Positions 1 to 64,000 of a DNA stretch of 64,000 bases are shown one piece after another; within the stretch, counting starts at the first letter, position 1, and each line of letters starts with the position of its first letter. Source of the stretch: Rhodococcus opacus (GTDB lineage Bacteria; Actinomycetota; Actinomycetes; Mycobacteriales; Mycobacteriaceae); NCBI RefSeq assembly GCF_012396235.1, contig NZ_JAAXPA010000001.1, positions 124,001 to 188,000 of the forward strand, written 5' to 3'. The translations under genes were made by a program, and so were the position numbers. The notes beneath the pieces are model-generated. The model was given only the letters and a program-made list of their open reading frames with translations, searched no databases and was not told the origin of the DNA.

Positions 1-1
1 G

Positions 2-499
2 ACTACCGCCGACGCATTCCAGATCTACGCGGTCTACATCAAGGCGACGCCGGAGGCCATCTGGGACGCCATCACCAAACCCGAGTGGTCGCAGCAGTAC
101 GGTTACGGCGGCCTCGTCGACTACGACCTCCGCGCGGGCGGTGCGTTCCAATCGCGCGCGGACGACGCGATGAAGGAATACCCGGGCGTGCCCGACGTGA
201 TCGTCGACGGCGAGGTGATCGAGTCCGATCCGCCGAAGAAGCTGGTGCAGACGTGGCGGATGCTGATGGACGCCGACAACGTGGAGGGATTCACCACGCT
301 CACCTACGAGATCGTGCCGTCGAGCCGGCCCGGAGTCGCGAAACTGACTGTCACACACGACCTCACCAACGCACCCGGACTGGCCGAGATGGTCGCGGGC
401 AAGCGGGAATCCGAGGGCGCGGGCGGCGGCTGGAACGAGGTGCTGAGCGGAATGAAGACCCTGCTCGAGACGGGGCAGCCGATGGTGAACTGGGGCTGA
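2..499 (+). CDS. SRPBCC/AHSA1-type protein, 5' end outside window
   Basis: The reading frame is open from base 2, so the start lies to the left of the window; about 165 residues are visible. The sequence has the pattern of the START-like SRPBCC fold: an N-terminal 'YIKATPEAIWDAITKPEW' segment, a strand-rich middle and a C-terminal helix containing 'GGGWNEVLSGMKTLLETG'. Proteins of this family bind small hydrophobic ligands in a deep pocket, and in actinobacteria they are often paired with ArsR regulators. No ligand can be inferred. A sigma-factor gene follows 61 bases later on the same strand. The family call is good; the function is open. Confidence 0.85.
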   Translation, partial: TTADAFQIYAVYIKATPEAIWDAITKPEWSQQYGYGGLVDYDLRAGGAFQSRADDAMKEYPGVPDVIVDGEVIESDPPKKLVQTWRMLMDADNVEGFTTLTYEIVPSSRPGVAKLTVTHDLTNAPGLAEMVAGKRESEGAGGGWNEVLSGMKTLLETGQPMVNWG

Positions 500-560
500 C
501 CGCCGGGTCGGCGGGCGCGAGGGCCCGACATCTGTCGGACGGCCGCAGTAAGCTCCAACC

Positions 561-1544
561 ATGACGGCTGCGCAGTCGCTCGACGGGGATTTCCTCGCAC
601 TCGCCGACCCTTACCGGCGCGAGTTGCTCGCCCATTGTTATCGCATGATGGGCTCACTTCACGACGCCGAAGACCAGATGCAGGAGACCTTCATCCGGGC
701 CTGGCGGGGGTACGACGGCTACCAGCAGCAGGCGTCGCTGCGGACGTGGCTGTACAAGATCGCCACCAACACATGCCTGACGGCCCTGCAGAGCAAATCC
801 AAGCGTCCGCTGCCGAGTGGGCTGGGCGCTCCCGACTCCGACCCGACCGCCGACCTCGTCGAACGACACGAGGTGCCGTGGCTCGGACCGCTCCCCGACC
901 GCCTCATCGACGACGACGCGAACGATCCCGCCACCGTCGTGACGTCGCGCGAGTCGGTGCGGCTGGCGTTCATCGCCGCCCTTCAGCATCTTCCTGCACG
1001 TCAGCGTGCGGTTCTCGTCCTCCGCGACGTGTTGCAGTGGAAGGCGTCGGAGGTCGCGGCGGCTGTCGGTACCACCACGACGGCGGTCAACAGCCTGCTG
1101 CAGCGTGCACGTGCGCAACTCGAACTGGCCATGCCGACGGCCGACACTCTCGTGGAACCGGAATCACCCGAGGAACGCGACCTCCTCGACCGCTACGTCG
1201 CCGCGTTCGAGAACTACGATATCGACGCGATCGTCGAACTGTTCACCAAGGACGCCGTCTGGGAGATGCCACCGTTCGACGGCTGGTATCGCGGGGGCGC
1301 CTCGATCGGCACCCTGATCAGCGGAAACTGTCCAGCCAAGGCTGCGGGCGACATGCGCCTGGTGCCCACGGCGGCCAACGGACAACCGGCCCTCGGCCTG
1401 TACATGCGCGGGGAGGACGGCGTCCACCGTCCGTTCCAGCTCCACGTCCTGGACGTCACGGCTGACGGGGTCTCCCATGTCGTCTGCTTCTTCGACGTCG
1501 ATCTGTTCGAGAAGTTCGGACTACCGGAGACCCCGCCCGCCTGA
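561..1544 (+). CDS. ECF sigma-70 factor with C-terminal SnoaL-like domain (SigG/SigJ type)
   Basis: This 327-residue protein has sigma region 2 near residues 20-90 (RMMGSLHDAEDQMQETFIRAW) and region 4 near 135-190 (LPARQRAVLVLRDVLQW, then an HTH ending in NSLLQRARAQLE). It then carries a SnoaL/NTF2-like domain from about residue 205 (DRYVAAFENYDIDAIVELF). The tail domain is typical of ECF groups such as mycobacterial SigG and SigJ, where it is thought to modulate activity without a classical anti-sigma factor. No anti-sigma gene is next to it. The ATG start is preceded by a weak ribosome site. A convergent VOC protein gene lies 3 bases beyond the stop. Confidence 0.88.
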   Translation: MTAAQSLDGDFLALADPYRRELLAHCYRMMGSLHDAEDQMQETFIRAWRGYDGYQQQASLRTWLYKIATNTCLTALQSKSKRPLPSGLGAPDSDPTADLVERHEVPWLGPLPDRLIDDDANDPATVVTSRESVRLAFIAALQHLPARQRAVLVLRDVLQWKASEVAAAVGTTTTAVNSLLQRARAQLELAMPTADTLVEPESPEERDLLDRYVAAFENYDIDAIVELFTKDAVWEMPPFDGWYRGGASIGTLISGNCPAKAAGDMRLVPTAANGQPALGLYMRGEDGVHRPFQLHVLDVTADGVSHVVCFFDVDLFEKFGLPETPPA

Positions 1545-1547
1545 CCC

Positions 1548-1952
1548 CTACGCCGGCACGGCGGCCGGATCCATCCACATGACCTCCCAGACGTGACCGT
1601 CCAGGTCGCGGAACGCGCGTCCGTACATGAAGCCTTCGTCCTGGAGCTTGCCCCACGACGTCCCGCCGGAGGCGAGGGCTTTGTCGACGAGGCTGTCGAC
1701 CTCCTCGCGACTGTCGGCCGAGATACACATGAGGGCCTCGACGGACTTCGAGGTGTCGCAGATGCCGCCCTCGATGAAGTCCTTGAACCGGGACTCGACG
1801 AGGAGCATCACGGACGTGTACTCGTTGATCACCATGGCGGTGCAGGAGTCGTCGCTGAACGTAGTGTTGAACTCGAAGCCGAGTCCGGCGAAGAACGTCT
1901 TGGTCGCGTCGAGGTTCTTGATCGGCAGGTTCACGAAGAGCATCCGGGACAT
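1548..1952 (-). CDS. VOC-superfamily (glyoxalase-like) protein
   Basis: This is a protein of about 134 residues starting MSRMLFVNLPIKN. The ATG at 1952 is chosen because AGAAGGAGA sits 6 bases upstream; a longer reading to 2018 lacks such a site. Features are the N-terminal 'VNLPIKNLDATKTFFAGLGFEFN' strand-helix unit and the C-terminal 'FRDLDGHVWEVMWMDP', the usual second half of a vicinal-oxygen-chelate fold. Members include glyoxalases, bleomycin-resistance-like proteins and unassigned enzymes. The PhnB-like C-terminus does not settle a substrate. It is convergent with the sigma factor gene, and these two may share a terminator region. Confidence 0.85.
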   Translation of the reverse strand: MSRMLFVNLPIKNLDATKTFFAGLGFEFNTTFSDDSCTAMVINEYTSVMLLVESRFKDFIEGGICDTSKSVEALMCISADSREEVDSLVDKALASGGTSWGKLQDEGFMYGRAFRDLDGHVWEVMWMDPAAVPA

Positions 1953-2048
1953 GTGATTCTCCTTCTCGGGTTCCGCCCACTGCGGAAGGTCATCGATACA
2001 GACCGCAGCGGTGCGCAAAACTCATCGGCGACCGCTCGCCCGATCCCC

Positions 2049-2720
2049 TCAGCTCTCGGCGAGGTCGAGGAACGAGCCGATGATGATCCGCCCGGCCGCT
2101 TCCACGTCGGCCATGTGGGCCCCCGACGGCGCGGTGTCCGGCGGCATGTGGGCCTGCATCACCGGCAGCTGCGCGCGGGTCAGTTCGACGTGGAACTGCA
2201 ACCCGTACGCCCGGCGGCCGATCGCGAACGCCTGATTCTCGTAGAGGTGACTGCTCGCCAGCCCGATCGCGCCGTCGGGGAGGTCGAAGGTGTCGCCGTG
2301 CCAGTGGACGACGGGCACCTCGGCGCCGGCCGAACCGAACACGGGATCGCGCGTCCCGTCCACGGACACGGTGACCGTCCCGGCGCCGTTCTCCGGGGTC
2401 GGCCCCCGGCGGATCGCGCTGCCGAACGAGGCGGCGAGAAGCTGCGCGCCGAGGCAGATTCCCAGCATCGGAAGTCCGGCGTCCACAATTTCTTTGATGA
2501 AGTTTCGCTCTCGTGGAAGTTGCGGGTGGGTAACGTCATCGAGTGCGCCCATCGGACCGCCCATCACCACGAGGCCGCCGATGTCGTGAACGGCCGGGAG
2601 TTCCGACGCCCGGTACATGGGGTACTCGGTGTACCGAATTCCCCGCTCCGCCAGCAAAGTACCGACGAGCGCCGGTCCCTCGAACGGCACGTGCTTTACA
2701 ACCGCCCATGGCTTGTTCAT
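2049..2720 (-). CDS. Class I glutamine amidotransferase-like protein
   Basis: The protein has 223 residues. A nucleophile elbow, GICLGAQL, places Cys89, and a GLQFHVEL motif places His177 and Glu179, the full catalytic triad of class I glutamine amidotransferases. It stands alone without a synthase domain, as in the YfeJ/GuaA-like stand-alone group that acts on gamma-glutamyl compounds or supplies ammonia to a partner. No partner is nearby: neighbours are a VOC protein and a divergently transcribed acyltransferase. The family is secure; the substrate is unknown. Confidence 0.85.
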   Translation of the reverse strand: MNKPWAVVKHVPFEGPALVGTLLAERGIRYTEYPMYRASELPAVHDIGGLVVMGGPMGALDDVTHPQLPRERNFIKEIVDAGLPMLGICLGAQLLAASFGSAIRRGPTPENGAGTVTVSVDGTRDPVFGSAGAEVPVVHWHGDTFDLPDGAIGLASSHLYENQAFAIGRRAYGLQFHVELTRAQLPVMQAHMPPDTAPSGAHMADVEAAGRIIIGSFLDLAES

Positions 2721-3054
2721 GCCACAATTCTTACCGAGTAGGGACTTTCGACCCTATGCAGGCCCGAATTCGCGAATTCCGCACTGAGTGCACAAAATTC
2801 GGATGTTCACACGGAGTTCACCTTCGGTGTACTCCACCCGAATGACACCATCCAAACTGGACGCTTGTCTAGTGGCATGGCTCACGCGAAACCTGTAGAA
2901 ATACGACGTCACGCTTTCGTGACCCGTCCCATATCAATTAGTTATCCGGTGGTGGTCCCTGACAAACGGAACGTCACCATCTCCCGTTACCTCAGACCAC
3001 AGACGAGCCCTCCCGCGATCCGGGAAGTCGTCTACGGGATGGAAAGGGCCCTAG
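2721..3054. other. Intergenic region with a small inverted repeat
   Basis: This is the 334-base divergent promoter region between the amidotransferase and WS/DGAT genes. It is less GC-rich than the flanking genes and contains GTCACG-CTTT-CGTGAC at 2908-2923, a 6-base stem that could be an operator. No convincing small gene is seen. Confidence 0.4.
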
Positions 3055-4446
3055 ATGCCGCTCCCCATGTCCCCTCTCGACTCGATGTTCCTTCTCGGCG
3101 AGTCCCGTGAGCACCCGATGCATGTCGGCGGCGTAGAGATCTTCCAGCTCCCGGAAGGCGCCGACACGTACGACATGCGCGCGATGCTCGACCGCGCGCT
3201 CGCCGACGGCGACGGAATCGTCACCCCCCGGCTCGCCAAGCGAGCCCACCGGTCCTTCTCGACGCTCGGTCAGTGGAGTTGGGAGACCGTCGACGACATC
3301 GACCTCGGTCACCACATCCGGCACGACGCGCTGCCCGCCCCCGGGGGCGAGGCCGAGCTGATGGCACTCTGCTCGCGGCTGCACGGATCGCTGCTCGACC
3401 GCAGCCGCCCGCTGTGGGAGATGCACCTGATCGAGGGACTGAGCGACGGACGATTCGCCGTCTACACCAAGATCCACCACGCGGTCGCCGACGGCGTCAC
3501 CGCGATGAAGATGCTGCGCAACGCGCTCAGCGAGAACTCGGAAGATCGGGACGTGCCGGCACCGTGGCAGCCGCGGGGCCCGCGGCCGCAGCGGACGCCG
3601 TCGAAGGGCTTCAGCCTGTCGGGTCTGGCCGGTTCCACGTTCCGCACCGCCCGCGACACCGTCGGTGAGGTCGCCGGGCTCGTGCCCGCGCTCGCCGGCA
3701 CCGTGTCCCGCGCCTTCCGCGACCAGGGCGGCCCACTCGCCCTGTCCGCACCGAAGACCCCGTTCAACGTGCCGATCACCGGTGCCCGCCAGTTCGCGGC
3801 GCAGTCGTGGCCGCTCGAACGTCTCCGGCTCGTCGCCAAGCTGTCCGACACCACCATCAACGACGTCGTGCTCGCGATGTCCTCCGGGGCGCTCCGCAGC
3901 TACCTCGAGGATCAGAACGCCCTGCCCGCCGAGCCGCTGATCGCGATGGTGCCGGTGTCGCTGAAGAGTCAGCGCGAGGCGTCGAACGGCAACAATATCG
4001 GGGTGCTCATGTGCAACCTCGGCACCCACCTCCCCGACCCGGCGGATCGCCTCGACACCATCCGGACGTCGATGCGCGAGGGCAAGGAGGCGTACGAGAC
4101 GATGAGTGCGACGCAGATCCTCGCGATGAGCGCTCTCGGCGCGGCACCGATCGGCGCGAGCATGCTGTTCGGGCACAACTCGCGGGTGCGCCCGCCGTTC
4201 AACCTCATCATCTCCAACGTTCCGGGTCCCAGCTCGCCGCTGTACTGGAACGGGGCGCGGCTCGACGCGATCTACCCGCTGTCGGTGCCCGTCGACGGCC
4301 AGGGCCTGAACATCACCTGCACCAGCAACGACGACATCATCTCGTTCGGGGTCACCGGCTGCCGCAGCGCGGTGCCCGACCTGAAGTCGATCCCCGCCCG
4401 GCTCGGGCACGAACTGCGCGCCCTCGAGCGCGCGGTCGGAATCTGA
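3055..4446 (+). CDS. WS/DGAT wax ester synthase / diacylglycerol acyltransferase
   Basis: This 463-residue protein has the catalytic HHAVADG motif at residues 141-147 (HHxxxDG). It also has the N-terminal 'SPLDSMFLLGE', the mid 'NDVVLA' motif and a conserved 'NLIISNVPGP' segment. The family transfers acyl-CoA to diacylglycerol or fatty alcohols, making triacylglycerol or wax esters at the membrane and lipid bodies. Rhodococci carry many paralogs, so a single paralog cannot be tied to bulk lipid storage. The start has GGAAAGG about 12 bases upstream. The gene appears monocistronic. Confidence 0.93.
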   Translation: MPLPMSPLDSMFLLGESREHPMHVGGVEIFQLPEGADTYDMRAMLDRALADGDGIVTPRLAKRAHRSFSTLGQWSWETVDDIDLGHHIRHDALPAPGGEAELMALCSRLHGSLLDRSRPLWEMHLIEGLSDGRFAVYTKIHHAVADGVTAMKMLRNALSENSEDRDVPAPWQPRGPRPQRTPSKGFSLSGLAGSTFRTARDTVGEVAGLVPALAGTVSRAFRDQGGPLALSAPKTPFNVPITGARQFAAQSWPLERLRLVAKLSDTTINDVVLAMSSGALRSYLEDQNALPAEPLIAMVPVSLKSQREASNGNNIGVLMCNLGTHLPDPADRLDTIRTSMREGKEAYETMSATQILAMSALGAAPIGASMLFGHNSRVRPPFNLIISNVPGPSSPLYWNGARLDAIYPLSVPVDGQGLNITCTSNDDIISFGVTGCRSAVPDLKSIPARLGHELRALERAVGI

Positions 4447-4448
4447 TC

Positions 4449-4745
4449 CTAGGGACTCTTACGGTCGCTGTGCCCGAGGTGGCGGTCGGGCGCCACCCGG
4501 TCCCGGACCAATTGCTTGAGCACGGTGATGTCGGGGAAGCCGCCCTGTTCCTTGCGGTCCCAGATCAGTTCGTCGTCGACGGTGATGCGGAAGATCCCGC
4601 CGGTGCCGGGGACGAGCGCGACCTCGCCGAGGTCCTGCCCGAACGTGCCGAGTAATTCCTGCGCCATCCACGCCGCACGCAACAGCCACTGGCACTGGGT
4701 GCAGTAGGTGATCGCGACCCGGCCGTCTGCGCTGCTCGTCATCAT
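4449..4745 (-). CDS. SelT/SelW/SelH (Rdx) family thioredoxin-like protein
   Basis: This 98-residue protein has a CTQC motif (Cys15, Cys18) in the first strand-helix, followed by 'WLLRAAWMAQELL' and a 'GTGGIFRITVDDELIWDRKEQGGFPD' core. It is a short form of the selenoprotein W-like fold, with Cys in place of selenocysteine. These proteins are thought to act in thiol redox chemistry; the bacterial substrate is not known. The ATG at 4745 is followed at once by a second Met. It converges with WS/DGAT with a 2-base gap. Confidence 0.85.
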   Translation of the reverse strand: MMTSSADGRVAITYCTQCQWLLRAAWMAQELLGTFGQDLGEVALVPGTGGIFRITVDDELIWDRKEQGGFPDITVLKQLVRDRVAPDRHLGHSDRKSP

Positions 4746-4883
4746 CGTGCCAGGTTAGCCGAAGGCGCTCCCCCGCTTGCTGTTCGAGTTGCACGGAGGA
4801 CACCTGTTCGTCATGCGGACGTCAGCATCGTGAGGCAGACTGTCGATCGCCATGCTGTGCCCCCTCGACGAAAGGAAGCCGCC

Positions 4884-5009
4884 ATGTCGACCGCGCTCGA
4901 AGAATCGCGTCGCCACGCCATCGAGCTGACCAACGAGAAGATCCAGGCCGTCAAGGACTTCTTCACCAACATCTTCCGCCTGAACACCACGCACCGGACC
5001 GAGGCCTGA
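4884..5009 (+). CDS. Small 41-residue hypothetical protein
   Basis: An ATG at 4884 preceded by GAAAGGAAG opens a 41-residue frame (MSTALEESRRHAIELTNEKI...). The composition is a single amphipathic helix rich in Glu, Lys and Asn, without a signal peptide or membrane segment. It ends directly in a strong hairpin that acts as its terminator (5008-5050). The good ribosome site, its own terminator and codon usage like its neighbours support a real gene. I do not recognise the family. Confidence 0.6.
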   Translation: MSTALEESRRHAIELTNEKIQAVKDFFTNIFRLNTTHRTEA

Positions 5010-5050
5010 ACACGTGGGGAGGTCTTCGCCGAGAAGGCCTCCCCGTGTTC
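5008..5050. terminator. Bidirectional terminator between convergent genes
   Basis: GAACAC...GTGTTC, GGGGAGG...CCTCCCC and CTTC...GAAG pair to give a nearly complete long stem with a short GCC-centred loop. It overlaps the stop codons of both the 41-residue gene (+) and the hydrolase (-), so it can end transcription from both sides. Confidence 0.7.
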
Positions 5051-5822
5051 ACCGGATCGTCTCGAAGAACTGCACGACCTCCGCGGTGCGGAAGTGGTCT
5101 TCCGAGACGTGCGGTCCGCTCACCTCGACGAACTCGACGGCGTCCGAGCCGCGGCGGAGCATCTCGACCCACGGCCCCGTGACGCCGGCAATGTTCGCCA
5201 CCTCGTCCTCCCGCGACGCGTACACCCGAATCGGCACTCCGACATAGTCTCCCGGCTCGTGCCGGACGGCGTCCCAGTGCTCGGTCTTCGGTTCGAGGTC
5301 GTGCCCGTCCGCGGACACGCGGAAGGCGTCCCGCACGGTGTCGCGTCCGTGTTCGCCCCGTTCCCACACTGCGCGCAGCGACAGCGACGGAGCGATGAAC
5401 ACGGCTCCGTCCCACGCGACCTCCCGCAGGCGTACGGCGTTGGCGGCGGCGTTACCACCCATCGATTCGCCGATCAGGAAGCGGCGTGTCACCGGCCACC
5501 GATGCGACACCCACTCGTCCAGTGCAACCACGGCGTCCTGCGCCAGGCGGTTTCCCCACTGGTCGCCGTGCAGGTAGGGGCTGGCGACCAGGTAGCCGGC
5601 GTCCAGCAGGCCGTCCCGCAGGCCGGCGCGGTCGTCGATCGACCTCTCGTCACCCGTACGCCCGTGCAGGTAGCACGCGAACGCCGACGGCGTCACCCCG
5701 CGCGGCACCGCGACCAGCGCACGATCGCCGGAGCGTGGGACGGTCACCGCGTGCTCGTCGAACGCCGTGCCATGTGCCGTGCACCGCGTCAGCGGTTCGA
5801 CGGGCTGGGCACGAGGTGTCAC
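5049..5822 (-). CDS. Alpha/beta-hydrolase (esterase-like)
   Basis: This 257-residue protein has the nucleophile elbow GESMGG, with Ser120. A YLHGRTG oxyanion-type segment lies near residues 51-57, and late Asp and His residues ('VSGPHVSEDHF') are suited to completing the triad. No signal peptide is present, so it is probably cytoplasmic. The family covers esterases, lipases and acyl hydrolases, and the substrate cannot be inferred. It is convergent with the small 41-residue gene. Upstream lies the divergent peptide transporter operon. Confidence 0.8.
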   Translation of the reverse strand: MTPRAQPVEPLTRCTAHGTAFDEHAVTVPRSGDRALVAVPRGVTPSAFACYLHGRTGDERSIDDRAGLRDGLLDAGYLVASPYLHGDQWGNRLAQDAVVALDEWVSHRWPVTRRFLIGESMGGNAAANAVRLREVAWDGAVFIAPSLSLRAVWERGEHGRDTVRDAFRVSADGHDLEPKTEHWDAVRHEPGDYVGVPIRVYASREDEVANIAGVTGPWVEMLRRGSDAVEFVEVSGPHVSEDHFRTAEVVQFFETIR

Positions 5823-5959
5823 CCCGCCACGCTAACAAGCGGAGACGCGACGTGCGTGGCGGGGAATTCGGGCGCGGTATCGGTTTCGCCGAGTCGAGCT
5901 GACGCCCGGCGGCACGCTCCTATAATTCGTACCCTGAGCCCTAGTTGCGAGGGGGACCG

Positions 5960-6937
5960 ATGGCCGGCTTCCTGCTACGACGAGCGCTCAACTACGTGGT
6001 GCTGTTGCTGCTGGCGTCGTTCCTGACGTTCAGTCTCGCCTCGCTCACGTTCCGTCCGCTCGACAGCCTGGAGCAGCGCAATCCGCGGCCACCGCAATCG
6101 GTGATCGACGCGAAGGCCGCCGAACTGCATCTGGACGACCCGATCCCGGTGCGGTACGCGAACTGGCTGGGCGGCGTGGTCCACGGCGACTTCGGCACCA
6201 CCATCACGGGTCAACCGGTCTCGGACGAGTTGGGTCGCCGGATCCTGGTGAGCATGCGATTGCTGATCCTCGGTTCCGTCATCGGAGCGGTACTGGGTGT
6301 GCTGATCGGCGCCGCCGGTGCGATCCGGCAGTACAAGTTCAGCGACTATTTCACCACCGTCCTGTCGCTGCTGATTCTCAGTGCGCCGGTGTTCCTCGTC
6401 GCGACCCTGCTGAAATACGGTGCTCTCCAGATCAACTCGGCCACCGGAAGCCAGATTTTCCTGTACACCGGCGAATCCTCGGCCAGCACGATCACCGGGT
6501 TCTGGCCGCAGTTCGTCGACCGCGTGCAGCATCTCGTGCTGCCGACCATCGCGCTGGCGTTGGGCAGCATCGCCGGTTACAGCCGGTACCAGCGCAACGC
6601 GATGCTCGACGTTCTGGGCAGCGACTTCATCCGGACCGCCAGGGCGAAGGGACTGACCCGGCGGGCGGCACTGCTCAAGCACGGGCTTCGGACGGCGCTG
6701 ATCCCGATGGCGACGCTGTTCGCCTACGGATTCGGGGCGCTGGTCGTCGGCGCCACGTTCACCGAGACGATCTTCGGCTGGCACGGTATCGGCGAGTGGA
6801 TCGTGATCGGCATCGACAATCAGGACACCAACATCGTCGTGGCGATCACGTCGTTCACCGGGCTGATCGTGCTGTTGTCGGGACTCCTCTCGGACGTGGT
6901 GTACGCGGCGCTCGACCCGAGGGTGCGTGTCGGGTGA
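5960..6937 (+). CDS. Peptide/nickel-type ABC transporter permease (DppB-like)
   Basis: The protein has about 325 residues. The ATG at 5960 is preferred over an upstream TTG because GAGGGGGA lies 3-11 bases before it. The N-terminal helix (LNYVVLLLLASFLTFSLASL) is followed by a periplasmic segment and five more helices. The EAA-type loop 'RTARAKGLTRRAALLKHGLRTALIP' contacts the ATPase. This is the first permease of an oligopeptide/dipeptide importer. It overlaps the second permease by a GTGA start-stop, showing translational coupling in a four-gene operon. Confidence 0.92.
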   Translation: MAGFLLRRALNYVVLLLLASFLTFSLASLTFRPLDSLEQRNPRPPQSVIDAKAAELHLDDPIPVRYANWLGGVVHGDFGTTITGQPVSDELGRRILVSMRLLILGSVIGAVLGVLIGAAGAIRQYKFSDYFTTVLSLLILSAPVFLVATLLKYGALQINSATGSQIFLYTGESSASTITGFWPQFVDRVQHLVLPTIALALGSIAGYSRYQRNAMLDVLGSDFIRTARAKGLTRRAALLKHGLRTALIPMATLFAYGFGALVVGATFTETIFGWHGIGEWIVIGIDNQDTNIVVAITSFTGLIVLLSGLLSDVVYAALDPRVRVG

Positions 6938-7860
6938 CCGAGATCCAGATCGCGTCCACCGATGCGGCGGTGTCGGCCGTCGGTCGCCGGACCCTGCTGT
7001 GGCGGCGGTTTCTCCGGAACAAGCCCGCCATCGCCGGGGTGTGCGTCCTGGTGTTGCTGTTCGTGGGCAGTTTCGTCGGACCGTACCTGCTCCCCTACGA
7101 CTATCAGCAACTCGACTACACCGCGCTGCTGCAGCCGCCCAGCGCCGAACATCCGTTCGGCACCAATCAGATCGGCCAGGACGTTCTCGCTCAGACGTTG
7201 CGCGGGCTGCAGAAGTCGCTGATCATCGGGATCTGCGTCGCGATATTCTCCACCGCCATCGCGGCGCTCGTCGGTGCGCTGGCAGGGTATGTCGGCGGCT
7301 GGCCCGATCGGGTGATCATGTGGCTGGTCGATCTGCTGCTCGTCGTTCCTAGCTTCATCATCATCGCGGTGTTCACTCCGCGGCTGAAGTCCTCGAGCTC
7401 GATCGCCCTGCTGATCCTGCTGCTGGCGGTGTTCGGCTGGATGATCACCGCCCGGATGGTTCGGGGAATGACGCTGAGCCTGCGCGAGCGGGAATTCGTC
7501 CAGGCGGCCCGGTACATGGGTGCCCCCACCCACAAGATCATCACCAGCCACATCGTTCCGAACATCGCGTCGATTCTGATCATCGACGCGACCCTGAACG
7601 TCGGTGCCGCGATCCTCGCCGAGACCGGGCTCAGTTTCCTCGGGTTCGGCGTCCAGAAGCCGGACATCTCCCTCGGGTCGCTGATTGCCGACGGCACCGA
7701 ATCCGCCCTCACCTACCCGTGGCTGTTCCTGTTCGCGGGCGGTCTGCTGGTGATCACCGTGCTGTCCGCGAACCTGGTGGGCGACGGTCTGCGCGACGCG
7801 GTCGACCCCAGTTCGACGCGCGCCCGGTCCCGCAAGAGGAAGACGAAGGCGAAGCGGTGA
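6934..7860 (+). CDS. Peptide-type ABC transporter permease (DppC-like)
   Basis: The protein has 308 residues, and the GTG start overlaps the previous stop (GTGA). The N-terminus '[26 protein letters not shown]' is the classical OppC/DppC entry helix. It is followed by '[19 protein letters not shown]', the conserved periplasmic signature, and an EAA loop '[27 protein letters not shown]'. It pairs with the upstream permease to make the membrane channel. The C-terminal basic tail ([13 protein letters not shown]) leads into a GTGA overlap with the ATPase gene. Confidence 0.92.
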
Positions 7861-9713
7861 CCGGGCAACCGCTGCTCGAGATCGAGGACCTGCGGGTCAG
7901 CTTTCCCAGCGAGGAGGGCCGCATCGAGGCGGTGCGTGGTGTCAGCTACCGCGTCTCCGACGGCGAGGTGCTGGCCATCGTGGGTGAGTCGGGTTCGGGT
8001 AAGTCGGTGGCATCCCTCGCCGTGATGGGTCTGCTGCCCGAGCACGCGCGCGTCACCGGCTCGATCCGTTTGCAGGGCCGCGAGTTGCTGGGCATGGGCG
8101 ACAAGGAGCTGTCGGCGCTGCGCGGGAAGACGGTCAGCATGGTGTTCCAGGATCCGCTGTCCGCGTTGACGCCGGTGTACCGGGTCGGTGACCAGATCGC
8201 CGAGGCGCTGCTCGTCCACGGCCGGGCGAGCAGCAAGAAGGATGCCGCGCAGCGCGCTGTCGACCTGCTCGACCTGGTCGGGATACCCGATCCGGCGGTG
8301 CGCGCCAAGGCCTTTCCCCACGAGTTCTCCGGCGGTATGCGCCAGCGCGTCGTGATCGCCATCGCCATCGCCAACGACCCCGGGCTGATCATCTGCGACG
8401 AGCCGACCACCGCCCTCGACGTGACCGTGCAGGCGCAGATCCTGAACCTGCTGCGCAAGGCCCGCGACCTCACCGGCGCCGGCGTCGTGATGATCACCCA
8501 CGACATGGGCATCGCCGCGACGCTGGCCGACCGCGTGGTGGTGATGTATGCGGGCCGGGTGGTGGAGTCGGCGTCGGTGCGCGAACTGTTCGCCGAACCC
8601 CGGATGCCCTACACCGCAGGCCTACTCGTGTCCGTGCCGCGGATGGACGCTCCGATCCGGAGCCGCCTGGTCTCGATCGCCGGTGCCCCGCCCGCGCTGC
8701 ATTCGCTGCCACCCGGCTGCACGTTCGCGCCGCGCTGCCCGCTCGCCGTGGACGACTGCCTACTGGCCGAGCCGGAACTCGTCTCGACCGGACGCGGTCA
8801 TCAGGCGGCGTGCATCCGCGTCGACGAGACGCGCACCCGCGACCTGTTCACGGCGTATCGGCGGGACCAGCCGGCACCCGCCGCCACCGCGGAGACGGCA
8901 CCCGAGCAGCGCGTGGTGCTGCAGGTGGCCGATCTCGTGAAGACGTATCCGATCACCAGCGGTCTGGTGTTCCGCCGCAAGCGGGGCGAGATCCGGGCGG
9001 TCGACGGCATCAGCTTCGACATCAGCGCCGGCCGCACGCTGGCGCTGGTGGGTGAATCCGGCTCGGGCAAATCGACCACGTTGACGCAGATTCTCGACCT
9101 GGCCGCACCGGAATCCGGTTCGATCGCGGTGCTGGGCGCCGACGTCGCTGCGCTGAGCCCACACGAGAAGCGCGCGATCCGGCGCAAGATGGCGGTCGTC
9201 TTCCAGGATCCGACGGCGTCCCTGGATCCCCGGCTGCCGGTGTTCGACGTTCTCGCCGAGCCGCTCCGGCTGGACGGCCGCAGGCGCGAGGAGGTCGGCC
9301 GCCGGGTACCGGAGTTGCTCGACCTCGTCGGGTTGCGCCGCGAGCACGCCGATCGCTATCCGGCGGATTTCTCGGGCGGCCAGAAGCAGCGGATCAGCAT
9401 CGCCCGGGCGCTCGCCCTCGATCCGGAACTGCTGATCCTGGACGAGCCGGTGTCGTCGCTCGACGTCTCGATCCAGGCCGGGGTGCTCAACCTCCTGCGC
9501 GATCTTCAGGAGCAGCGAGGCATGTCGTACCTGTTCGTCTCCCACGACCTGTCGGTGGTCCGCAACATCGCGCACGACGTCGCGGTGATGTACCGGGGCA
9601 GGATCGTCGAGTCGGGGACAGCGCAGACGATTTTCGAGGATCCGCAGCACGAGTACACCCGGGCACTCCTCGAGGCAATTCCCGTTCCGGATCCGACGTA
9701 TTTGGCACACTAA
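7857..9713 (+). CDS. Fused double ABC ATPase (DppD-DppF type)
   Basis: The 618-residue protein contains two complete ATPase modules. The first has Walker A GESGSGKS near residue 43, signature FSGGMRQRV and Walker B LIICDEP. The second has GESGSGKST near 400, signature FSGGQKQRI and LLILDEP. Between them lies the oligopeptide-transporter C-terminal region with three Cys ([17 protein letters not shown]), which in OppD/DppD proteins can bind an Fe-S cluster. The fusion replaces the usual separate DppD and DppF subunits. The start overlaps the permease stop by GTGA. Confidence 0.93.
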
Positions 9714-9744
9714 AGCTCAGCGAACTTCGAGGAAGGGCACATCC

Positions 9745-11430
9745 ATGAGGATTCGTTCGGCGCGCACCCGCCTCGCGGTATCGGTCCTGGCCATCGGCCT
9801 GATTCTCGGTGGCTGCGGGGGTTCGGACACCGGCGGCGTCGAGGCCGGGTCCGGGTCGATCGGCACCACCAACGACATCAATCCGCACGACCCCAGCGAG
9901 CTACGCGACGGCGGAAACCTGCGGTTGGCGTTGTCGGGTTTCCCCCCGAATTTCAACACCCTGTCCAACGACGGCAACGACACCGAGATCGGCGCCATGC
10001 TGAAGCCGATGATGCCCCGCGCCTTCAGCACCGACGCCTCGGGAGCGCTGTCGGTGAACCACGACTACTTCACCGACGTCGCGCTCACCGGCACCGACCC
10101 CCAGCAGGTCACGTACACGATCGACCCGAAGGCCGTGTGGTCGGACGGCACCCCGATCACGTGGGCGGACATCCAGTCTCAGGCCGCAGCGCTCAGCGGG
10201 AAGAACAAGGAATTCCTGATCGCGAACACGTCCGGGTTCGAGCGGGTGGACAGGGTCGAGCGCGGCGTCGACGACCGTCAGGCGGTGATCACATTCGCCG
10301 AGCCGTACGCCGAATGGAAGGGCCAGTTCGCGGGCAATTCGATGCTGTACCCGAAGTCGGTCACCGCGACCCCCGAGACGTTCAACGAGAGTCTGCGCGA
10401 CGGGGTCACACTGACGTCGGGACCGTTCCGGATCGCGTCGATCGACAGGGCGCAGAACCGAATCACGCTGGGCCGCAACCCCGCGTGGTGGGGCAACACT
10501 CCGAAACTCGACACCATCACCTACAGCGTGCTCGACGACTCGGCGCGAATTCCCGCTCTGCAGAACAACGAGATCGACGCGTCCGGACTGGGCACCATCG
10601 ACGAGGTGAAGACCGCGCAGGGTTCGGCAGGCATCGCGATCCGCCGGGCACCGGGAAACCAGTTCTCGCACATCACGTTCAACGGAGCGGAGGGATCGAT
10701 CCTCGCCGATCCGGAATTGCGGGTGGCGCTGTCCAAGGGCATCGACCGGCAAGGCATCGCGACCGCGATCCAGAACGGTCTGGTCGACGATCCCCAGCCG
10801 CTGAACAACCACGTCTACCTCAACGGCCAGGAAGGCTACCAGGACAACAGCGCAGCCGTCTCCTACGACCCCGAGGAGGCCGCGAGGCGGCTCGACGAAC
10901 TCGGCTGGACACTCAACGGCGAGTTCCGGGAGAAGGACGGGCGCAGGCTCGAGATTCGCGACGTGATGTACCAGTCGACCACCTGGGTTCAGATCGCGCA
11001 GATCCTTCAGCAGAACCTCGCGCAGATCGGCGTCAAGCTGAACATCGACACCCGTGGCGGCACCGGGTTCTTCACCGATGTCATCCAGCCCGGCGACTTC
11101 GATATCGCCCAATTCTCCTGGGTGGGTGATCCGTTCCCACTCAGCGGCCTGCCGCAGATCTACGCGTACAACCCCGACGACCTGCAGGGAAATTACGGCC
11201 GGATCGGTTCGCCCGAACTGAACGCGCTGATCGAGCGGACGATCTCGGAACTCGACCCCCAGAAGGCGATCGAACTGGCCAACGAAGTGGACAACGCGGT
11301 GTTCGAAGAGGGATTCTCGCTGCCGCTGGTGCAGGCGCCGGGCAACGTCGCGGTGCGCGACAACCTGGCGAACTTCGGCGCCGCCGGCCTCGCGTCCTAC
11401 GACTACACCACGATCGGCTTCCTGAATTAG
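9745..11430 (+). CDS. Peptide-binding lipoprotein of ABC importer (SBP family 5)
   Basis: This 561-residue protein has a lipoprotein signal ending LILGGC, so Cys24 is the lipid-modified residue after cleavage. It has the family 5 solute-binding layout: 'LNPQQVTYTID'-type early domain, 'VWSDGTPITWADI' and a long C-terminal lobe. It delivers substrate to the two upstream permeases and lies 31 bases after the ATPase gene, preceded by a GAGGAAGGG ribosome site. Substrates could be peptides, nickel complexes or other solutes; nothing here decides. Confidence 0.92.
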   Translation: MRIRSARTRLAVSVLAIGLILGGCGGSDTGGVEAGSGSIGTTNDINPHDPSELRDGGNLRLALSGFPPNFNTLSNDGNDTEIGAMLKPMMPRAFSTDASGALSVNHDYFTDVALTGTDPQQVTYTIDPKAVWSDGTPITWADIQSQAAALSGKNKEFLIANTSGFERVDRVERGVDDRQAVITFAEPYAEWKGQFAGNSMLYPKSVTATPETFNESLRDGVTLTSGPFRIASIDRAQNRITLGRNPAWWGNTPKLDTITYSVLDDSARIPALQNNEIDASGLGTIDEVKTAQGSAGIAIRRAPGNQFSHITFNGAEGSILADPELRVALSKGIDRQGIATAIQNGLVDDPQPLNNHVYLNGQEGYQDNSAAVSYDPEEAARRLDELGWTLNGEFREKDGRRLEIRDVMYQSTTWVQIAQILQQNLAQIGVKLNIDTRGGTGFFTDVIQPGDFDIAQFSWVGDPFPLSGLPQIYAYNPDDLQGNYGRIGSPELNALIERTISELDPQKAIELANEVDNAVFEEGFSLPLVQAPGNVAVRDNLANFGAAGLASYDYTTIGFLN

Positions 11431-11479
11431 CGGGTTCGCGGCCGTCCGCTACCCCGTTGCCGTCAGCGCGTGCGCGCTG

Positions 11480-12085
11480 GTGGTGTGCGGCGGGTTCGCC
11501 GTGGTCGCCGACGCCGATCAGCTCAGCGCACTGGTCGTGGTGGCGGCGACGGTGCTCGGTGTCACCGGCTACACGTGGTTCGCTGCCACCCGTTCGGGGT
11601 CGGAGCCGGGTCGGCCCGCCACGGTGCACCGGGTACGCCAGCAGCATCGGCTGACCAGCAGGTCCTGGATCGAGGTTCGTGAGGAACCGGGTTCACTGTG
11701 GATTCCGGTGTTCTTCGATCCCGCGCTGATCACGATGCCGACCCCGACCGCGGCGACGGTGCACGACGCGGGGCGTCGCCGTGTCGTGGTCTGGGAAGGC
11801 CGTCGACTCCGCCCGTCCGGGCGAGCGCGTCGTTCGGAGCCGGCCGGGCGGTTGATCGACAACCCGTCGCGCCCGGATCCGGACGGCCCGGTGCGCGCCC
11901 GGGCGGCCGCTCGACCGGTCCGCCGGATCGTCCTCGACGCCCAGTTTGCGGTGGCGGCACCGTTCGTCGGGGCACTGTGGGTGTACGTCGCGGGCGGTGG
12001 GCTTCCGGCGTACGCGGGCGCGACCTGTGTGGCTGCGGCTGTCGCGGTGTGGTTGGCGGCCGTCCGCGGCTCCGACCCCAGCTGA
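11480..12085 (+). CDS. Hypothetical membrane protein
   Basis: A frame of about 201 residues has two hydrophobic blocks: residues 1-40 (GFAVVADADQLSALVVVAATVLGVTGYTWFAA, counted from the GTG) and a C-terminal pair (FAVAAPFVGALWVYVAGG..., ATCVAAAVAVWLAAV). A basic, Arg-rich central stretch probably faces the cytoplasm. The first membrane helix is better formed if translation starts further left; an ATT at 11426 overlapping the previous TAG is the only upstream option in frame. It probably belongs to the peptide-importer operon. I do not recognise a family. Confidence 0.6.
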   Translation: MVCGGFAVVADADQLSALVVVAATVLGVTGYTWFAATRSGSEPGRPATVHRVRQQHRLTSRSWIEVREEPGSLWIPVFFDPALITMPTPTAATVHDAGRRRVVVWEGRRLRPSGRARRSEPAGRLIDNPSRPDPDGPVRARAAARPVRRIVLDAQFAVAAPFVGALWVYVAGGGLPAYAGATCVAAAVAVWLAAVRGSDPS

Positions 12086-12089
12086 GGGG

Positions 12090-12458
12090 TCAGGACATGG
12101 TGACGCCCGCGCTGACGAAACACGGCAGCAGTCCGGCGATCTCGCTCAGCACGGGGCCGAATCCCACGGCTGCGGGCACCGGGTCGTTGACGAACGCGAC
12201 ACCCCGGAACCCGGTGGTGAGGTTGGTGAACTGCACCACGGCACCGTTCCACTGCGCGAGCGGCGCGGCGGTGGTGTACCGGATCCGGTCGGGCGCGACC
12301 CGCTCCGCGTTGAACGTCAGCCACGCGCCGGGGGCACACGTCGACATCGAGCCGGGAACGAAGGGCGCCGCCGAGGCGGCCGCGGGCACTGCGAACGACA
12401 GTGCGCCGGCGGCGGCGATCACTGCACCCAACCGGCCCACCACTTGTCGAGTAGACAT
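12090..12458 (-). CDS. Small secreted protein with Sec signal peptide
   Basis: This 122-residue protein has a signal peptide (basic start MSTRQVVGR, hydrophobic AVIAAAGALSFAVPA, cleavage near AAASA-AP). The mature part has two Cys (Cys41 and one near residue 113) that could form a disulfide, and it is otherwise a beta-rich small domain. This resembles small exported proteins common in Rhodococcus and Nocardia whose role is unknown. The gene converges with the membrane protein gene, with 4 bases between stops. Confidence 0.75.
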   Translation of the reverse strand: MSTRQVVGRLGAVIAAAGALSFAVPAAASAAPFVPGSMSTCAPGAWLTFNAERVAPDRIRYTTAAPLAQWNGAVVQFTNLTTGFRGVAFVNDPVPAAVGFGPVLSEIAGLLPCFVSAGVTMS

Positions 12459-12662
12459 CGGAATTCCTTTCGGGGCGCGCCAATCCGTCTCCCCGAGTAC
12501 GGCGGAACCGCGTCACTGAGTGTGAATACCAGGTCAGAGAATTATATCCCCGCAGGTACCTCCCACCGCCAGGGTCAGGAGGCGTCACCCACGTCCAATT
12601 CGAGGCGGTCCTCTTCGAGCAGGACCACCCGGACGGCGCAACTACGTCTTTCATGGCAGCGT

Positions 12663-14468
12663 CTACGTAGATTTCATACTGTCTGCCACTGATGTGGCGG
12701 GCGATAGAGATGTACGTGTGTCACGGCTACCCGCATCACCGTGCGGTGGTATGGGTTTGACCGTGTCCCACACCGACGCTTGTGATGCAGGAACATGCTG
12801 TTTCGAATTCACCCCCAACCGCCGTGTTGTGGTGGGTAGGCTGCGGCGGACCCGTCGGTGCCGTGGCCTGCTCGGGGTGGGACCGTGCTTGTCGCGGCAG
12901 CGGCGTACCGGTGCATGTTCGGCCACCCGGACCGCGGACAATTGCCCACGCCGTCTGGTGGCTTTGTTTCTGCCGAGCAGTGCGCGTTTAGCCAGGTTCA
13001 CCCCGGCCATATGGTCGCGTTTACCACCGACCCGGCAGCGGGGACACCACGCGTCGTGATAGCCGCCGGGGCGGGCAAGCGGTTCGTCGCAGCCCGGACA
13101 CAGTGCGGAGGAACCTCGGGCCGGCACCGACACCACCGCGACACCGACACCTGTGGCGGTGTGCGCGAGGGCGGCGACCGCTTGGCGGCGGGCGGACTGC
13201 GCGGCCCGGTTGTTGTTGACTCGTCCGTGTCCGCGGGTCTCGAGGGTGGTGAGATCTTCCACCGCGATCACCTGCGCGCCCGCCGCCTCGGCGTAGTCGG
13301 TGACCTGGCGGGCGAAATGGAACGCCAGTTCCCGGTTGATCTTTCCCCGCTTGACGCCCACCGCGGTCCGGTGGTCGTTCAGGACGGCGATCTTCGTCTC
13401 CAGCCGGGCGCGGACCTCGGGTGGGGCGGTGGCGGCCAGCCGCGTCAACCGGGCCGCCTTGCGGTGCAGCATCTGCCCCTCGGCTTGCAGGCGTGCCAGT
13501 TTGATCCCGAGGCCGCGGTCGTCGTAGGTCCAGCCCAGGTAATCAGAGGATAACCCGTCCGGGCCCTCTGCTGCGATGGCGGCGGCACCGAGAGTGGACG
13601 GGGACCAATCGACGCCCACCGCCGCCGCGCCGTCCATTAGATCGGCTTCAGGGACGAGCTCGGTAGCGGCGCACCGCCACAACAGACCCCGGCGATCGAG
13701 GACCAGGGTCGGCAGATGCCAGTCGGAGACAGCTCTGCCGTGCAGGTGCGCGGGGACGGCGGCGGTCAGCCGGACCCGCCGCCACTGCGCCCGCCCTGCC
13801 GGGGTCGGGCAGGTGGGCAACTTCACCGTCAACACCAGCTCGTCACCGGTGACGGCAAGCTGCGCGAGCTGCCGATCGGCGGCCGACAGCCGTGCCATCG
13901 CGCTCGTCTGCGGCGGACCCTGCACCTCGGTGATCCGCAACCGGCCGGCCGGTGCCCCGCCGCCGCGGCGAGAGCGGGCGACGAGCTGACGTTGCACGCC
14001 CCGAGCGAAGCCCGACGGCACGTCGTCCGCCGACCCGACCGGCGGCGCCACAACCCCGGTGGCCGGGTCGAATCGGGCCGACAGTGCCGTGATCGCGGCG
14101 TCCCGGTAGGCCAAGGTCCGCAGGGTCGCCATCACCTGCGCCGTCACCACCCGGGTCACCCGCGACGGCACATAGACCCCGTCCGGAAAGATCGGGTTCC
14201 AGCCGAGACGTGCCGCGGCGGCATGACCTTGCACGGGCAACCTACGGTCCTGACGGTCACGACCGGCGGCAAGCACATCGAACGTCGCCGGCAGCCACAG
14301 CCGCGACACCAACTCGGCGCCGGCCGCGGTGATCAGGTCGAGGAGCCACCCCACCCGGGTATCGACGTCGTCGAGGCCGATCGGCTCACCGGTCGCATCG
14401 TCGACTGCCCCGTATGGGCGGGTGGTGAAGGCGAATTGCCGCGGCGCAGTCGTTCCCGGCCCGGTCAT
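12663..14468 (-). CDS. Large TnpB/Cas12-like RuvC nuclease of an IS200/IS605- or IS607-like element
   Basis: Counting from the ATG at 14468 the protein has 601 residues. RuvC-I Asp287 lies in AVGVDWSPSTLG, RuvC-II Glu404 in VIAVEDLTTL, a zinc ribbon is Cys457/460 with Cys475/478 (CPGC, CPRC), and RuvC-III Asp485 lies in KRDHMAGVNLA. All three catalytic acids are present, so it looks nuclease-competent. The N-terminal region of about 280 residues is longer than in usual TnpB (about 400 residues total). After RuvC-III there is a 110-residue Arg/Pro/Ser-rich tail, as expected where an omega-RNA gene overlaps the coding end. The start overlaps the stop of an upstream gene (ATGA). TnpB proteins are RNA-guided DNA nucleases that favour retention of their transposon. 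No TnpA lies nearby. Confidence 0.8.
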   Translation of the reverse strand: MTGPGTTAPRQFAFTTRPYGAVDDATGEPIGLDDVDTRVGWLLDLITAAGAELVSRLWLPATFDVLAAGRDRQDRRLPVQGHAAAARLGWNPIFPDGVYVPSRVTRVVTAQVMATLRTLAYRDAAITALSARFDPATGVVAPPVGSADDVPSGFARGVQRQLVARSRRGGGAPAGRLRITEVQGPPQTSAMARLSAADRQLAQLAVTGDELVLTVKLPTCPTPAGRAQWRRVRLTAAVPAHLHGRAVSDWHLPTLVLDRRGLLWRCAATELVPEADLMDGAAAVGVDWSPSTLGAAAIAAEGPDGLSSDYLGWTYDDRGLGIKLARLQAEGQMLHRKAARLTRLAATAPPEVRARLETKIAVLNDHRTAVGVKRGKINRELAFHFARQVTDYAEAAGAQVIAVEDLTTLETRGHGRVNNNRAAQSARRQAVAALAHTATGVGVAVVSVPARGSSALCPGCDEPLARPGGYHDAWCPRCRVGGKRDHMAGVNLAKRALLGRNKATRRRGQLSAVRVAEHAPVRRCRDKHGPTPSRPRHRRVRRSLPTTTRRLGVNSKQHVPASQASVWDTVKPIPPHGDAGSRDTRTSLSPATSVADSMKST

Positions 14469-14731
14469 GCCGGCCAACCAGGATCCAGGCACAGCCGAAC
14501 GAACCGAGTCACGTCCAGTTGACGACAGTGGTCGCCGCCGCAGCAACCAAAACCGAATGGTGGGCCGGTGCCGTCGCATCCGCGAGGGTGTAGCGGGCAG
14601 GTGCTGTGATCGCCGGGATCAACTCCCGCCGCCCGCCAGACCGCCAGCGCTGCGTCGGACACAACGTCCGCCCACGGCCCCCTGGCACGATCTTTCATCG
14701 CACGGAAAGCGACGCCGCGGACCGTCAGCAT
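14465..14731 (-). CDS. Cys-rich small companion gene coupled to the TnpB-like gene
   Basis: An 88-residue frame counted from the ATG at 14731 ends in TGA that overlaps the ATG of the TnpB-like gene (ATGA). Its C-terminal half has seven Cys and His-rich spacing (CPLHPRGC at residues 45-52, CCGGDHC at 63-69, Cys81), suggesting zinc or Fe-S binding. The N-terminal half is a basic helix (RGVAFRAMKDRARGPWADVV). The start is uncertain: the frame stays open to 14860, and a GTG further in is also possible. I do not recognise the family. The overlap implies joint translation with the nuclease. Confidence 0.55.
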   Translation of the reverse strand: MLTVRGVAFRAMKDRARGPWADVVSDAALAVWRAAGVDPGDHSTCPLHPRGCDGTGPPFGFGCCGGDHCRQLDVTRFVRLCLDPGWPA

Positions 14732-14987
14732 CGCTAATTCGGTAAACCGACCCCTTGGTCGCGTCGTCGAGCATCCGGCCGCACCCCGCCCGCCGGTCCC
14801 TCGAGACCCGAACCGCGATCCGTATAGACCCAATACACCTCGCCACCAATATTGCGACAACAGTTGGCGGCCTCCGGGATCGAACGCCAGGAGAGGGCGG
14901 CTTCGAATCCCAGTCTTCTCTCACCCGCCGCAATACACACGAGTAGCGGACCACTCGGTTTGCAATATTTTCGTCGGGCCGCGGGGG

Positions 14988-15557
14988 TCAGCTCTGCGCG
15001 AAGTTGAGGTAGGCCTTCGACGGTGTCGGGCCGCGCTGGCCCTGGTACTTGGAGCCGACTGCGGAGCTGCCGTACGGGTGTTCCGCCGCGCTCGACAGCC
15101 GCAGCAGGCACAGCTGGCCGATCTTCATCCCGGGCCACAGGGTGATGGGCAGGTTCGCGACGTTGGAGAGCTCCAGCGTGATGTGCCCGTTGAAGCCGGG
15201 GTCGATGAACCCGGCCGTGGAGTGCGTCAACAGCCCGAGGCGGCCGAGCGAGGACTTACCCTCGAGGCGTCCCGCCAGGTCGTCGGGCAGCGAACACACC
15301 TCCAGCGTGGAGCCGAGAACGAACTCACCGGGGTGCAGAACGAACGGCTCCCCCTCGGCCGGCTCGACCAGCGTCGTCAGCTCGTCCTGCCGCTGAGCTG
15401 GGTCGATGTGCGTGTAGCGGGTGTTGTTGAACACCCGGAACAGGCTGTCGAGGCGCACATCCACGCTCGAGGGCTGGACCATCGAATCATCGAACGGGTC
15501 GATGCCCAGACGTCCAGCGGAAATTTCGGCACGGAGATCGCGATCGGAGAGGAGCAC
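14988..15557 (-). CDS. dcd: dCTP deaminase
   Basis: This 189-residue protein is the normal length for dCTP deaminase. It has '[12 protein letters not shown]' at the start, the substrate-binding '[33 protein letters not shown]' region with the catalytic Glu-type loop, and '[15 protein letters not shown]'. It makes dUTP from dCTP; some actinobacterial homologs are bifunctional (dCTP deaminase/dUTPase) and sequence alone does not separate these. It lies close to tRNA-Gly, as I recall for dcd in mycobacteria. TetR and MpaB-like genes intervene here. Confidence 0.95.
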
Positions 15558-15566
15558 AGGTAAAGG

Positions 15567-16226
15567 TTAACGGGTGTGGATGGCCATCGAGAGCAGCAGT
15601 TCGGTGCAGGTGTCCACGAGCTCCTCCTCGGGGAGGGCCACCGTGCCGTTCAACCACGCCGTCAGGGTCTGCGCCAGGCCACCGACCATGAAGTGCGCGG
15701 CCAGGTCGAGGCGCGGGCTCTCGGCCACCTCGTAGTACCCGACCGTCTGCTTCGTGACCAGGCCCGCGAACAGCCGCGAACTGTCGAGGCGGCGCTGCGC
15801 CAGCACCGCGCTCGACTGCGCCACCGAGAACATCAGACGGCCCTGACGCGGATCCTCGGCGACCTCCCGCACGATGTTGCGGACCCCGGCGCGCACGATG
15901 TCGCGTTCACCGGGCCCGGCGTTCGACACGGCATCCAGGGTGCTGGTGGCGATCCGATCCACGACGTGGTCGTAGACGGCGACGGTGAGCGCGTCGCGGT
16001 CGGTGAAGCTCTCGTAGAAGTAGCGGGTGGCGAGTCCGGCCTGCTTGCAGACTCCGCGCACGGTCAGGGCGTGGTCGCCCTCCGCGCTGCCCAGCAGGTC
16101 GAGTCCGGCCTCGATGAGCTGGCCACGTCGTTCCGATGTGCGCTGGTCGCGCTCCTGGCCGCCATAGACGCGTCCGCCGTCGCCCGTCGAGTGTCCGACC
16201 TTCGCGTTCACCGGTGCGGTAGCCAT
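15567..16226 (-). CDS. TetR-family transcriptional regulator
   Basis: The protein has 219 residues from the ATG at 16226, preceded by GGAAAG at 9 bases. The TetR N-terminal HTH is clear (RRGQLIEAGLDLLGSAEGDHALTVRGVCKQAGLATRYFYESFTDRDAL), and the C-terminal ligand domain is all-helical. It is divergent from the MpaB-like oxygenase gene at 16322, so control of that gene and itself is likely. A palindrome at 16261-16270 between the two starts is a candidate operator. The ligand is unknown. Confidence 0.88.
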   Translation of the reverse strand: MATAPVNAKVGHSTGDGGRVYGGQERDQRTSERRGQLIEAGLDLLGSAEGDHALTVRGVCKQAGLATRYFYESFTDRDALTVAVYDHVVDRIATSTLDAVSNAGPGERDIVRAGVRNIVREVAEDPRQGRLMFSVAQSSAVLAQRRLDSSRLFAGLVTKQTVGYYEVAESPRLDLAAHFMVGGLAQTLTAWLNGTVALPEEELVDTCTELLLSMAIHTR

Positions 16227-16260
16227 GCGCACCATCTTTCCACTGGACTCTGGACGGCGA

Positions 16261-16270
16261 ACATATATGT
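16261..16270. promoter_or_regulatory. Candidate TetR operator
   Basis: ACATATATGT is a perfect 10-base palindrome between the divergent TetR (start 16226) and MpaB-like (start 16322) genes. It is AT-rich against a GC-rich background. Its position suits repression of both promoters. Confidence 0.4.
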
Positions 16271-16321
16271 GAGTACGGTCGTGTTCAGATAGCGAATCCG
16301 CGGTGGGGAGAGGGAACAAGA

Positions 16322-17146
16322 ATGTCGACGTCACTCGAAGTACCGGACCGTCTCGATCAGGTCATGGACGGCGCCGGACTACTGGCAGGCGCAGCGAACA
16401 TCATCATGCAACTCGCCCATCCCGGGGTCGGGTACGGCGTGTACGAGAGCAAGGTCGAGAGCGGCCAGCTGTTCAGGCATCCGATCAAGCGGACCCGCAC
16501 CACGCTGACCTACCTCGTGGTGGCGGCCCGCGGCACCGACGAGGAGAAGGCGGCCTTCCGCAAGGGCGTCAACCGCGCCCACGCCAAGGTGCGCTCCACC
16601 CCCGACAGTCCCGTGCAATACAACGCATTCGATCCCGAACTGCAGCTGTGGGTGGCCGCCTGCATCTACCGGGGGTTCGAGGACGTCAACCGCGCCCTGC
16701 ACGGCGACCTCTCCCCCGCCGCCGCCGAGTTCTTCTACAAGGAAGGCGCCACGTTCGGCACCACGCTTCAGGTACCCCCGGAGATGTGGCCCGAAGACCG
16801 AGTCGCGTTCGACGAGTACTGGAACAAAGCCCTCGACAAGGTGTCGATCGACGACACCATCCGCGAACACGTCCTCTCCATCGCACGCCTCGAATTCCTG
16901 CCCGCCATCGTCTCCCGCCTGTTCGGCCGGCTCAACATGTTCTTCACCAACGGCTTCCTGCCCCAGCAGTTCCGCGACGAAATGCACCTGACATGGACCG
17001 ACAAGGATCAGAAGCGCTTCGACCGGACCCTGCGCACCATCGGCGCCGTCAGCAGGCGCATCCCCGTCCGAATCCGGGAGTTCCCCTACAACCTGCTCAT
17101 GTTCGATCTGCGACGCCGAATGAAGGCCGGCAAGCCCCTCGTATGA
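16322..17146 (+). CDS. MpaB-family (DUF2236) oxygenase-like protein
   Basis: This 274-residue protein resembles the MpaB / latex-clearing-protein superfamily, whose members bind a b-type haem. It has 'GAANIIMQLAHPGVGYGVYES' (His in the helix after a hydrophobic run), 'RTTLTYLVVAARGTDEEK', and 'FDPELQLWVAACIYRGF', the usual family core. There is no export signal. Substrates in the family range from rubber to mycophenolic acid precursors; most actinobacterial paralogs are unassigned. Regulation by the divergent TetR gene is likely. Confidence 0.82.
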   Translation: MSTSLEVPDRLDQVMDGAGLLAGAANIIMQLAHPGVGYGVYESKVESGQLFRHPIKRTRTTLTYLVVAARGTDEEKAAFRKGVNRAHAKVRSTPDSPVQYNAFDPELQLWVAACIYRGFEDVNRALHGDLSPAAAEFFYKEGATFGTTLQVPPEMWPEDRVAFDEYWNKALDKVSIDDTIREHVLSIARLEFLPAIVSRLFGRLNMFFTNGFLPQQFRDEMHLTWTDKDQKRFDRTLRTIGAVSRRIPVRIREFPYNLLMFDLRRRMKAGKPLV

Positions 17147-17242
17147 CACACCGCGTGTGCGCCCGGGTAGTCCGGATCACCATCTGATAATGTTTCCGCC
17201 GCAGGGTGTTGGGCCTGCCTACGGGCGCCCAATATCGTGCGC

Positions 17243-17316
17243 GCCGATGTAGTTCAATGGCAGAACATCAGCTTCCCAAGCTGAATACGCGGGTTCGATT
17301 CCCGTCATCGGCTCCA
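17243..17316 (+). tRNA. tRNA-Gly (anticodon CCC)
   Basis: Acceptor stem GCCGATG pairs with CATCGGC, the anticodon stem TCAGC/GCTGA encloses loop TTCCCAA (anticodon CCC), and the T arm has GGTTCGATTCC. The 3' CCA is encoded at 17314-17316. The length is 74 bases. Glycine tRNAs are common integration sites, and the DNA beyond this tRNA is full of gene fragments. Confidence 0.93.
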
Positions 17317-17494
17317 TCCATTCCATCCACCCCGCATCCACGCCCTGCGTCGTCCAGCCCGCCCCACCCACTCGACCCATCCGTCCGTTGGTTGGCGGTT
17401 GTCGGGGGTTGGCAGGCGGCGATCACCAAATTGCTCGATAAATTGAGTTGAGTCGAAACTTATTCCCGGCCCAGCTCGGCCGGGGCATCGGAGT

Positions 17495-17881
17495 GGCAAC
17501 GCGGTCCTCGACGGCGCCGACGCGGTGATGCTCTCCGGTGAAACCTCGGTCGGTGCATACCCGCTCGAGACCGTCGCGACGATGGCGCGGATCCTCACCG
17601 CCGTCGAACACGAATCCACACCCCGCTGCCGCTGCTGGAATTCGCCCCGGTACCCCGGATGAGCAACGAACCCGCGCTCATCTGGGGTACCGAAACCTTC
17701 CTCGTCAACCCGGTCCAGTCGACCGACGAGATGATCCGCCAGATCGACACCGACTCCTCCGGTTGGTCCGCTACCAGAGCGTGGACCTCGTCGTCATCGT
17801 TGCCGGCTCGCCCTCGCCCACCGTCGGATCCACCAACCTCATCCACATCCATCGCGTCCGCGAAGACGACTTCACATCGGT
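17495..17881 (+). pseudogene. Pyruvate kinase remnant (C-terminal part, frameshifted)
   Basis: Three pieces in three frames read in order as the C-terminal half of pyruvate kinase. The first (from about 17495) has [16 protein letters not shown], a conserved pyruvate kinase motif. The second (about 17680) has IWGTETFLVNPVQSTDEMIRQ. The third (about 17785) has DLVVIVAGSPSPTVGSTNLIH, the usual C-terminal domain ending. About 300 N-terminal residues and an internal piece are missing. This is a decayed extra copy, not a working gene. Confidence 0.8.
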
Positions 17882-17889
17882 CCGGCCAC

Positions 17890-18217
17890 CTGCCGCCACG
17901 GATCGTCGTCGGCACTGTGCGAATCCGGTCGGGAGTGGGCGTCTGGTACGTCGCAGTGGTCCGCTGCGATGCGGAAAGGATCGAGATCGGCGAATGGACG
18001 AACATCCAAGACGGCTGCGTCCTCCGCGCAGATCCCGGTTTCCCGCTTGTTATCGACACAGGGGTATCGATGGACACACGCGATCCTGCACGCCTGCACG
18101 ATCGGCGACGACCTCCTCGTCGGCATAGGTGCGACGGTGATGAACGGCGCCCGCGTGGGGGCCAGCACCCTGATCGCCGGCATCCCCGGAAAGGTCCGGC
18201 GTTCCCTGACAACATAG
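17890..18217 (+). pseudogene. Gamma-carbonic anhydrase-like (left-handed beta-helix) remnant
   Basis: Two frames together give the hexapeptide-repeat core of a gamma-carbonic anhydrase/PaaY-like protein. The first is GVWYVAVVRCDAERIEIGEW then TNIQDGCVLRADPGFP. The second, after a frameshift near 18075, is ILHACTIGDDLLVGIGATVMNG. The His ligands of the family are partly retained (LHACT). The N-terminus is lost. The fragment directly abuts the pyruvate kinase remnant, which suggests a patchwork of deletions beside the tRNA. Confidence 0.75.
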
Positions 18218-18248
18218 GAACTAGGAGTACCCCTCGGCCGAACGCACC

Positions 18249-19289
18249 TTATCCGCGTCGAGCGGTGGTGTCTCGCACCTGAATCCCGTACGGCAGTATC
18301 TCTTTGCGTGCGGGTCCCTTGTCGCCGGCGAGACGTTGGAGAAGCATGCGTGCGGCGCGTTGGCCCATCAGATCCCGCGGCACGGTCACGGTGCTCAACT
18401 GGAGGGGGCCGGCGCTGGAGAAGCTCATGTCGTCGAACCCGGTCAGGGCCAGGTCTTCCGGCACGCGCTTGCCGATTTCCCGGGAGACGTCGAGAACGCC
18501 GAGCGCGATCATGTCGTTACCGCAGACGATGGCGTCTATCTCGGGGTGTTCGGCGAAGAGTGCTCGGGCGCGCAACGCGCCGGCCGGTCGGGTCAACTCT
18601 CCCCACACGTCGGGTTCGTTGACCGCGCGCAGACCCGCTTTGGCCAGGGCGTCACGGTATCCGTTCATGCGGTTGACCGACACGCTCGAGGTGTCGGGGC
18701 CGCCGAGGATGGCGACCTTGCGCCGGCCGGTGGCGACCACGTGGGAGGCGATTTCGAACGAGGCGGAGTAGTCGTCGATGCCGACCCAGTCGGAGGGTTC
18801 GTCTTCGATCTTGCGGTAGAGCTGCACAACGGGGATGTTCTCGTGGCGGAGCTTGTCGAGGAGAGGTTTGTCGGCGGCGACGAGCGAGGTGAAGATCAGG
18901 CCGCTGCAATTTCGGTCGACTTGCGCGAACGCGACATCCGATTGCCGCGAACCGTCCACGCCGACGTGGGAGACGAACACCTCGTAGCCTTCTTCGGCGG
19001 CGGCGGCGACCACTCCCCCGGCGACCTCGGTGTAGAAGGGATTCGCGATGTCCGCCAGAAGTAGCCCGATTGCTTTCGTGGTGCCCGAGCGCAGTTCCCG
19101 GGCGATCCTGCTGGGTCGAAACCCCATCTCCTCGGCGATGGCGAGGATCCGCTGGCGGCTCTCGTCGCTGACCCCGGGCGCCCCGCTGAGTGCGTAGGAG
19201 ACCGCGGCAGCAGATACCCCCGCCTTGCGGGCGACATCGCTCATCGTCACTCGCCGGGTGCGGCCACCGTTGGACTTACTGTCGGTCAT
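18249..19289 (-). CDS. LacI-family transcriptional regulator
   Basis: This 346-residue protein has an N-terminal HTH at about residues 14-35 (VTMSDVARKAGVSAAAVSYALSGAPGVSDESR) with the hinge 'MGFRPSRIARELR', then a periplasmic-binding-protein-like sensor domain (AIGLLLADIANPFYTEVAGGV). It faces the cupin-dehydrogenase-transporter operon. Palindromes of the form CTTANNCGNNTAAG lie both 10 bases upstream of its own start and in front of the operon. This supports repression of both by a sugar- or acid-like inducer that I cannot identify. Confidence 0.92.
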   Translation of the reverse strand: MTDSKSNGGRTRRVTMSDVARKAGVSAAAVSYALSGAPGVSDESRQRILAIAEEMGFRPSRIARELRSGTTKAIGLLLADIANPFYTEVAGGVVAAAAEEGYEVFVSHVGVDGSRQSDVAFAQVDRNCSGLIFTSLVAADKPLLDKLRHENIPVVQLYRKIEDEPSDWVGIDDYSASFEIASHVVATGRRKVAILGGPDTSSVSVNRMNGYRDALAKAGLRAVNEPDVWGELTRPAGALRARALFAEHPEIDAIVCGNDMIALGVLDVSREIGKRVPEDLALTGFDDMSFSSAGPLQLSTVTVPRDLMGQRAARMLLQRLAGDKGPARKEILPYGIQVRDTTARRG

Positions 19290-19298
19290 GCGCGCCAG

Positions 19299-19312
19299 CT
19301 TACGCGGTTAAG
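19299..19312. promoter_or_regulatory. LacI-type operator, copy 1 (autoregulatory position)
   Basis: CTTACGCGGTTAAG has the centre-CG palindrome typical of LacI-family sites and lies 10 bases upstream of the regulator start. Confidence 0.6.
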
Positions 19313-19363
19313 TGATGCTTTCAGGGGCGGCACGGCGCCGCGTCCTGCACAAACGCCATCGCT

Positions 19364-19450
19364 GATTCGTTTAAGTTGTATGAAACTCCGCCAATGACTC
19401 CTTAATCACTCGGGCGACTACCCAGACTCTAACCATTTAGCCAGTTAAGG
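19364..19450. promoter_or_regulatory. Two weaker LacI-type operator-like sites
   Basis: GATTCGTTTAAG (19364-19375) and TTTAGCCAGTTAAG (from about 19436) keep one half-site (TTAAG) of the operator seen at 19299 and 19511. They are spread between the divergent promoters and could allow looping. Confidence 0.35.
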
Positions 19451-19510
19451 GCACTATTGAAGCACTGAAGCGTCACCACTTGTGCGCTGAAACACAACGA
19501 TGTACGGTCA

Positions 19511-19524
19511 CTTATGCGATTAAG
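19511..19524. promoter_or_regulatory. LacI-type operator, copy 2 (operon-proximal)
   Basis: CTTATGCGATTAAG matches the copy at 19299-19312 in its outer bases and CG centre, and ends 15 bases before the GTG start of the cupin gene, partly next to its ribosome site. Confidence 0.6.
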
Positions 19525-19539
19525 CGAAAGGAGAGCATC

Positions 19540-20076
19540 GTGAGTTCCACTGTTGAGATGAAGAACGAAGAGGCTGTGCCTTACACGGGTCCGAAGCCGT
19601 ACGGGATGAGTGACGATCTGATCGTTCCGGGTGCGCTGGATCTGGACTGTGACGAGCGGCTGTGGGTTCCGCAGTCGCAGGATGTCGAGTTCCGGCCGCT
19701 GGTGTTGTCGGCGAGCCAGGGCTATTTCGTGAACATTCTGCGGGTGCGCCGTTCGGGGATCCTGTCCCGGCACCGGCACGCCGGTGCGGTGCACGCGTTC
19801 ACCCTGCGGGGCCGCTGGCACTACCTCGAGTACGACTGGTGGGCCGAAGAGGGCACCTACGCGTTCGAGCCGCCCGGCGACATCCACACCCTCGAGGTCC
19901 CCGAAGACGTGACCGAGATGGCGACCCTGTTCCACGTGAGCGGCGCGTACATCTACGTCGACGTCGACGGCAACACCGTCGGCATCGAAGATGTGTTCAG
20001 CAAGATCGACAAGGCCCGCGCGCACTACGAGAAGATCGGTCTCGGCGCCGACTACGTCGACCGCTTCATCCGCTGA
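19540..20076 (+). CDS. Cupin dioxygenase-like protein (2,4'-dihydroxyacetophenone dioxygenase family)
   Basis: The protein has 178 residues; the GTG at 19540 is chosen because AAAGGAG lies 7 bases upstream. It has a cupin core with 'SRHRHAGAVHAFTLRGRWHYLEYDW' (His ligands and Glu) and 'YAFEPPGDIHTLEVPE' (third His). It resembles the small Fe(II) cupins that cleave carbon-carbon bonds in acetylacetone or dihydroxyacetophenone. It is the first gene of the LacI-controlled operon and is followed by a nested hairpin before the next gene. Whether it is a dioxygenase or an isomerase is open. Confidence 0.75.
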   Translation: MSSTVEMKNEEAVPYTGPKPYGMSDDLIVPGALDLDCDERLWVPQSQDVEFRPLVLSASQGYFVNILRVRRSGILSRHRHAGAVHAFTLRGRWHYLEYDWWAEEGTYAFEPPGDIHTLEVPEDVTEMATLFHVSGAYIYVDVDGNTVGIEDVFSKIDKARAHYEKIGLGADYVDRFIR

Positions 20077-20081
20077 CACTG

Positions 20082-20149
20082 CGGCGGACACCGCCCGACA
20101 TGGCGCAACCACACCGAGTGCCCTCGGCACTCGGGGGCGGTGTCCGCCG
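20082..20149. terminator. Nested intercistronic hairpin after the cupin gene
   Basis: A 15-base outer stem (20082-20096 with 20135-20149, core GGCGGACACCGCC) encloses a second perfect 9-base stem CCGAGTGCC/GGCACTCGG (20114-20122 with 20126-20134). There is no U tract. It may be an attenuator or an mRNA-processing/stabilising element rather than a full terminator, since the operon continues. Confidence 0.6.
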
Positions 20150-20205
20150 GCGCCCCACCCTCTCATCCCTGAGCCCGGCAGCGGGCGAAAGTTAGCAGGT
20201 TCCCC

Positions 20206-21210
20206 ATGCGAGCTCTGACCAAGAGAAGTGCCACTCCCCACGACGTCCTGGTGCAGGACCTGCCCAAGCCCGAACCGGGCCCGGGACAGGTGCGGGTACG
20301 CACCGAGGCGTGCGGGCTGTGCGGCAGCGACGTGCACGCCTGGCGTCACGACACCGGCTACGAATGGATCCGCCCCCCGGTCGTGCTCGGACACGAGGCG
20401 GTCGGATACGTCGAAGCCCTCGGCGAGGGCGTCGACCCGACCTGGATCGGCAAACGCGTTGTCCCCGTTGCCATCGACGGCTGCGGCGTGTGCGATCTGT
20501 GCGAGCGCGGTTTCCGGCAGATCTGCCCCCGGCGCACCGTCCTCGGATTGTCCTTCGACGGCGCCGCCGCCGAATCGTTCGTCGTCCCCGAGGTCCGCCT
20601 CGTCGAGGTCGACCGGCATCTGCCTGCGTCGACCCTGGCGCTGACCGAACCACTGTCGGTCGCCTGCCGCGCGGTCGCGCACATCGAGAACGCCGCCGAC
20701 GGCCCCACCCGGGTGGTGGTATCCGGGCCCGGACCGATCGGCACGATGGCCGCCCTCGTCCTCGCCCAACGCGGCCACGATGTCGTGCTCTCCGGGGTCG
20801 GCAACGATGAGAACGTGCGATTGCCGCTGGCCCGCGCGCTCGGTCTGCGCACCGTGATCGCCGGCCGGGACGCGCTGCCTTTCATTCCCACCGCCTGGGT
20901 CGACGCCTCCGGTTCGACGGCAGCGCTCGATGCTGCCATCGCCGCGGTCCTGCCCGGCAGCCCCATCTCCGTCGTCGGCCTGTTCGCCCGCACCGGACCG
21001 GTCGACTTCAACGCCGTCACCCGCAAGGAGATTCGTCTACAGGGCAGTTACGGATCAACGAAGGTCGACTACCGGGCCGCTGCCGACGCGATGGCCGCCG
21101 ACCCGACACCGTGGCCCCGGCTGGTGACCGAAATTTCCCTCACTGATGCGGCTTCGGCGCTCGAACGCGCCGCGGCCGGTCACGACATGAAGGTCGTGCT
21201 CGTCCCATGA
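20206..21210 (+). CDS. Zinc-dependent alcohol dehydrogenase family protein
   Basis: This 334-residue medium-chain dehydrogenase has catalytic zinc ligands in ACGLCGSDVHAW and GHEAVGYVE. Structural zinc Cys lie in CGVCDLCERGFRQIC, and there is a nucleotide-binding GPGPIGTMAA motif. Such enzymes oxidise polyols or secondary alcohols; the LacI control suggests a sugar-acid or polyol substrate. It is the second gene of the operon. The stop overlaps an ATG (ATGA), though translation of the transporter more likely begins 42 bases on. Confidence 0.88.
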   Translation: MRALTKRSATPHDVLVQDLPKPEPGPGQVRVRTEACGLCGSDVHAWRHDTGYEWIRPPVVLGHEAVGYVEALGEGVDPTWIGKRVVPVAIDGCGVCDLCERGFRQICPRRTVLGLSFDGAAAESFVVPEVRLVEVDRHLPASTLALTEPLSVACRAVAHIENAADGPTRVVVSGPGPIGTMAALVLAQRGHDVVLSGVGNDENVRLPLARALGLRTVIAGRDALPFIPTAWVDASGSTAALDAAIAAVLPGSPISVVGLFARTGPVDFNAVTRKEIRLQGSYGSTKVDYRAAADAMAADPTPWPRLVTEISLTDAASALERAAAGHDMKVVLVP

Positions 21211-21248
21211 CCACACCGGACCCCACCCCTGTCCCGAAAGGACACGCC

Positions 21249-22610
21249 ATGTCCACACCCGACGTTGCGGCCGAACCCGCAACCCACGCGGCCGGGCGCA
21301 CCTCGATCGTCAAGGTCGCCTTCGCCAGCATGATCGGCACGGCCGTCGAATGGTATGACTTCTTCCTCTACGGCTCGGCCGCCGCGCTGGTCTTCGGGCC
21401 CCTGTTCTTCCCCGACAGCGAACCGGCCACCGCCACCCTGCTGGCGTTCGCCACGTTCGCGGTGGGCTTCTTCGCCCGCCCGCTCGGCGGGATCGTCTTC
21501 GGCCACTACGGCGACAAACTCGGTCGCAAGAAGATGCTGGTCGTCAGCCTGCTCATGATGGGCGCCGCGACCTTCGCCATCGGCCTGCTGCCGACCTTCG
21601 CGAGCATCGGTATGGCCGCACCGCTCCTGTTGATCGGCTGCCGACTGCTGCAGGGCTTCGCCGTCGGCGGCGAATGGGGCGGAGCGGTCCTGATGGCCGC
21701 CGAACACGGTGACAACGACCGCCGCGGATTCTGGACGTCGTGGACCCAGGCCGGCGTACCCCTCGGAAACCTCCTCTCGGCGGTGGTGCTGTGGGTGCTG
21801 GCATTGTTCCAGAGCGACGAAGCCTTCGATTCCTGGGGCTGGCGAATTCCCTTCCTGCTCAGCGCCGTACTGGTCCTGATCGGTCTCTGGATCCGGCTGA
21901 GCATCGAAGAATCCCCGGTCTTCGCCGCCAACAAGAAGGCCCTCGAGAACCACAAGGCCGAGCACGCACCGATCATCGAGGTCCTGCGCAAATACCCCCG
22001 CGAGGTGCTCATCGCGATGGGGCTGCGGTTGGTGGAGAACACCTCGTACTACATCTTCACGGTCGTGGTGATGACCTACATGGTCACCTACCTGGATATG
22101 CCCAAGAGCGCCGCCATCGCGGGTGTGCTGATCGCCTCCGTCGCGCAGTTCTTCCTCACCCCGATCATCGGCGCCCTGTCCGACCGGGTCGGCCGGCGAC
22201 CGCTGTACTTCACCGGCGCACTCGGTGCCGGCATCTGGGGATTCGTCTTCTTCCCCCTCATCGACACCGGCAACCAAACCGTCATCGCGGCGGCGATCTT
22301 CATCGGCCTCATCTTCACCACCCTGATGTACGCGCCGCAGGCGGCGATGTTCTCCGAACTGTTCGGCACCAGCGTCCGCTACAGCGGCGCCTCTCTTGGG
22401 TACCAGCTCGCCTCGGTGTTCGCCGGCGGCCTCGCCCCCGTCATCGCGGTCGCGCTGCTCGGCACCGTCGAGGAAAAGAACACCATCGCCGTCAGCATCT
22501 ACCTCGCCGTCCTCGCCGTGATCACCATCATCGCGGTGATCGCCGCCAAGGAAACCGCCCGCACCTCCCTCGAACACGACCGGGTCCTCGACGAGGCCAC
22601 CCGCAACTGA
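21249..22610 (+). CDS. MFS transporter, metabolite:H+ symporter (MHS) family
   Basis: The protein has 453 residues from the ATG at 21249, preceded by GAAAGGA. The MHS signature is present: 'GTAVEWYDFFLYGSAAALVFGPLFFP' in helix 1 and 'GHYGDKLGRKKMLV' between helices 2 and 3. Also present are 'LLQGFAVGGEWGGAVLMAAE' and a second-half 'GALSDRVGRRPLYF'. Twelve membrane helices are predicted. The family imports organic acids and osmolytes (shikimate, citrate, alpha-ketoglutarate, proline). It probably brings in the substrate of this operon. Confidence 0.92.
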   Translation: MSTPDVAAEPATHAAGRTSIVKVAFASMIGTAVEWYDFFLYGSAAALVFGPLFFPDSEPATATLLAFATFAVGFFARPLGGIVFGHYGDKLGRKKMLVVSLLMMGAATFAIGLLPTFASIGMAAPLLLIGCRLLQGFAVGGEWGGAVLMAAEHGDNDRRGFWTSWTQAGVPLGNLLSAVVLWVLALFQSDEAFDSWGWRIPFLLSAVLVLIGLWIRLSIEESPVFAANKKALENHKAEHAPIIEVLRKYPREVLIAMGLRLVENTSYYIFTVVVMTYMVTYLDMPKSAAIAGVLIASVAQFFLTPIIGALSDRVGRRPLYFTGALGAGIWGFVFFPLIDTGNQTVIAAAIFIGLIFTTLMYAPQAAMFSELFGTSVRYSGASLGYQLASVFAGGLAPVIAVALLGTVEEKNTIAVSIYLAVLAVITIIAVIAAKETARTSLEHDRVLDEATRN

Positions 22611-22618
22611 TGAGCCGC

Positions 22619-22656
22619 CGGGCCGGTGTGCGGCGCTCACCCCGCACACCGGCCCG
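22619..22656. terminator. Intercistronic hairpin after the MHS transporter
   Basis: A perfect 15-base stem (22619-22633 with 22642-22656, CGGGCCGGTGTGCGG) has an 8-base loop. There is no U tract. It is one of several such stems in this block. Confidence 0.6.
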
Positions 22657-22684
22657 GTCACCACCATTCGAAAGAGCCTCCCCC

Positions 22685-23473
22685 ATGAACACACCCGCCC
22701 ACACCACGGTTATGGACCTGTTCCGGCTGGACGGCAACGCCGCCCTCGTAACCGGTGCCTCCCGCGGCCTCGGCCGCGCACTCGCCATCGCACTCGCCGA
22801 GGCGGGAGCCGACATCCTCGCCGTCGACATCGGCGACCTCGACCAGGTCGCCAAGGAGGTGCGCGCCCGGGGCGTTCACTGCGCCACCCGTACCGCCGAC
22901 CTCAGCAACCTGACCCCCGACACCGCGGCCGAGTTGATCTCCTGGGCCAAAGCCGAGTTACGGCCTCCGACGATCCTGGTCAACAACGCGGGCATCATCC
23001 GCCGCGGCCCGGCAATCGAAACCCCTGCAGCGGACTGGTCGGCGGTGCTCGACCTCAACCTCACCACCCCCTTCCTGCTCAGCCAGGCCTTCGCACAGGC
23101 CGCCCTCGACGATAATGCCGCCGCGAGCATCATCAACATCGCCTCGATCAACTCCTTCCAAGGCGGAATGGAGGTCCCGTCCTACGCCGCCTCCAAGCAC
23201 GGCATCCTCGGACTGACCCGAGCGCTCGCGAACGAGTGGGCACCCCAACGCATCCGCGTCAACGCAATCGCCCCCGGCTACATGGAAACCGAATTCACCG
23301 CCGCGCACCGCGAGGACCCCGCCCGGGCGGAGAACATGCTGCGCCGCATCCCCGCCGGCACCTGGGGCCGACCGGAAGATCTTGCAGGCGCAGCCGTCTT
23401 CCTCGCCTCGGCCGCATCCGCCTACGTCACCGGCACCGCCCTGTCCGTCGATGGTGGATGGCTGTCCCGATAA
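22685..23473 (+). CDS. Short-chain dehydrogenase/reductase (SDR)
   Basis: This 262-residue protein has the cofactor motif TGASRGLG (residues 22-29), NNAG, the Ser of 'INIASINSF' and the YAASK active site. The ending 'GTALSVDGGWLSR' is the classical SDR tail. Asp after the second strand (AVDIGD) suggests NAD(H) preference. It is probably a polyol or hydroxy-acid dehydrogenase acting with the upstream zinc dehydrogenase. It lies in the LacI operon directly before a broken CoA-ester lyase gene. Confidence 0.92.
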   Translation: MNTPAHTTVMDLFRLDGNAALVTGASRGLGRALAIALAEAGADILAVDIGDLDQVAKEVRARGVHCATRTADLSNLTPDTAAELISWAKAELRPPTILVNNAGIIRRGPAIETPAADWSAVLDLNLTTPFLLSQAFAQAALDDNAAASIINIASINSFQGGMEVPSYAASKHGILGLTRALANEWAPQRIRVNAIAPGYMETEFTAAHREDPARAENMLRRIPAGTWGRPEDLAGAAVFLASAASAYVTGTALSVDGGWLSR

Positions 23474-23502
23474 CACCGCGACCACCACTCGGAGGAGCCG
23501 CC

Positions 23503-24340
23503 ATGGCATCGACACCGCAGAACCGTACCGACGTCCCCGCCGCCGATGCCCGATCGTGGCTGCTCGTATCCGCAGCACACAGCAGGCACTTCACCGAAAC
23601 ACACACCGGAGCGGCCGACGCCGTCATCTACGACCTCGAAGACGGTGTCGTCCCCTCCGCGAGACCCACGGCACGAGAAGCCCTCCACCTCTGGTTCTCT
23701 CGCGGCGGCACCGGCTGGGTCCGCGTCAACCCGCCGGCACCGAGGACTGGAGCCATGACCTCGACGCACTCGAGGCAACACCCGGGCTCTTGGGCGTGAT
23801 GCTCGCCAAATGCGAGTCGGCAGAGCACGTCACCGAGACCGCCGCCCGATTGCCCGCCCGGACCCCCGTTATGGCACTCGTCGAATCGGCCCTCGGCATC
23901 GAACGCGCCTACGACATCGCCTCCGCACAGCCCACTTCCCGGCTCGCCTTCGGAAGCGGCGATTTCCGCCGCGACACCGGGGCAGCCGATCTCGCGCCTG
24001 CTCTGTCCTATGCCCGGGACGATCGGTGGTGGCGAGCCAGGCAGCGGGTCTGCCCGGCCCCATCGACGGTCCCACCCTCACCTCCGCCGACGACGCGCTC
24101 GCCGATGCCCTGACCGTGACGCGCACGATGGGCATGTCGGGCAAGCTGTGCATGCACCCGGGACAAGCCCCCGTCATCAACCGCGCCCTGAGCCCCACCG
24201 ACACCGACATCGACTGGGCCCGCCAGATCATCGACCAACTCGGCGTCGACGGTGCGCGCATCGAAAATGGCAGTGACCTGCCGAAACTCGGCCGAGCGCG
24301 GACGATCAGCCGCCTCGCCACCGTCTTCGCACCAGCACCA
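23503..24340 (+). pseudogene. HpcH/HpaI-CitE family CoA-ester lyase, two frameshifts
   Basis: The gene has a good start (GGAGGAG before ATG at 23503) and reads RSWLLVSAAHSRHF...DLEDGVVPS, then changes frame near 23741 (TEDWSHDLDALEATPGLLG). It continues through ALVESALGIERAYDIASAQ and FGSGDFRRDTG, then changes frame again near 24015 (VVASQAAGLPGPIDGPTL, MSGKLCMHPGQAPVIN). The C-terminal end runs into a foreign fragment. The intact paralog at 30220-31071 shows the full expected order. Two shifts plus a lost end argue for true decay. Confidence 0.85.
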
Positions 24341-24457
24341 AATGGTCGACGTGGACGTTCTCGGCTTCGACACCGGCGCGGCGCAGCGCATCGACCTGGT
24401 GGTCGGAGTCTGGTCTGCGCTGGAGACCCGTGCGTAGCCGCGATTACCGACACTCAC
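24332..24457 (-). pseudogene. Serine resolvase/invertase N-terminal fragment
   Basis: From GTG at 24457 the sequence reads SVGNRGYARVSSADQTP, the catalytic-Ser start of a resolvase (GYARVS), then after a one-base shift HQVDALRRAGVEAENVHVDH. It stops there against the broken CoA-ester lyase. This marks a past insertion of a mobile element that removed the end of that gene. Confidence 0.6.
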
Positions 24458-24566
24458 TTACCGATGTACCGCCACGGGCGAGGGCACTCGGCAGCCGTTC
24501 GGGAAGTAGGCGTGCTGCGTGCGCGGCAGCCGGGGAGTTCCACGTCAAGCTGCTCGACCGACCGGT

Positions 24567-25664
24567 CTAGGAGGTGACCCGCGAGGTGTTGGTTTCGAGC
24601 TGTCGGCGGATCGCGTCGCCGAGGGTTTGGGTGGTGGCGGTGCCACCGATGTCGGGGGTGAGGGTGTCGCCGCCGACGGCGAGGACGTCCTCGACTGCGG
24701 TCATGACGGCGGCGGCAGCCTCGGTCTCGCCGAGGTGGTCGAGCATCATGCTCGCGCTCCAGATCTGCCCGATCGGGTTGGCGATGCCCTTGCCCGCAAT
24801 GTCGGGGGCCGATCCGTGGACCGGTTCGAACAGGCTCGGGAACGTGCGCTCGGGGTTGATGTTTCCGCTGGGGGCCACGCCGATGGTGCCGGTGCAGGCC
24901 GGGCCGAGGTCGGAGAGGATGTCACCGAAGAGGTTGCTGGCGACGACGACGTCGAACCAGTCCGGGTGCAGAACGAAGTTCGCGGTGAGGATGTCGATGT
25001 GGTACTTGTCCACCGCGACATCGGCGAAGTTCTGGGCCATCGCTTCGACGCGCTGATCCCAGTACGGCATCGTGATGGAGATGCCGTTGCTCTTCGTCGC
25101 GGAGGTGAGGTGTTTCTTGGGCCGGGACTGGGCGAGATCGAAGGCGTACTTCAGGATTCGGTCCACACCGGTTCGCGTCATGACCGTTTCCTGGATGACG
25201 GTTTCGCGGTCGGTGCCCTCGAAGATCTTGCCGCCGATGCTCGAGTACTCGCCCTCGGTGTTCTCCCGCACCACGAAGAAGTCGACGTCACCGGGTTCGC
25301 GGCCCGCCAGCGGGCTGGTGATTCCGCGGAGCAGTTTGACCGGCCGCAGGCTCACGTATTGGTCGAAGTGGCGGCGGAACTGCAGCAGGCTGCCCCACAA
25401 GCTGATGTGGTCGGGGACCACCTCGGGCCAGCCGACGGCGCCGAAGAAGATGGCGTCGAACTGGTTGAGCTGGTCGAACCAGCCGTCGGGCAGCATCGTG
25501 CCGGTCTTGGTGTAGTAGTCGGCGCTGGCGTAGTCGTACTGCTCGTAGTCGAGTCGGAAGTCGAATGCCGACGCCGCGGCCTCGAGGACCCGTAGTCCCT
25601 CCGGGACGACCTCTGTCCCGATCCCGTCGCCGGGGATGACTGCGATCCGATGTGTTGCGCCCAT
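24567..25664 (-). CDS. Tartrate dehydrogenase / D-malate dehydrogenase family (IMDH-like beta-decarboxylating)
   Basis: This 365-residue protein has 'HRIAVIPGDGIGTEVVPEGLRVL', the substrate loop 'SLRPVKLLRG', 'VVRENTEGEYSSIGG', 'SNGISITMPYWDQRV' and 'NLFGDILSDLGPACTGTIGVAPSGNINP'. These fit the TDH/DmlA branch (NAD-dependent oxidation of tartrate, D-malate or isopropylmalate-like acids) better than LeuB. Facing it are tartrate dehydratase-like TarD and DctA genes. The adjacent GntR gene on the same strand probably controls it. Confidence 0.88.
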   Translation of the reverse strand: MGATHRIAVIPGDGIGTEVVPEGLRVLEAAASAFDFRLDYEQYDYASADYYTKTGTMLPDGWFDQLNQFDAIFFGAVGWPEVVPDHISLWGSLLQFRRHFDQYVSLRPVKLLRGITSPLAGREPGDVDFFVVRENTEGEYSSIGGKIFEGTDRETVIQETVMTRTGVDRILKYAFDLAQSRPKKHLTSATKSNGISITMPYWDQRVEAMAQNFADVAVDKYHIDILTANFVLHPDWFDVVVASNLFGDILSDLGPACTGTIGVAPSGNINPERTFPSLFEPVHGSAPDIAGKGIANPIGQIWSASMMLDHLGETEAAAAVMTAVEDVLAVGGDTLTPDIGGTATTQTLGDAIRRQLETNTSRVTS

Positions 25665-25771
25665 GGTGTTGTGACTCCCTTCAGGGTCCAGAAATTCTGG
25701 CGTGCAGCACTTCGGCGCTGCCGCTTGGATAATTCGGGTGTTTGGTTATCGGGGCCGGTGAGGCCGCCCGG

Positions 25772-26473
25772 TCAGGCCGGCTCGCGTGAGGTCGCGCCCT
25801 CGCGTTCCTCGAGGGCGCGGATGGCGCTGGCGGTGAGGCTTTCGGTGATGTGTCGGCGCATCAGCTCGCCGGTGCCGGCCGCATCGCCCGCGACGACCAG
25901 GTCGAACAGCTGGCGGTGTTCGTCGAGGTCGCGGATGCGGGGTTCGTCTCCGGGAGGGAGTTCGAGGCCGACGCGGCGATATCGGTCGGATTTGTCCCAG
26001 ACGTCGTCGAGTAACCGGATCAGCACGTCGTTGTGGGAGGCGACGTAGAGGGCACGGTGGAATTCGCGGTGGGCTTGCAGGCCCTCTTCGCCCCATTGAC
26101 GTGTGACCGGCACCAGTCGGCTCAGGGCGGAGCGCATGAACAGGATGTCCTGATCGGTGCGCCGTGCGGCGGCCAGTTCGGCGGCGGTGGGGTCGAGGGA
26201 GAGGCGGACCTCGAAGAGCTGGCGGGCCTCCTGTGCGCTCATCTGCGCCACTCGCACGTCGCGGTGTGAGTCCATCTCCACGAGCCCTTCGCTGCTCAGG
26301 CGGCGGATCGCCTCCCGCAGCGGGGTGATGCTCATCTTGAGGCTGTCGGCGAGTTCGTACTGCGCCAGGCGTGATCCCGGGGCGAGTTCGCCGCTCAAGA
26401 TCAGCCGACGGAGCTCGCCGTACGCAACGTCGCCCTTGCTCGAATAGACGTTCATGACGTTCGTCGGCTGCAT
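25772..26473 (-). CDS. GntR-family regulator with FCD domain
   Basis: The protein has 233 residues from the ATG at 26473, preceded by GAGGGAGG. The winged-helix N-terminus reads 'AYGELRRLILSGELAPGSRLAQYELADSLKMSITPLREAIRRLSSEGLVEM', followed by an all-helical FCD ligand domain. FCD regulators often sense carboxylic acids through a metal site (Asp, His, His), and His residues suited to this are present (AHREFHRALYVASHNDVL). It is divergent from the TarD-DctA operon, with two palindromes between. Confidence 0.92.
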   Translation of the reverse strand: MQPTNVMNVYSSKGDVAYGELRRLILSGELAPGSRLAQYELADSLKMSITPLREAIRRLSSEGLVEMDSHRDVRVAQMSAQEARQLFEVRLSLDPTAAELAAARRTDQDILFMRSALSRLVPVTRQWGEEGLQAHREFHRALYVASHNDVLIRLLDDVWDKSDRYRRVGLELPPGDEPRIRDLDEHRQLFDLVVAGDAAGTGELMRRHITESLTASAIRALEEREGATSREPA

Positions 26474-26564
26474 GTGCCCTCCCTCACCCAATCCTCGGTC
26501 TGTGCTCCCGGCCACAAATTGGCCCTTGTGTCCGGCGCCACGATCAGTCTAACATCGCTCTTGC

Positions 26565-26592
26565 ATCTTATAAGACTTACAACTTATAAGAC
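26565..26592. promoter_or_regulatory. Tandem GntR operator candidates
   Basis: CTTATAAG at 26567-26574 and again at 26583-26590 lie in context TCTTATAAGA and ACTTATAAGA, with 16 bases between centres. They sit just before the TarD ribosome site and downstream of the divergent GntR gene, as expected for repressor sites of the FadR/FCD class. Confidence 0.6.
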
Positions 26593-26609
26593 CGATACGA
26601 GAGGGAACC

Positions 26610-27776
26610 ATGAAGATCATTTCCGTACACGAGGGCATCGTCCCGATCAGCTCGTCCATCCGGAACGCCTGGATCGACTTCAGCAAGATGGACTGCTCGA
26701 TCGTGGCGATCGTCAGCGACGTCATGCGAGACGGCGAACCGATCGTCGGCTACGGCTTCAACTCCAACGGCCGCTACAGCGCCGGAGAGATCCTGCGCCG
26801 CCGCGCCATCCCCCGGCTGCTCGACGCCGACCCCGAAGCGCTGCTCGACGAGGCCGGCGACCTGGACCCGACCCGGGCCTGGGAGATCATGATGAAGAAC
26901 GAGAAGCCGGGCGGCCACGGCGAGCGCTCGGTCGCGGTCGGTGTCATGGACATGGCCCTGTTCGACCTCGCGGCGAAGATCGCCGACAAGCCGCTCTACC
27001 GCTACCTCTCCGACAAGTACGGTGACGGCCGGCCCGACGACTCGGTCTTCGTCTACGCCGCCGGCGGCTACTACGCGCCCGGCAAGACCCTGAAAGACCT
27101 GCAGGACGAGATGCGCGGCTTCCTCGACATGGGCTACAACGTGGTCAAGATGAAGATCGGTGGCGCAGACCTGGCCGAGGACCTCCAGCGTATCGACGCC
27201 GTCCTCGAGGTCCTCGACGGCGACGGATCCCGCCTCGCGGTAGACGTCAACGGCCGCTTCGACCTGGCGACCGCCCTCGAATACGGCAAGGCCATCGAGC
27301 CCTACAACCTGTTCTGGTACGAAGAGGTCGGCGACCCGCTCGACTACCGCCTCAACGCCGTGCTGTCCGAGAACTACTCCGGCCGGATTGCCACCGGTGA
27401 GAACCTCTTCTCGCTGCAGGACGCCCGGAACCTGATCCGCTACGGCGGCATGCGCCCGGACCGTGACATCATCCAGGTCGACCCCGCCCTGAGCTACGGC
27501 CTCACCGAATACCTGCGGGTGCAGGAGATGCTGAAGGACCACGGGTGGTCCTCGCGCCAGTGCATCCCGCACGGCGGACACCAGTTCTCCCTGCACATCG
27601 CCGCCGCACTGAAGCTGGGCGGCAACGAGTCCTACCCGGGCGAATTCCAGCCGACCGGCGGCTTCGCCGACGGTGCCGTCGTCGAGAACAGCCGGGTCGG
27701 GCTCACCGAGATCCCCGGCATCGGGTTCGAGGGCAAGGCCGCCTTCTACAAGGTGCTCCGCGCACTGCACCACTGA
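26610..27776 (+). CDS. tarD: D(-)-tartrate dehydratase-like enolase-superfamily enzyme (TarD)
   Basis: This 388-residue protein is of the mandelate racemase/enolase superfamily. The expected metal ligands are Asp212 (VDVNG), Glu238/239 (WYEEV) and Glu264 (TGENL). The KxK pair is Lys180/Lys182 (VVKMKIGG), and the general acid/base His321 lies in IPHGGH. These positions and segments such as GYGFNSNGRY and NEKPGGHGERSVAVG agree, from memory, with D-tartrate dehydratase of Bradyrhizobium, which makes oxaloacetate. It leads an operon with a C4-dicarboxylate carrier and faces the tartrate-dehydrogenase-like gene. Confidence 0.82.
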   Translation: MKIISVHEGIVPISSSIRNAWIDFSKMDCSIVAIVSDVMRDGEPIVGYGFNSNGRYSAGEILRRRAIPRLLDADPEALLDEAGDLDPTRAWEIMMKNEKPGGHGERSVAVGVMDMALFDLAAKIADKPLYRYLSDKYGDGRPDDSVFVYAAGGYYAPGKTLKDLQDEMRGFLDMGYNVVKMKIGGADLAEDLQRIDAVLEVLDGDGSRLAVDVNGRFDLATALEYGKAIEPYNLFWYEEVGDPLDYRLNAVLSENYSGRIATGENLFSLQDARNLIRYGGMRPDRDIIQVDPALSYGLTEYLRVQEMLKDHGWSSRQCIPHGGHQFSLHIAAALKLGGNESYPGEFQPTGGFADGAVVENSRVGLTEIPGIGFEGKAAFYKVLRALHH

Positions 27777-27846
27777 CCCCCAACCTCCATGGTTCCGGCT
27801 GATGCGGGGACCGCCACCTGGTCCGATGTGCGAAGGAGCACTCGCG

Positions 27847-29166
27847 ATGACTACTACCACCATGTCCCCGAGCCATACAGAACCTGAACGCTCGCGGCTC
27901 AGCCGACTGATGCGCGAGTTGTGGTTCCAAGTGCTGCTGGGGGCGGTCCTCGGAATCACGGTCGGCGTCCTGCTCCCGGACGTCGGCGCCGCTCTCAGCC
28001 CGTTGAACGACTGGTTCATCGGCATCGTCAAGATGATCGTCGTCCCGGTCGTGTTCTGTGTGGTCACACAGAGCATTGCGTCGATGGACAGCCTCCGGAA
28101 GGCCGGCCGGATCGGTGCCAAGGCGCTCGGCTACTTCATGGTCCTGTCGCTGTTGTCGATGCTCATCGGGCTGGTCGTGGCGAACGTCTTCAAACCGGGC
28201 GCGGGCATGAACATCAATCTCGCCGAGCTCGACACCGAGAGCATCCCCGGCGCCGGCCAGGCCCACGGCACGGTCGACTTCATCGACCGCATCATCCCGA
28301 CCAACCTGTTCGGTGCCGTCACCGGCAACGAAATCCTTGCCGCACTGCTGGTCTCGATCGTGTTCGGCTGCGCCCTCAACGTCTCCGGCGAGAAGGCCGC
28401 ACCGATCAACGAAGGCATCTCCGCGCTGACCTCCGTGGTGTTCAAGATCGTCGGCTGGGTCATGCGTCTGGCCCCGATCGGCACCTTCGGCGCCTTGGCC
28501 TCGGTCGTCGCCAAGTACGGCGCCGAGAGCCTGCAGCAGCTCGGCTACCTGATCCTGCTGTTCACCGGCACCTGCATCGTGTACGTCATCGTGGTCCTGG
28601 GGGTCATCAGCCGCGCCTGCGGAGTCGGCCTGTTCTCGCTGATGCGGTACCTCAAGGCCGAACTCCTGGTCGCGCTGAGCACCTGCTCGAGCGAGGCGGT
28701 GCTGCCGCAACTGGTCCGCAAGCTCGAGGACCTCGGTGTCGGTAAGCCGGTCGTCGGCATCGTGATCCCGTCCGGGTTCTCGTTCAACCTCGACGGATCC
28801 GCGGTCTACCTGACGATGGCCTCACTGTTCCTCGCCCAGGCAGTCGGAATCGACCTGTCCTGGCAGCAGCAGCTGATCATGGTCGGGGTGATGATGCTGA
28901 CCAGCAAGGGAACCGCCGGTATCGCGGGCGGAGCGTTCATCGTCCTCGCCAGCACGATCACCGCCGTCGGCCACGTCCCCCTCGCCGCGCTCGCCCTGAT
29001 CGTCGGTGTCGACCGCATCCTCAACGAGGGCCGGGTCTTCATCAACGTTCTCGGCAACGCGATGGCCACCATCGTGATCGGCAAGTGGGAGAACGACTTC
29101 GACGCCGAGAAGGCACGAGCAGTGCTCGGTGCCCGGCCCGGCAAGCACGAAGAAGCCGGAAAGTAA
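27847..29166 (+). CDS. C4-dicarboxylate/cation symporter (DctA-like)
   Basis: The protein has 439 residues from ATG at 27847 (GAAGGAG upstream). It belongs to the dicarboxylate/amino acid:cation symporter family: 'VLLGAVLGITVGVLLP', 'MIVVPVVFCVVTQSIASM', the re-entrant 'LSTCSSEAVLPQL' and the binding 'GFSFNLDGSAVYLTMASLFLAQ' and 'MLTSKGTAGIAGGAFIVL' segments. In this context tartrate or a related C4 acid is the likely substrate, against the usual succinate, fumarate and malate. It is the second gene of the TarD operon. Confidence 0.92.
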   Translation: MTTTTMSPSHTEPERSRLSRLMRELWFQVLLGAVLGITVGVLLPDVGAALSPLNDWFIGIVKMIVVPVVFCVVTQSIASMDSLRKAGRIGAKALGYFMVLSLLSMLIGLVVANVFKPGAGMNINLAELDTESIPGAGQAHGTVDFIDRIIPTNLFGAVTGNEILAALLVSIVFGCALNVSGEKAAPINEGISALTSVVFKIVGWVMRLAPIGTFGALASVVAKYGAESLQQLGYLILLFTGTCIVYVIVVLGVISRACGVGLFSLMRYLKAELLVALSTCSSEAVLPQLVRKLEDLGVGKPVVGIVIPSGFSFNLDGSAVYLTMASLFLAQAVGIDLSWQQQLIMVGVMMLTSKGTAGIAGGAFIVLASTITAVGHVPLAALALIVGVDRILNEGRVFINVLGNAMATIVIGKWENDFDAEKARAVLGARPGKHEEAGK

Positions 29167-29184
29167 CCAACAGTGCCGACATGA

Positions 29185-29224
29185 CAGGGCGAGGTGGCCG
29201 CGGCGACGCGGCCACCTCGCCCTG
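29185..29224. terminator. 17-base-pair intercistronic hairpin after dctA-like gene
   Basis: A perfect stem (29185-29201 with 29208-29224, GGGCGAGGTGGCCGC core) has a 6-base loop. It lies between DctA and the next gene of the same strand. Without a U tract it may stabilise the upstream mRNA 3' end or attenuate. Confidence 0.65.
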
Positions 29225-29272
29225 CCGCATTCGGCCGCAACACACACACGAACTCGAGAGGAAATGACCTGT

Positions 29273-30223
29273 ATGTCACGCGTTCTGGTGACCACCGACT
29301 ACCTCGGGCCCGGTGACGACATCGACACCCTGCTGCGCCGGCACGGACACGAGGTGACCTACGCACCCGCCCGCCGCGCCCGCAACCGCGCGGAAGCGTT
29401 GGCGTTGTTCGACGGAATCGACGGAGCCGTCATCGCGAGCGAACCTATCACCGCGGACATGCTCGAGACCGCCACGTCCCTGAAAGTCATCGCCCGCAGC
29501 GGCGTCGGCTACGATTCCGTCGATCTCGCGGCAGCCGCCCGCCACGGCGTCCGAGTGTGCAACACCCCCGGCGTCAACCACGACGCGGTCGCCGAAATGA
29601 CGATCGCCCTGATCCTGACGACCGCCCGTAAACTTTCCGCCGTCCTCTGCGGAGTCCGGGACGGCCGCTGGCCCCGCGACGCCGGCCGCGAACTGCGCGG
29701 ATCCACCCTCGGCATCATCGGCTACGGACCCAGCGGCCGGGCCGTGGCCCAACTCGGTCTGGCGTTCGGAATGTCGGTGGCCGTGCACACCGCACACCCC
29801 ACCGGCGACCCGGGCATCGAATTCGTCGACCTCGACACCGTCACCGCCACCGCGGACTACCTGTCCCTGCACACCCGCGCCGCCGCCACGACCGAGCACC
29901 TGATCGACCGCAAGCGCCTGCAGGCGATGAAGAACACCGCGGTCCTGATCAACACCGCCCGCGGCAGCCTGGTCGACGAGGACGCCCTCGCCGACGCCCT
30001 CGAGGCCGGAGACATCGCCGGCGCCGCACTCGACGTCGTCGCCCGAGAACCTCTCCCCGCCGACAGCCGACTCCGCGGCCTCGACAACGTGCTCATCACC
30101 TCACACCTGGCCGGTCAGACCGTCGAGGCCCGCAACCGCGCCGGTCTCGCCGCCGCCCAGGCCGTGATCGACGTCCTCGCCGGCCGCGAACCCGCTCATC
30201 CGGTCGATAAGGAAACGGTATGA
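29273..30223 (+). CDS. D-isomer-specific 2-hydroxyacid dehydrogenase
   Basis: The protein has 316 residues; the ATG at 29273 is favoured over one at 29264 because GAGAGGAA lies at a workable distance. It has the NAD-binding motif 'TLGIIGYGPSGRAVA', catalytic Arg in 'NTARGSLVDEDAL' and catalytic His in 'ITSHLAGQT'. Family members reduce hydroxypyruvate, glyoxylate or similar 2-keto acids. In a tartrate pathway a hydroxypyruvate/glycerate step would fit. Its stop overlaps the start of the CoA lyase gene (ATGA). Confidence 0.9.
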   Translation: MSRVLVTTDYLGPGDDIDTLLRRHGHEVTYAPARRARNRAEALALFDGIDGAVIASEPITADMLETATSLKVIARSGVGYDSVDLAAAARHGVRVCNTPGVNHDAVAEMTIALILTTARKLSAVLCGVRDGRWPRDAGRELRGSTLGIIGYGPSGRAVAQLGLAFGMSVAVHTAHPTGDPGIEFVDLDTVTATADYLSLHTRAAATTEHLIDRKRLQAMKNTAVLINTARGSLVDEDALADALEAGDIAGAALDVVAREPLPADSRLRGLDNVLITSHLAGQTVEARNRAGLAAAQAVIDVLAGREPAHPVDKETV

Positions 30224-31071
30224 CCATGACCGAGAAACTCTCGACACCTCCCCGCGCGGTAGACGCCGAAATCTCCCGTACCTGGCTGCTGGTCAACGCA
30301 ACTCGGACAGACACCTTCGACGACGCCGACCAGTCCCGGGCCGACCAGATCGTGCTCGACATCGAAGACGCCGTCGACCCCACCGCGAAACCCGACGCCC
30401 GTGTCGACGTCACCCGATGGCTGGAAGAACGATCGGCGTGGGTCCGGATCAACGACCGCTCGACCCCCTTCTGGTCCGACGACGTCGACACCTTGAAGGG
30501 CCTTCCCGGCCTGGCCGGGGTGATGCTCGCCAAGACCGAGTCCGCCGAGCAAGTGACCGAAACCTTCGACCGCCTCGGCGGCGCGACCCCGGTGCTCGCA
30601 CTGATCGAGTCCGCCCTGGGCATCGAGGAAGCCCCACAGATCGCACGTGCCCGAGGCGGCTTCCGCCTGGCCTTCGGCAGCGGCGACTACCGGCGCGACA
30701 CCGGCACCGGAGCCGACGACCTCGCCATGGCCTATCCGCGCTCACGCCTGGTCATCGCCAGCAGACTCGGTAACCTCCCCGGCCCGATCGACGGACCCAC
30801 CGTCAGCGACGACCACGCAGTCCTCCACGAGAAATCCACGCTGGCTACCACCCTCGGACTGACCGGCAAGCTGTGCCTGAAAACCGACCACCTGCCCGTC
30901 ATCAACGCCGCCATCAGCCCCACCACCGACGACGCCACCTGGGCCCGGGACTTCCTCGCCGACTTCGAAGCCCGTGGCCGCATCATCCGCGACGGCAGCG
31001 ACCTGCCCCGTCTGGGCCGCGCCCAGAAGATCGCCCGGCTGGCTACGGCATTCGGAGTTCTCTCGCCATGA
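30220..31071 (+). CDS. HpcH/HpaI-CitE family CoA-ester lyase (intact paralog)
   Basis: This 283-residue protein has the family layout: 'WLLVNATRTDTFDDADQS', 'IVLDIEDAVDPTAK' with the metal-binding Asp-Glu pair, 'GVMLAKTES', 'ALIESALGIEEA', 'LAFGSGDYRRDTG' and 'GKLCLKTDHLPVIN'. Relatives cleave citryl-CoA, malyl-CoA or methylmalyl-CoA or act as aldolases. Its substrate here is not defined. It is the last gene of the TarD operon. The frameshifted copy at 23503-24340 served the neighbouring LacI operon. Confidence 0.87.
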   Translation: MTMTEKLSTPPRAVDAEISRTWLLVNATRTDTFDDADQSRADQIVLDIEDAVDPTAKPDARVDVTRWLEERSAWVRINDRSTPFWSDDVDTLKGLPGLAGVMLAKTESAEQVTETFDRLGGATPVLALIESALGIEEAPQIARARGGFRLAFGSGDYRRDTGTGADDLAMAYPRSRLVIASRLGNLPGPIDGPTVSDDHAVLHEKSTLATTLGLTGKLCLKTDHLPVINAAISPTTDDATWARDFLADFEARGRIIRDGSDLPRLGRAQKIARLATAFGVLSP

Positions 31072-31142
31072 ACGCTGCCCACCCTGCAGTGCACAGCGTC
31101 TGTGCAGCCACTGCTGATCCTCACGATGCGAGGTAGCGCCAC

Positions 31143-31409
31143 ATGTCGTCGACTACCCTTTCGACCCACCTGTATGCACCGCGGACCGATTTATGGGACT
31201 GGCAACTTCGCGCCACCTGCAGACAGGTCGAAACCGACCTGTTCTTCCCCCAGGAAGGCGAAACCCATCACGATCGACGGGGCCGCGAGCGGGCAGCCAA
31301 ACGGATCTGCCGCACCTGCCCGGTGCTCGCCCAATGCCGCACCCACGCCCTGAGCGTCGGCGAACCCTTCGGAATCTGGGGCGGCACCACCGAGGACCCC
31401 GACGGTTGA
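31143..31409 (+). CDS. WhiB-family [4Fe-4S] transcriptional regulator
   Basis: This 88-residue protein has the four cluster Cys at positions 26, 56, 59 and 65 (CRTCPVLAQC) and the GIWGG turn near 77-81. The C-terminal basic DNA-binding stretch after GIWGG is nearly absent (it ends TTEDPDG), so it is a short WhiB form. WhiB proteins usually act by binding sigma factor domain 4. The target is unknown. It lies alone between the tartrate block and a YciI gene. Confidence 0.9.
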   Translation: MSSTTLSTHLYAPRTDLWDWQLRATCRQVETDLFFPQEGETHHDRRGRERAAKRICRTCPVLAQCRTHALSVGEPFGIWGGTTEDPDG

Positions 31410-31528
31410 CCATCTCCCACAGCCACCCACCACCGGGCAAACGACCGCCCCAATCCTGAACTGCAGTACACGGATCCACAATCGCCACGCGACCCCTCAC
31501 GGCACCCACCCACCGAGAAAGTGAGAAC

Positions 31529-31813
31529 ATGCCCCTCTTCGTCGTCGAGTACACCTACTCCGCCGTCACCGCTGCAGGCCGCGATGAACACCGCACCGCA
31601 CATCGAGCCTGGCTCGCCGACCTCGTCGAACAGAAGACCGTGATCGTCTCCGGCCCCTACGCCGACGACTCCGGCGCATTCATCGTCGTCGCCGCCGACA
31701 CCGCCGAGACCGTCGAACAGCTCTTCGCCCAAGACCCCTTCGTGACCCACGGACTGGTTCCCACCCACAGGATCATCGAATGGACGCCGGTCCTCGGAAC
31801 GCTCATCCACTAA
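31529..31813 (+). CDS. YciI-like protein
   Basis: This 94-residue protein of the ferredoxin-like YciI fold has the family His in 'RTAHRAWLADLVEQKTVIVSGPYADDSGAFIVVAADT' and 'EQLFAQDPFVTHGLV'. The YciI family includes dehalogenase-like and muconolactone-isomerase-like proteins; no activity can be given. The ATG is preceded by GAGAAAGTGAG. It may be co-transcribed with the WhiB gene 120 bases upstream. Confidence 0.85.
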   Translation: MPLFVVEYTYSAVTAAGRDEHRTAHRAWLADLVEQKTVIVSGPYADDSGAFIVVAADTAETVEQLFAQDPFVTHGLVPTHRIIEWTPVLGTLIH

Positions 31814-31924
31814 CCGGCTGGCGCAGCGATACCACCCGACGGTGGGCACCGCCCTCCGACCGGCTGGAGTCGCGACGGTGACGCCCGACCGGCAGCACCC
31901 GCAGGCCATGAATCCTCTGCACAG

Positions 31925-32234
31925 AGCGAGCACGACTGGTGCAGAGAATCCACCCGGCCGAGACCGACATTCTGCCTCTCGCCGGCATCTTCGACTTCTG
32001 GCGCAACTCCGATGTCCCCGACGAGGACCCGGACGCCGCAAGTGCACGCGCAGTAGCGACTGGGAGGGCCGCCCGATCTGCGCTGCCTGCAATCGGAAGT
32101 CCCGCAACGTCAATCATCTCGATCGCTTGGTTCGCCGAATTCTGGCGGTCAGCCCGGCGGCGCATGTCGACCGCGTCCGCCAGATCCTCGAGCGTGCAGA
32201 GAAAGCGCCGTCTAGCGACATAGATCTCCGGTGA
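31925..32234 (+). pseudogene. Possible recombinase/integrase N-terminal remnant
   Basis: Two frames carry coding-like sequence: RIHPAETDILPLAGIFDFW, then after a shift DWEGRPICAACNRKSRNVN followed by HLDRLVRRILAVSPAAHVDRVRQILERAE. The Cys-x2-Cys and Arg/Lys pattern resembles the zinc-binding front part of large actinobacterial site-specific recombinases. There is no catalytic domain. The frame runs into the convergent TetR gene. Identification is tentative. Confidence 0.35.
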
Positions 32235-32814
32235 GGTACCGCTGCAGATTGGGAGCGATCATGTCGATGATCCGTTCGTGTGAGGCCGAGGCCAGTGGTT
32301 CGATGGCGAGCAGATAGCGCATCGAAGCGAGACCCATCAGCTGGGTGGCGACGAGATTCGCGCGCCAACGCGCTAATTCGGGGTCGGGCTCCATCGACTC
32401 CGCGATCGGTTGCAGCGCTCGTTTGAGTAGGAACTCCCGCAACAGTGCGGCGCTGCGGTCATGTGCCATCGAACTTCGCAGTACAGCCACTGCCGCTGTT
32501 CCCGCGGGGGAATCCCAGAGATCGAGTGCGGTCCGCAGCAGCCGCTCGGCGATCCGGTCGCGAGGTCCTTGGAGGACTGAGTCGACGTATTGTCGCGGGT
32601 CGAACGGGGCGTCCATCACCGCGAGGAAGAGCTTCTCCTTGGTGCCGAAATAGTAGTGAACCAACGCCGTGTCCACTCCGGCGGATGCGGCAACCGCGCG
32701 TACAGTCGCCGCATCGTATCCGGCTCTCGCGAACTCTTCTCTTGCAGCGCTGAGGATTTGATCTCTGGTATCGGATGTTCCTGGGCGTCGTCCGCTTCGT
32801 GCACCTGCCGCCAT
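32212..32814 (-). CDS. TetR-family regulator of the ABC exporter operon
   Basis: The protein has 200 residues from the ATG at 32814, whose first base is the last base of the ATPase stop (TGATG). The HTH region is 'TRDQILSAAREEFARAGYDAATVRAVAASAGVDTALVHYYFGTKEKLF', and the C-terminus looks like the AefR/TetR_C domain seen in drug-efflux regulators. It is the last gene of a four-gene exporter operon and probably binds the long palindrome in front of the operon (35604-35627). Confidence 0.92.
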   Translation of the reverse strand: MAAGARSGRRPGTSDTRDQILSAAREEFARAGYDAATVRAVAASAGVDTALVHYYFGTKEKLFLAVMDAPFDPRQYVDSVLQGPRDRIAERLLRTALDLWDSPAGTAAVAVLRSSMAHDRSAALLREFLLKRALQPIAESMEPDPELARWRANLVATQLMGLASMRYLLAIEPLASASHERIIDMIAPNLQRYLTGDLCR

Positions 32815-33689
32815 CAGGACTCGATTGCTGCCCGGCGGTCGATCAGTACCATCGTCTCCTCCAAGGTGGCGGGCACCTCTGTCACCGCCGCTCTTAGCCC
32901 GGCTGAGTCGAGCGCCCTGCGCACATCGGCGGTGCTGACACCCGCTACCCGTACGACCCGTCCGTCGAGTGTCACCGGCAGCTGCGCCCTCATCAGCGCT
33001 TCGAACGTCCGTGCCCACTCCGCCGTCTGCACGGCGACCGCCCGTTGCCCTCCGATGATGTCGGCGAGGGTTCCGCGCGCCACCGGGCGTCCGTGGGACA
33101 TGAGCACCAATCGGGTGCACTGCTGGGCCTCCTGCAAGTAGTGCGTGGTCACCAGTACCCCGCAGCCTGTGTCCGCCTGGTCGTGGATGGTGTCCCACAG
33201 CCGGGTACGGGCCAGCGGGTCTACGCCCGAGGTCGGCTCGTCCAGGATCACCAGTTCCGGTCGGTGCGACAGTGCGCAGTGGAACGCGAGCCGACGTTGC
33301 AACCCGAGCCCGATCTCCCGGACCGGACGCGCGGCAACCGCCTCGAGCGCCTCCGGTAAAGGTTGCTCGGACAGTCCGAATGCCTCGGCCACGAACTCGA
33401 CGTTTTGCCGGACCGATAGTTCCTGGTAGAGCCCGAGACTCTGCGGCATGTAGCCGAGTCGGCGGAGGGTGTGCCGCGAGGGCGGTGCACCGAACACATC
33501 GATCGCTCCCCGATCGACCGCCTCGAGCCCGAGGATCATCCGGATCAGCGTGGTCTTGCCGGCCCCGTTCGCGCCGATCAAGCCGACGATCTCCCCCGAA
33601 CGAACATGCAGTGACATGTCTCGGACTGCTGTGAACGCGCCGAAGTTCCGCCACACACCACGCACGTCGATCGCCACTCGCTCAGACAT
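32814..33689 (-). CDS. ABC exporter ATP-binding protein (second)
   Basis: This 291-residue protein has Walker A 'GANGAGKTTLIRMILGL' near residue 38, Q-loop 'YMPQSLGLYQEL', signature-like region 'REIGLGLQRRLAFHCAL' (degenerate LSGGQ), Walker B 'LVILDEPTSGVDPLAR' and the switch His in 'VLVTTHYLQEAQQC'. The weak signature sequence is unusual and may mean an asymmetric ATPase pair with the upstream ATPase. It overlaps its neighbours on both sides. Confidence 0.9.
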   Translation of the reverse strand: MSERVAIDVRGVWRNFGAFTAVRDMSLHVRSGEIVGLIGANGAGKTTLIRMILGLEAVDRGAIDVFGAPPSRHTLRRLGYMPQSLGLYQELSVRQNVEFVAEAFGLSEQPLPEALEAVAARPVREIGLGLQRRLAFHCALSHRPELVILDEPTSGVDPLARTRLWDTIHDQADTGCGVLVTTHYLQEAQQCTRLVLMSHGRPVARGTLADIIGGQRAVAVQTAEWARTFEALMRAQLPVTLDGRVVRVAGVSTADVRRALDSAGLRAAVTEVPATLEETMVLIDRRAAIES

Positions 33690-34557
33690 GCTCGGAGTTC
33701 CGCTGCTCGTTGCGTGCCAACATCAGCGCGATCACTGCGTCCTCTAGATCGGTGTGCTCGTCGCAGCGTCCCCGACCTGACGGGCTCCACACACGAAACA
33801 TGCTTCCTCGCCTCCAGGTTCGGTTCGCAGCTTCACCCAGCGGCCGATTCCGTTCCGTACTGATCGTGCCCGGAATCGAGGCGATCATCTCGTCCGGTGT
33901 TCCCAACCCGAGGATCTCGCCGCCGTCGAGAACCAGCACTCGGTGTGCACGCTCGGCCTCGTCCAGGTACGTCGTCGACATCAGCACCGCGGTGCCCGCT
34001 GCCGCTGCTTCCGCCACCATCCGCCACAACTCCACCCGACTGACCGGATCCACGCCGGTGCTCGGCTCGTCGAGTAGCAGCACCAGAGGACGATGCAGCA
34101 TCGCCATGCAGAAGCCCAGTTTGTGGCGCATGCCGCCAGAGAGCTGGCCGCCGAGCCGGTCGCCGACGCCGCCCAGACCTGCCGGGCCGAGTAGCCGAGC
34201 TTTTCGGTCGCCCAGCAGGTCCGGACTCATTCTGTAGGCGCTGCCCACGAATTCGATGTTCTCGTCCACCGTCAGGTCCCGCCACACCCCGGCGGTGCTC
34301 GGCTGAAACCCGATCTCGTCCTTTGCAGGCATCGTGACGGTACCGCTGGCAATCGGGATCCGGCCGGCCAGTGCCCCGAGCAGGCTGGTCTTGCCCGCCC
34401 CGTCGCCCCCAACCACCGCGGTGATCTCCCCGCGCGGAATATCGACAGTCACCCTGTCGAGCACGACCCGACCGCCGAGTCGCACTGTCAGCGCAGCCGC
34501 ACCCCAAGCACGGTCACGTGAGGCCACTGCGTACCACCGCCTTACCCCTCGGTGCAA
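33682..34557 (-). CDS. ABC exporter ATP-binding protein (first)
   Basis: The protein has up to 291 residues; a GTG at 34527 giving 281 residues is equally likely, and both starts overlap the permease gene. It has Walker A 'GGDGAGKTSLLGALAG', a good signature 'LSGGMRHKLGF', Walker B 'LVLLLDEPSTGVDPVSR' and 'VLMSTTYLDEAERA', where the switch His is replaced by Thr/Tyr. The paired ATPases thus look complementary: each lacks one standard element. Together with one ABC-2 permease they resemble YhiH/YbhF-type drug exporters split in two. Confidence 0.88.
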   Translation of the reverse strand: MHRGVRRWYAVASRDRAWGAAALTVRLGGRVVLDRVTVDIPRGEITAVVGGDGAGKTSLLGALAGRIPIASGTVTMPAKDEIGFQPSTAGVWRDLTVDENIEFVGSAYRMSPDLLGDRKARLLGPAGLGGVGDRLGGQLSGGMRHKLGFCMAMLHRPLVLLLDEPSTGVDPVSRVELWRMVAEAAAAGTAVLMSTTYLDEAERAHRVLVLDGGEILGLGTPDEMIASIPGTISTERNRPLGEAANRTWRRGSMFRVWSPSGRGRCDEHTDLEDAVIALMLARNEQRNSEHV

Positions 34558-35575
34558 TCGACCGCTTCAGCCGGAACACCGCCGCCCCGAAGATCAACAG
34601 TGCCATCGCGGTCAACACAGCAATCGGGATCCACAAGGTGCTCATACCGGCCCCACGCAGCATCACCCCCTGCGAGATCTTCGTGAAGTACGTCAGTGGA
34701 AGCAGGTACCCGATCCAGCGGACGCCTGGGGCCATGGCGCTGAGAGGAAAGATCATGCCGGACAGCAGGACCTGAGGCAGCAGCACCATCATCGCTGCCT
34801 GGATCGCTTGGCCGGTGGTCTTGGAGATCGTGGAGATGAACACCCCCAGACCGAGTACCGCGAACAAGAAGATCGCCGCCCCGAGCGCGAAGATCAGTGC
34901 GTTGCCGTTGAACGGTACCGAGAAGATCCAGATGCCGAGCAGAGTCACCGCCACCATGTCCACTGCGGCCAGCAGAAAATAGGGTGCAATCTTCCCGGAG
35001 ATCACCGCGGCTGGCGAAAAGGGCATCACGGCAAGCTGTTCCAGTGTGCCCGCCTCACGCTCTTTGACCAGACCGATGCTGGTAATGATGGTGCCGATGA
35101 AGGTGAGGATAAGTCCGATGATTGCTGGCACCATCACCCATGATGTTTTCAGGTCGGGGTTGTACAGGACCTCGGAATCGACGGTGGGACCCATTCGCGC
35201 GACGACAATCTTGGCCGCTTGTGCGGCGAAGAGATTGGACCCGTCGATATACACGATCGGCTTCCCTGCCCCGGTGACGATCGCTAGGTCGGAAACGTCG
35301 TCGCGCAGTGCCGTGCGCGCCGTCGCGTCAGTACCCGCAGAATCGACGGTGTCGACGTGCAGAACCTGCGCCACCTGCGGGTCGGCCGCGAGGCGGTCCG
35401 CCACCGTGTTTGCGTTCGGTCCGACGATTGCCGTTTCGAGTGTCGTGATGGTGAAGTTCGCGGCGAATCCGAAGACGACTAGCAACAACAGCGGCAGCGC
35501 GACGAGCATGGCGAGGGTGCGTCGGTCTCGCCGTAGCTCACGAAATTCCTTGATGATCATTGCCCGCATGAGCAC
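34514..35575 (-). CDS. ABC-2 type permease
   Basis: This 353-residue protein has an N-terminal amphipathic stretch 'MIIKEFRELRRDRRTLAMLVALPLLLLVVFGFA', a large extracytoplasmic domain (about residues 45-165), then five helices including 'IGLILTFIGTIITSIGLVKEREAGTLEQLAVMPFSP'. This is the usual YbhR/YbhS or DrrB-like layout of exporters for drugs or lipids. It is the first gene of the operon, controlled by the TetR protein three genes on. A long palindrome lies 28 bases upstream of its start. Confidence 0.9.
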   Translation of the reverse strand: MLMRAMIIKEFRELRRDRRTLAMLVALPLLLLVVFGFAANFTITTLETAIVGPNANTVADRLAADPQVAQVLHVDTVDSAGTDATARTALRDDVSDLAIVTGAGKPIVYIDGSNLFAAQAAKIVVARMGPTVDSEVLYNPDLKTSWVMVPAIIGLILTFIGTIITSIGLVKEREAGTLEQLAVMPFSPAAVISGKIAPYFLLAAVDMVAVTLLGIWIFSVPFNGNALIFALGAAIFLFAVLGLGVFISTISKTTGQAIQAAMMVLLPQVLLSGMIFPLSAMAPGVRWIGYLLPLTYFTKISQGVMLRGAGMSTLWIPIAVLTAMALLIFGAAVFRLKRSIAPRGKAVVRSGLT

Positions 35576-35603
35576 TCCCGAACCTGAGATACAGGCTTAT
35601 CCA

Positions 35604-35627
35604 TGAATTCATCGAATAATGAATTCA
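35604..35627. promoter_or_regulatory. TetR operator: 9-base arms, 6-base spacer
   Basis: TGAATTCAT at 35604-35612 and ATGAATTCA at 35619-35627 form a perfect inverted repeat around CGAATA. It sits between the permease start and the upstream DNA, is AT-rich, and is the right size (24 bases) for two TetR dimers or one extended site. Confidence 0.7.
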
Positions 35628-35704
35628 ACGCTATGCCGCCTTGATGAGCACTGTCAATGGGCGCGGCGAAGCCAGGCGTCGCGGCTCCGTACTGGTGAAG
35701 ATCA

Positions 35705-35995
35705 CGGTCAGAGGGCCCGCGCCGCATCACCGGAGCGACCGTCGCCGTCGACAGCTCCGACCCCGCCCTCGCCCGCATTCGACTGCGCCACCTGTCCGGT
35801 GCTCCGATCTGTGCCGTGCGCTCCGCATCGTGCAGAACCATGTCGACTTCGACCCGTCGCTCTGGTCTGCGGCAAACCCCCCGGACTGCGTGAAGCTGAA
35901 CCATCAGCCACCGATCAGCGTCCACTGCTCTGCGGGAATCTCCCGAGCGATCTCGGCGGCCTGCGGCCACGGCGGCCCCATCCACCGACCGGTGC
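35705..35995 (-). pseudogene. Possible nucleotidyltransferase-like remnant
   Basis: On the minus strand, PPWPQAAEIAREIPAEQW then TLIGG in one frame continues in another as LMVQLHAVRG and VEVDMVLHDAERTAQ. This reads like the conserved front of an actinobacterial nucleotidyltransferase-type protein (WTLIGGLMVQLHAV, then an Asp-x-Asp motif represented by VDMVLH). At least two frameshifts and loss of both ends make it non-functional. The stretch 35628-36184 holds no other gene that I can support. Confidence 0.35.
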
Positions 35996-36184
35996 CTCCA
36001 CCGCCCACTCCGGCCGCGTCTCACCGGATGTCATCGAGCAACTCCCCTGGCACCCGCGCTTCGGCGCTTCGCTCCCGGGTGTCGAGCGAGTCCATCAAAT
36101 CCACCGCAACAGTCGCCACCGGCAACGTCGTCGTCGTGAAAGACGGATCCGGCGTGGGCCCACACGGGACAGCCGGGTTTGTGG

Positions 36185-36847
36185 TCAGGTCAGGGAGTCG
36201 ACGGGCAGGGCCGCCAGCCGCCACTCGAGCATGCCGTCGGCCAGCCGCGAGGCCTGCCGGCCGTGGTCGGTCAGCAGCCGGACCGCGTCGTGGGCGAGCA
36301 CGCAGTAGGCGCCGCGGCAGTAGGCGACGATCTCCTGATCCGGCGGCAGGTCGGCCAGGTGATCGGCCAACTCGTCCAACGGAATCGACACCGCGCCGGG
36401 GATGTGCCCGGCCTGGTATTCCTCGCGGGGACGCACGTCGAGCACCGTCACCTTCCCCGACCGGGCCCGCTCGAGCAGCTGGTCCTTGCTGACGTGTTCG
36501 GTGTCGGCCGGGCCGAGATACGCGGCGGCGGCGGCCTCGACATCGGGCAGGTGGTCGTTGGCGACCGTGCGGACCAGCGCGAACAGCTGCGCCACGTCCT
36601 CGCCGGCGAGCCGGTAGAACACCTTGGTGCCCTCGCGGCGGGTGGCCACCAGATTGGCCTGCTTGAGGATCTGCAGATGCGCGGACGCGGTCGTCAGCCC
36701 CAGCTCGCAGGCGCGGGCAAGGGCGTCGACGGTGCGCTCGCCCTGGGCGAGCAGATCCAGCAGTTCGAGCCGCTTGCCGCTGCCCAGCGCCTTGCCGACC
36801 CGGGCGAACTGGTCGAACAGTTCGGTCTTCGCGATCCGATCACCCAT
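36185..36847 (-). CDS. ArsR-family regulator fused to a rhodanese domain
   Basis: The protein has 220 residues from ATG at 36847 (GGAGAAA upstream). The ArsR winged helix spans residues 10-95 (SGKRLELLDLLAQGERTVDALARACELGLTTASAHLQILKQANLV), with Cys47 near the recognition region. The rhodanese domain spans about 120-215, with catalytic Cys177 in CRGAYC. The fusion joins a DNA-binding unit to a sulfane-sulfur acceptor, so direct persulfide sensing is plausible. It is divergent from a CstB-like gene with 89 bases between starts. Confidence 0.92.
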   Translation of the reverse strand: MGDRIAKTELFDQFARVGKALGSGKRLELLDLLAQGERTVDALARACELGLTTASAHLQILKQANLVATRREGTKVFYRLAGEDVAQLFALVRTVANDHLPDVEAAAAAYLGPADTEHVSKDQLLERARSGKVTVLDVRPREEYQAGHIPGAVSIPLDELADHLADLPPDQEIVAYCRGAYCVLAHDAVRLLTDHGRQASRLADGMLEWRLAALPVDSLT

Positions 36848-36936
36848 GGCTTTCTCCAATCATCTTTGGAATAGTGTAGAACATGGATCGGGTGTTCCGC
36901 CCGGGACGCCCACGGAGCCGAGGCAGGGAGAAGGCC

Positions 36937-38298
36937 ATGGCCGGGATCGATCTGGTGCCGCTCGTCGACGAGGGGCTCGGCAACTCCGCATATCTGGTGG
37001 ACCTGGGCGACGGGCGGGCGTTGGTGGTCGACGTCAGCCGGGACCTGCGGGCGGTGCACGCCGCGGCCGCGCGCCGCGGGTTGACCGTCGCGTTCGCCGC
37101 CGACACCCACCTGCACGCCGACTTCCTTTCCGGCGCCCACCAGCTCGGCGCCACCGGCGGGACGCGGGTGCTGGCCTCCGCCGCCGGGGACCGGGAGTTC
37201 CCCCGCACCGGGCTGCGCGACGGCGACGAGGTGGACCTGGGCGGGCTGCGGTTGCGGGCCCTGATGACGCCCGGGCACACCCACGAACACCTCTGTTACC
37301 TGCTCCTCGACGGCGAGAAGGAGGTCGGGGTGTTCACCGGCGGCTCGCTGCTGGTCGGCTCTGCCGCCCGTACCGACCTGATCTCTCCGGAGCGCACCGA
37401 GGCCCTCACCCGCGCCCAGTACGCCTCCCTGCAACGGCTGGCCGCACTGCCCGGCGAGGTGGCGGTGTGGCCCACGCACGGGGCGGGCTCGTTCTGCTCG
37501 GCCCCACCCGGCGCCGAACGCACCAGCACCATCGCCCGCGAACGCGCCACCAACCCGTTGCTCGCCGCCCGCGACGAGGACGCGTTCCTCGACCAACTGC
37601 TGGGATCGCTGGGCAGCTATCCGCCGTACTTCCGCCGGCTCGGGGAGGTCAACCGACTCGGTCCTCCACTCCTCGACCAGGATCCGGTGCTGCCGGCGCT
37701 GACCGTCGACACCGTCCGCGCCCAGTTGGCCGGGGGCGCCGCCCTGATCGATGTGCGCGCGCTGGCCCGGTTCGCCGCCGAACACATCCCCGGTGCGGTG
37801 TCGATCCCGCTGCGGCCGGTCTTCGCCAGCTGGCTGGGCTGGCTCGCCCCGGCCGACCGGCCCCTGATCATCGTCCGCGACCAAGACCAGGACGTGGACG
37901 AGATCGTCTGGCAAGCAATGAAAATCGGGTACGACAATCTGATCGGTGAACTCGACGGCGGCCTCGCCGCCTGGACCGCCGCCGAACTCGCGGTGGCCGC
38001 CACGGCGCTGACCGGCCCCGACGGGGTCGGCAATGTCCGGGTCCTCGACATCCGTCAACGCCCCGAATACCTGGCCGGGCACTTGCCCGGCGCCATCCAC
38101 ATCGAACTCGGCGCCCTCCCGGGCCGGGTCGACGACCTGCCCCGCGAGCCCACCGTGGTGATGTGCGGGCACGGCGAACGCGCGATGGGCGCCGCCAGCC
38201 TGCTCGAACGCGCCGGCCACCGACAGCTGACGGTGCTCGAGGGCGGTCCCGACGACTGGGCCCACGCGACCGGGCGCACCCTCGAGACCGGCGCATGA
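36937..38298 (+). CDS. CstB-like persulfide dioxygenase with two rhodanese domains (copy 1)
   Basis: The protein has 453 residues from ATG at 36937 (GGGAGAAGG upstream). The metallo-beta-lactamase domain (1-250) has THLHADFLSG at 57-66 and further His/Asp ligands (PGHTHEH). A first rhodanese-like domain (about 260-350) lacks the Cys (IIVRDQDQDVDE). The second (about 355-450) has it (VVMCGHGER). This MBL, pseudo-rhodanese, rhodanese order is that of CstB, which oxidises low-molecular-weight persulfides to thiosulfate. Its stop overlaps the start of an MFS transporter (ATGA). Confidence 0.88.
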   Translation: MAGIDLVPLVDEGLGNSAYLVDLGDGRALVVDVSRDLRAVHAAAARRGLTVAFAADTHLHADFLSGAHQLGATGGTRVLASAAGDREFPRTGLRDGDEVDLGGLRLRALMTPGHTHEHLCYLLLDGEKEVGVFTGGSLLVGSAARTDLISPERTEALTRAQYASLQRLAALPGEVAVWPTHGAGSFCSAPPGAERTSTIARERATNPLLAARDEDAFLDQLLGSLGSYPPYFRRLGEVNRLGPPLLDQDPVLPALTVDTVRAQLAGGAALIDVRALARFAAEHIPGAVSIPLRPVFASWLGWLAPADRPLIIVRDQDQDVDEIVWQAMKIGYDNLIGELDGGLAAWTAAELAVAATALTGPDGVGNVRVLDIRQRPEYLAGHLPGAIHIELGALPGRVDDLPREPTVVMCGHGERAMGAASLLERAGHRQLTVLEGGPDDWAHATGRTLETGA

Positions 38299-39611
38299 GC
38301 AGAGACCGTCGCAGGAGCACCACCTCGCCCCGGCCGATCCGACTCGGCCTGGGCGCCAACCTCGCCCAGTTCAGCCTGCTCGTCGCGGTCAACGCCCTCG
38401 TCGGTGGCATGGTCGGCCAGCAACAGACCGTGCTGCCGCTGCTCGCCTCAGGCGAATTCGGGCTGACCGGCTACACCTTCATCTTCACCTACGTAGCCGC
38501 GTTCGGAATCACCAAGGCCGCCGCCAACTACTTCGCCGGAACCTGGTCCGATCGCTTCGGCCGCAAGCCGGTGCTGCTGGTGGGCTGGCTGTTCGCCATC
38601 CCCGTCCCGCTGATGCTCATCGCCGCCCCCAACTGGTGGTGGGTCGTGGCCGCCAACGTGCTCCTCGGCATCAACCAGGGCCTGACCTGGTCGACCACCG
38701 TGGTGATGAAGATCGACCTGGTCGGCCCCGCCCGCCGCGGCCTGGCGATGGGACTGAACGAGGCCGCCGGCTACGGCGCCGTGGCCGTCAGCTCGCTGAT
38801 GGCCGGCTACCTCGCCGACCAGTACGGGCTACGACCGGCCCCGTTCCTGCTCGGACTCGCCTACACCGCGCTGGCCCTGCTGCTGTCCGGGGTATTCATC
38901 CACGAAACCCGCGACCACGCGCGCCTGGAAGCCACCCGGCACACCCCGCGTGCGGACGGAATGCACGATCACCTGCACGCGGATCTGACCAACCGGCAAA
39001 TCGCTGCGGCAACCAGTTTCACCGAACCCGCCCTGTCCTCGGCGAGCCAGGCCGGGCTGGTCAACAACCTCAACTTCGGGCTCTCCTGGGGCCTGTTCCC
39101 CCTGCTGTTCGCCACCGCCGACCTGGGCGCCGGGCAGATCGGTGTGCTCTTCGCCCTCTATCCCGGCGTATGGGGCGCCGGACAATTGGTCACCGGCGCC
39201 CTTTCGGACCGGATCGGCCGCAAGCACCTGATCACCGCCGGCATGACCCTGCAAGCCGCAGCCCTGGCGCTGATCGCCGCCTCCCACGGCTTCACCGGGT
39301 GGGCGGCCGGCACGGTGCTGCTCGGGGCCGGCACCGCCATGGTCTACCCCACCCTGCTCGCCGTGATCGGCGACGTCGCACACCCGGCCTGGCGCGGCCG
39401 CGCCGTCGGGATCTACCGGGTCTGGCGCGACAGCGGCTATGCCGTCGGCGCGATCCTCGGCGGCATCGTCGCCGACCTGATGGGACTGCACGCCGCGGTG
39501 TGGGGTGCCGCCGCCGTCAGTGCCGCTTCGGCCCTGGCCGTCGCGGTCCGCATGTACGAAACCCACCCCCGACCCGTCAACACGAGCCCGCAGCGTGCGC
39601 CGAGGGGTTGA
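38295..39611 (+). CDS. MFS transporter coupled to the CstB-like gene
   Basis: This 438-residue protein has 12 predicted helices, with MFS loop motifs 'GTWSDRFGRKPVLLVGW' and 'GALSDRIGRKHLITAGM'. A His/Asp-rich central loop (HTPRADGMHDHLHADLTNRQ) could bind metal. It is translationally coupled (ATGA) to the persulfide dioxygenase gene and lies under the control region shared with the ArsR-rhodanese regulator. Export of sulfite, thiosulfate or another product is a reasonable guess; no direct motif shows it. Confidence 0.88.
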   Translation: MSRDRRRSTTSPRPIRLGLGANLAQFSLLVAVNALVGGMVGQQQTVLPLLASGEFGLTGYTFIFTYVAAFGITKAAANYFAGTWSDRFGRKPVLLVGWLFAIPVPLMLIAAPNWWWVVAANVLLGINQGLTWSTTVVMKIDLVGPARRGLAMGLNEAAGYGAVAVSSLMAGYLADQYGLRPAPFLLGLAYTALALLLSGVFIHETRDHARLEATRHTPRADGMHDHLHADLTNRQIAAATSFTEPALSSASQAGLVNNLNFGLSWGLFPLLFATADLGAGQIGVLFALYPGVWGAGQLVTGALSDRIGRKHLITAGMTLQAAALALIAASHGFTGWAAGTVLLGAGTAMVYPTLLAVIGDVAHPAWRGRAVGIYRVWRDSGYAVGAILGGIVADLMGLHAAVWGAAAVSAASALAVAVRMYETHPRPVNTSPQRAPRG

Positions 39612-39964
39612 TCGCATCCCGGGGGAATGCGCTGCGGCGGCAGCCCATACAAGGACCGGCGCCTGGCCGGCTCCCGAGTGCAGTCGGCATGAGCAGCAGG
39701 GTCGCGAGCGCACGGCTCGTCTGCACCGCAGGGATCGAATGCACCAGGTGAGCATGACCGCCCGTCCGTGTGGCGAGGACGTACGCCGCCTACGTGTGGG
39801 TCAAGATCGCGGACCAGATCCTCGAATCGATTGTAGGAAGTCCGGCGGGTTCGGGAAGTGCCGCGTTCATCATCCGGGGGCACCCGATTCACCGCCGTCT
39901 CGTCCGTCGAGGATGAGGTGGGCGCCACGGGAATGTCCTAGCACCTGTCCCGGTTGATCTATAT
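39612..39964. other. Intergenic region, no supportable gene
   Basis: About 350 bases between the MFS gene and the FHA gene promoter. Short open frames exist on both strands, including one ending in AAFIIRGHPIHRRLVRRG, but none has a start, ribosome site or family match. It is probably degraded DNA. Confidence 0.4.
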
Positions 39965-39980
39965 ATACCCATGGGGGTAT
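39965..39980. promoter_or_regulatory. CstR/CsoR-type operator, site A
   Basis: ATACCCATGGGGGTAT is a near-palindrome of the ATACCCC/GGGGTAT class seen seven more times in this window. It lies 26 bases before the FHA gene start. Confidence 0.65.
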
Positions 39981-40006
39981 TTTGGGAGATGTTGACCGAG
40001 GTGACG

Positions 40007-40432
40007 ATGATGAAGCTGACCGACGACTTGCCGCGTACGTGTCTTCCGGACGATCGGGGTGGCGGTGCCCCGCAGTTGGTCGTGACCCGGGGCCCTGGGC
40101 CGGCGAAGGGTGCATCCCTTGCCGTCGACCGCGACATCACCGTGCTTGGCAGCCATCCCAGGTCGGAGATCGTGCTCGGCCACGGAACCGTCTCGCGTCG
40201 GCATGCCGAAATCCGCCGGGACGATGCAACGTTCACCCTGTGTGATGCCGGCTCTCTCAACGGAACTTATCTGAATCGGCAGCCCGTCGATTGCGCCGGA
40301 CTGGTGGACGGCGACGAGGTTCAGATCGGAGTCTTTCGCATGCTCTTTCGACTACCCGCCGCGTCGTCGATGTGTCGGCCGACCGTAACGGCGACGCCGA
40401 AGATCGCGGGCACCCCGAGCGCCGGGCCGTAG
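40007..40432 (+). CDS. FHA-domain protein
   Basis: The protein has 141 residues from the ATG at 40007; earlier in-frame starts would fall inside or right after the operator at 39965-39980. The FHA core spans residues 25-110, with 'SEIVLGHGTVSRRHAEIRRDD' and 'GSLNGTYLNRQPVD' (phosphothreonine-binding Ser-Arg-Arg-His and Asn-Gly). FHA domains bind phosphothreonine proteins. There is no kinase gene nearby. The position behind a CstR-type operator places it in the sulfur regulon. The 3' end overlaps the convergent small membrane protein gene by 112 bases. Confidence 0.8.
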   Translation: MMKLTDDLPRTCLPDDRGGGAPQLVVTRGPGPAKGASLAVDRDITVLGSHPRSEIVLGHGTVSRRHAEIRRDDATFTLCDAGSLNGTYLNRQPVDCAGLVDGDEVQIGVFRMLFRLPAASSMCRPTVTATPKIAGTPSAGP

Positions 40433-40632
40433 TGCCCGCCGCTGATCATGAGGACCGCTGCAACGGTCAGCGGACCGATCACGCGCCGATCTGGTCGAGG
40501 GCCATCCGCGAGCAGGCTGACCGTACCGAACGCGACCACGAACCCCACGCACCCATCGACGGCAGCGCTTGCGAGATCGGGCGTTCCCCCGGCGGTGCGG
40601 AGGTTCCCGGCGGCGGGGTCGTGCGGTGTCAC
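40321..40632 (-). CDS. Small two-helix membrane protein downstream of universal stress protein
   Basis: The frame has 103 residues, and the GTG overlaps the stop of the universal stress protein gene (GTGA). Two or three hydrophobic stretches are clear: GCVGFVVAFGTVSLLA, then VIGPLTVAAVLMISGGHYGPALGVPAIFGVAVTV. The C-terminus is basic. Its last 112 bases run antisense to the end of the FHA gene. The translational coupling and hydrophobic periodicity argue for a real gene; the family is unknown. Confidence 0.6.
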   Translation of the reverse strand: MTPHDPAAGNLRTAGGTPDLASAAVDGCVGFVVAFGTVSLLADGPRPDRRVIGPLTVAAVLMISGGHYGPALGVPAIFGVAVTVGRHIDDAAGSRKSMRKTPI

Positions 40633-41165
40633 CCCTGCTCCTTGCGGGGGGCGGGGACCAACAGGACGGGTCGGCGGGCGTGGTGGACGAGTTTCGAGGA
40701 CACCGATTCGCCGAGAAACCGCTCGAACAGGGACATTGCGCCGCCCCGGGAGGTGCCGATGATGATCATCAGGGCATCGTTCGCTTCGGCGATCGTGGTC
40801 AACAGTTGCGCAGGATTCCCTTCCCGCGAGTAGTAGGCCCAGTTGCCGGGCAGCGCGGCCAGCATGGTGCAGGCCTCCCGGCGTTCTTGTTCGACGGCGT
40901 CGGCGAAGCGCTGTTCCCAGTCGTCCCGGTCGGGTTCGACGGGCATGTCGTCGATGTCGACGATGTGCGCGACGTGCAGAAAAGCATTGAGTCGGCCCGC
41001 GAGGTCCATCGCGTGGGTCAGGGCGGCGTGGCTGGCCGGGTGCCGGTCGAAGCCGACCACCAGATGGCACACCACCGGAGTGGAGGTCGCGGGACCGTCG
41101 ACACGCAGCGGGGTGCGCCAGTCCCGCAGCGTCTCCCGCGTCGGGTGGTTGTCGTTATTGGTCAT
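40629..41165 (-). CDS. Universal stress protein (UspA family)
   Basis: The protein has 178 residues from ATG at 41165 (GAGGAGAA upstream). The core has 'VCHLVVGFDRHPASHAALTHAMDLAGRLNAFLHVAHIVD' and the ATP-binding-like ending 'DALMIIIGTSRGGAMSLFERFLGESVSSKLVHHARRPVLLVP' (GxxGxxx...GS-type loop). Members bind ATP or AMP and act in stress and energy-limited states. It is followed by a small membrane protein gene with a GTGA overlap. Confidence 0.92.
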   Translation of the reverse strand: MTNNDNHPTRETLRDWRTPLRVDGPATSTPVVCHLVVGFDRHPASHAALTHAMDLAGRLNAFLHVAHIVDIDDMPVEPDRDDWEQRFADAVEQERREACTMLAALPGNWAYYSREGNPAQLLTTIAEANDALMIIIGTSRGGAMSLFERFLGESVSSKLVHHARRPVLLVPAPRKEQG

Positions 41166-41178
41166 GGTCGTCTTCTCC

Positions 41179-41370
41179 TCACACCCCATCAGCCAGGGCG
41201 AGACCGGCACTGCCGGCGACGGTCACCAGCAGGGTGCCGCCCGCGCGACGCCGGGTGGCGTACCGCTGGCGTGGGATCAGCCGCACGGTCTCGAAACTGG
41301 CGGTACTGAAGGTCGTGTACCCGCCGCAGAACCCGACACCCACGATCAGCTGAATTTCCAGCAAGACATC
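41179..41370 (-). pseudogene. crcB (fluoride channel) C-terminal fragment
   Basis: The fragment reads LLEIQLIVGVGFCGGYTTFSTASFE in two overlapping parts and ends LALADGV. GFCGGYTTFSTASFE is the hallmark of CrcB/Fluc channels, but only the last 60 of about 125 residues are present. No first half is found upstream. Without the N-terminal helices it cannot form a channel. Confidence 0.75.
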
Positions 41371-41756
41371 GTGAAAAGGGAACCAATCCGGCTACGAACC
41401 CGAGGAGCAGCGCCGGTCACGTTGACGATCGCCGTCGCCCACGGAAACTCCGACGTCCGCCGGTGTTTGATCGCCCCATCCACACCGAATCGGGCGATCG
41501 CCCCTATCGCTGCCGACGCACTCGATCCACCACACCATCATCGGGTCGCCTCCTGCGCCGTGACTGAAGGTGCGTGCCGATCGCAATTCCCGCGGTGGTG
41601 GCCACCAGACGCGGTCAACCGCGCGCTGCTGGCCAGTCTCGATCCTCGCCTGACCGATGTCGGGCAAGACACAGCCTGCTGGAATGAGGCGTCTGGATCA
41701 GTACGACCAGAAGCCTCCCTGCGTCCCTCGTGTGATGCGGGATTGGCCAGTCCCGG

Positions 41757-42165
41757 CCCGCTCTGTCAGCTCTTCGGCTCGGGGGTGCGCAGGTTCGGCG
41801 ACGACGGTGACCCGTCCAAGTCGATCGTCGAGCGCACGGTCGAGCGCATCGAGATAGGCATCGGTGAACGCGAAGCCGAAATCCCCGAGGTGGATCAGGA
41901 CGTCGGCGTTGCGTTTCGCCGCATGTGCGATGGCCACGACACCGTATGCCGTGTTGGCGTGCCAGTCCCCCGCGATCGCCACCCGCCCAGGGCTGGTGCA
42001 CAGAAATCGCCCGGTACCGGGGTTCTCGAGCTGGTGGTGGAGCATCTCAAACCACCTCTCTCGCTGCGTTTTCGGCGGGCGCGCCAGTCGCCGGACCGGA
42101 GCGCGTGTGCTCGGTCGATGCCAACCATTGCGTTGGCATACAGCGCGTGTCGCTCACGCGATCCG
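41757..42165 (-). pseudogene. Metallophosphoesterase remnant
   Basis: A coding-like run RHALYANAMVGIDRAHALRS (about 42070-42165) shifts frame near 42045 into MLHHQLENPGTGRFLC, then VAIAGDWHANTAYGVVAIA, ADVLIHLGDFGFAF and YLDALDRAL. GDWHAN and HLGDFG are the first two metal-binding motifs of calcineurin-like phosphoesterases. The rest of the domain (GNH and later His) is missing. The region 41386-41756 holds no gene I can support. Confidence 0.6.
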
Positions 42166-42299
42166 CTGTTCGTGCTGTTGCCCGTGAGGTCCGATACCGG
42201 GCGTCGTGCCTGGGCGGTCTTCTGGCTGCGGGACCTCTCCGCCGTGGCGCACAACTATCGTCCACCGGTTTTCGGGGGGCGAGATCGTGCACTGGGTCG

Positions 42300-43454
42300 T
42301 CAGTCGGGGTGTCCGCCGTGCGGGACGGTCAACGGGAGGGACCGGCCGACGAGACTTCGCCGCAGGATCGGCAGGGATGTCGCGATCTGCCGGATCTGTG
42401 TGACGGAGGCGGCTTGCGGGGCCGCGATCATCGCCGGGACCCCGGCATCGCCCGCCTCGCGCAGTTCGATGTCGAGTGGCACCTGCCCCAGGAGCGGTGC
42501 GGCGATGGCCTCGGCGAGACGCTGACCACCTCCGGCGCCGAACAGCGGGGTGCTCTCGTGGCACGACGAGCAGATCATCGCGGACATGTTCTCCACGACG
42601 CCGGCGACCGGCATCCGTGAGTCGCGGGCCATCCGGCCGACCCGCTGGGCGACGGTCTGGGCCGCCGGCTGCGGTGTGGTGACGACGATGAGCGCTGCGT
42701 CGGGCACGAGCTCGAGCAGCGAGAGCGTCACGTCGCCGGTGCCGGGTGGGAGGTCGATGAGCAGAACATCGAGTTCACCCCAGTACACATCGTCCAAGAA
42801 CTGCTCGATCGCCTTGTGCAGCATCGGGCCACGCCAGACGACCGGCTCGTCGTCCCGGACGAAGAACCCCACTGACATCAACGCGACCCCGAAGGCCTCG
42901 ACGGGCAGCATCAGTCCCTTCAGCGCGACCGGCGCTCGGCGCACCCCGAACAGGTGCGGGATGGAGTATCCCCAGACGTCGGCGTCGAGAATGCCGACCC
43001 GTTTCCCCTGCCGGACCAGGGCCACCGCAAGGTTGGCCGTGATTGTGGACTTACCCACGCCACCCTTGCCGGAGGCCACGGCATACACCTGGGTTGCCGA
43101 ACCCAGTCCGAACGAGTTGGCGCCCCGTGGCCCGGCGCCGCGAAGGCGTGCGGCGAGCCGCATACGCTCGCCCTCGCCCATCGCCGCGAAGGCGACCTCG
43201 ACGCCGGAGACGCCGGCGATGGCGCGGACTGCCGCGGTGACGTCGGTGGTGAGGGTCTCCTTCAGTGGGCATGAGGGCGTCGTGAGTCGGACAGTCACCC
43301 GCGCGACGCCGGAGCGGTCAACTTCCACCTCGCCAAGCATCCCGGCCTCCTCGAGGGGCAGGTGCAGCTCGGGATCCTCGACGCGTGCCAACGCGGTGCG
43401 CACGTCGGCCGGATCGACCTTCGCGTCGGCACGCCTCCGCGACAACAGGCTCAT
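42300..43454 (-). CDS. Mrp/NBP35 family P-loop ATPase (Fe-S carrier, ApbC-like)
   Basis: This 384-residue protein has an N-terminal MIP18/DUF59 domain (residues 15-95, with Ser-Cys-Pro at 61-63). It then has the deviant Walker A GKGGVGKST at 129-137, 'VGILDADVWGYSIPHLFG', 'VLLIDLPPGTGDVTLSLLE' and the cluster-binding CSSC. Mrp proteins carry and insert 4Fe-4S clusters. The start overlaps the stop of the molybdopterin oxidoreductase gene (ATGA), so it is probably a dedicated maturation factor for the many clusters of that complex. Confidence 0.92.
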   Translation of the reverse strand: MSLLSRRRADAKVDPADVRTALARVEDPELHLPLEEAGMLGEVEVDRSGVARVTVRLTTPSCPLKETLTTDVTAAVRAIAGVSGVEVAFAAMGEGERMRLAARLRGAGPRGANSFGLGSATQVYAVASGKGGVGKSTITANLAVALVRQGKRVGILDADVWGYSIPHLFGVRRAPVALKGLMLPVEAFGVALMSVGFFVRDDEPVVWRGPMLHKAIEQFLDDVYWGELDVLLIDLPPGTGDVTLSLLELVPDAALIVVTTPQPAAQTVAQRVGRMARDSRMPVAGVVENMSAMICSSCHESTPLFGAGGGQRLAEAIAAPLLGQVPLDIELREAGDAGVPAMIAAPQAASVTQIRQIATSLPILRRSLVGRSLPLTVPHGGHPD

Positions 43455-46318
43455 GGTCGCTCCTCCGCATCGGGCGATCGAAAGGCGCGTCGGCGGGGTT
43501 TGACCGGGCGCATCATGAACTCTGGACGGCGCAGCCCGGACCGGCTCGGTCCGGGACGGGTGTTGTCCATCCAGGCGCGGTACACCTCACGGGACCGCTG
43601 GGTGTCCACCACCACATCGCCGTACCGGTCGTCCACGTGGGCTCTCTCGACGCGCACCTTCTGGTGCCAGCAGTGCATGCCCGAGACCGGGTCGGGATGC
43701 ACGGCGAATGCGAGGTTCTGGTGCACGCCGGGGTCGTCCCAGTAGATCCGGTCGCTGTCCGGGTCGTCACTGTGGAACGGCTTCACCCCTTCCTTGTAGC
43801 GCAGCCTCCACACCCCGTTGCCGTCGTTGCCGAGGTCGACCAGGCCCATCACCCACCGGGATCCCGCGTTCTCGGACGTGCGCCACCGGCCCATGTGGTG
43901 GGAGAGCCCCATGACGCCGGGGCGGATCGCCTCGGTGGACCAGACGCGGGCCACGAAGTAGCCGATCTCGGTGTTGACCCGGACCAGATCGCCCGTGCCG
44001 ACCCCGAAGCGCCCGGCGTCCACGCTGTTCATCCACAGGGGATGGGTGTTGCTGATCTCGTTGAGGTACTTGGCATTACCTGATCGCGTGTGGACCAGGG
44101 TCGGGAGCCGGAAGGTCGGCATCAGCACAATCTCGTTGTTGGCCTGGTCGATCGAGCGGTAGCTGACGTGGGACTCGATGTAGCCGGGTGTGGCGTACTC
44201 CTCCCACCCGAAGTCGACCATGGTGTCGCTGAACAGCTCGAGTTTGCGCGACGGCGTGAGCCAGCCGGCGGTCCTGCTGCCGTCCGCGTGGACGACTCCC
44301 ACCGCACCCGCCTCCCCGACCAGCGGCGGGGTCGAATCGAGGGTGACGGGTTTGCGGAGCACACCGTTGCCGTCCGGGGTCGCCCCTTCGGTTTCGGCGT
44401 CCGACAGTGGCCGCTCGTCGAGTCGATAGGCATCCTTGGCGACCTCGAACACGCCGTACTTTCGCATGTATTGCAAGGGGGTCAGCCCCTGGTCGGCGGC
44501 AGCTTGTGGCAGGCCGGGCACGCTGTTTTCGAAGACCCAGCGGTAGTACTCGTCGACGGTGACCTTCTCGCCCGGCCGGTACGGCGACTCGAAGTACTTC
44601 CGGATGCCGAGGCTGCCGTCGGGGTCGATGCGCCAGGACAGCTCGAACCAGAATTCGTTCTCCTCCCACACCTCCCCCGGGTTGGATTCACGGGAGTCGG
44701 ACACGAGCCGGCCCATCTTCTCCATGGCCACCCGGGTGACCGGCTGGCGGAATCCGAGCCACTTGCCGGCGTACTGCTCGTAGGACTGGGTGTCGTGCCG
44801 TTCGGTGCTGTGCCCCATCGGCAGGACGTAGTCCGCGAACGTCGCCGTCTCCGACCACGTCGGGGTGAGTGCAACGTGGCAGCCGACGAGCTGTTCGTCG
44901 GTCAGGGCCTTCAGCCAGCTGAAGCCGTCGGGGTTGGTCCACACCGGGTTGTAGACGCGGGAGAAGTACATCGACAGCTTCCCGCGGCCGTCCTCGAGCA
45001 GGTGAGGCAGCAGGATCGACATCTCGTTGGTCGACAGTGGGAACTCCGCCGGCCAGATCATCTCGTTCCACGACTGGTGTCCCTCGGGGACGTTGGGGCC
45101 GTGGGCGATGATCTTGTCCCAGCCGTTGGGGCTGGTGCCGCCCTTGGTGCCGACGCTGCCGGTGAGCACGTTGAGGAAGAACAGGGCCCGCGACACCTGC
45201 CACCCGCCGAGGTTGCCGGACGCCGCGGCGCGCCAGACGTGTGCCGACAGTGCTGTACCGGCGGTGGCGACGATCCGGGCTAGCTCGGCAATCTGCTCCT
45301 CGGGCACCTGCGCCTCCTGCGCCGCGTAGGCGAAGGTGTATCCGGCGTAGTCCTCGGTCAACGCGCGGATGAACTGGTCGAAGTCGTCGGCAGGGTGCTC
45401 GGGGTGGCGGCGTGTCATGTACGTCGACCAGTTCACCCAGCGGCGGATGAATGCCCGGTCGATCTGACCGGTTCGGAGCAGGTACGCCGCGACGGCCAGC
45501 AGGATCGCGGCTTCGCTTCCTGGCCACGGGGCAATCCAGAGGTCGGCGTGGGAGGCCGTGTTCGACAGCCGCGGATCGAGCACGACGACCGTGGCTCCGC
45601 CCTCGATCTTGCCCTCCATGATCCGTTGCGCGTGCGGGTTGAAGTAGTGCCCGGCCTCGAGATGACTCGAAATCAGCAGGATCACCTTCGCGTTCGCATA
45701 GTCCGGCGAGGGCCGGTCGTAGCCGCCCCAGAGCGAGTAGCCGAGCCGCGCGCCGGCGGAACAGATGTTCGTGTGGCTGTTGTGCCCGTCTACGCCCCAC
45801 GCCAGCAGGAACCGTTCGGCGAAGCCGTCCTCGCCGGGCCGCCCGACGTGGTACATGACCTCGTCCCGGCGGTCCTCGACGATGGCGGCCCGGATCCGGG
45901 CCGCGATGTCGTCGAGCGCGTCGTCCCAGCTGACCCGATCCCACCGGCCGCTGCCGCGCGTGCCGACGCGCTTGAGCGGGTGCAGGATCCGCTCGGGGTC
46001 GTTGACCTGGTTGATCGTCGCGGGACCCTTGGCGCAGTTGCGCCCTCGCGAGCCCGGGTGGGCGGGGTTGCCCTCCACCCTCTTGATGGACATGTCGGAC
46101 TTGTCCACGTAGGCGAGCAGTCCGCAGGCCGACTCGCAGTTGAAGCACGTGGTGGGCACCAGCATGTACTCGTGTGGCACCTTGCGCGGGTGCGCCTTGG
46201 CGTCGTATTCGACGTGGTGGTCCCAGTTCTCGACCGGCGGGAAGTTCCGCAGCCGTTCGTGCGTGCGTTCGCCCGGCATCGCCGGCGAGGCCGGTGTGCG
46301 GTCCGTCTCGGCAGTCAT
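43451..46318 (-). CDS. Molybdopterin oxidoreductase catalytic subunit (SoeA/PsrA/PhsA-like)
   Basis: The protein has 955 residues from the ATG at 46318. An N-terminal 4Fe-4S site is Cys58, Cys61, Cys65 and Cys95. Cys186 (HTNICSAGARLGY) is the probable Mo ligand. Bis-MGD binding segments follow, and the C-terminal domain has 'PLWMNSVDAGRFGVGTGDLVRVNT'. There is no Tat signal, so the enzyme should be cytoplasmic, as in SoeABC sulfite dehydrogenase; periplasmic PsrA/PhsA have one. Upstream genes encode its electron-transfer partner, TusA and DsrE2. Oxidation of sulfite or reduction of polysulfide/thiosulfate are both possible. Confidence 0.85.
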   Translation of the reverse strand: MTAETDRTPASPAMPGERTHERLRNFPPVENWDHHVEYDAKAHPRKVPHEYMLVPTTCFNCESACGLLAYVDKSDMSIKRVEGNPAHPGSRGRNCAKGPATINQVNDPERILHPLKRVGTRGSGRWDRVSWDDALDDIAARIRAAIVEDRRDEVMYHVGRPGEDGFAERFLLAWGVDGHNSHTNICSAGARLGYSLWGGYDRPSPDYANAKVILLISSHLEAGHYFNPHAQRIMEGKIEGGATVVVLDPRLSNTASHADLWIAPWPGSEAAILLAVAAYLLRTGQIDRAFIRRWVNWSTYMTRRHPEHPADDFDQFIRALTEDYAGYTFAYAAQEAQVPEEQIAELARIVATAGTALSAHVWRAAASGNLGGWQVSRALFFLNVLTGSVGTKGGTSPNGWDKIIAHGPNVPEGHQSWNEMIWPAEFPLSTNEMSILLPHLLEDGRGKLSMYFSRVYNPVWTNPDGFSWLKALTDEQLVGCHVALTPTWSETATFADYVLPMGHSTERHDTQSYEQYAGKWLGFRQPVTRVAMEKMGRLVSDSRESNPGEVWEENEFWFELSWRIDPDGSLGIRKYFESPYRPGEKVTVDEYYRWVFENSVPGLPQAAADQGLTPLQYMRKYGVFEVAKDAYRLDERPLSDAETEGATPDGNGVLRKPVTLDSTPPLVGEAGAVGVVHADGSRTAGWLTPSRKLELFSDTMVDFGWEEYATPGYIESHVSYRSIDQANNEIVLMPTFRLPTLVHTRSGNAKYLNEISNTHPLWMNSVDAGRFGVGTGDLVRVNTEIGYFVARVWSTEAIRPGVMGLSHHMGRWRTSENAGSRWVMGLVDLGNDGNGVWRLRYKEGVKPFHSDDPDSDRIYWDDPGVHQNLAFAVHPDPVSGMHCWHQKVRVERAHVDDRYGDVVVDTQRSREVYRAWMDNTRPGPSRSGLRRPEFMMRPVKPRRRAFRSPDAEERP

Positions 46319-46346
46319 GGCTGGTCCCTTCGGCGTGGTCGTTCGT

Positions 46347-47867
46347 TCACGAGAGCGGCGGGTCCTGGCCCGCCCGGACGAAGGCCGTCTCGTAGTCGAG
46401 GAGAGCGACCTGGGCCAGCAGGCCCGCCAGGACGAGGAGCACGGCACTGCCGGACCCGGTCCACGCGGGCGCGGCCAGCGCGGCCGCCAGCACCGCCGGG
46501 GCGATGGCTCCCAGCCAGAACAGTCGCGCGTAGCGGCCGTGCGTGATGATGTGCGCGGCCACGGACGCCTGGCGGCTGGCGTGCCTGCTGGAGTACTCGA
46601 TGCCCAGCATCATCAGGTGCAGGCCCGTCGAGAGCACGAACGCGCGCGTGAGGAAAGCGATTGCACCACTGGAGAGGTCCTCGAACGGTGCCATGACGAG
46701 GAGGGCCCCGGAGCCGACCATTCCAGCCTGCACGAGCAGGTGCCAGAACAGCAGCGGCGACTGCCACAGGTCGCGGCCCTCGGCCTGCCCGAAGAGGAAG
46801 CCGGTGTAGCCGGCGACGAGCGCGCCGAACGGGATGGCGAGCCAGGCCAGCACGGTCTGGGCCCAGCCGATCTCGAGGAGGGCGGCGAGGATCCACAGGA
46901 CCGCGCCGCCGGCGAAGGCGGCCAGGGCGTAGGCGCCCCAGACGAGCCATGAGGTCCAGTTGGACTCGAGGAAGATGTAGAGGAACCGCTCGGGACGCTT
47001 GAGGTCCCAGATCAGCAGGGCCCCGGTGGCGGCGGCGCCGAGCAGGGCGACGGCGGGGGCGCCGTAAGCGCCGAGCCAGCCCAGGTCGACGCCGAGGATG
47101 TGGGCCAGCCCGGCGATGGCCAGCGCGCCGGCGGCCACGGCCTTGGTCCACAGGTAGGTCGTCACCCGCCACCCCCACGGCCGGGGGTGCGCGGTGTTCA
47201 GCGTGGTGCGCGCCCGGGTGGTGGGGTCGCCGGGCAGATCGGCGGCGGTCGCGAGGCGCTGCGCGTCCGGTTTCGCCCACAGGTAGGTGTCGGCGACCGG
47301 TGCGGCCAGCGGGTCGAGGACAGCGTGGTCGGCGCCGAGGTAGAAGACGTTGGGCCCGGTGTTCTGCTCCGGGGAGCGCACCGTGGTCTCGTGGGTACCG
47401 ATCAAGCGGGCGATGCCGCTCGTCGGGTCGTCGAGGTCGCCGACCCAGATCGAGTGAGTGGGGCAGACCACCACGCAGGCGGGCTCCATGTCGTTGTCGA
47501 TCCGATGCGCGCACAGGTTGCATTTGGCTGCGGTGTGGGTGTTGTCGTCGATGTAGAGGGCGTCGTAGGGGCAGGCCTGCATGCAGCTCTTGCAGCCGAT
47601 GCAGCGCTCGTTGTCGAAGTCGACGATGCCGTCGTCGCGCTTGAACAGTGCCTGAGTGGGGCAGATCTTCACGCACGGGGCGTCGGTGCAGTGGTTGCAG
47701 CGCATCACCCCGAAGGAGCGGGTGGTGTCCGGGAACTCGCCGGTGTCGACGTACTTCACCCAGGTGCGGAACTGCCCGACCGGCACCTCGTGCTCGGTCT
47801 TACACGCCACCGTGCACGCGTGACAGCCGATGCAGGTGCGTTGGTCGATGGCGAAGCCGTAGCGCAC
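46347..47867 (-). CDS. Fused 4x[4Fe-4S] ferredoxin subunit and NrfD-type membrane subunit
   Basis: The protein has 506 residues (GTG at 47867; a GTG at 47876 overlapping the tusA stop is an alternative). Residues 1-185 hold sixteen Cys in four groups: CIGCHACTVAC, CNHCTDAPCVKIC, CIGCKSCMQAC and CNLC...CVVVC. Residues about 235-500 form eight or nine membrane helices of the NrfD/PsrC quinone-reacting type (WSPLLFWHLL-like loop, 'FLESNWTSWLVWGAYAL'). In SoeABC and PsrABC these are separate B and C subunits. The fusion ties quinone chemistry directly to the Mo enzyme encoded downstream. Confidence 0.88.
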   Translation of the reverse strand: MRYGFAIDQRTCIGCHACTVACKTEHEVPVGQFRTWVKYVDTGEFPDTTRSFGVMRCNHCTDAPCVKICPTQALFKRDDGIVDFDNERCIGCKSCMQACPYDALYIDDNTHTAAKCNLCAHRIDNDMEPACVVVCPTHSIWVGDLDDPTSGIARLIGTHETTVRSPEQNTGPNVFYLGADHAVLDPLAAPVADTYLWAKPDAQRLATAADLPGDPTTRARTTLNTAHPRPWGWRVTTYLWTKAVAAGALAIAGLAHILGVDLGWLGAYGAPAVALLGAAATGALLIWDLKRPERFLYIFLESNWTSWLVWGAYALAAFAGGAVLWILAALLEIGWAQTVLAWLAIPFGALVAGYTGFLFGQAEGRDLWQSPLLFWHLLVQAGMVGSGALLVMAPFEDLSSGAIAFLTRAFVLSTGLHLMMLGIEYSSRHASRQASVAAHIITHGRYARLFWLGAIAPAVLAAALAAPAWTGSGSAVLLVLAGLLAQVALLDYETAFVRAGQDPPLS

Positions 47868-47872
47868 CGACC

Positions 47873-48106
47873 TCACTTCTTCCGGATGATGTAGCGGTAG
47901 ACGCCGTCCTCGCTGGTGCGCTCCAGCAGTTCGTTCCCGGTGTCCTTCGCCCACGACGGGATGTCGGTCCTCGACCCACCGTCGGTGGCCTCGACGAGCA
48001 AGATCTGCCCGGACTCGAGTTTCCGGGCCGCACGCGAGGCGAGGAGCACCGGCATCGGGCACTTCTGGCCCTTGGCGTCGATGGTGACGTCGATCTGATA
48101 ATTCAC
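47873..48106 (-). CDS. TusA-family sulfur carrier protein
   Basis: This 77-residue protein has the CPMP motif, with Cys16 (KGQKCPMPV), the sulfur-carrying site of TusA. The fold is completed by 'ARKLESGQILLVEATDGGSRTDIPSWAKDTGNELL'. TusA relays persulfide sulfur between rhodaneses, DsrE-type proteins and final acceptors in tRNA modification, Moco synthesis and sulfur oxidation. Its place between dsrE2 and the FeS-NrfD gene points to dissimilatory sulfur use. The stop overlaps the longer start of the next gene (GTGA). Confidence 0.92.
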   Translation of the reverse strand: MNYQIDVTIDAKGQKCPMPVLLASRAARKLESGQILLVEATDGGSRTDIPSWAKDTGNELLERTSEDGVYRYIIRKK

Positions 48107-48130
48107 GGCGGGCTCCCTGAATGCGGCGGG

Positions 48131-48640
48131 TCAGATGAAGAGGTTGATCTGGGACTTGCTCATCGCGGACAGCGCGGTGGCGGCACCGACGGGCTCGCCG
48201 ACACCGTCGATGAGCTGGTCGCGGCGCAGGCCGAGCAACTCCATGCTCATCTCGCACGGCCACAGGTTCACGCCCAGCTCGGTGCACATCTGCACCAGGT
48301 CCGTCGGAAGGGCCACATTCTGGCCCCGCGCCAGCTTCTTCAACATCCATGGACCGGCGCCGGCCATGTGAAGTTTGGACAGCTTCATGTGGCTCATCCC
48401 CGGCCGGTTCATCCCTGCCAGTGCCTTGGTCATCGCGTTGGTGCCGGTGATCCTGACGTCGTCACGCACCAGCGGGAAGAGCCCCCAGAACGTGAAGAAA
48501 ATCGTGGTGGACATGCCGTACGCGGCACCGGTCGACCCCAGGATCAGCGTCGGCCACATCTTGTCCAGGTCACCACTCCAGGCCACGATCGTCATGCTCT
48601 CCGGGATGACATCGTCATCGTGCTGCGGGCTGTCGGACAT
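48131..48640 (-). CDS. DsrE2-like (DsrE/F/H superfamily) sulfurtransferase
   Basis: This 169-residue protein has 'MTIVAWSGDLDKMWPTLILGSTGAAYGMSTTIFFTFWGL', a membrane-like stretch typical of DsrE2. The conserved Cys pair is Cys119 and Cys129 (LVQMCTELGVNLWPCEMS). DsrE2 proteins bind sulfane sulfur and pass it to TusA in sulfur oxidisers with the sHdr or Dsr pathway. It is the first gene of the minus-strand operon, divergent from the rhodanese-dioxygenase gene at 48817. Confidence 0.9.
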   Translation of the reverse strand: MSDSPQHDDDVIPESMTIVAWSGDLDKMWPTLILGSTGAAYGMSTTIFFTFWGLFPLVRDDVRITGTNAMTKALAGMNRPGMSHMKLSKLHMAGAGPWMLKKLARGQNVALPTDLVQMCTELGVNLWPCEMSMELLGLRRDQLIDGVGEPVGAATALSAMSKSQINLFI

Positions 48641-48730
48641 GCGCCGGCCCCTTTCTCGGCTGGCTGCCCAGGAGACCTCGTGAGGGCCTTCGCGCAGACA
48701 TTGCTAACTGTGATCCAAAACACTACATTC

Positions 48731-48744
48731 GTATATGCGCATAC
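48731..48744. promoter_or_regulatory. Palindrome in the divergent dsrE2 / rhodanese-dioxygenase promoter
   Basis: GTATATGCGCATAC contains the perfect palindrome TATGCGCATA (48734-48743). It differs from the ATACCCC/GGGGTAT sites and resembles ArsR-family operators, so one of the two ArsR proteins in the window is a candidate binder. Confidence 0.5.
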
Positions 48745-48816
48745 TGCAAGATGCCTCTTCGCGTCGTATCGAATACGTGGAAGACCACCCGACATCCGTG
48801 CACCTTGGGAGGACAC

Positions 48817-49962
48817 GTGGCTGACACCATCACCTCGACGGAACTGTTTCGCGAGATCCAGGCCGGCACCGTCACCGAGATCCTCGACGTCCGCAGCACC
48901 GACGACTTCCGGGCCGGCAAGGTGGAAGGCCCGCGGCCCGTCCCCACCCGCCACGTCCCGGTGTACCGGGTGATGGAGGAACTCGAGGAGCAGGCCGCCG
49001 CCACCCGCGAGGGTGCGGTGATCGTCTGCGGGCAGGGAAACGGCTCCGAACTGGTCGCCGAAGAGTTCGAGGCCCTCGGAGTGCGCACCCGCTCCCTGGC
49101 GGGCGGAACCGACGCCTGGAACCGGCTTCTCGTCCCCGTCGAGATCACCGGATTGCCCGGGGACGTGCGGGTGTGGCAGTTCCAGCGACCCGCGAAGGCG
49201 TGCCTGTCCTACCTCGTCGGAGTTCCCGGCGGCAACGCCGTCATCGTCGACCCCACCCGGTCTCCCGACGCTTACCTGGAGCTCGCACAGGTTCACGACA
49301 TGGCCGTCACACACGTCGTGGACACCCACGTCCATGCCGACCACATCAGCGGTGGCCCCGCCGTGGCCGCCCGGCTCGGCGCCGAGTACCACCTGCCGCC
49401 GGAGGACGCCGGTGGCATCGTTCCGTTTCCCAACCGGCCCCTGAAAGACGGCGACCAGCTCGACCTCGGCTCCGCCGTGGTCCGCGCCATGACGATGCAC
49501 CTGCCGGGACATACCCCCGGCACCACCGCGCTGTTGGTCAGCGAGACGGTTCTGCTCGTGGGGGACACCGTCTTCGTTCGCGGGCTCGGACGGCCCGACC
49601 TGACCGGCCAGGCCGACGAACTCGCCCGCGATCTCTTCCGCAGCGTGCACGAGCGACTTCGACCTCTCGATCCACGCACGATCATTGCCCCGGCGCACTG
49701 GTCCACCAGCGAAGAGATCAACGCCGACGGGCTCGTCACCACCACCCTCGAAGAGGTCTTCACCGCCACCTTGCTCAACGAGCGGGCCATCGAACGGTTC
49801 GTCGAGCAGATCGTCAGTTCCCTACCCGCAGCGCCGCAGGCCTACGACACGATCCGCCGCGTGAACGCCGGACAGATCACCCCAGGGGACGACGAGATCG
49901 AGGTCCTCGACGTCGGACGCAATCAGTGCGCGGCATCCACCTCACTGACGGCGACATCGTGA
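48817..49962 (+). CDS. Rhodanese-persulfide dioxygenase fusion (rhodanese first)
   Basis: The protein has 381 residues from GTG at 48817 (TGGGAGGAC upstream). An N-terminal rhodanese domain (residues 5-108) has Cys71 in IVCGQGNGSE. A metallo-beta-lactamase domain follows from about 118, with THVHADHISG at 170-179 and 'HLPGHTPGTTALLV'. The order is the reverse of CstB-type proteins and resembles BLH/SseA-PDO fusions. It can couple transsulfuration to oxygen-dependent persulfide oxidation. The stop overlaps the next gene start (GTGA). Confidence 0.9.
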   Translation: MADTITSTELFREIQAGTVTEILDVRSTDDFRAGKVEGPRPVPTRHVPVYRVMEELEEQAAATREGAVIVCGQGNGSELVAEEFEALGVRTRSLAGGTDAWNRLLVPVEITGLPGDVRVWQFQRPAKACLSYLVGVPGGNAVIVDPTRSPDAYLELAQVHDMAVTHVVDTHVHADHISGGPAVAARLGAEYHLPPEDAGGIVPFPNRPLKDGDQLDLGSAVVRAMTMHLPGHTPGTTALLVSETVLLVGDTVFVRGLGRPDLTGQADELARDLFRSVHERLRPLDPRTIIAPAHWSTSEEINADGLVTTTLEEVFTATLLNERAIERFVEQIVSSLPAAPQAYDTIRRVNAGQITPGDDEIEVLDVGRNQCAASTSLTATS

Positions 49963-50348
49963 CCAGCTCTCCCCGCCGGCCGGCACGCCCCGGGAAAACC
50001 CCACTGCACGAGGTCGGCGAGCATCCCGACTACCGGTTCACCCTCGCCAACGAACGCACCTTCCTGGCCTGGGTCCGCACCGCACTGGCCCTGATGGCAG
50101 CCGGGGTCGCCGTCGTCCAGTTCGTCCCCGGCCCCACGGCGATCCGCCACGGACTGGGCTTCGTGCTGATCAGCCTCGGCGGCGCGCTCAGCGCCGTGTC
50201 CTACACCCACTGGGAACGCAACGAACGCGCCATGCGGCTCGGCGAACAGCTGCCCTACTCGCCGATGCCGAGGCTGGTGGCCGCGATGCTCGCACTGGGA
50301 GCCCTGGCGGCGCTGGTGCTGACCGTAGTCGACCTGGTCGAGACCTGA
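49959..50348 (+). CDS. DUF202 membrane protein (YidH-like), first of a pair
   Basis: This 129-residue protein starts with GTG overlapping the previous stop. The DUF202 signature is 'RFTLANERTFLAWVRTALALMAAGVAV', and the protein has three helices in all (VVQFVPG..., LGFVLISLGGALSAVSY, LVAAMLALGALAALVLTVVDLV). The function of DUF202 proteins is not established. The coupling to a persulfide dioxygenase gene places it in the sulfur block. Confidence 0.88.
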   Translation: MTSSPRRPARPGKTPLHEVGEHPDYRFTLANERTFLAWVRTALALMAAGVAVVQFVPGPTAIRHGLGFVLISLGGALSAVSYTHWERNERAMRLGEQLPYSPMPRLVAAMLALGALAALVLTVVDLVET

Positions 50349-50360
50349 GGGTCGCAGCCG

Positions 50361-50717
50361 ATGCTGACCGGTCGGCTGCTGCCGCATCGTCGCAGGAAGG
50401 AACCGGCCGTCGACGTCGGCCTGCAGGCCGAGCGGACAGCCATGGCATGGCAGCGGACCGCCCTCGGCGTCGGCGGCGTGTCGGCGTTGCTGCTACACCT
50501 CGCCGCAGGCAATCTCCCGGCGGCTGTTCCAGGACTCGCCGGCCTGTCGGCCGCGCTGCTGCTACTCGTGCTGTCGGAACAGCGGTATGTGCGGATCGTG
50601 AACAAGGTGGGAGCCGGTGAGCCGCCGCCAGCCCCCGGCCTCGTACGCCTCATCGCAGCCGGTGCCGTCGTCCTCGCGGTGTCCGCCCTTGCGCTGCTGC
50701 TCCTCACCGACGCCTGA
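50361..50717 (+). CDS. DUF202 membrane protein, second of a pair
   Basis: This 118-residue protein has the conserved 'DVGLQAERTAMAWQRTALGVGGVSALLLHLA' and two more helices. It is shorter than its neighbour; DUF202 genes commonly occur as such tandem pairs, perhaps forming a heteromer. It lies 12 bases after the first DUF202 gene in the same operon. Confidence 0.87.
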   Translation: MLTGRLLPHRRRKEPAVDVGLQAERTAMAWQRTALGVGGVSALLLHLAAGNLPAAVPGLAGLSAALLLLVLSEQRYVRIVNKVGAGEPPPAPGLVRLIAAGAVVLAVSALALLLLTDA

Positions 50718-50776
50718 CCGAGCAGGCACGCGGGCCGCACCTATAATCAGCTTCCGAGGCCCGGTTTGGAGGGGTG

Positions 50777-51112
50777 ATGGACCAAGACATCGCGGCACAA
50801 CTACAAGAACTCCATGCCAGGGTCTGCAAAGCCATTGCCGACCCCAAGCGCCTTCTCATCATCAACGAACTTCGCGACCGTGAACTGAGCGTCGGAGAAC
50901 TCTGCGAGGCAACCGGCATCAGCCAGTCCAACGCCAGCCAGCATCTGACCATCCTGCGTGAGCGCGGCATCGTGACGACGCGCCGCGTCAAGAACAACGT
51001 CTTCTACTCGCTACGCAGCCAAAAGATTGTGCAAGCAGTGGACCTGCTCCGAGAGTTCCTGGCCGAGGATCTGGCCGACCACGCAGCATTGGACGGCGCC
51101 ATCCGCGGCTGA
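50777..51112 (+). CDS. ArsR-family regulator (BigR/SqrR-like candidate)
   Basis: The protein has 111 residues from ATG at 50777 (TTGGAGGGG upstream). The winged helix spans 15-90 with 'ELSVGELCEATGISQSNASQHLTILRERGIVTTRR'. Cys17 and Cys43 are the only Cys; Cys43 matches the first redox Cys of BigR/SqrR persulfide sensors, but their second Cys near 107 is absent. It could use Cys17 instead or be redox-inactive. Genes on both sides belong to the sulfur block. Confidence 0.9.
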   Translation: MDQDIAAQLQELHARVCKAIADPKRLLIINELRDRELSVGELCEATGISQSNASQHLTILRERGIVTTRRVKNNVFYSLRSQKIVQAVDLLREFLAEDLADHAALDGAIRG

Positions 51113-51387
51113 CCCCGCGGGACGTCGGGACAAGCGGCCCAGCCGCACCCGCGCCGCGCCGGTGAGATCGGTGCGCGACCAGGCTGCGCCCCCGGATACA
51201 CGCACACCATCTCCCCCGCCGGCACCTCGGTGAGACCAGGAAGTCACCTCCCCCAGCGGCATCAGCCGCACACCCGGTACATGGGCCCGCACGGACCTGT
51301 GGCCTTCGCGCACGACCACCACCGGCACGCCGGACGCCCATGCCGGACGCAGGCATCGACTTCCTTGTCGTGGCCACTGGCCGATTG
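51113..51387. other. Intergenic region, no supportable gene
   Basis: About 275 bases after the ArsR gene. A minus-strand frame with ASGVPVVVVREGHRSVRAHV looks faintly coding but has no start, family or ribosome site. The rest leads into the CstR-type operator cluster before the next gene. Confidence 0.35.
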
Positions 51388-51423
51388 ATACCCGCGGGGG
51401 CATTTCGCCCAAGAACCTGACAT

Positions 51424-51459
51424 ATACCCCCAGGGGTACTTGCATACCCCATGGGGTAT
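51424..51459. promoter_or_regulatory. Tandem CstR/CsoR-type operators, sites B1 and B2
   Basis: ATACCCCCAGGGGTAC (51424-51439) and the perfect palindrome ATACCCCATGGGGTAT (51444-51459) lie 20 bases apart. A weaker third copy, ATACCCGCGGGGGCAT, is at 51388-51403. The CstB-like gene starts at 51514. Confidence 0.8.
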
Positions 51460-51513
51460 ATGGCAGTCTTGTTGACAAGGAGAAAGATCCTGCCAACTTC
51501 GGAGGAGACCACG

Positions 51514-52893
51514 ATGATTCTCGAGCAGTACTACATCGAGTGCCTGTCCCACGCCTCGTACCTGATCGGAGACGAATCCACCGGGCGAGCCGTCGTGGTC
51601 GACCCGCGCCGCGACATCACCGAGTACCTCGACGACGCCCGCACGCACGGGCTCACGATCGACGGGGTGATCAACACCCACTTCCACGCCGACTTCGTCT
51701 CCGGGCACCTCGAATTGGTGGAGGCCACCGGCGCCTGGATCGGCTTCGGCGAGGCCGCCGAGACCGACTACCCGATCCGTCGCCTCGCGCACGGCGAGCA
51801 CATTTCCCTCGGGCGAGTCGACCTCGAAATCCTCTCCACCCCCGGCCACACCTGGGAATCGATCAGCGTCCTGGTCCGGGAAACCGCGGACGCCACCCCG
51901 ACCGCGGTCCTGACCGGGGACTCGCTGTTCATCGGCGATGTCGGTCGGCCCGACCTGGTCAACCTCGGCGACGGCTCCACCACGGACCTGGCCCGCGCGA
52001 TGTACCACACGGTGCACGACACGCTACTGGCCCTGCCCGACGGCGTGACAGTGATGCCCGCGCACGGCGCCGGCTCCTCCTGTGGCAAGAACCTGTCCGC
52101 GGAGCTCACCTCGACCATCGGGGAACAACGGCGCACCAACGCGTCGGCTCAGCCGATGAGCGAGGACGCATTCGTCGCGTTGATCACCGACGGCCAGCCC
52201 GCGGTACCGGCGTACTTCTCGGTGGACGCGGCCCTGAACAAGTCCACCCACCCGGCGCTCGACCAGCACCGTCGGATCCCGGAACTGTCCGCGGACCGGG
52301 TGCGCGCCGAACTCGCCGCCGGCACCCGGGTGCTCGATGCCCGCACCGTCGACGACTTCGCCGCCGGACACTTGCGCGGTGCGGTCAACGTCGGCTTCGA
52401 CGGCCGGTTCGCCGAAACCGGCGGCATGGTCGCCGAGGTCGGCGAGGCGATCGTGCTGATCACCTACCCGGGCGAGGAACAGGACGCGGCGATGCGCCTG
52501 GCCCGGATCGGCTCGGACAACGTGATCGGCTACCTGGGCACCCACACCGACGGCGTCCTCCCCACCGCACTCGCCGACCTCGTCCAGACGGCGCCGCGCA
52601 CCACCGTCACCGAACTCGACCGGCTGCGCGCCGACGATGCGATCACCCTGGTCGACATCCGCAACCCCGGCGAACGCGACTCCGGCGTCATCCCCGGTGC
52701 GATCCCGGTTCCGTTGGCGCAGTTGCGGTCCCGAGCCGAAGAGCTGCCGACTGGCAAGCCGATCGTGGTGCACTGTGCCGGTGGATGGCGTTCGAGCGTC
52801 GCCGCATCGCTGCTCCGCGCCCGCGGTATCGAGCGGGTCAGCGATCTCGTCGGCGGCTACAACGCATGGGCCGCACAGCAGGTGTCGGCCTGA
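51514..52893 (+). CDS. cstB: CstB-like persulfide dioxygenase with two rhodanese domains (copy 2)
   Basis: The protein has 459 residues from ATG at 51514 (GGAGGAGA upstream). The MBL domain has THFHADFVSG at 55-64 and 'STPGHTWESI'. The first rhodanese-like domain (about 270-355) has Tyr-Pro in place of the Cys loop (ITYPGEEQDAAM). The second (about 365-457) has Cys in VVHCAGGWRSS. The order is exactly that of Staphylococcus CstB. Three ATACCCC/GGGGTAT sites in front make it the clearest CstR target here. A thioredoxin gene follows. Confidence 0.92.
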   Translation: MILEQYYIECLSHASYLIGDESTGRAVVVDPRRDITEYLDDARTHGLTIDGVINTHFHADFVSGHLELVEATGAWIGFGEAAETDYPIRRLAHGEHISLGRVDLEILSTPGHTWESISVLVRETADATPTAVLTGDSLFIGDVGRPDLVNLGDGSTTDLARAMYHTVHDTLLALPDGVTVMPAHGAGSSCGKNLSAELTSTIGEQRRTNASAQPMSEDAFVALITDGQPAVPAYFSVDAALNKSTHPALDQHRRIPELSADRVRAELAAGTRVLDARTVDDFAAGHLRGAVNVGFDGRFAETGGMVAEVGEAIVLITYPGEEQDAAMRLARIGSDNVIGYLGTHTDGVLPTALADLVQTAPRTTVTELDRLRADDAITLVDIRNPGERDSGVIPGAIPVPLAQLRSRAEELPTGKPIVVHCAGGWRSSVAASLLRARGIERVSDLVGGYNAWAAQQVSA

Positions 52894-52931
52894 CGCTCCC
52901 TCGATAAGCACCTCCACGGAAAGGATCCCTC

Positions 52932-53309
52932 ATGACCACCAAAAACCTCACCCACACGGACTTCGCATCCACGATCACCGACAACGCCATCGTGCTCGTC
53001 GACTTCTGGGCGTCGTGGTGCGGCCCGTGCCGGGCCTTCGCGCCCACCTTCGAACAGTCGTCCCGCAAACACCCCGATATCGTGCACGCCAAGGTCGACA
53101 CCGAAGCCGAGCAGCACATCGCCGCGGCCGCGGGAATCCGCTCGATCCCGACGATCATGGCATTCCGCGACGGGGTGCTCGTGTATTCGCAACCCGGAGC
53201 TTTGCCGCCCGCGGCCCTCGAGGAGTTGATCTCCCAGATCAAGGCGCTCGACATGGCCGCAGTACACGCCACGCTCGCACAACAACCTGCCGCAGCGGGG
53301 CAGGCATAG
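52932..53309 (+). CDS. Thioredoxin-family protein
   Basis: This 125-residue protein has the WCGPC active site at 29-33 (Cys30, Cys33), cis-Pro in 'RSIPTIMAFRDG' and the standard thioredoxin fold. A 20-residue Ala/Gln-rich tail is extra. Behind a persulfide dioxygenase it could reduce rhodanese-bound persulfide or regenerate thiols. GGAAAGGAT precedes the ATG. It is probably in one operon with the CstB-like gene. Confidence 0.92.
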   Translation: MTTKNLTHTDFASTITDNAIVLVDFWASWCGPCRAFAPTFEQSSRKHPDIVHAKVDTEAEQHIAAAAGIRSIPTIMAFRDGVLVYSQPGALPPAALEELISQIKALDMAAVHATLAQQPAAAGQA

Positions 53310-53721
53310 CGGTCTCATTCCCGGGCCCCTCAACAGCACCGACCCGATCAGTGAGGTGCCGCCCATACCCGTCCCACACGTCACCGCCGAACTCTCCGGC
53401 GAGCAGACCCGATGACGGTGCGCGAGCCGACGCGGCGATCTGGTTCCCCGATCGGTGGCCGTCGCTGGGAGGAGCCTCCTGCCGGGCGATGTCCCCGGTC
53501 GCTCCCGGGGACCAACGGCCCTGGCGCGGTCCGTGGTCCCCTGCCACCCTGACAAGAGCAGGAACCTGGTGCCCCGCCGGAGAAGAGGCACTTCGATGAC
53601 GACGGCAGTTTCGTCCACGCCGATTGCACCGTCCCGGTGGTGCTTTCGATCCCGTCCCGTGCCGGACCTCGAGCCGATGAGATCGATACCGAACGCAAGC
53701 ACCAATAATCGGAGGTAGAGC
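53310..53721. other. Intergenic region, no supportable gene
   Basis: About 410 bases between thioredoxin and the AhpD-like gene. Open frames exist on both strands, but they lack ribosome sites and recognisable domains. Confidence 0.35.
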
Positions 53722-54099
53722 ATGGACTACGGCAAGGCCGTCCAACAGGAACTTCGGGGGCCCGCCCGGGCACTGCGCCACACGATCCCGCAGGTCTACG
53801 CCGGTTACGGGCAACTGCACGAAGCCGCCCTGGCACCCGGGGCTTTGGACGCCAAGACCAAAGAACTGATCGCCCTCGCGATCGCCGTGAGCAAGCAATG
53901 CGATGGCTGCATCGCCGCACACGCGCGCGGCGCCGCCGAGCACGGCAGCACACCACAGGAAGCAGCGGAGGCAATCGGCGTCGCGATTCTGATGAACGGT
54001 GGGCCCGCCACCGTGTACGGACCCCGAGCATTCGCCGCGTTCAACGAGTTCCACGCCGATCAGGAACCTGGCCACGAGAACAATCCGCCCGGACGATAG
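53722..54099 (+). CDS. AhpD-like carboxymuconolactone decarboxylase family protein
   Basis: This 125-residue protein has the CxxC pair Cys60/Cys63 with the nearby His67 (KQCDGCIAAHARGA), the peroxidatic/redox motif of AhpD-like proteins, and 'KTKELIALAIAVS'. Such proteins reduce peroxides or act as thiol-disulfide partners. TCGGAGG precedes the ATG. It fits a redox support role beside thioredoxin and the persulfide dioxygenases. Confidence 0.9.
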   Translation: MDYGKAVQQELRGPARALRHTIPQVYAGYGQLHEAALAPGALDAKTKELIALAIAVSKQCDGCIAAHARGAAEHGSTPQEAAEAIGVAILMNGGPATVYGPRAFAAFNEFHADQEPGHENNPPGR

Positions 54100-54287
54100 C
54101 TGGAATCACAGCGATTCCTGCCGAGCGCCCACCAGGCGGCTGGGCATCCTGAGGCACTGTGCGCCACCGCGGATCCGACCGGAACCGCCGCGACCCGGAT
54201 CCGTTGCTGCTCAATGACTGTCGATGCCGAGACGGGAAGAAACCGGCACAGGACAGGTGTGGTCATCCACACATCTCCCGCGAATAG

Positions 54288-54303
54288 ATACCCCTAGGGG
54301 TAT
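54288..54303. promoter_or_regulatory. CstR/CsoR-type operator, site C (perfect palindrome)
   Basis: ATACCCCTAGGGGTAT is perfectly symmetric and lies 45 bases before the start of the 56-residue Cys-rich protein. Confidence 0.8.
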
Positions 54304-54348
54304 AGTTTGTTTCGTTACGATCACCGGCATTCCGAGGAGGAACCCACC

Positions 54349-54519
54349 ATGTGTTATCCAGTTACGTGCCCCGGCTGCGGAAAGACAACGTGGGGAGGCT
54401 GCGGTGCACACGTCGACGGTGTCATGAAGGCCGTGCCCGAATCCCAGAAATGCACCTGCGAGAACAATGCCGCTCCCCCGGCGAAATCCGGATTCTTCAG
54501 CACACTCTTCGGCCGCTGA
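54349..54519 (+). CDS. Small Cys-rich protein (56 residues)
   Basis: The protein starts at ATG 54349 behind GAGGAGGAA. Six Cys lie at 2, 7, 10, 18, 35 and 37 (CYPVTCPGCGKTTWGGCGAHVD, CTC), a zinc-ribbon-like arrangement, followed by a flexible tail ending FFSTLFGR. I recall short proteins with the same MCYPVTCPxCGKTTWxGCG start in many actinobacteria, without known function. The perfect CstR-type palindrome in its promoter makes it a likely persulfide-induced gene. It could hold zinc or react with sulfane sulfur. Confidence 0.8.
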   Translation: MCYPVTCPGCGKTTWGGCGAHVDGVMKAVPESQKCTCENNAAPPAKSGFFSTLFGR

Positions 54520-54586
54520 CCGCACGACCCACCCGCCCTGCCGACAGCCCATCGCCACCTCGACTGCCGGCAACCGTGCACTCGAG

Positions 54587-54796
54587 GGTGCCGTCGACGA
54601 GAACCAGGCTTCGTCGGCGGAGCAGGGATTCGGCCGCACCGAGATCGACATGCAGGACGGCGCGCCGGCGAAGCTCGGCGAGAGGACGGCACGCAATGCC
54701 ACCCTCGGCACCTGTAACTCCCCGCCCGCGGATCGAGCGGTCAAGCCCAACCGGCAGATCGGGCTGCTGCCGCGGGTAACCGAGGAGCCCGCAGTC
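54587..54796 (+). pseudogene. DUF302 remnant
   Basis: The frame reads EQGFGRTEIDMQDGAPAKLG, then GTCNSPPADRAV and RQIGLLPRV. This matches the intact DUF302 protein at 58142-58555 (EQGFGVLTEIDM, GACNPPLAHRAV, RQIGLLLP) with many substitutions and no proper start. It is a decayed duplicate. The bases between 54520 and 54587 hold nothing else. Confidence 0.65.
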
Positions 54797-54875
54797 GCCG
54801 GCGATCAGGGAAGCCGGTATGCGCCAGCGATGCGCACCAACGTCGCCGGCGCCCGCCACCCGAAGGATTGCATAA

Positions 54876-54925
54876 ATACCCCCATGGGTAACATAGTCGA
54901 CCATGTTCAATACCCCCTAGGGTAT
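54876..54925. promoter_or_regulatory. Tandem CstR/CsoR-type operators, sites D and E
   Basis: ATACCCCCATGGGTAA (54876-54891) and ATACCCCCTAGGGTAT (54910-54925) lie 34 bases apart, directly before the rhodanese gene start at 54938. Confidence 0.7.
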
Positions 54926-54937
54926 GAAGGGTGTGTC

Positions 54938-55243
54938 ATGCGTGAAATCGAGATCGGTGAATTCGCCGACGCGTGGGCGGCGGGAGCGCCCGTCGTCGAC
55001 GTTCGAGAGCCGTGGGAATACCGGAATGCGCACGTGCCCGGCGCGCAGTTGCTGCCGTTGGGACAGCTTGGCGACCGGGTAACGGAGATCCCGGCCGGCG
55101 CGGTGGAGTACGTGATCTGTGCGTCCGGGAACCGGAGCGTGCAGGGGGCACGAATCCTCATGACTGTCGGACGACCCGCGGTGTCGGTGGCCGCGGGGCA
55201 CCTCCGGGTGGGCCGCGGCGGGCCGGCTCCTCGACACCGGTGA
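54938..55243 (+). CDS. Single-domain rhodanese, C-terminus altered by a frameshift
   Basis: The frame has 101 residues with 'PVVDVREPWEYRNAHVPGAQLLPLGQL' and catalytic Cys61 (VICASGNRS). The last helix should read TSGWAAAGRLLDTGDGG, but this is in the next frame and ends at 55267; one extra G in the GCGGGG run near 55195 explains the shift. The active-site loop is intact, so activity may survive. Two CstR-type sites lie right upstream. Single-domain rhodaneses move sulfane sulfur between thiols. Confidence 0.8.
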   Translation: MREIEIGEFADAWAAGAPVVDVREPWEYRNAHVPGAQLLPLGQLGDRVTEIPAGAVEYVICASGNRSVQGARILMTVGRPAVSVAAGHLRVGRGGPAPRHR

Positions 55244-55325
55244 TGGCGGCTCATGTGCCCACCGCTGATCGCCCCGCCCCTGTATCGACCAGATTGTTCC
55301 TCTCAGATCGTCAAGGAGACCGCAG

Positions 55326-57482
55326 ATGACCCGCAGTACCACCGTCGACGGCGACCAGCCCACGACCACGACCACCGCCGAGAGTGGGGTGCTGGGCCGA
55401 ATGGGCGTGGCGATGGCCACCCATACCAAAATGGTGTTCGGGGTGTGGTTGATCGTGCTGGTCGCGCTCGGTGCGGCGGCGCCGTCGGTGTTCGGCTCGC
55501 TGGCCGGTGCCGGGTGGCAGGCCAACGGCTCGGAGTCGGTGCAGGTGCGTCAACTCGCCGAGCAGCACTTCGGCGGCAACTCCTCGGCGGCGGTGCAGGT
55601 GGTCGTGCACTCGGACTCCCAGACCGTCGACAGCCCGCGGGTTCAACAGACCCTCCGCGAGGTCGGCGCCGTCTTCGCAGGCGATACCCGGTTCGGGGCG
55701 GTGATCACGCCGCAGCCGGGAATGTCGATCAGCCCGGACGGGCACACCGGCATTCTCATTGCGGGCGCGAACGCGAGCACCGACGACATGGTCAAGGCCG
55801 TCGACGTGCACAAGGCGGAGCTGACGGCACTGTCCGGCGACGGGATCGAGGTGTACCCGACCGGGGCGTCCGCGCTGTGGAGCGACTTCAACAAGGCCAA
55901 CCACGACGCGATGATTCAGGCCGAATTGTTCTCCTGGCCGGTGACATTGGCGGTCATGGTGCTCGCGTTCGGATCCCTCACCGCCGCCGGGCTGCCACTG
56001 CTGTTGACCCTGGCCGGGCTCGTCGCCTCGGCAGGCGGGCTGGTGTTGCTCAACGAGATCACCCCGATCTCGGTGTGGGCGATGAACTTCGCGATGATGT
56101 TCGCCCTCGCCCTCGGCATCGACTACGCCCTGTTCGTCGTCTCCCGCTTCCGGGACGCGGTGAAGAACGGTGGTGACCCACGATCGGCGGTGGCCGAGAC
56201 GATGGACACCGCGGGCAAGGCGGTAGCCCTGTCCGGGCTGACCGTGCTCGTGAGCCTGTCCGCTGTGCTGTTGGTGCCGGCACCGGCGGTGCGCACGATG
56301 GCCGTCGGGATCATGCTGGCGGTGTTCTTCGTCCTGCTGGCCACCCTGACGTTGCTGCCCGCCGTGCTGGGCACGCTCGGCGGCAAGGTCAACGCCGGCT
56401 CGCTGCCCTGGGCGAAGAGGCAGCAGCACCGCTCGCCGCGGTTCGCCGCCTGGGGCGAGCTGCTACATCGCCACCCGTGGCCGTTCGCGATCGGTTCGCT
56501 GCTCGTGCTCATCGCGCTGTCGGTCCCCGTGCTCGGGCTGAAGGTCGCGATGCCCTCGATCGAAGTGGTGCCCACCGATGCCCCGGTCCGGCAGGGCTAC
56601 GAACTCGTTCAGGGCCAGATGGGCGAGGGGGCACCGGGGATGTTGCAGATCATCGCCCCCACCGCGGAGGGTACGGAAACCGGGACGACAGCCGCCGCAA
56701 CCGACGGAATCGCCATGGTGACCCCGCCGCAGCCCGCACCGGACGGTAGTGGCTACGTGATGCTGCAGGCCATGCCCACCGTCGATCCCTCCGACGCACG
56801 AATGGGCACCATCCTCGACACCCTGCGCGCGGATCTGCCCCCAGGCGCGTTGGTCGGCGGGGCGCCCGCGGAGAATCTGGACCTGCAGCAGGCGCTGAAC
56901 GATTATTTCCCGCTGATCGTGGGCATCATCTTGATCCTGGGGTTCGTGCTGCTGCTGGTGGCGTTGCAGGCCCCGTTGATCGCGATCCTCGGCACGGTGG
57001 TCAGCCTGCTCTCCACTGCGGCCGCGTTCGGGGTCGCGAAGCTGGTCTTCCAGGACGGTCACGGTGCGAGCCTGCTCGGCTTCACCCCCCAGGGGTTCCT
57101 GGACGGGTGGGGGCCGGTGTTCTTCTTCGCGATGATCTTCGCGATTGCCATGGATTACACCGTGTTCCTGCTGGCCACCGCGAAGGAACACTACGAACGT
57201 TCCGCGGATCCGAAGGTCGCGCACGTCGACGGTCTGGCGCATTCCGGTCGGGTGATCTTCGCCGCCGCCGCGGTGATGGTCGCCGTGTTCTTCACCTTCG
57301 CCCTCGCCGACCCGTTGCCCCCGAAGGAGATGGGCATCATCCTCGGGGTCGCCGTGCTCCTCGACGCGGTGCTGATCCGGCTGATCCTGCTGCCGGTGCT
57401 GCTGCGCCTGACCGGGCACGCTGCCTGGTGGTCACCGGCCTGGCTGCGCAAGGTCTTGCCGAAGATCAGCTTCTCCCACTGA
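55326..57482 (+). CDS. MMPL-family RND transporter
   Basis: This 718-residue protein has two repeats of six helices: 'MVFGVWLIVLVALGAAAPSVF' at the start, 'GIDYALFVVSRFRDAVKNG' (proton-relay Asp-Tyr pair) and 'AIAMDYTVFLLATAKEHYERS' in the second half. It has large extracytoplasmic loops after helices 1 and 7. MmpL proteins export lipids, siderophores or small hydrophobic compounds. Its place in the sulfur block does not settle a substrate. AAGGAG precedes the ATG; a GC-rich hairpin follows the stop. Confidence 0.92.
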   Translation: MTRSTTVDGDQPTTTTTAESGVLGRMGVAMATHTKMVFGVWLIVLVALGAAAPSVFGSLAGAGWQANGSESVQVRQLAEQHFGGNSSAAVQVVVHSDSQTVDSPRVQQTLREVGAVFAGDTRFGAVITPQPGMSISPDGHTGILIAGANASTDDMVKAVDVHKAELTALSGDGIEVYPTGASALWSDFNKANHDAMIQAELFSWPVTLAVMVLAFGSLTAAGLPLLLTLAGLVASAGGLVLLNEITPISVWAMNFAMMFALALGIDYALFVVSRFRDAVKNGGDPRSAVAETMDTAGKAVALSGLTVLVSLSAVLLVPAPAVRTMAVGIMLAVFFVLLATLTLLPAVLGTLGGKVNAGSLPWAKRQQHRSPRFAAWGELLHRHPWPFAIGSLLVLIALSVPVLGLKVAMPSIEVVPTDAPVRQGYELVQGQMGEGAPGMLQIIAPTAEGTETGTTAAATDGIAMVTPPQPAPDGSGYVMLQAMPTVDPSDARMGTILDTLRADLPPGALVGGAPAENLDLQQALNDYFPLIVGIILILGFVLLLVALQAPLIAILGTVVSLLSTAAAFGVAKLVFQDGHGASLLGFTPQGFLDGWGPVFFFAMIFAIAMDYTVFLLATAKEHYERSADPKVAHVDGLAHSGRVIFAAAAVMVAVFFTFALADPLPPKEMGIILGVAVLLDAVLIRLILLPVLLRLTGHAAWWSPAWLRKVLPKISFSH

Positions 57483-57501
57483 GCGTCGGGACCGTGGCCG
57501 C

Positions 57502-57540
57502 GGGTGGGGTGGGGCATTACACAATGCACCCACCCCACCC
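57502..57540. terminator. Terminator hairpin after the MMPL gene
   Basis: GGGTGGGGTG...CATT pairs with AATG...CACCCCACCC (57502-57518 with 57523-57540) around ACAC. It separates the MMPL gene from the cstR-like gene and ends 3 bases before that gene's operator. Confidence 0.6.
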
Positions 57541-57543
57541 TTG

Positions 57544-57559
57544 GTACCCCGGGGGGTAT
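57544..57559. promoter_or_regulatory. CstR/CsoR-type operator, site F (autoregulatory)
   Basis: GTACCCCGGGGGGTAT lies 28 bases before the start of the CsoR-family gene, in the usual place for self-repression. Confidence 0.7.
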
Positions 57560-57566
57560 ACTGTGA

Positions 57567-57860
<294 letters not shown>

Positions 57861-57907
57861 GGCTCGGTCCGGCCACCACCTCCGTTCGCCGTCGACGAAA
57901 GGTGACC

Positions 57908-58111
57908 ATGACCGACGCGACCCGTCGGTGCGGCTGAACCATCGAAAGGATCGTGCCGCTCCTCGCCGGAACGGTGGTGCTCGCGGGAATCGCACTGGCA
58001 CTGGTCTTTCCGTCGCGGTGGCTGCTGGTCACCGGGTTCGCAGCCCGCGAACCCGCTGCTCCACCGCCTCGGTGTGTGTCCCGGCGCACCGCAGTATGCC
58101 CGACCTGATCC
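57908..58111 (+). pseudogene. DUF2892-type membrane protein, stop codon and frameshift
   Basis: From ATG 57908 nine residues are followed by an in-frame TGA, after which the same frame reads TIERIVPLLAGTVVLAGIAL and ALVFPSRWLLVTGFA. The next frame then gives NPLLHRLGVCPGAPQY. This is the usual two-helix DUF2892 pattern ending in a Cys-Pro segment, often fused to or next to rhodaneses. Two lesions make it non-functional as annotated. Confidence 0.55.
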
Positions 58112-58141
58112 CAGGTCGCCGAGAGAAAGGCAGACACGCTC

Positions 58142-58555
58142 ATGACACTCGCACTGTCGACCACCCTGCACACCTCGTTCGCCGACGCGGTGGACCGCAC
58201 CCGCAAAGCCCTGGCCGAGCAGGGTTTCGGGGTCCTCACCGAGATCGACATGAAGGCCACCCTGAAGGCGAAACTCGGTGAAGACATGGAGGACTACCTG
58301 ATCCTCGGTGCCTGCAATCCGCCGCTCGCGCACCGTGCGGTCACCGTGGACCGGCAGATCGGGCTGCTCCTGCCGTGCAACGTCGTCGTGCGCGCCGACC
58401 CCGCCGATCCGGGCACGGTGCTGATCGACGCGATGAACCCACAGGTGATGGTCCAAGTCGCCGACCAACCCGGGCTCGGAGCCGTCGCCGACGACGCCAC
58501 CGCCGCATTGCAGGCCGCCATCGACTCCTTGGGCGCGGGCGCATCGAAGGACTGA
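58142..58555 (+). CDS. DUF302 protein
   Basis: This 137-residue protein has the DUF302 core: 'AVDRTRKALAEQGFGVLTEIDMKATLKAKLGEDMEDYLILGACNPPLAHRAV' with conserved Cys-Asn-Pro, and 'GLLLPCNVVVRADP'. The two Cys (near residues 61 and 80) are conserved in many members. The function is unknown; DUF302 genes often accompany rhodanese, TusA or metal-stress genes. It probably forms an operon with cstR and the TauE-like exporter. Confidence 0.9.
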   Translation: MTLALSTTLHTSFADAVDRTRKALAEQGFGVLTEIDMKATLKAKLGEDMEDYLILGACNPPLAHRAVTVDRQIGLLLPCNVVVRADPADPGTVLIDAMNPQVMVQVADQPGLGAVADDATAALQAAIDSLGAGASKD

Positions 58556-58595
58556 CACCGCACCCGCCCATTCCCGTTGACGGAAAGGAGGATCG

Positions 58596-59369
58596 GTGAC
58601 TCTGACCGTCGCGCTCGCCCTCGGAGCGATCATCGGCGTCCTGCTCGGACTCCTCGGCGGCGGCGGGTCGATCCTGGCCGTCCCCGCGCTGGTCTTCGGC
58701 CTCGGTCTCGACCTCGAACAGGCCATTCCGATCTCCCTGCTCGTGATCGGTGTCGCCTCCCTCGCCGGAGCCGTCCCGAAAATTCACGAGCACCAAGTGA
58801 ATTGGCGCATGGCCGGGGTATTCGCCGCCTGCGGCATTCCCGCCACCTTCGCCGGCAGCGCGATCGGGCGCCTGCTACCGCAATCGGTGGTCCTGATCGG
58901 TTTCGCTGCCGTGATGGTCGTCGCCGGGATCCGGATGCTGATGGACCGAGGCGACACCGGCACCGCCTGCGAGGTCGGGGACTCGGGGATCGACTGGCGC
59001 CGCTGCGCCCCCCGATCCATCCCCGCCGGGATCGCGGTGGGATTTCTGACCGGCCTGTTCGGTGTCGGCGGCGGATTCTTGATCATCCCCGCCCTGGTGC
59101 TGATGCTCGGTCTGGACATGTCGGTCGCGGTCGGCACCTCGCTGGTCATCATCGTCGCGAACTCGGCGGCCGGTCTGGTCTCGCACCTGAGCGGCGCGAG
59201 CATCGACTGGGCGATCACCGTCGCGTTCGCCGGCACCGCGATCGCCGGGTCCCTGATCGCCGGTCATTTCGGCACCAAGGTCGACACCGACCGGCTGCAG
59301 CGGTGGTTCGCCTACCTCGTCTTCGCCGTCGCCGCCTACGTGCTGATCGACACGATCTTGCTGCGCTGA
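58596..59369 (+). CDS. TauE/SafE-family sulfite exporter-like membrane protein
   Basis: The protein has 257 residues from GTG at 58596 (GGAAAGGAGG upstream). It has eight predicted helices in two repeats, each with the Gly/Pro-rich family motif: 'LGALIGVLLGLLGGGGSILAVPALVFG' type and 'VGFLTGLFGVGGGFLIIPALVLMLGLDMSVAVGTSL'. Family members export sulfite, sulfoacetate or related anions. TauE also lies next to cstR in the Staphylococcus cst locus, so sulfite removal from persulfide oxidation is the likely job. Confidence 0.9.
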   Translation: MTLTVALALGAIIGVLLGLLGGGGSILAVPALVFGLGLDLEQAIPISLLVIGVASLAGAVPKIHEHQVNWRMAGVFAACGIPATFAGSAIGRLLPQSVVLIGFAAVMVVAGIRMLMDRGDTGTACEVGDSGIDWRRCAPRSIPAGIAVGFLTGLFGVGGGFLIIPALVLMLGLDMSVAVGTSLVIIVANSAAGLVSHLSGASIDWAITVAFAGTAIAGSLIAGHFGTKVDTDRLQRWFAYLVFAVAAYVLIDTILLR

Positions 59370-59455
59370 TGCCGCGGGCGGCCGGCACCACACCGTTTCA
59401 CCTAAGCCCTCCCGGGCAAGCGAACACCAGAGAATATGTGAGGAAGGTACGAGTC

Positions 59456-60808
59456 ATGGACGTATCGATCATCGAGACCTCGAGCCTGGGCGACCGCAGT
59501 TACCTGGTCAGCGACGGCGCCGTCGGCGTCGTCGTCGACCCGCAACGCGACATCGACCGGGTCTTAACTCTCGCCCACGACCGCGGCGTGCGGATCACCC
59601 ACGTCCTCGAGACCCACATCCACAACGACTACGTCACCGGTGGCCTCGAGCTGGCCCGCACCGTCGGCGCCGAATACGCCGTCCCCACCGGCGACGACGT
59701 CGGCTACCAGCGGCGCGCCGTCGGTGACGGCGACGTCATCGACGCCGGACCGATCCAATTGCTGGTCATGCACACCCCCGGCCACACCCACCACCACGTC
59801 AGCTACGTCCTCCGTGACACCGCCGGCACCCCCCACGCAGTCTTCACCGGTGGATCGATGCTCTTCGGCACCACCGGCCGCACCGACCTCCTCGGCAAGG
59901 CCCACACCCGGGAACTGACCCACGCCCAGTACCACTCGGTGCGCCGCTTGGCGGACGAGCTCCCCGCCGACACCAAGATCTACCCCACCCACGGATTCGG
60001 CAGCTTCTGCGCCGCCACTCCCGCGAGCGGGGACTCCTCCACCGTCGGCGAACAACGCACCACCAACCCCGCCCTGACCCAAGACGAGCAAAGCTACGTC
60101 GACGAACTGATCGCCGGTCTGTCCGAGTATCCCGCCTACTACGCCCACATGGGCGTGATCAACACCCGAGGACCGGCCCCGGTCGACCTGTCTCTGCCCG
60201 CACCCGTCGACCCGGACGAGCTCCGCCGCCGCATCGAGGCCGGCGAATGGGTCGTGGACCTGCGGGAGCGCACCGCCTTCGCCGCCGGCCACCTCGGCGG
60301 CACCCTCGGCTTCGAGCTGTCGGACTCGTTCGTCACCTACCTCGGCTGGCTCTACCAGTGGGGTGCACCCCTGACCCTGATCGGCGAAAACGAAGACCAG
60401 GTCGCCGACGCCCGCCGCGAACTGGTCCGCATCGGCATCGACGACCTCGACGGCTCCGCGATCGGTGAAATCCACACCCTCGTCGCCGGCACCGCACTGC
60501 GCTCCTACCGGGTCGCCGACTTCGCCGCCCTCACAGAGGCACTGCGCGAGAAGGACATCGCAGTCCTCGACGTCCGCCAACGCAACGAATACGACAGCAG
60601 CCACATCGACGGAGCGATCAACATCCCGCTCCACGAACTCTCCGACCGCCAGGGGACCCTCCCCGACGGGGAAATCTGGGTGCACTGCGCCTCCGGCTAC
60701 CGCGCCTCCGTCGCCGCCTCGATGATCGACCGACCCGACCGCACCACCGTGCTGATCAACGACGACTACGACAACGCAAAGGACACCGACATCACCAGCA
60801 CGACATAG
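59456..60808 (+). CDS. CstB-like persulfide dioxygenase with two rhodanese domains (copy 3)
   Basis: The protein has 450 residues from ATG at 59456 (GAGGAAGG upstream). The MBL motif THIHNDYVTG is at 53-62, followed by 'HTPGHTHHHVSYVL'. The middle rhodanese-like domain (about 255-340) lacks the Cys (LIGENEDQV). The last (about 350-440) has it in VHCASGYRAS. The Asn-Asp-Tyr version of the metal motif differs from copies 1 and 2, so it is a distinct lineage rather than a recent duplicate. It follows the TauE-like gene. Confidence 0.9.
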   Translation: MDVSIIETSSLGDRSYLVSDGAVGVVVDPQRDIDRVLTLAHDRGVRITHVLETHIHNDYVTGGLELARTVGAEYAVPTGDDVGYQRRAVGDGDVIDAGPIQLLVMHTPGHTHHHVSYVLRDTAGTPHAVFTGGSMLFGTTGRTDLLGKAHTRELTHAQYHSVRRLADELPADTKIYPTHGFGSFCAATPASGDSSTVGEQRTTNPALTQDEQSYVDELIAGLSEYPAYYAHMGVINTRGPAPVDLSLPAPVDPDELRRRIEAGEWVVDLRERTAFAAGHLGGTLGFELSDSFVTYLGWLYQWGAPLTLIGENEDQVADARRELVRIGIDDLDGSAIGEIHTLVAGTALRSYRVADFAALTEALREKDIAVLDVRQRNEYDSSHIDGAINIPLHELSDRQGTLPDGEIWVHCASGYRASVAASMIDRPDRTTVLINDDYDNAKDTDITSTT

Positions 60809-61035
60809 GCATTCGAATATCACGGGGCGCTGACCGATTCTGGAAGACCGGCGTCCACTGCCATACCTACCCGTGGAATCGGTTCGGCCAACGCTGGAAG
60901 CAACTCTGGCGACCGCGACCTCGTGCACGACGGCCAGGCATACACCGGTGACCACCGTCCCGTGTGCACGCGGGGGCCTGCCGGGTGCGGCGACGCTGCC
61001 GCGCTGGTGACGGTGGTCCGAGAAGGCACACACTT
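60809..61035. other. Intergenic region, no supportable gene
   Basis: About 230 bases between the third CstB-like gene and the operator of the multicopper oxidase operon; no start, ribosome site or family match seen. Confidence 0.35.
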
Positions 61036-61051
61036 ATACCCCCCGGCGTAT
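61036..61051. promoter_or_regulatory. CsoR/CstR-type operator, site G (degenerate)
   Basis: ATACCCCCCGGCGTAT keeps the left half and the outer right half of the site class. Located 59 bases before the SHOCT/multicopper oxidase operon. A copper-sensing CsoR elsewhere in the genome could also bind here. Confidence 0.5.
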
Positions 61052-61109
61052 TATGGGAAGTGGCGGGGCGACAGCATCGGGTCTCCCCCGGACGGAGGTG
61101 AGGCGGCAG

Positions 61110-61391
61110 ATGCGTTACGGCGACTGCGGTGGGGGCATAGCCGGCTGGGTGTGGGTGTTCGGTGCACTGCTGGTGGTCGGGCTTCTGCTGCTCATGGTGG
61201 CGGGAGGACTGCTGACGTATCGCGCAACATCTCGACCGGACAGCCACCTCACTGGCCGCACCGGCCGACACCCCGCGCCGCCGGCCGGGCAGGCCCGGGC
61301 CCGCGAGATCCTCGACGAACGTTTCGCCCGGGGCGACATCGACGCCGAGGAGTTCGGTGACCGGCGGCGCATGCTCGACGGCGGCGATTGA
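61110..61391 (+). CDS. SHOCT-domain small membrane protein
   Basis: The protein has 93 residues from ATG at 61110 (GGAGGTGAGG upstream). One membrane helix at 11-36 (AGWVWVFGALLVVGLLLLMVAGGLL) is followed by a linker and a C-terminal SHOCT motif (AREILDERFARGDIDAEEFGDRRRML). SHOCT proteins are often found beside copper-handling and multicopper oxidase genes in actinobacteria. The stop overlaps the next ATG by one base (TGATG), so both are translated together. Confidence 0.88.
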   Translation: MRYGDCGGGIAGWVWVFGALLVVGLLLLMVAGGLLTYRATSRPDSHLTGRTGRHPAPPAGQARAREILDERFARGDIDAEEFGDRRRMLDGGD

Positions 61392-62866
61392 TGGAACCGA
61401 TCAGCCGCCGCCGCGCACTGCAACTCGGCGGCCTGGGCCTGGCCGGCGTGCTCGCGGGCGGGCTCGGATTGGCTTGGCAGGGCAGCCGAGGCGCCCGATT
61501 CGACGCGGCGGTCGGTGCGGAACTGTCCGAACCGAGCGTGCTCGCGAGCAGCGGCGGGGAACTCGCGCTCGCGCTGACGGCGGCCGAGGGGGACCTTCCG
61601 GTCGCCGGGGGCCGGGCGCGGGTCCTCGGGTTCAACGGCGGCCTGCCCGGCCCCACCTTGCGCGTGCGGCCCGGCGACCGGATCCGGGTGACGCTGCGCA
61701 ACCGCTTGTCCGAGCCGACCAACCTGCACCTGCACGGGCTGCACGTCTCCCCTGCGGGCAACGGCGACAACCCGTTCCTGCGGATCGAGCCGGGCCAGGA
61801 CTTCGACTACGAATACCGGCTGCCCGACACTCATCCGTCCGGGGTGTACTGGTACCACCCGCACCACCACCACCTGGTCGCCGACCAGATCTTCGGTGGC
61901 CTGTATGGAGCCATCATCGTCGACGACATCGATCCGGTGCCCGTCACCCGGGAGCGGGTGCTGGTGATCTCCGATCTGACCCTCGACAATGCCGGACGGA
62001 TCGCGCCCGCCTCGATAATGGACCGGATGGTCGGCCGGGAGGGCAATCTTGTGTTGGTCAACGGCCTGCTCCGTCCGACGATGACCGCCGCCCCGGGCAC
62101 GCTCGAACGGTGGCGCATCGTCAACGCCTGCGTCAGCCGGTACCTACGCCTTCGGTTGGACGGGCAACAGCTACGACTGCTCGGCCTGGACTCGGGCCGC
62201 TTCACCGAGCCGCGCCCGGTCCAGGAGTTCGTGCTGGCCGGTGGAAACCGCGCCGACCTGTTGGTGTCCGCCATGGCGGGATCGGGGCAATTGCTGGCCC
62301 TGCCGGTCGACCGGGGCGCAATGGGCATGATGGGGCGCGGGGGCAGGGGCGATCCCTCGTCACCGGGCGGGGATGCGACGGGGACGGTCCTTGCCACTGT
62401 CGAGGTCGCGGGTGCTGCCGCCTCGCCGCCGGCTCCGGTTCCCCCGCAGCCGTCGCCGCGTGACCTGAGACGCGAAACCGTTGCCGCCACCAAGACGTTC
62501 ACCTTCGGGGTGGGAATGGGAATGGCCATGGGCGCCGGCGGGATGCGGTTCACGATCGACGGCCGCGAGTACGATCCCGACCGCACCGACCACACGGTAC
62601 GGGTGGGCACCGTCGAGGAATGGACCCTCGTCAACGACTCGCCTATGGAGCACTCGCTGCACCTGCATGTGTGGCCGATGCAGCTCCTGCGCACCGGCGG
62701 ACGGGAGGTCACCGAGATCGCCTGGCAGGACGTGGTCAACATCCCGGCCCGCAACCGGGTGACGGTCCGCGTCGCGTTCGACGACTACCCCGGCCGCACC
62801 GTCTATCACTGCCACATCCTCGACCACGAAGACCTTGGCATGATGGGCGTCATCGAGGCGCGATGA
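61391..62866 (+). CDS. Multicopper oxidase with Tat-type signal
   Basis: This 491-residue protein has the N-terminus SRRRALQLGGLGLAG, a twin-arginine export signal. Copper ligands are clear: HLHGLH, WYHPHHHH (type 2/3), HSLHLHVW and HCHILDHEDLGMM (type 1, Met axial). A Met/Gly-rich segment (GAMGMMGRGG, GMGMAMGAGGM) is like the Met-rich inserts of CueO-type cuprous oxidases. It probably oxidises Cu(I) outside the cytoplasm. Translation is coupled to the SHOCT gene, and a CsoR/CstR-like site lies upstream of both. Confidence 0.93.
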   Translation: MEPISRRRALQLGGLGLAGVLAGGLGLAWQGSRGARFDAAVGAELSEPSVLASSGGELALALTAAEGDLPVAGGRARVLGFNGGLPGPTLRVRPGDRIRVTLRNRLSEPTNLHLHGLHVSPAGNGDNPFLRIEPGQDFDYEYRLPDTHPSGVYWYHPHHHHLVADQIFGGLYGAIIVDDIDPVPVTRERVLVISDLTLDNAGRIAPASIMDRMVGREGNLVLVNGLLRPTMTAAPGTLERWRIVNACVSRYLRLRLDGQQLRLLGLDSGRFTEPRPVQEFVLAGGNRADLLVSAMAGSGQLLALPVDRGAMGMMGRGGRGDPSSPGGDATGTVLATVEVAGAAASPPAPVPPQPSPRDLRRETVAATKTFTFGVGMGMAMGAGGMRFTIDGREYDPDRTDHTVRVGTVEEWTLVNDSPMEHSLHLHVWPMQLLRTGGREVTEIAWQDVVNIPARNRVTVRVAFDDYPGRTVYHCHILDHEDLGMMGVIEAR

Positions 62867-63336
62867 CCCCCACCGAGAACGTGCGATCGAAGAATTTTCG
62901 TTGGCTTGGCGGAAAGCCGCCGGGACCCGAGCACGGCTGCAGTTGGAGGCCGGGCTCGGTCTTTCTGGAATCGCGGTGCACGGCCGCCGCCCCGATAGAA
63001 CCGGATTCGCGTACTTACGCAACCCGCCTGCCGCCGGAGTCACCCTGGAAATCCGATGAATCCCCACCGCACGAAGAAGGCGGCGGGGACACCCGCGGAC
63101 AGGGTGGCGGCTCCGGAGACGGGGCAGTTCAAGGCTGCGGACGTCCGCACGTGAGCGGGCCCACCGCTTTGGACACCGCCGCGATGTCGGCGCACATCCC
63201 GTCTCGCTATCGTTGCCGCAGGTGCAGGTGGTCTCGAGCTCACGCTCTCGACCGAACGAGCACCGGCCGATGACACGGTTCGACGACGAACTCGCAATAC
63301 CGAGCTTTCCTGCGTCGGGGTTCGCTCCCCGGCTGC
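62867..63336. other. Region without a supportable gene
   Basis: About 470 bases after the multicopper oxidase. Short frames such as one starting MNPHRTKKAAGTPADRV (63056) have no ribosome site or recognised domain. Probably degraded DNA. Confidence 0.35.
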
Positions 63337-63808
63337 TTCGCCACGGCAGTCCGTCGCTGCGCTCCTGGCGGTCTCGTTGTGTGCGGCGTGTGGGGTACCC
63401 GAGGTTATTCCACCGCCCCCTACCGGTGACTATTCCCAATTCCACCTGCCCGATGGTGCCCAAGTGTTACCGCCCGCGAGCGTCGTTCCACCTGTCCCAC
63501 AGGATCCCTCCACCTGCGACGCGACACCACCTCCCTCGCCACCGTCCAGCGCGTCGCACCCACCGCCACGATCGTCGCGGTCCCCGACTGGGACGATTGC
63601 CTGACCACCCTGCAGCACGGCCGATGCGGCCAGCACCGACAACTCCATCCTCGCCGGCCTCGCAGCTCAGGATCCCCACCTCGAGCTCGTCGGCCCGAAC
63701 CTGGAACTCGAGCCGTACGGTGTCGTCACAAACAAGAGCAACGACGACCTGGTGCGCGTCGTGAACGCAACACTCGGAACGAGTGCGTACCGCACGGAAC
63801 ATGGATGA
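63337..63808 (+). pseudogene. GlnH/GluB-like glutamine-binding lipoprotein, decayed
   Basis: A lipoprotein signal-like start (SVAALLAVSLCAAC, lipobox LCAAC) is followed by the Pro-rich linker IPPPPTGDYSQFHLPDGAQV. The sequence then jumps, in another frame, to RVAPTATIVAVPDWDDCLTTL, and in a third frame to NSILAGLAAQDPHLELVGPN and LEPYGVVTNKSNDDLVRVVN. These are the start and end of an actinobacterial glutamate/glutamine-binding protein; about half of the middle is deleted. Confidence 0.65.
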
Positions 63809-63921
63809 GGATGTACGAAAAATGGTTACGCCTGGTAGGGCCGACCGGCGGCCCACCAGCGCCGAGCTATCGGGACTGACACGGTGACCGGGTGCGAAGG
63901 TCATCGGTATGTCGCCACTCG

Positions 63922-63958
63922 CCTGGATCTGATCCCGCGGACCTGGATGTGATCCCGC
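63922..63958. repeat. Two 17-base direct repeats, period 20
   Basis: CCTGGATCTGATCCCGC (63922-63938) and CCTGGATGTGATCCCGC (63942-63958) differ at one base. No gene is seen from 63810 to the window end. They could be part of an element end lying further right. Confidence 0.4.
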
Positions 63959-64000
63959 AGGTGACGGTCGCCGATCGGATCCTCGGAGACCTGCACTGCG

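Follow-up and report, generated by a model that had tools for sequence, protein, structure and literature searches.

A five-gene operon of the soil actinobacterium Rhodococcus opacus probably specifies a sulfite:quinone oxidoreductase of the PSRLC3/SoeABC type that is built from two polypeptides, anchored in the membrane, and turned towards the cytoplasm, together with helpers for sulfur delivery and maturation; judged from sequence, we place the probability of this reading at about two in three. Its observed basis is gene content, the clade of the Mo protein, a subunit fusion, the lack of a Tat signal, the enrichment of sulfur genes in the neighbourhood of related loci, linkage to dsr genes in Chlorobium, and a conserved promoter site, from which we infer the substrate, the direction of the reaction, the membrane side, the order of sulfur transfer, and the regulator and its signal. 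The operon lies on the minus strand of the window, by which we mean the whole 64,000-nucleotide stretch of DNA that was analysed, and comprises the following genes.

48131..48640, minus strand: DsrE2-like sulfur carrier, 169 aa, first gene of the operon (PF13686, E 3.5e-41)
47873..48106, minus strand: TusA-family sulfur carrier, 77 aa (PF01206, E 4e-22)
46347..47867, minus strand: fused electron-transfer/quinone subunit with four [4Fe-4S] motifs and an NrfD membrane domain, 506 aa (PF13247, PF03916)
43451..46318, minus strand: molybdopterin oxidoreductase without a Tat signal, 955 aa (PF04879, PF00384, PF01568)
42300..43454, minus strand: Mrp/NBP35-type Fe-S carrier ATPase, 384 aa (PF10609, E 5e-90; PF01883)

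All five genes that the first-pass annotation had described as a tightly packed minus-strand set were recovered, with gaps of 24, 5, and 28 bp in operon order followed by a 4-bp overlap, and each product matched Pfam domains (DrsE_2; TusA; Fer4 domains and NrfD; three molybdopterin domains; and FeS_assembly_P with NUBPL-type ParA). The five genes very probably form one operon. Genes were called with a codon-usage script, for which the annotation of R. jostii RHA1 was the sole check and which missed the rhodanese gene at 54938. The carrier cysteines pointed out earlier (DsrE2 Cys119 and Cys129, TusA Cys16) are all present. Among 22 called neighbouring DsrE2 proteins, which include the window's own and one duplicate pair, Cys129 occurs in 22/22 and Cys119 in 11/22; TusA Cys16, in a CPMP motif, occurs in 17/19 called copies, and in the two misses (L039 and L041) CPMP is present just upstream of a start that was called too late. 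Because the window's DsrE2 and TusA score 78 and 58.5 bits, below the NCBIfam equivalog cut-offs of 210 (SulfCarrDsrE2) and 78, respectively, both names are used at the family level only. The Mrp/NBP35-type ATPase is a probable maturation factor.

The Mo protein falls within a single clade of 117 sequences (support 100). In two trees this clade, hereafter the core clade, stands apart from PhsA, TtrA, DmsA, and FdnG, and PhsA lies outside both the core clade and its neighbour group, where the reference proteins form long branches and the second tree does not settle how TtrA, the neighbour group, and the core branch from one another. Identity as a formate or nitrate enzyme, which the first-pass annotation had named as one outcome that would speak against a sulfur role, is ruled out by the two trees, both of which place the protein outside these enzymes. 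Among the plasmid records listed from tblastn searches (the best 30 of 557 and the best 60 of 559), the protein's own family came first, followed by formate, nitrate, PhsA, DMSO, TtrA, and unnamed types, as well as an Azoarcus protein (30%) that bears a twin-arginine motif. The window protein had been called Tat-less, and indeed no twin-arginine motif was found in its first 80 residues. A first comparison of Tat signals used unequal motif settings between the groups; when one common setting of a motif-plus-hydrophobic test was used, 8/117 core proteins passed compared to 14/16 in the neighbour group. In all eight passing core proteins, the motif begins 9 residues ahead of the first Fe-S cysteine, which implies that these passes are not signal peptides. 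The Mo subunit is predicted to be cytoplasmic, and an exported reductase of the PsrA/PhsA type was ruled out by the absent Tat signal and the different branch. Cys58, Cys61, Cys65, Cys95, and Cys186 are invariant in 41/41 copies, and Cys186 is the putative Mo ligand.

The partner of the Mo protein contains 16 cluster cysteines in four motifs, 13 of them invariant and 3 nearly so among 41 copies. Together with the PF13247 match and an NrfD domain (PF03916, E 3.9e-19), these cysteines bear out the first description of four 4Fe-4S sites and NrfD in one subunit. Hydropathy analysis of the NrfD part merged its segments and yielded no topology. By contrast, the view that a one-piece subunit is exceptional, with separate B and C subunits being usual in SoeABC and PsrABC, did not hold: the one-piece form (at least 450 aa) occurs in 108/112 called clade copies (103/107 without duplicates). 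Fusion is the rule in the Mo-protein clade, and the idea of an oddity was dismissed.

SoeABC of Allochromatium vinosum and Aquifex is described as a cytoplasmic Mo subunit with an N-terminal Fe-S site, an Fe-S subunit, and an NrfD/PsrC-like anchor (PMC5114278). A lineage of bSreA and SoeA is likewise described as cytoplasmic, with a Cys ligand (PMC10100899), which favours a SoeABC-type reading. Compared by the PMC5114278 description of its parts, the window's complex is alike in its Tat-less catalytic subunit, four-cluster Fe-S subunit, and NrfD/PsrC-like anchor, whereas SoeABC has three separate subunits and the window encodes B and C as one polypeptide. PSRLC3 of green sulfur bacteria, reported to be encoded by two genes (PMC5473276), matches the window in gene number and probably also in a Tat-less Mo protein and an FeS-NrfD fusion. 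In Chlorobium sp. N1, the Mo protein and fusion genes are present as a pair (L102; 58% and 42% identity to the window, respectively), and the gene order is this pair, TauE, an unassigned gene, DsrE2, rhodanese, TusA, a CobB-type gene, DsrC, DsrA, and DsrB. The DsrE2 of this strain exceeds the equivalog cut-off, and the one other homologue found in its genome at E 1e-5 (L213) bears a Tat signal; L102 is probably PSRLC3. Unlike the Chlorobium homologue, the window's complex is partnered by persulfide dioxygenase (PDO)/rhodanese genes and ArsR and CsoR/CstR-type regulators instead of Dsr, and an Mrp ATPase is added.

The core complex, consisting of the fusion and the 955-aa Mo protein, is a widespread, little-annotated family that is not peculiar to this genome. 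At least 555 related stretches were found in one scan, and the core is present in 40/396 genomes of the phylum; within the genus it is rare (2/28 genomes, the window's own included). Homologues in Bacteroidota, Chloroflexota, and other phyla led us to dismiss a core unique to actinobacteria. Plasmid pRHL3 of R. jostii RHA1 carries a copy that is 98% identical, and a further locus, L002, closely duplicates the window. In T. roseum the copy lies on a plasmid record, whose annotation shows neither TusA nor DsrE2 within 8 kb on either side.

We next consider the sulfur genes around these loci. From 120 loci, 5 were dropped as duplicates (≥95% identity), and 27/115 of the remainder were shorter than 12 kb. 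Relative to 39 control windows, which were all drawn from actinobacterial genomes, with several in each genome and at hand-picked positions, sulfate permease SulP genes were found near 37/88 loci (0/39 controls), SQR-like genes near 12 (0 controls), TauE near 15 (1 control), and PDO-like genes, whose profile can match other MBL-fold enzymes, near 48/88 (2/39 controls). For actinobacterial loci alone, SulP was found near 21/32 compared to 0/39 controls (p 2e-10). None of the tested sulfur genes is within reach in 23/88 loci, including the close relatives L024, L037, L038, and L042, and no SulP gene adjoining the operon was found in the window. The SulP and PDO-like neighbours, and the position of the Mo protein outside the formate and nitrate enzymes, support the original reading of a sulfur-oxidation module. 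Of the two substrates then proposed, sulfite fits better, because SulP and PDO-like genes occur near the complex more often than carrier genes do; that carrier-bound sulfur is oxidised directly is less probable, since 30/37 SulP loci lack both carriers. In the genome, no DsrA was found over the cut-off, and Dsr-based sulfite production was dismissed on this ground; likewise, one SQR query against the whole genome found no close SQR. Three proteins of the genome with a sulfite-oxidase fold exceed the PF00174 cut-off, and thus sulfite may also be oxidised by enzymes other than the operon's.

These neighbours also bear on whether the complex acts instead as a quinol-driven reductase of sulfur, polysulfide, or thiosulfate, which we consider improbable. 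The best solved relatives of the Mo protein (2vpw_A, by profile) and of the FeS part of the fusion (2vpw_B) belong to one complex, which we take to be T. thermophilus PsrABC, and the domain set is shared with PsrABC/PhsABC; E. coli PhsA differs in having a Tat signal, separate subunits, and a different branch. Moreover, the bacterial sulfur reductase bSreA is grouped with SoeA, in a lineage described as including bacterial sulfur reductases (PMC10100899). Against a reductive role, the neighbours appear oxidative (O2-dependent PDO-like, SQR-like, and SulP genes and, in a green sulfur bacterium, a dsr locus). In addition, Rhodococcus is an aerobic genus.

Coupling to the carriers had been taken as special to this actinomycete. 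In 17/88 other loci, however, including some from Bacteroidota, Chloroflexota, Thermomicrobiota, and a green sulfur bacterium, DsrE2 and/or TusA is near the complex. In the T. roseum sHdr cluster, which contains tusA, dsrE1, and dsrE2 (PMC6776052), sulfur carriers likewise adjoin a system for oxidation of sulfur compounds, but one that is hdr-based; the YTD cluster of sulfur disproportionators is reported to contain yedE, tusA, dsrE, and hypothetical genes that are conserved (PMC12998232). The operon order dsrE2-tusA-core, with its gaps of 24 and 5 bp, would suit a Mo enzyme that itself oxidises sulfane sulfur (or sulfonate) bound to TusA/DsrE2, with PDO as a parallel overflow route. In 8/92 other loci, TusA is the gene directly upstream, on the same strand, and DsrE2 and TusA were gained or lost together on the tree in 10/12 independent pairs (p 0.002), where the window and RHA1 states were set by hand in the co-occurrence and adjacency counts and the DsrE2 of L033, in two pieces, was scored as present. 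Such direct oxidation is nevertheless unlikely, given that 71/88 loci have neither carrier nearby, that both are missing from most SulP loci, and that 14/17 carrier-bearing loci also have a PDO-like gene, so that another enzyme is available for the sulfane step. Similarly doubtful is a fused complex fed directly by the carriers, in which sulfane sulfur or dioxygenase-made carrier-bound sulfite would reach the Mo site; if this were true, sulfur would stay protein-bound throughout its conversion from persulfide into sulfate, which would supply an aerobic actinomycete with respiratory electrons.

There is also a small chance that the carriers act outside the substrate path as maturation factors, with Mo-cofactor sulfur coming from TusA/DsrE2 and Fe-S clusters from Mrp. 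E. coli TusA has a role in Mo cofactor synthesis, and the gene directly downstream of the Mo gene is TorD-like in 19/107 loci and mrp in 7/107 other loci, as well as in RHA1 pRHL3 and a Natrinema plasmid. By contrast, the 71/88 loci with no TusA or DsrE2 nearby argue against this role, as do the Chlorobium carriers, which accompany rhodanese and DsrC as a sulfur-transfer set. Maturation by the carriers can be compatible with the sulfite:quinone oxidoreductase that we favour.

Upstream of the operon, the window contains the following features.

48726..48746: conserved operator-like site, 21 bp, in the divergent promoter (leave-one-out)
48817..49962, plus strand: rhodanese-MBL protein, persulfide-dioxygenase-like, divergent from the operon (PF00581, PF00753)
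50777..51112, plus strand: ArsR-family regulator (PF01022)
51425 and 51445: two CsoR/CstR-type boxes ahead of the second MBL-rhodanese gene
51514..52893, plus strand: second MBL-rhodanese (3tp9, E 1.9e-83; 3r2u, E 2.8e-57)
54938: rhodanese

The first rhodanese-MBL protein has 3tp9, 3r2u, BpPRF, and ETHE1 as solved relatives and contains the motifs HVHADH and GDTVFVRGLGRPD. The newer element here is the conserved 21-bp site in the promoter shared with this dioxygenase. In leave-one-out scoring, the site was the top-scoring position of its own locus in 8/8 loci, the eight sites having been chosen by eye beforehand and the search pattern derived from the sites themselves, the window's included. 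Outside the matrix, the site is also present in L039 (28.1, like the set) and, more weakly, in L100 (21.0) and L173 (19.0), the latter two scoring below an unrelated match within a gene of L081 (23.2). At a score of ≥12, the matrix gave 116 matches in 2.0 Mb of loci compared to 2 in 0.78 Mb of controls, a ratio that is no clean test because several high scorers lie in AT-rich loci (L081, 42% GC; controls, 68%). An ArsR gene was called in 10/12 loci named for the site, and in the remaining two, L028 and L039, the contig begins at or beside the dioxygenase gene. The ArsR protein encoded at 50777..51112 is a candidate reader of the site.

A circuit of CsoR, PDO, rhodanese, and a sulfite transporter, with the operator ATACCn6GGTAT, is described in Streptomyces coelicolor (PMC7533328). 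PDO-like, rhodanese, and CsoR-family genes are likewise present in the window, where this operator was found at 39965, 51444, 54288, and 54910. In place of the sulfite transporter, the window has a probable sulfite oxidase beside PDO and, unlike in the S. coelicolor circuit, the promoter of the Mo operon bears a different, ArsR-type candidate site.

In the proposed pathway to a sulfite:quinone oxidoreductase, DsrE2 and TusA would gather sulfane sulfur as protein persulfides, and the divergent rhodanese-MBL enzyme would convert persulfide and O2 to sulfite, which the Mo protein would oxidise to sulfate. Electrons would travel through the fused subunit, by way of its four [4Fe-4S] clusters, to the NrfD domain, where (mena)quinone would be reduced. 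Mrp would supply Fe-S clusters, and the ArsR regulator at the shared promoter may turn on both arms upon a rise in persulfide.

The sulfite that persulfide dioxygenase leaves in the cytoplasm is toxic, and its onward route to sulfate in aerobic heterotrophs is often unclear. In a Bohai Sea study, pdo genes were abundant and membrane-bound SoeABC was not detected in that study's samples (PMC12345210). The Tat-less, fused-subunit clade is a concrete candidate for a sulfite oxidiser, and one that searches for SoeABC may overlook. In R. opacus, the operon probably performs the last step in oxidising waste sulfur, yielding harmless sulfate, with electrons passing to respiration, and the 98% identical copy on pRHL3 means that its function can be studied in the laboratory strain R. 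jostii RHA1.

The minus strand of the window carries, at 42300-48640, the five genes that the first-pass annotation had read there, encoding DsrE2, TusA, a fused Fe-S/NrfD subunit, a 955-residue molybdopterin (Mo) protein, and an Mrp/NBP35 ATPase; they are spaced by 24, 5, and 28 bp, with the last pair overlapping by 4 bp. A divergent promoter of 176 bp separates this operon from plus-strand genes, the first of which encodes a rhodanese-MBL protein (48817-49962; persulfide-dioxygenase-like, below the dioxygenase gene) whose solved relatives include ETHE1, BpPRF, 3tp9, and 3r2u. Further plus-strand genes encode two DUF202 proteins, an ArsR regulator, a second MBL-rhodanese, a thioredoxin, a rhodanese, an MMPL transporter, and a CsoR-family regulator. 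No SulP gene lies beside the operon; in the 8.1-Mb genome harbouring the contig, one query returned no close SQR, and three sulfite-oxidase-fold proteins elsewhere scored over the cut-off.

Additional features in the window
36188-36847, minus strand, ArsR-type HTH and rhodanese domain in one protein, which may be a single-chain regulator responding to sulfur; the gene is divergent from that of an MBL-rhodanese at 36937
49926-50348 and 50361-50717, plus strand, two DUF202 membrane proteins encoded one after the other, flanked by the dioxygenase and ArsR genes
54938-55243, plus strand, rhodanese gene that reads like the RHA1 copy for about 80 residues, then diverges and stops earlier

A DUF202 cluster occurs near the complex again in L176, L179, L185, and L194, homologous loci from other genomes (one representative confirmed).

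The fused core, that is, the Mo protein with its Fe-S/NrfD subunit, is widespread. Its nearest copy is on plasmid pRHL3 of R. jostii RHA1, where the Mo protein is 98% identical and gene order is the same; among the plasmid matches listed, RHA1 alone reached ≥95% identity. A search with a profile from four members gave at least 592 pattern stretches, at least 555 of which, at E 1e-3, encode a relative. Of these at least 555 loci, the 80 best (57-77% identical) were kept for analysis; by record titles and NCBI ranks they fall in Actinomycetota, Chloroflexota, Thermomicrobiota, Bacteroidota, Acidobacteriota, Myxococcota, Calditrichota, Spirochaetota, and others, and include one Chlorobium. Even sampling of the window's phylum gave 40/396 genomes with a match at E <1e-150, its own counted; in a draw of 61 relatives' genomes, three had a match at E 0 (its own, G018 from the same genus, and one from another family); and within the genus 2/28 genomes have the core, again counting its own. 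Haloarchaeal plasmids also bear the core, and these copies appear to represent cross-domain spread with the ATPase partner unchanged. Locus L004, on a Natrinema halophilum plasmid, has the order fusion-Mo-Mrp as in the window and a Mo identity of 54%.

The one-piece subunit had been considered exceptional. Instead, because 108/112 called copies (103/107 without duplicates) are ≥450 aa long, and all but one of the four short ones begin ≤52 bp from a contig start (the exception, L211, is 431 aa), fusion is the family rule. The Fe-S/NrfD gene adjoins the Mo gene upstream on the same strand in 101/115 loci. Alignment of 41 fusion copies showed 16 cluster cysteines, and Cys58/61/65/95 and Cys186 are common to 41/41 Mo proteins. 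The best solved relatives by profile of the Mo and Fe-S subunits are 2vpw_A and 2vpw_B, which we take to be T. thermophilus PsrAB. A TorD-like gene (representative, PF02613) comes after the Mo gene in a single part of the tree (17/90 loci, one change), as in L195, L183, and L100 (Actinomycetota), L083 (Chloroflexota), and L085 (Acidobacteriota), and lies two genes further on in L046; Mo proteins of these loci are without a Tat signal.

Placement of the Mo protein within formate or nitrate enzymes, which would have spoken against a sulfur module, was found in neither tree. The 117 family members in a FastTree analysis of 162 rows and the 37 in an IQ-TREE analysis of 52 rows each form one clade (support 100 and 99, respectively), with PhsA, TtrA, DmsA, and FdnG outside it in both. 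In FastTree this clade adjoins a group of 16 that includes an Azoarcus plasmid protein; IQ-TREE gave no resolved order among TtrA, this group (9 sampled), and the core. A Tat test at a single setting (a twin-arginine motif within 80 residues, then a hydrophobic stretch) was passed by 14/16 of the neighbour group, 7/29 other rows, and 8/117 core rows. In each of these 8, the first Fe-S cysteine lies 9 residues after the start of the motif and the hydrophobic stretch coincides with the Fe-S site, so no core row was counted as having a Tat signal. Neighbour-group proteins that failed (Azoarcus, L158) nonetheless contain RRxFLK. Judged from these motifs, the neighbour group (L150-L153, L021) is a predicted exported relative of the core. 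Its members in those loci have twin-arginine motifs and share ~30-35% identity with the window protein; for the Azoarcus member, Fe-S and NrfD proteins are encoded by separate genes, accompanied by a TorD gene.

Genes were called in 120 loci, comprising the best 80 family loci and 40 actinobacterial regions (39 from the even phylum draw and G042 from the relatives' draw). These and 39 control windows were scanned with profiles made from neighbour genes; after removal of five duplicates, the 88 of 115 loci of ≥12 kb were counted. At least one sulfur gene lies near 65/88 loci compared to 5/39 controls, the latter being hand-picked positions, several per genome, in actinobacterial genomes only. 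This bears out the proposed sulfur-linked module, and we conclude that the gene set is real, conserved, and sulfur-linked.

Neighbour genes in counted loci and controls
SulP: 37/88 and 0/39 (actinobacterial loci alone, 21/32 and 0/39)
PDO-like (persulfide dioxygenase): 48/88 and 2/39
Rhodanese: 47/88 and 2/39
ArsR: 20/88 and 2/39
DsrE2: 17/88 and 0/39
TusA: 15/88 and 0/39
TauE: 15/88 and 1/39
SQR-like: 12/88 and 0/39

Pfam confirmed one representative each of sulfate permease, MBL, DsrE2, TusA, rhodanese, TauE, and ArsR; for the SQR-like representative it supports pyridine nucleotide-disulphide oxidoreductase only. No sulfur gene of the scanned set was found in 23/88 loci, including the close relatives L024, L037, L038, and L042, which counts against a sulfur-oxidation reading; a reductive role for the complex is given lower weight.

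The sulfur carriers DsrE2 and TusA are absent from the controls, and neither is present in 30/37 SulP loci or 34/48 PDO loci. Among 90 loci (the 88 plus the window and RHA1), DsrE2 is near 19 and TusA near 17; their distribution over the tree takes 13 and 11 changes, respectively, and the two change together in 10/12 independent pairs. In L033 (Gordonia rhizosphera; 5989-6255), the DsrE2 match, counted as present, is split into two pieces beside TusA and may represent a decayed gene or another short family. Moreover, a PDO-like gene is present in 14/17 carrier loci compared to 34/71 others (p 0.014). The carriers therefore look like an add-on, repeatedly gained or lost, a pattern more in keeping with delivery of sulfur to an enzyme that makes sulfite than with an obligate role as Mo-enzyme substrate. 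Direct oxidation of carrier-bound sulfur by the Mo enzyme accordingly receives lower weight, as do carriers acting as maturation factors. In the best-supported reading, persulfide would first be held on DsrE2 and TusA, the dioxygenase would oxidise it to sulfite, and the Mo complex would oxidise sulfite to sulfate, with electrons passing to quinone. The anatomy and context of the complex are observed; we infer which substrate it acts on, in which direction, and on which side of the membrane.

In Chlorobium sp. N1 (L102; Mo protein 58% and fused subunit 42% identical to the window's), the two core genes are followed by TauE, one further gene, DsrE2 (223 bits; cut-off 210), rhodanese, TusA, a CobB-type gene, DsrC, DsrA (509 bits; cut-off 393), DsrB (483; cut-off 341), and finally, truncated where the stretch ends, an NAD(P)-binding protein that by position is presumably DsrL. 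Among scanned loci, L102 alone has a DsrA or DsrC match, and the sole other Mo homologue found in this genome (L213) bears a Tat signal. According to PMC8232776, reverse-acting DsrAB forms sulfite in the cytoplasm, and all purple and green sulfur bacteria carry genes for SoeABC (sulfite dehydrogenase). Polysulfide-reductase-like complex 3 (PSRLC3) is described in PMC5473276 as two genes, like the L102 complex. On these published accounts and the dsr locus, we take the Chlorobium sp. N1 complex to be PSRLC3.

The divergent promoter contains CATTCGTATATGCGCATACTG at 48726-48746, and akin sites occur in the same promoter of L002 (a near copy of the window), L023, L025, L026, L027, L028, L032, and L041. 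With a matrix of eight sites, picked by eye beforehand, every left-out site scored top of its entire locus. Outside the matrix, L039 has a site at the DsrE2 promoter (28.1 bits); weaker sites between or beside ArsR and DsrE2 in L100 (21.0) and L173 (19.0) are leads only, because both score below an unrelated genic match in L081 (23.2). An ArsR gene was called in 10/12 site-bearing loci; in the others, L028 and L039, the contig begins at or beside the dioxygenase gene. The window also contains eight copies of a second motif, TACCCCNNGGGGTA, against 0.05 expected; four match exactly and four with one mismatch.

TACCCCNNGGGGTA boxes in the window
51425, 51445, 54289, 57545: exact
39966, 54877, 54911, 61037: one mismatch

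The window's CsoR-family regulator keeps two cysteines and lacks the histidine of copper CsoR. The box at 57545 (other form) is ahead of this regulator's gene. The S. coelicolor sulfane sulfur sensor ScCsoR binds ATACCn6GGTAT ahead of a PDO gene, according to PMC7533328, and this operator form is also found in the window at 39965 (overlapping the start of an FHA-domain ORF), 51444 (ahead of the second MBL-rhodanese), 54288, and 54910 (ahead of the rhodanese start at 54938). The distribution of TACCCCNNGGGGTA boxes suggests a sulfane-sulfur-sensing regulon across the island.

The literature searched, mostly papers outside subscription, contained no account of the gene set in Actinobacteria. For R. 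qingshengii IGTS8, a SoxC/SorA-like candidate sulfite oxidase is reported in PMC8557817, a text from which the term SoeA is absent. The newer part is the actinobacterial assembly of carriers, dioxygenase, and Mrp around the core, with a shared conserved site.
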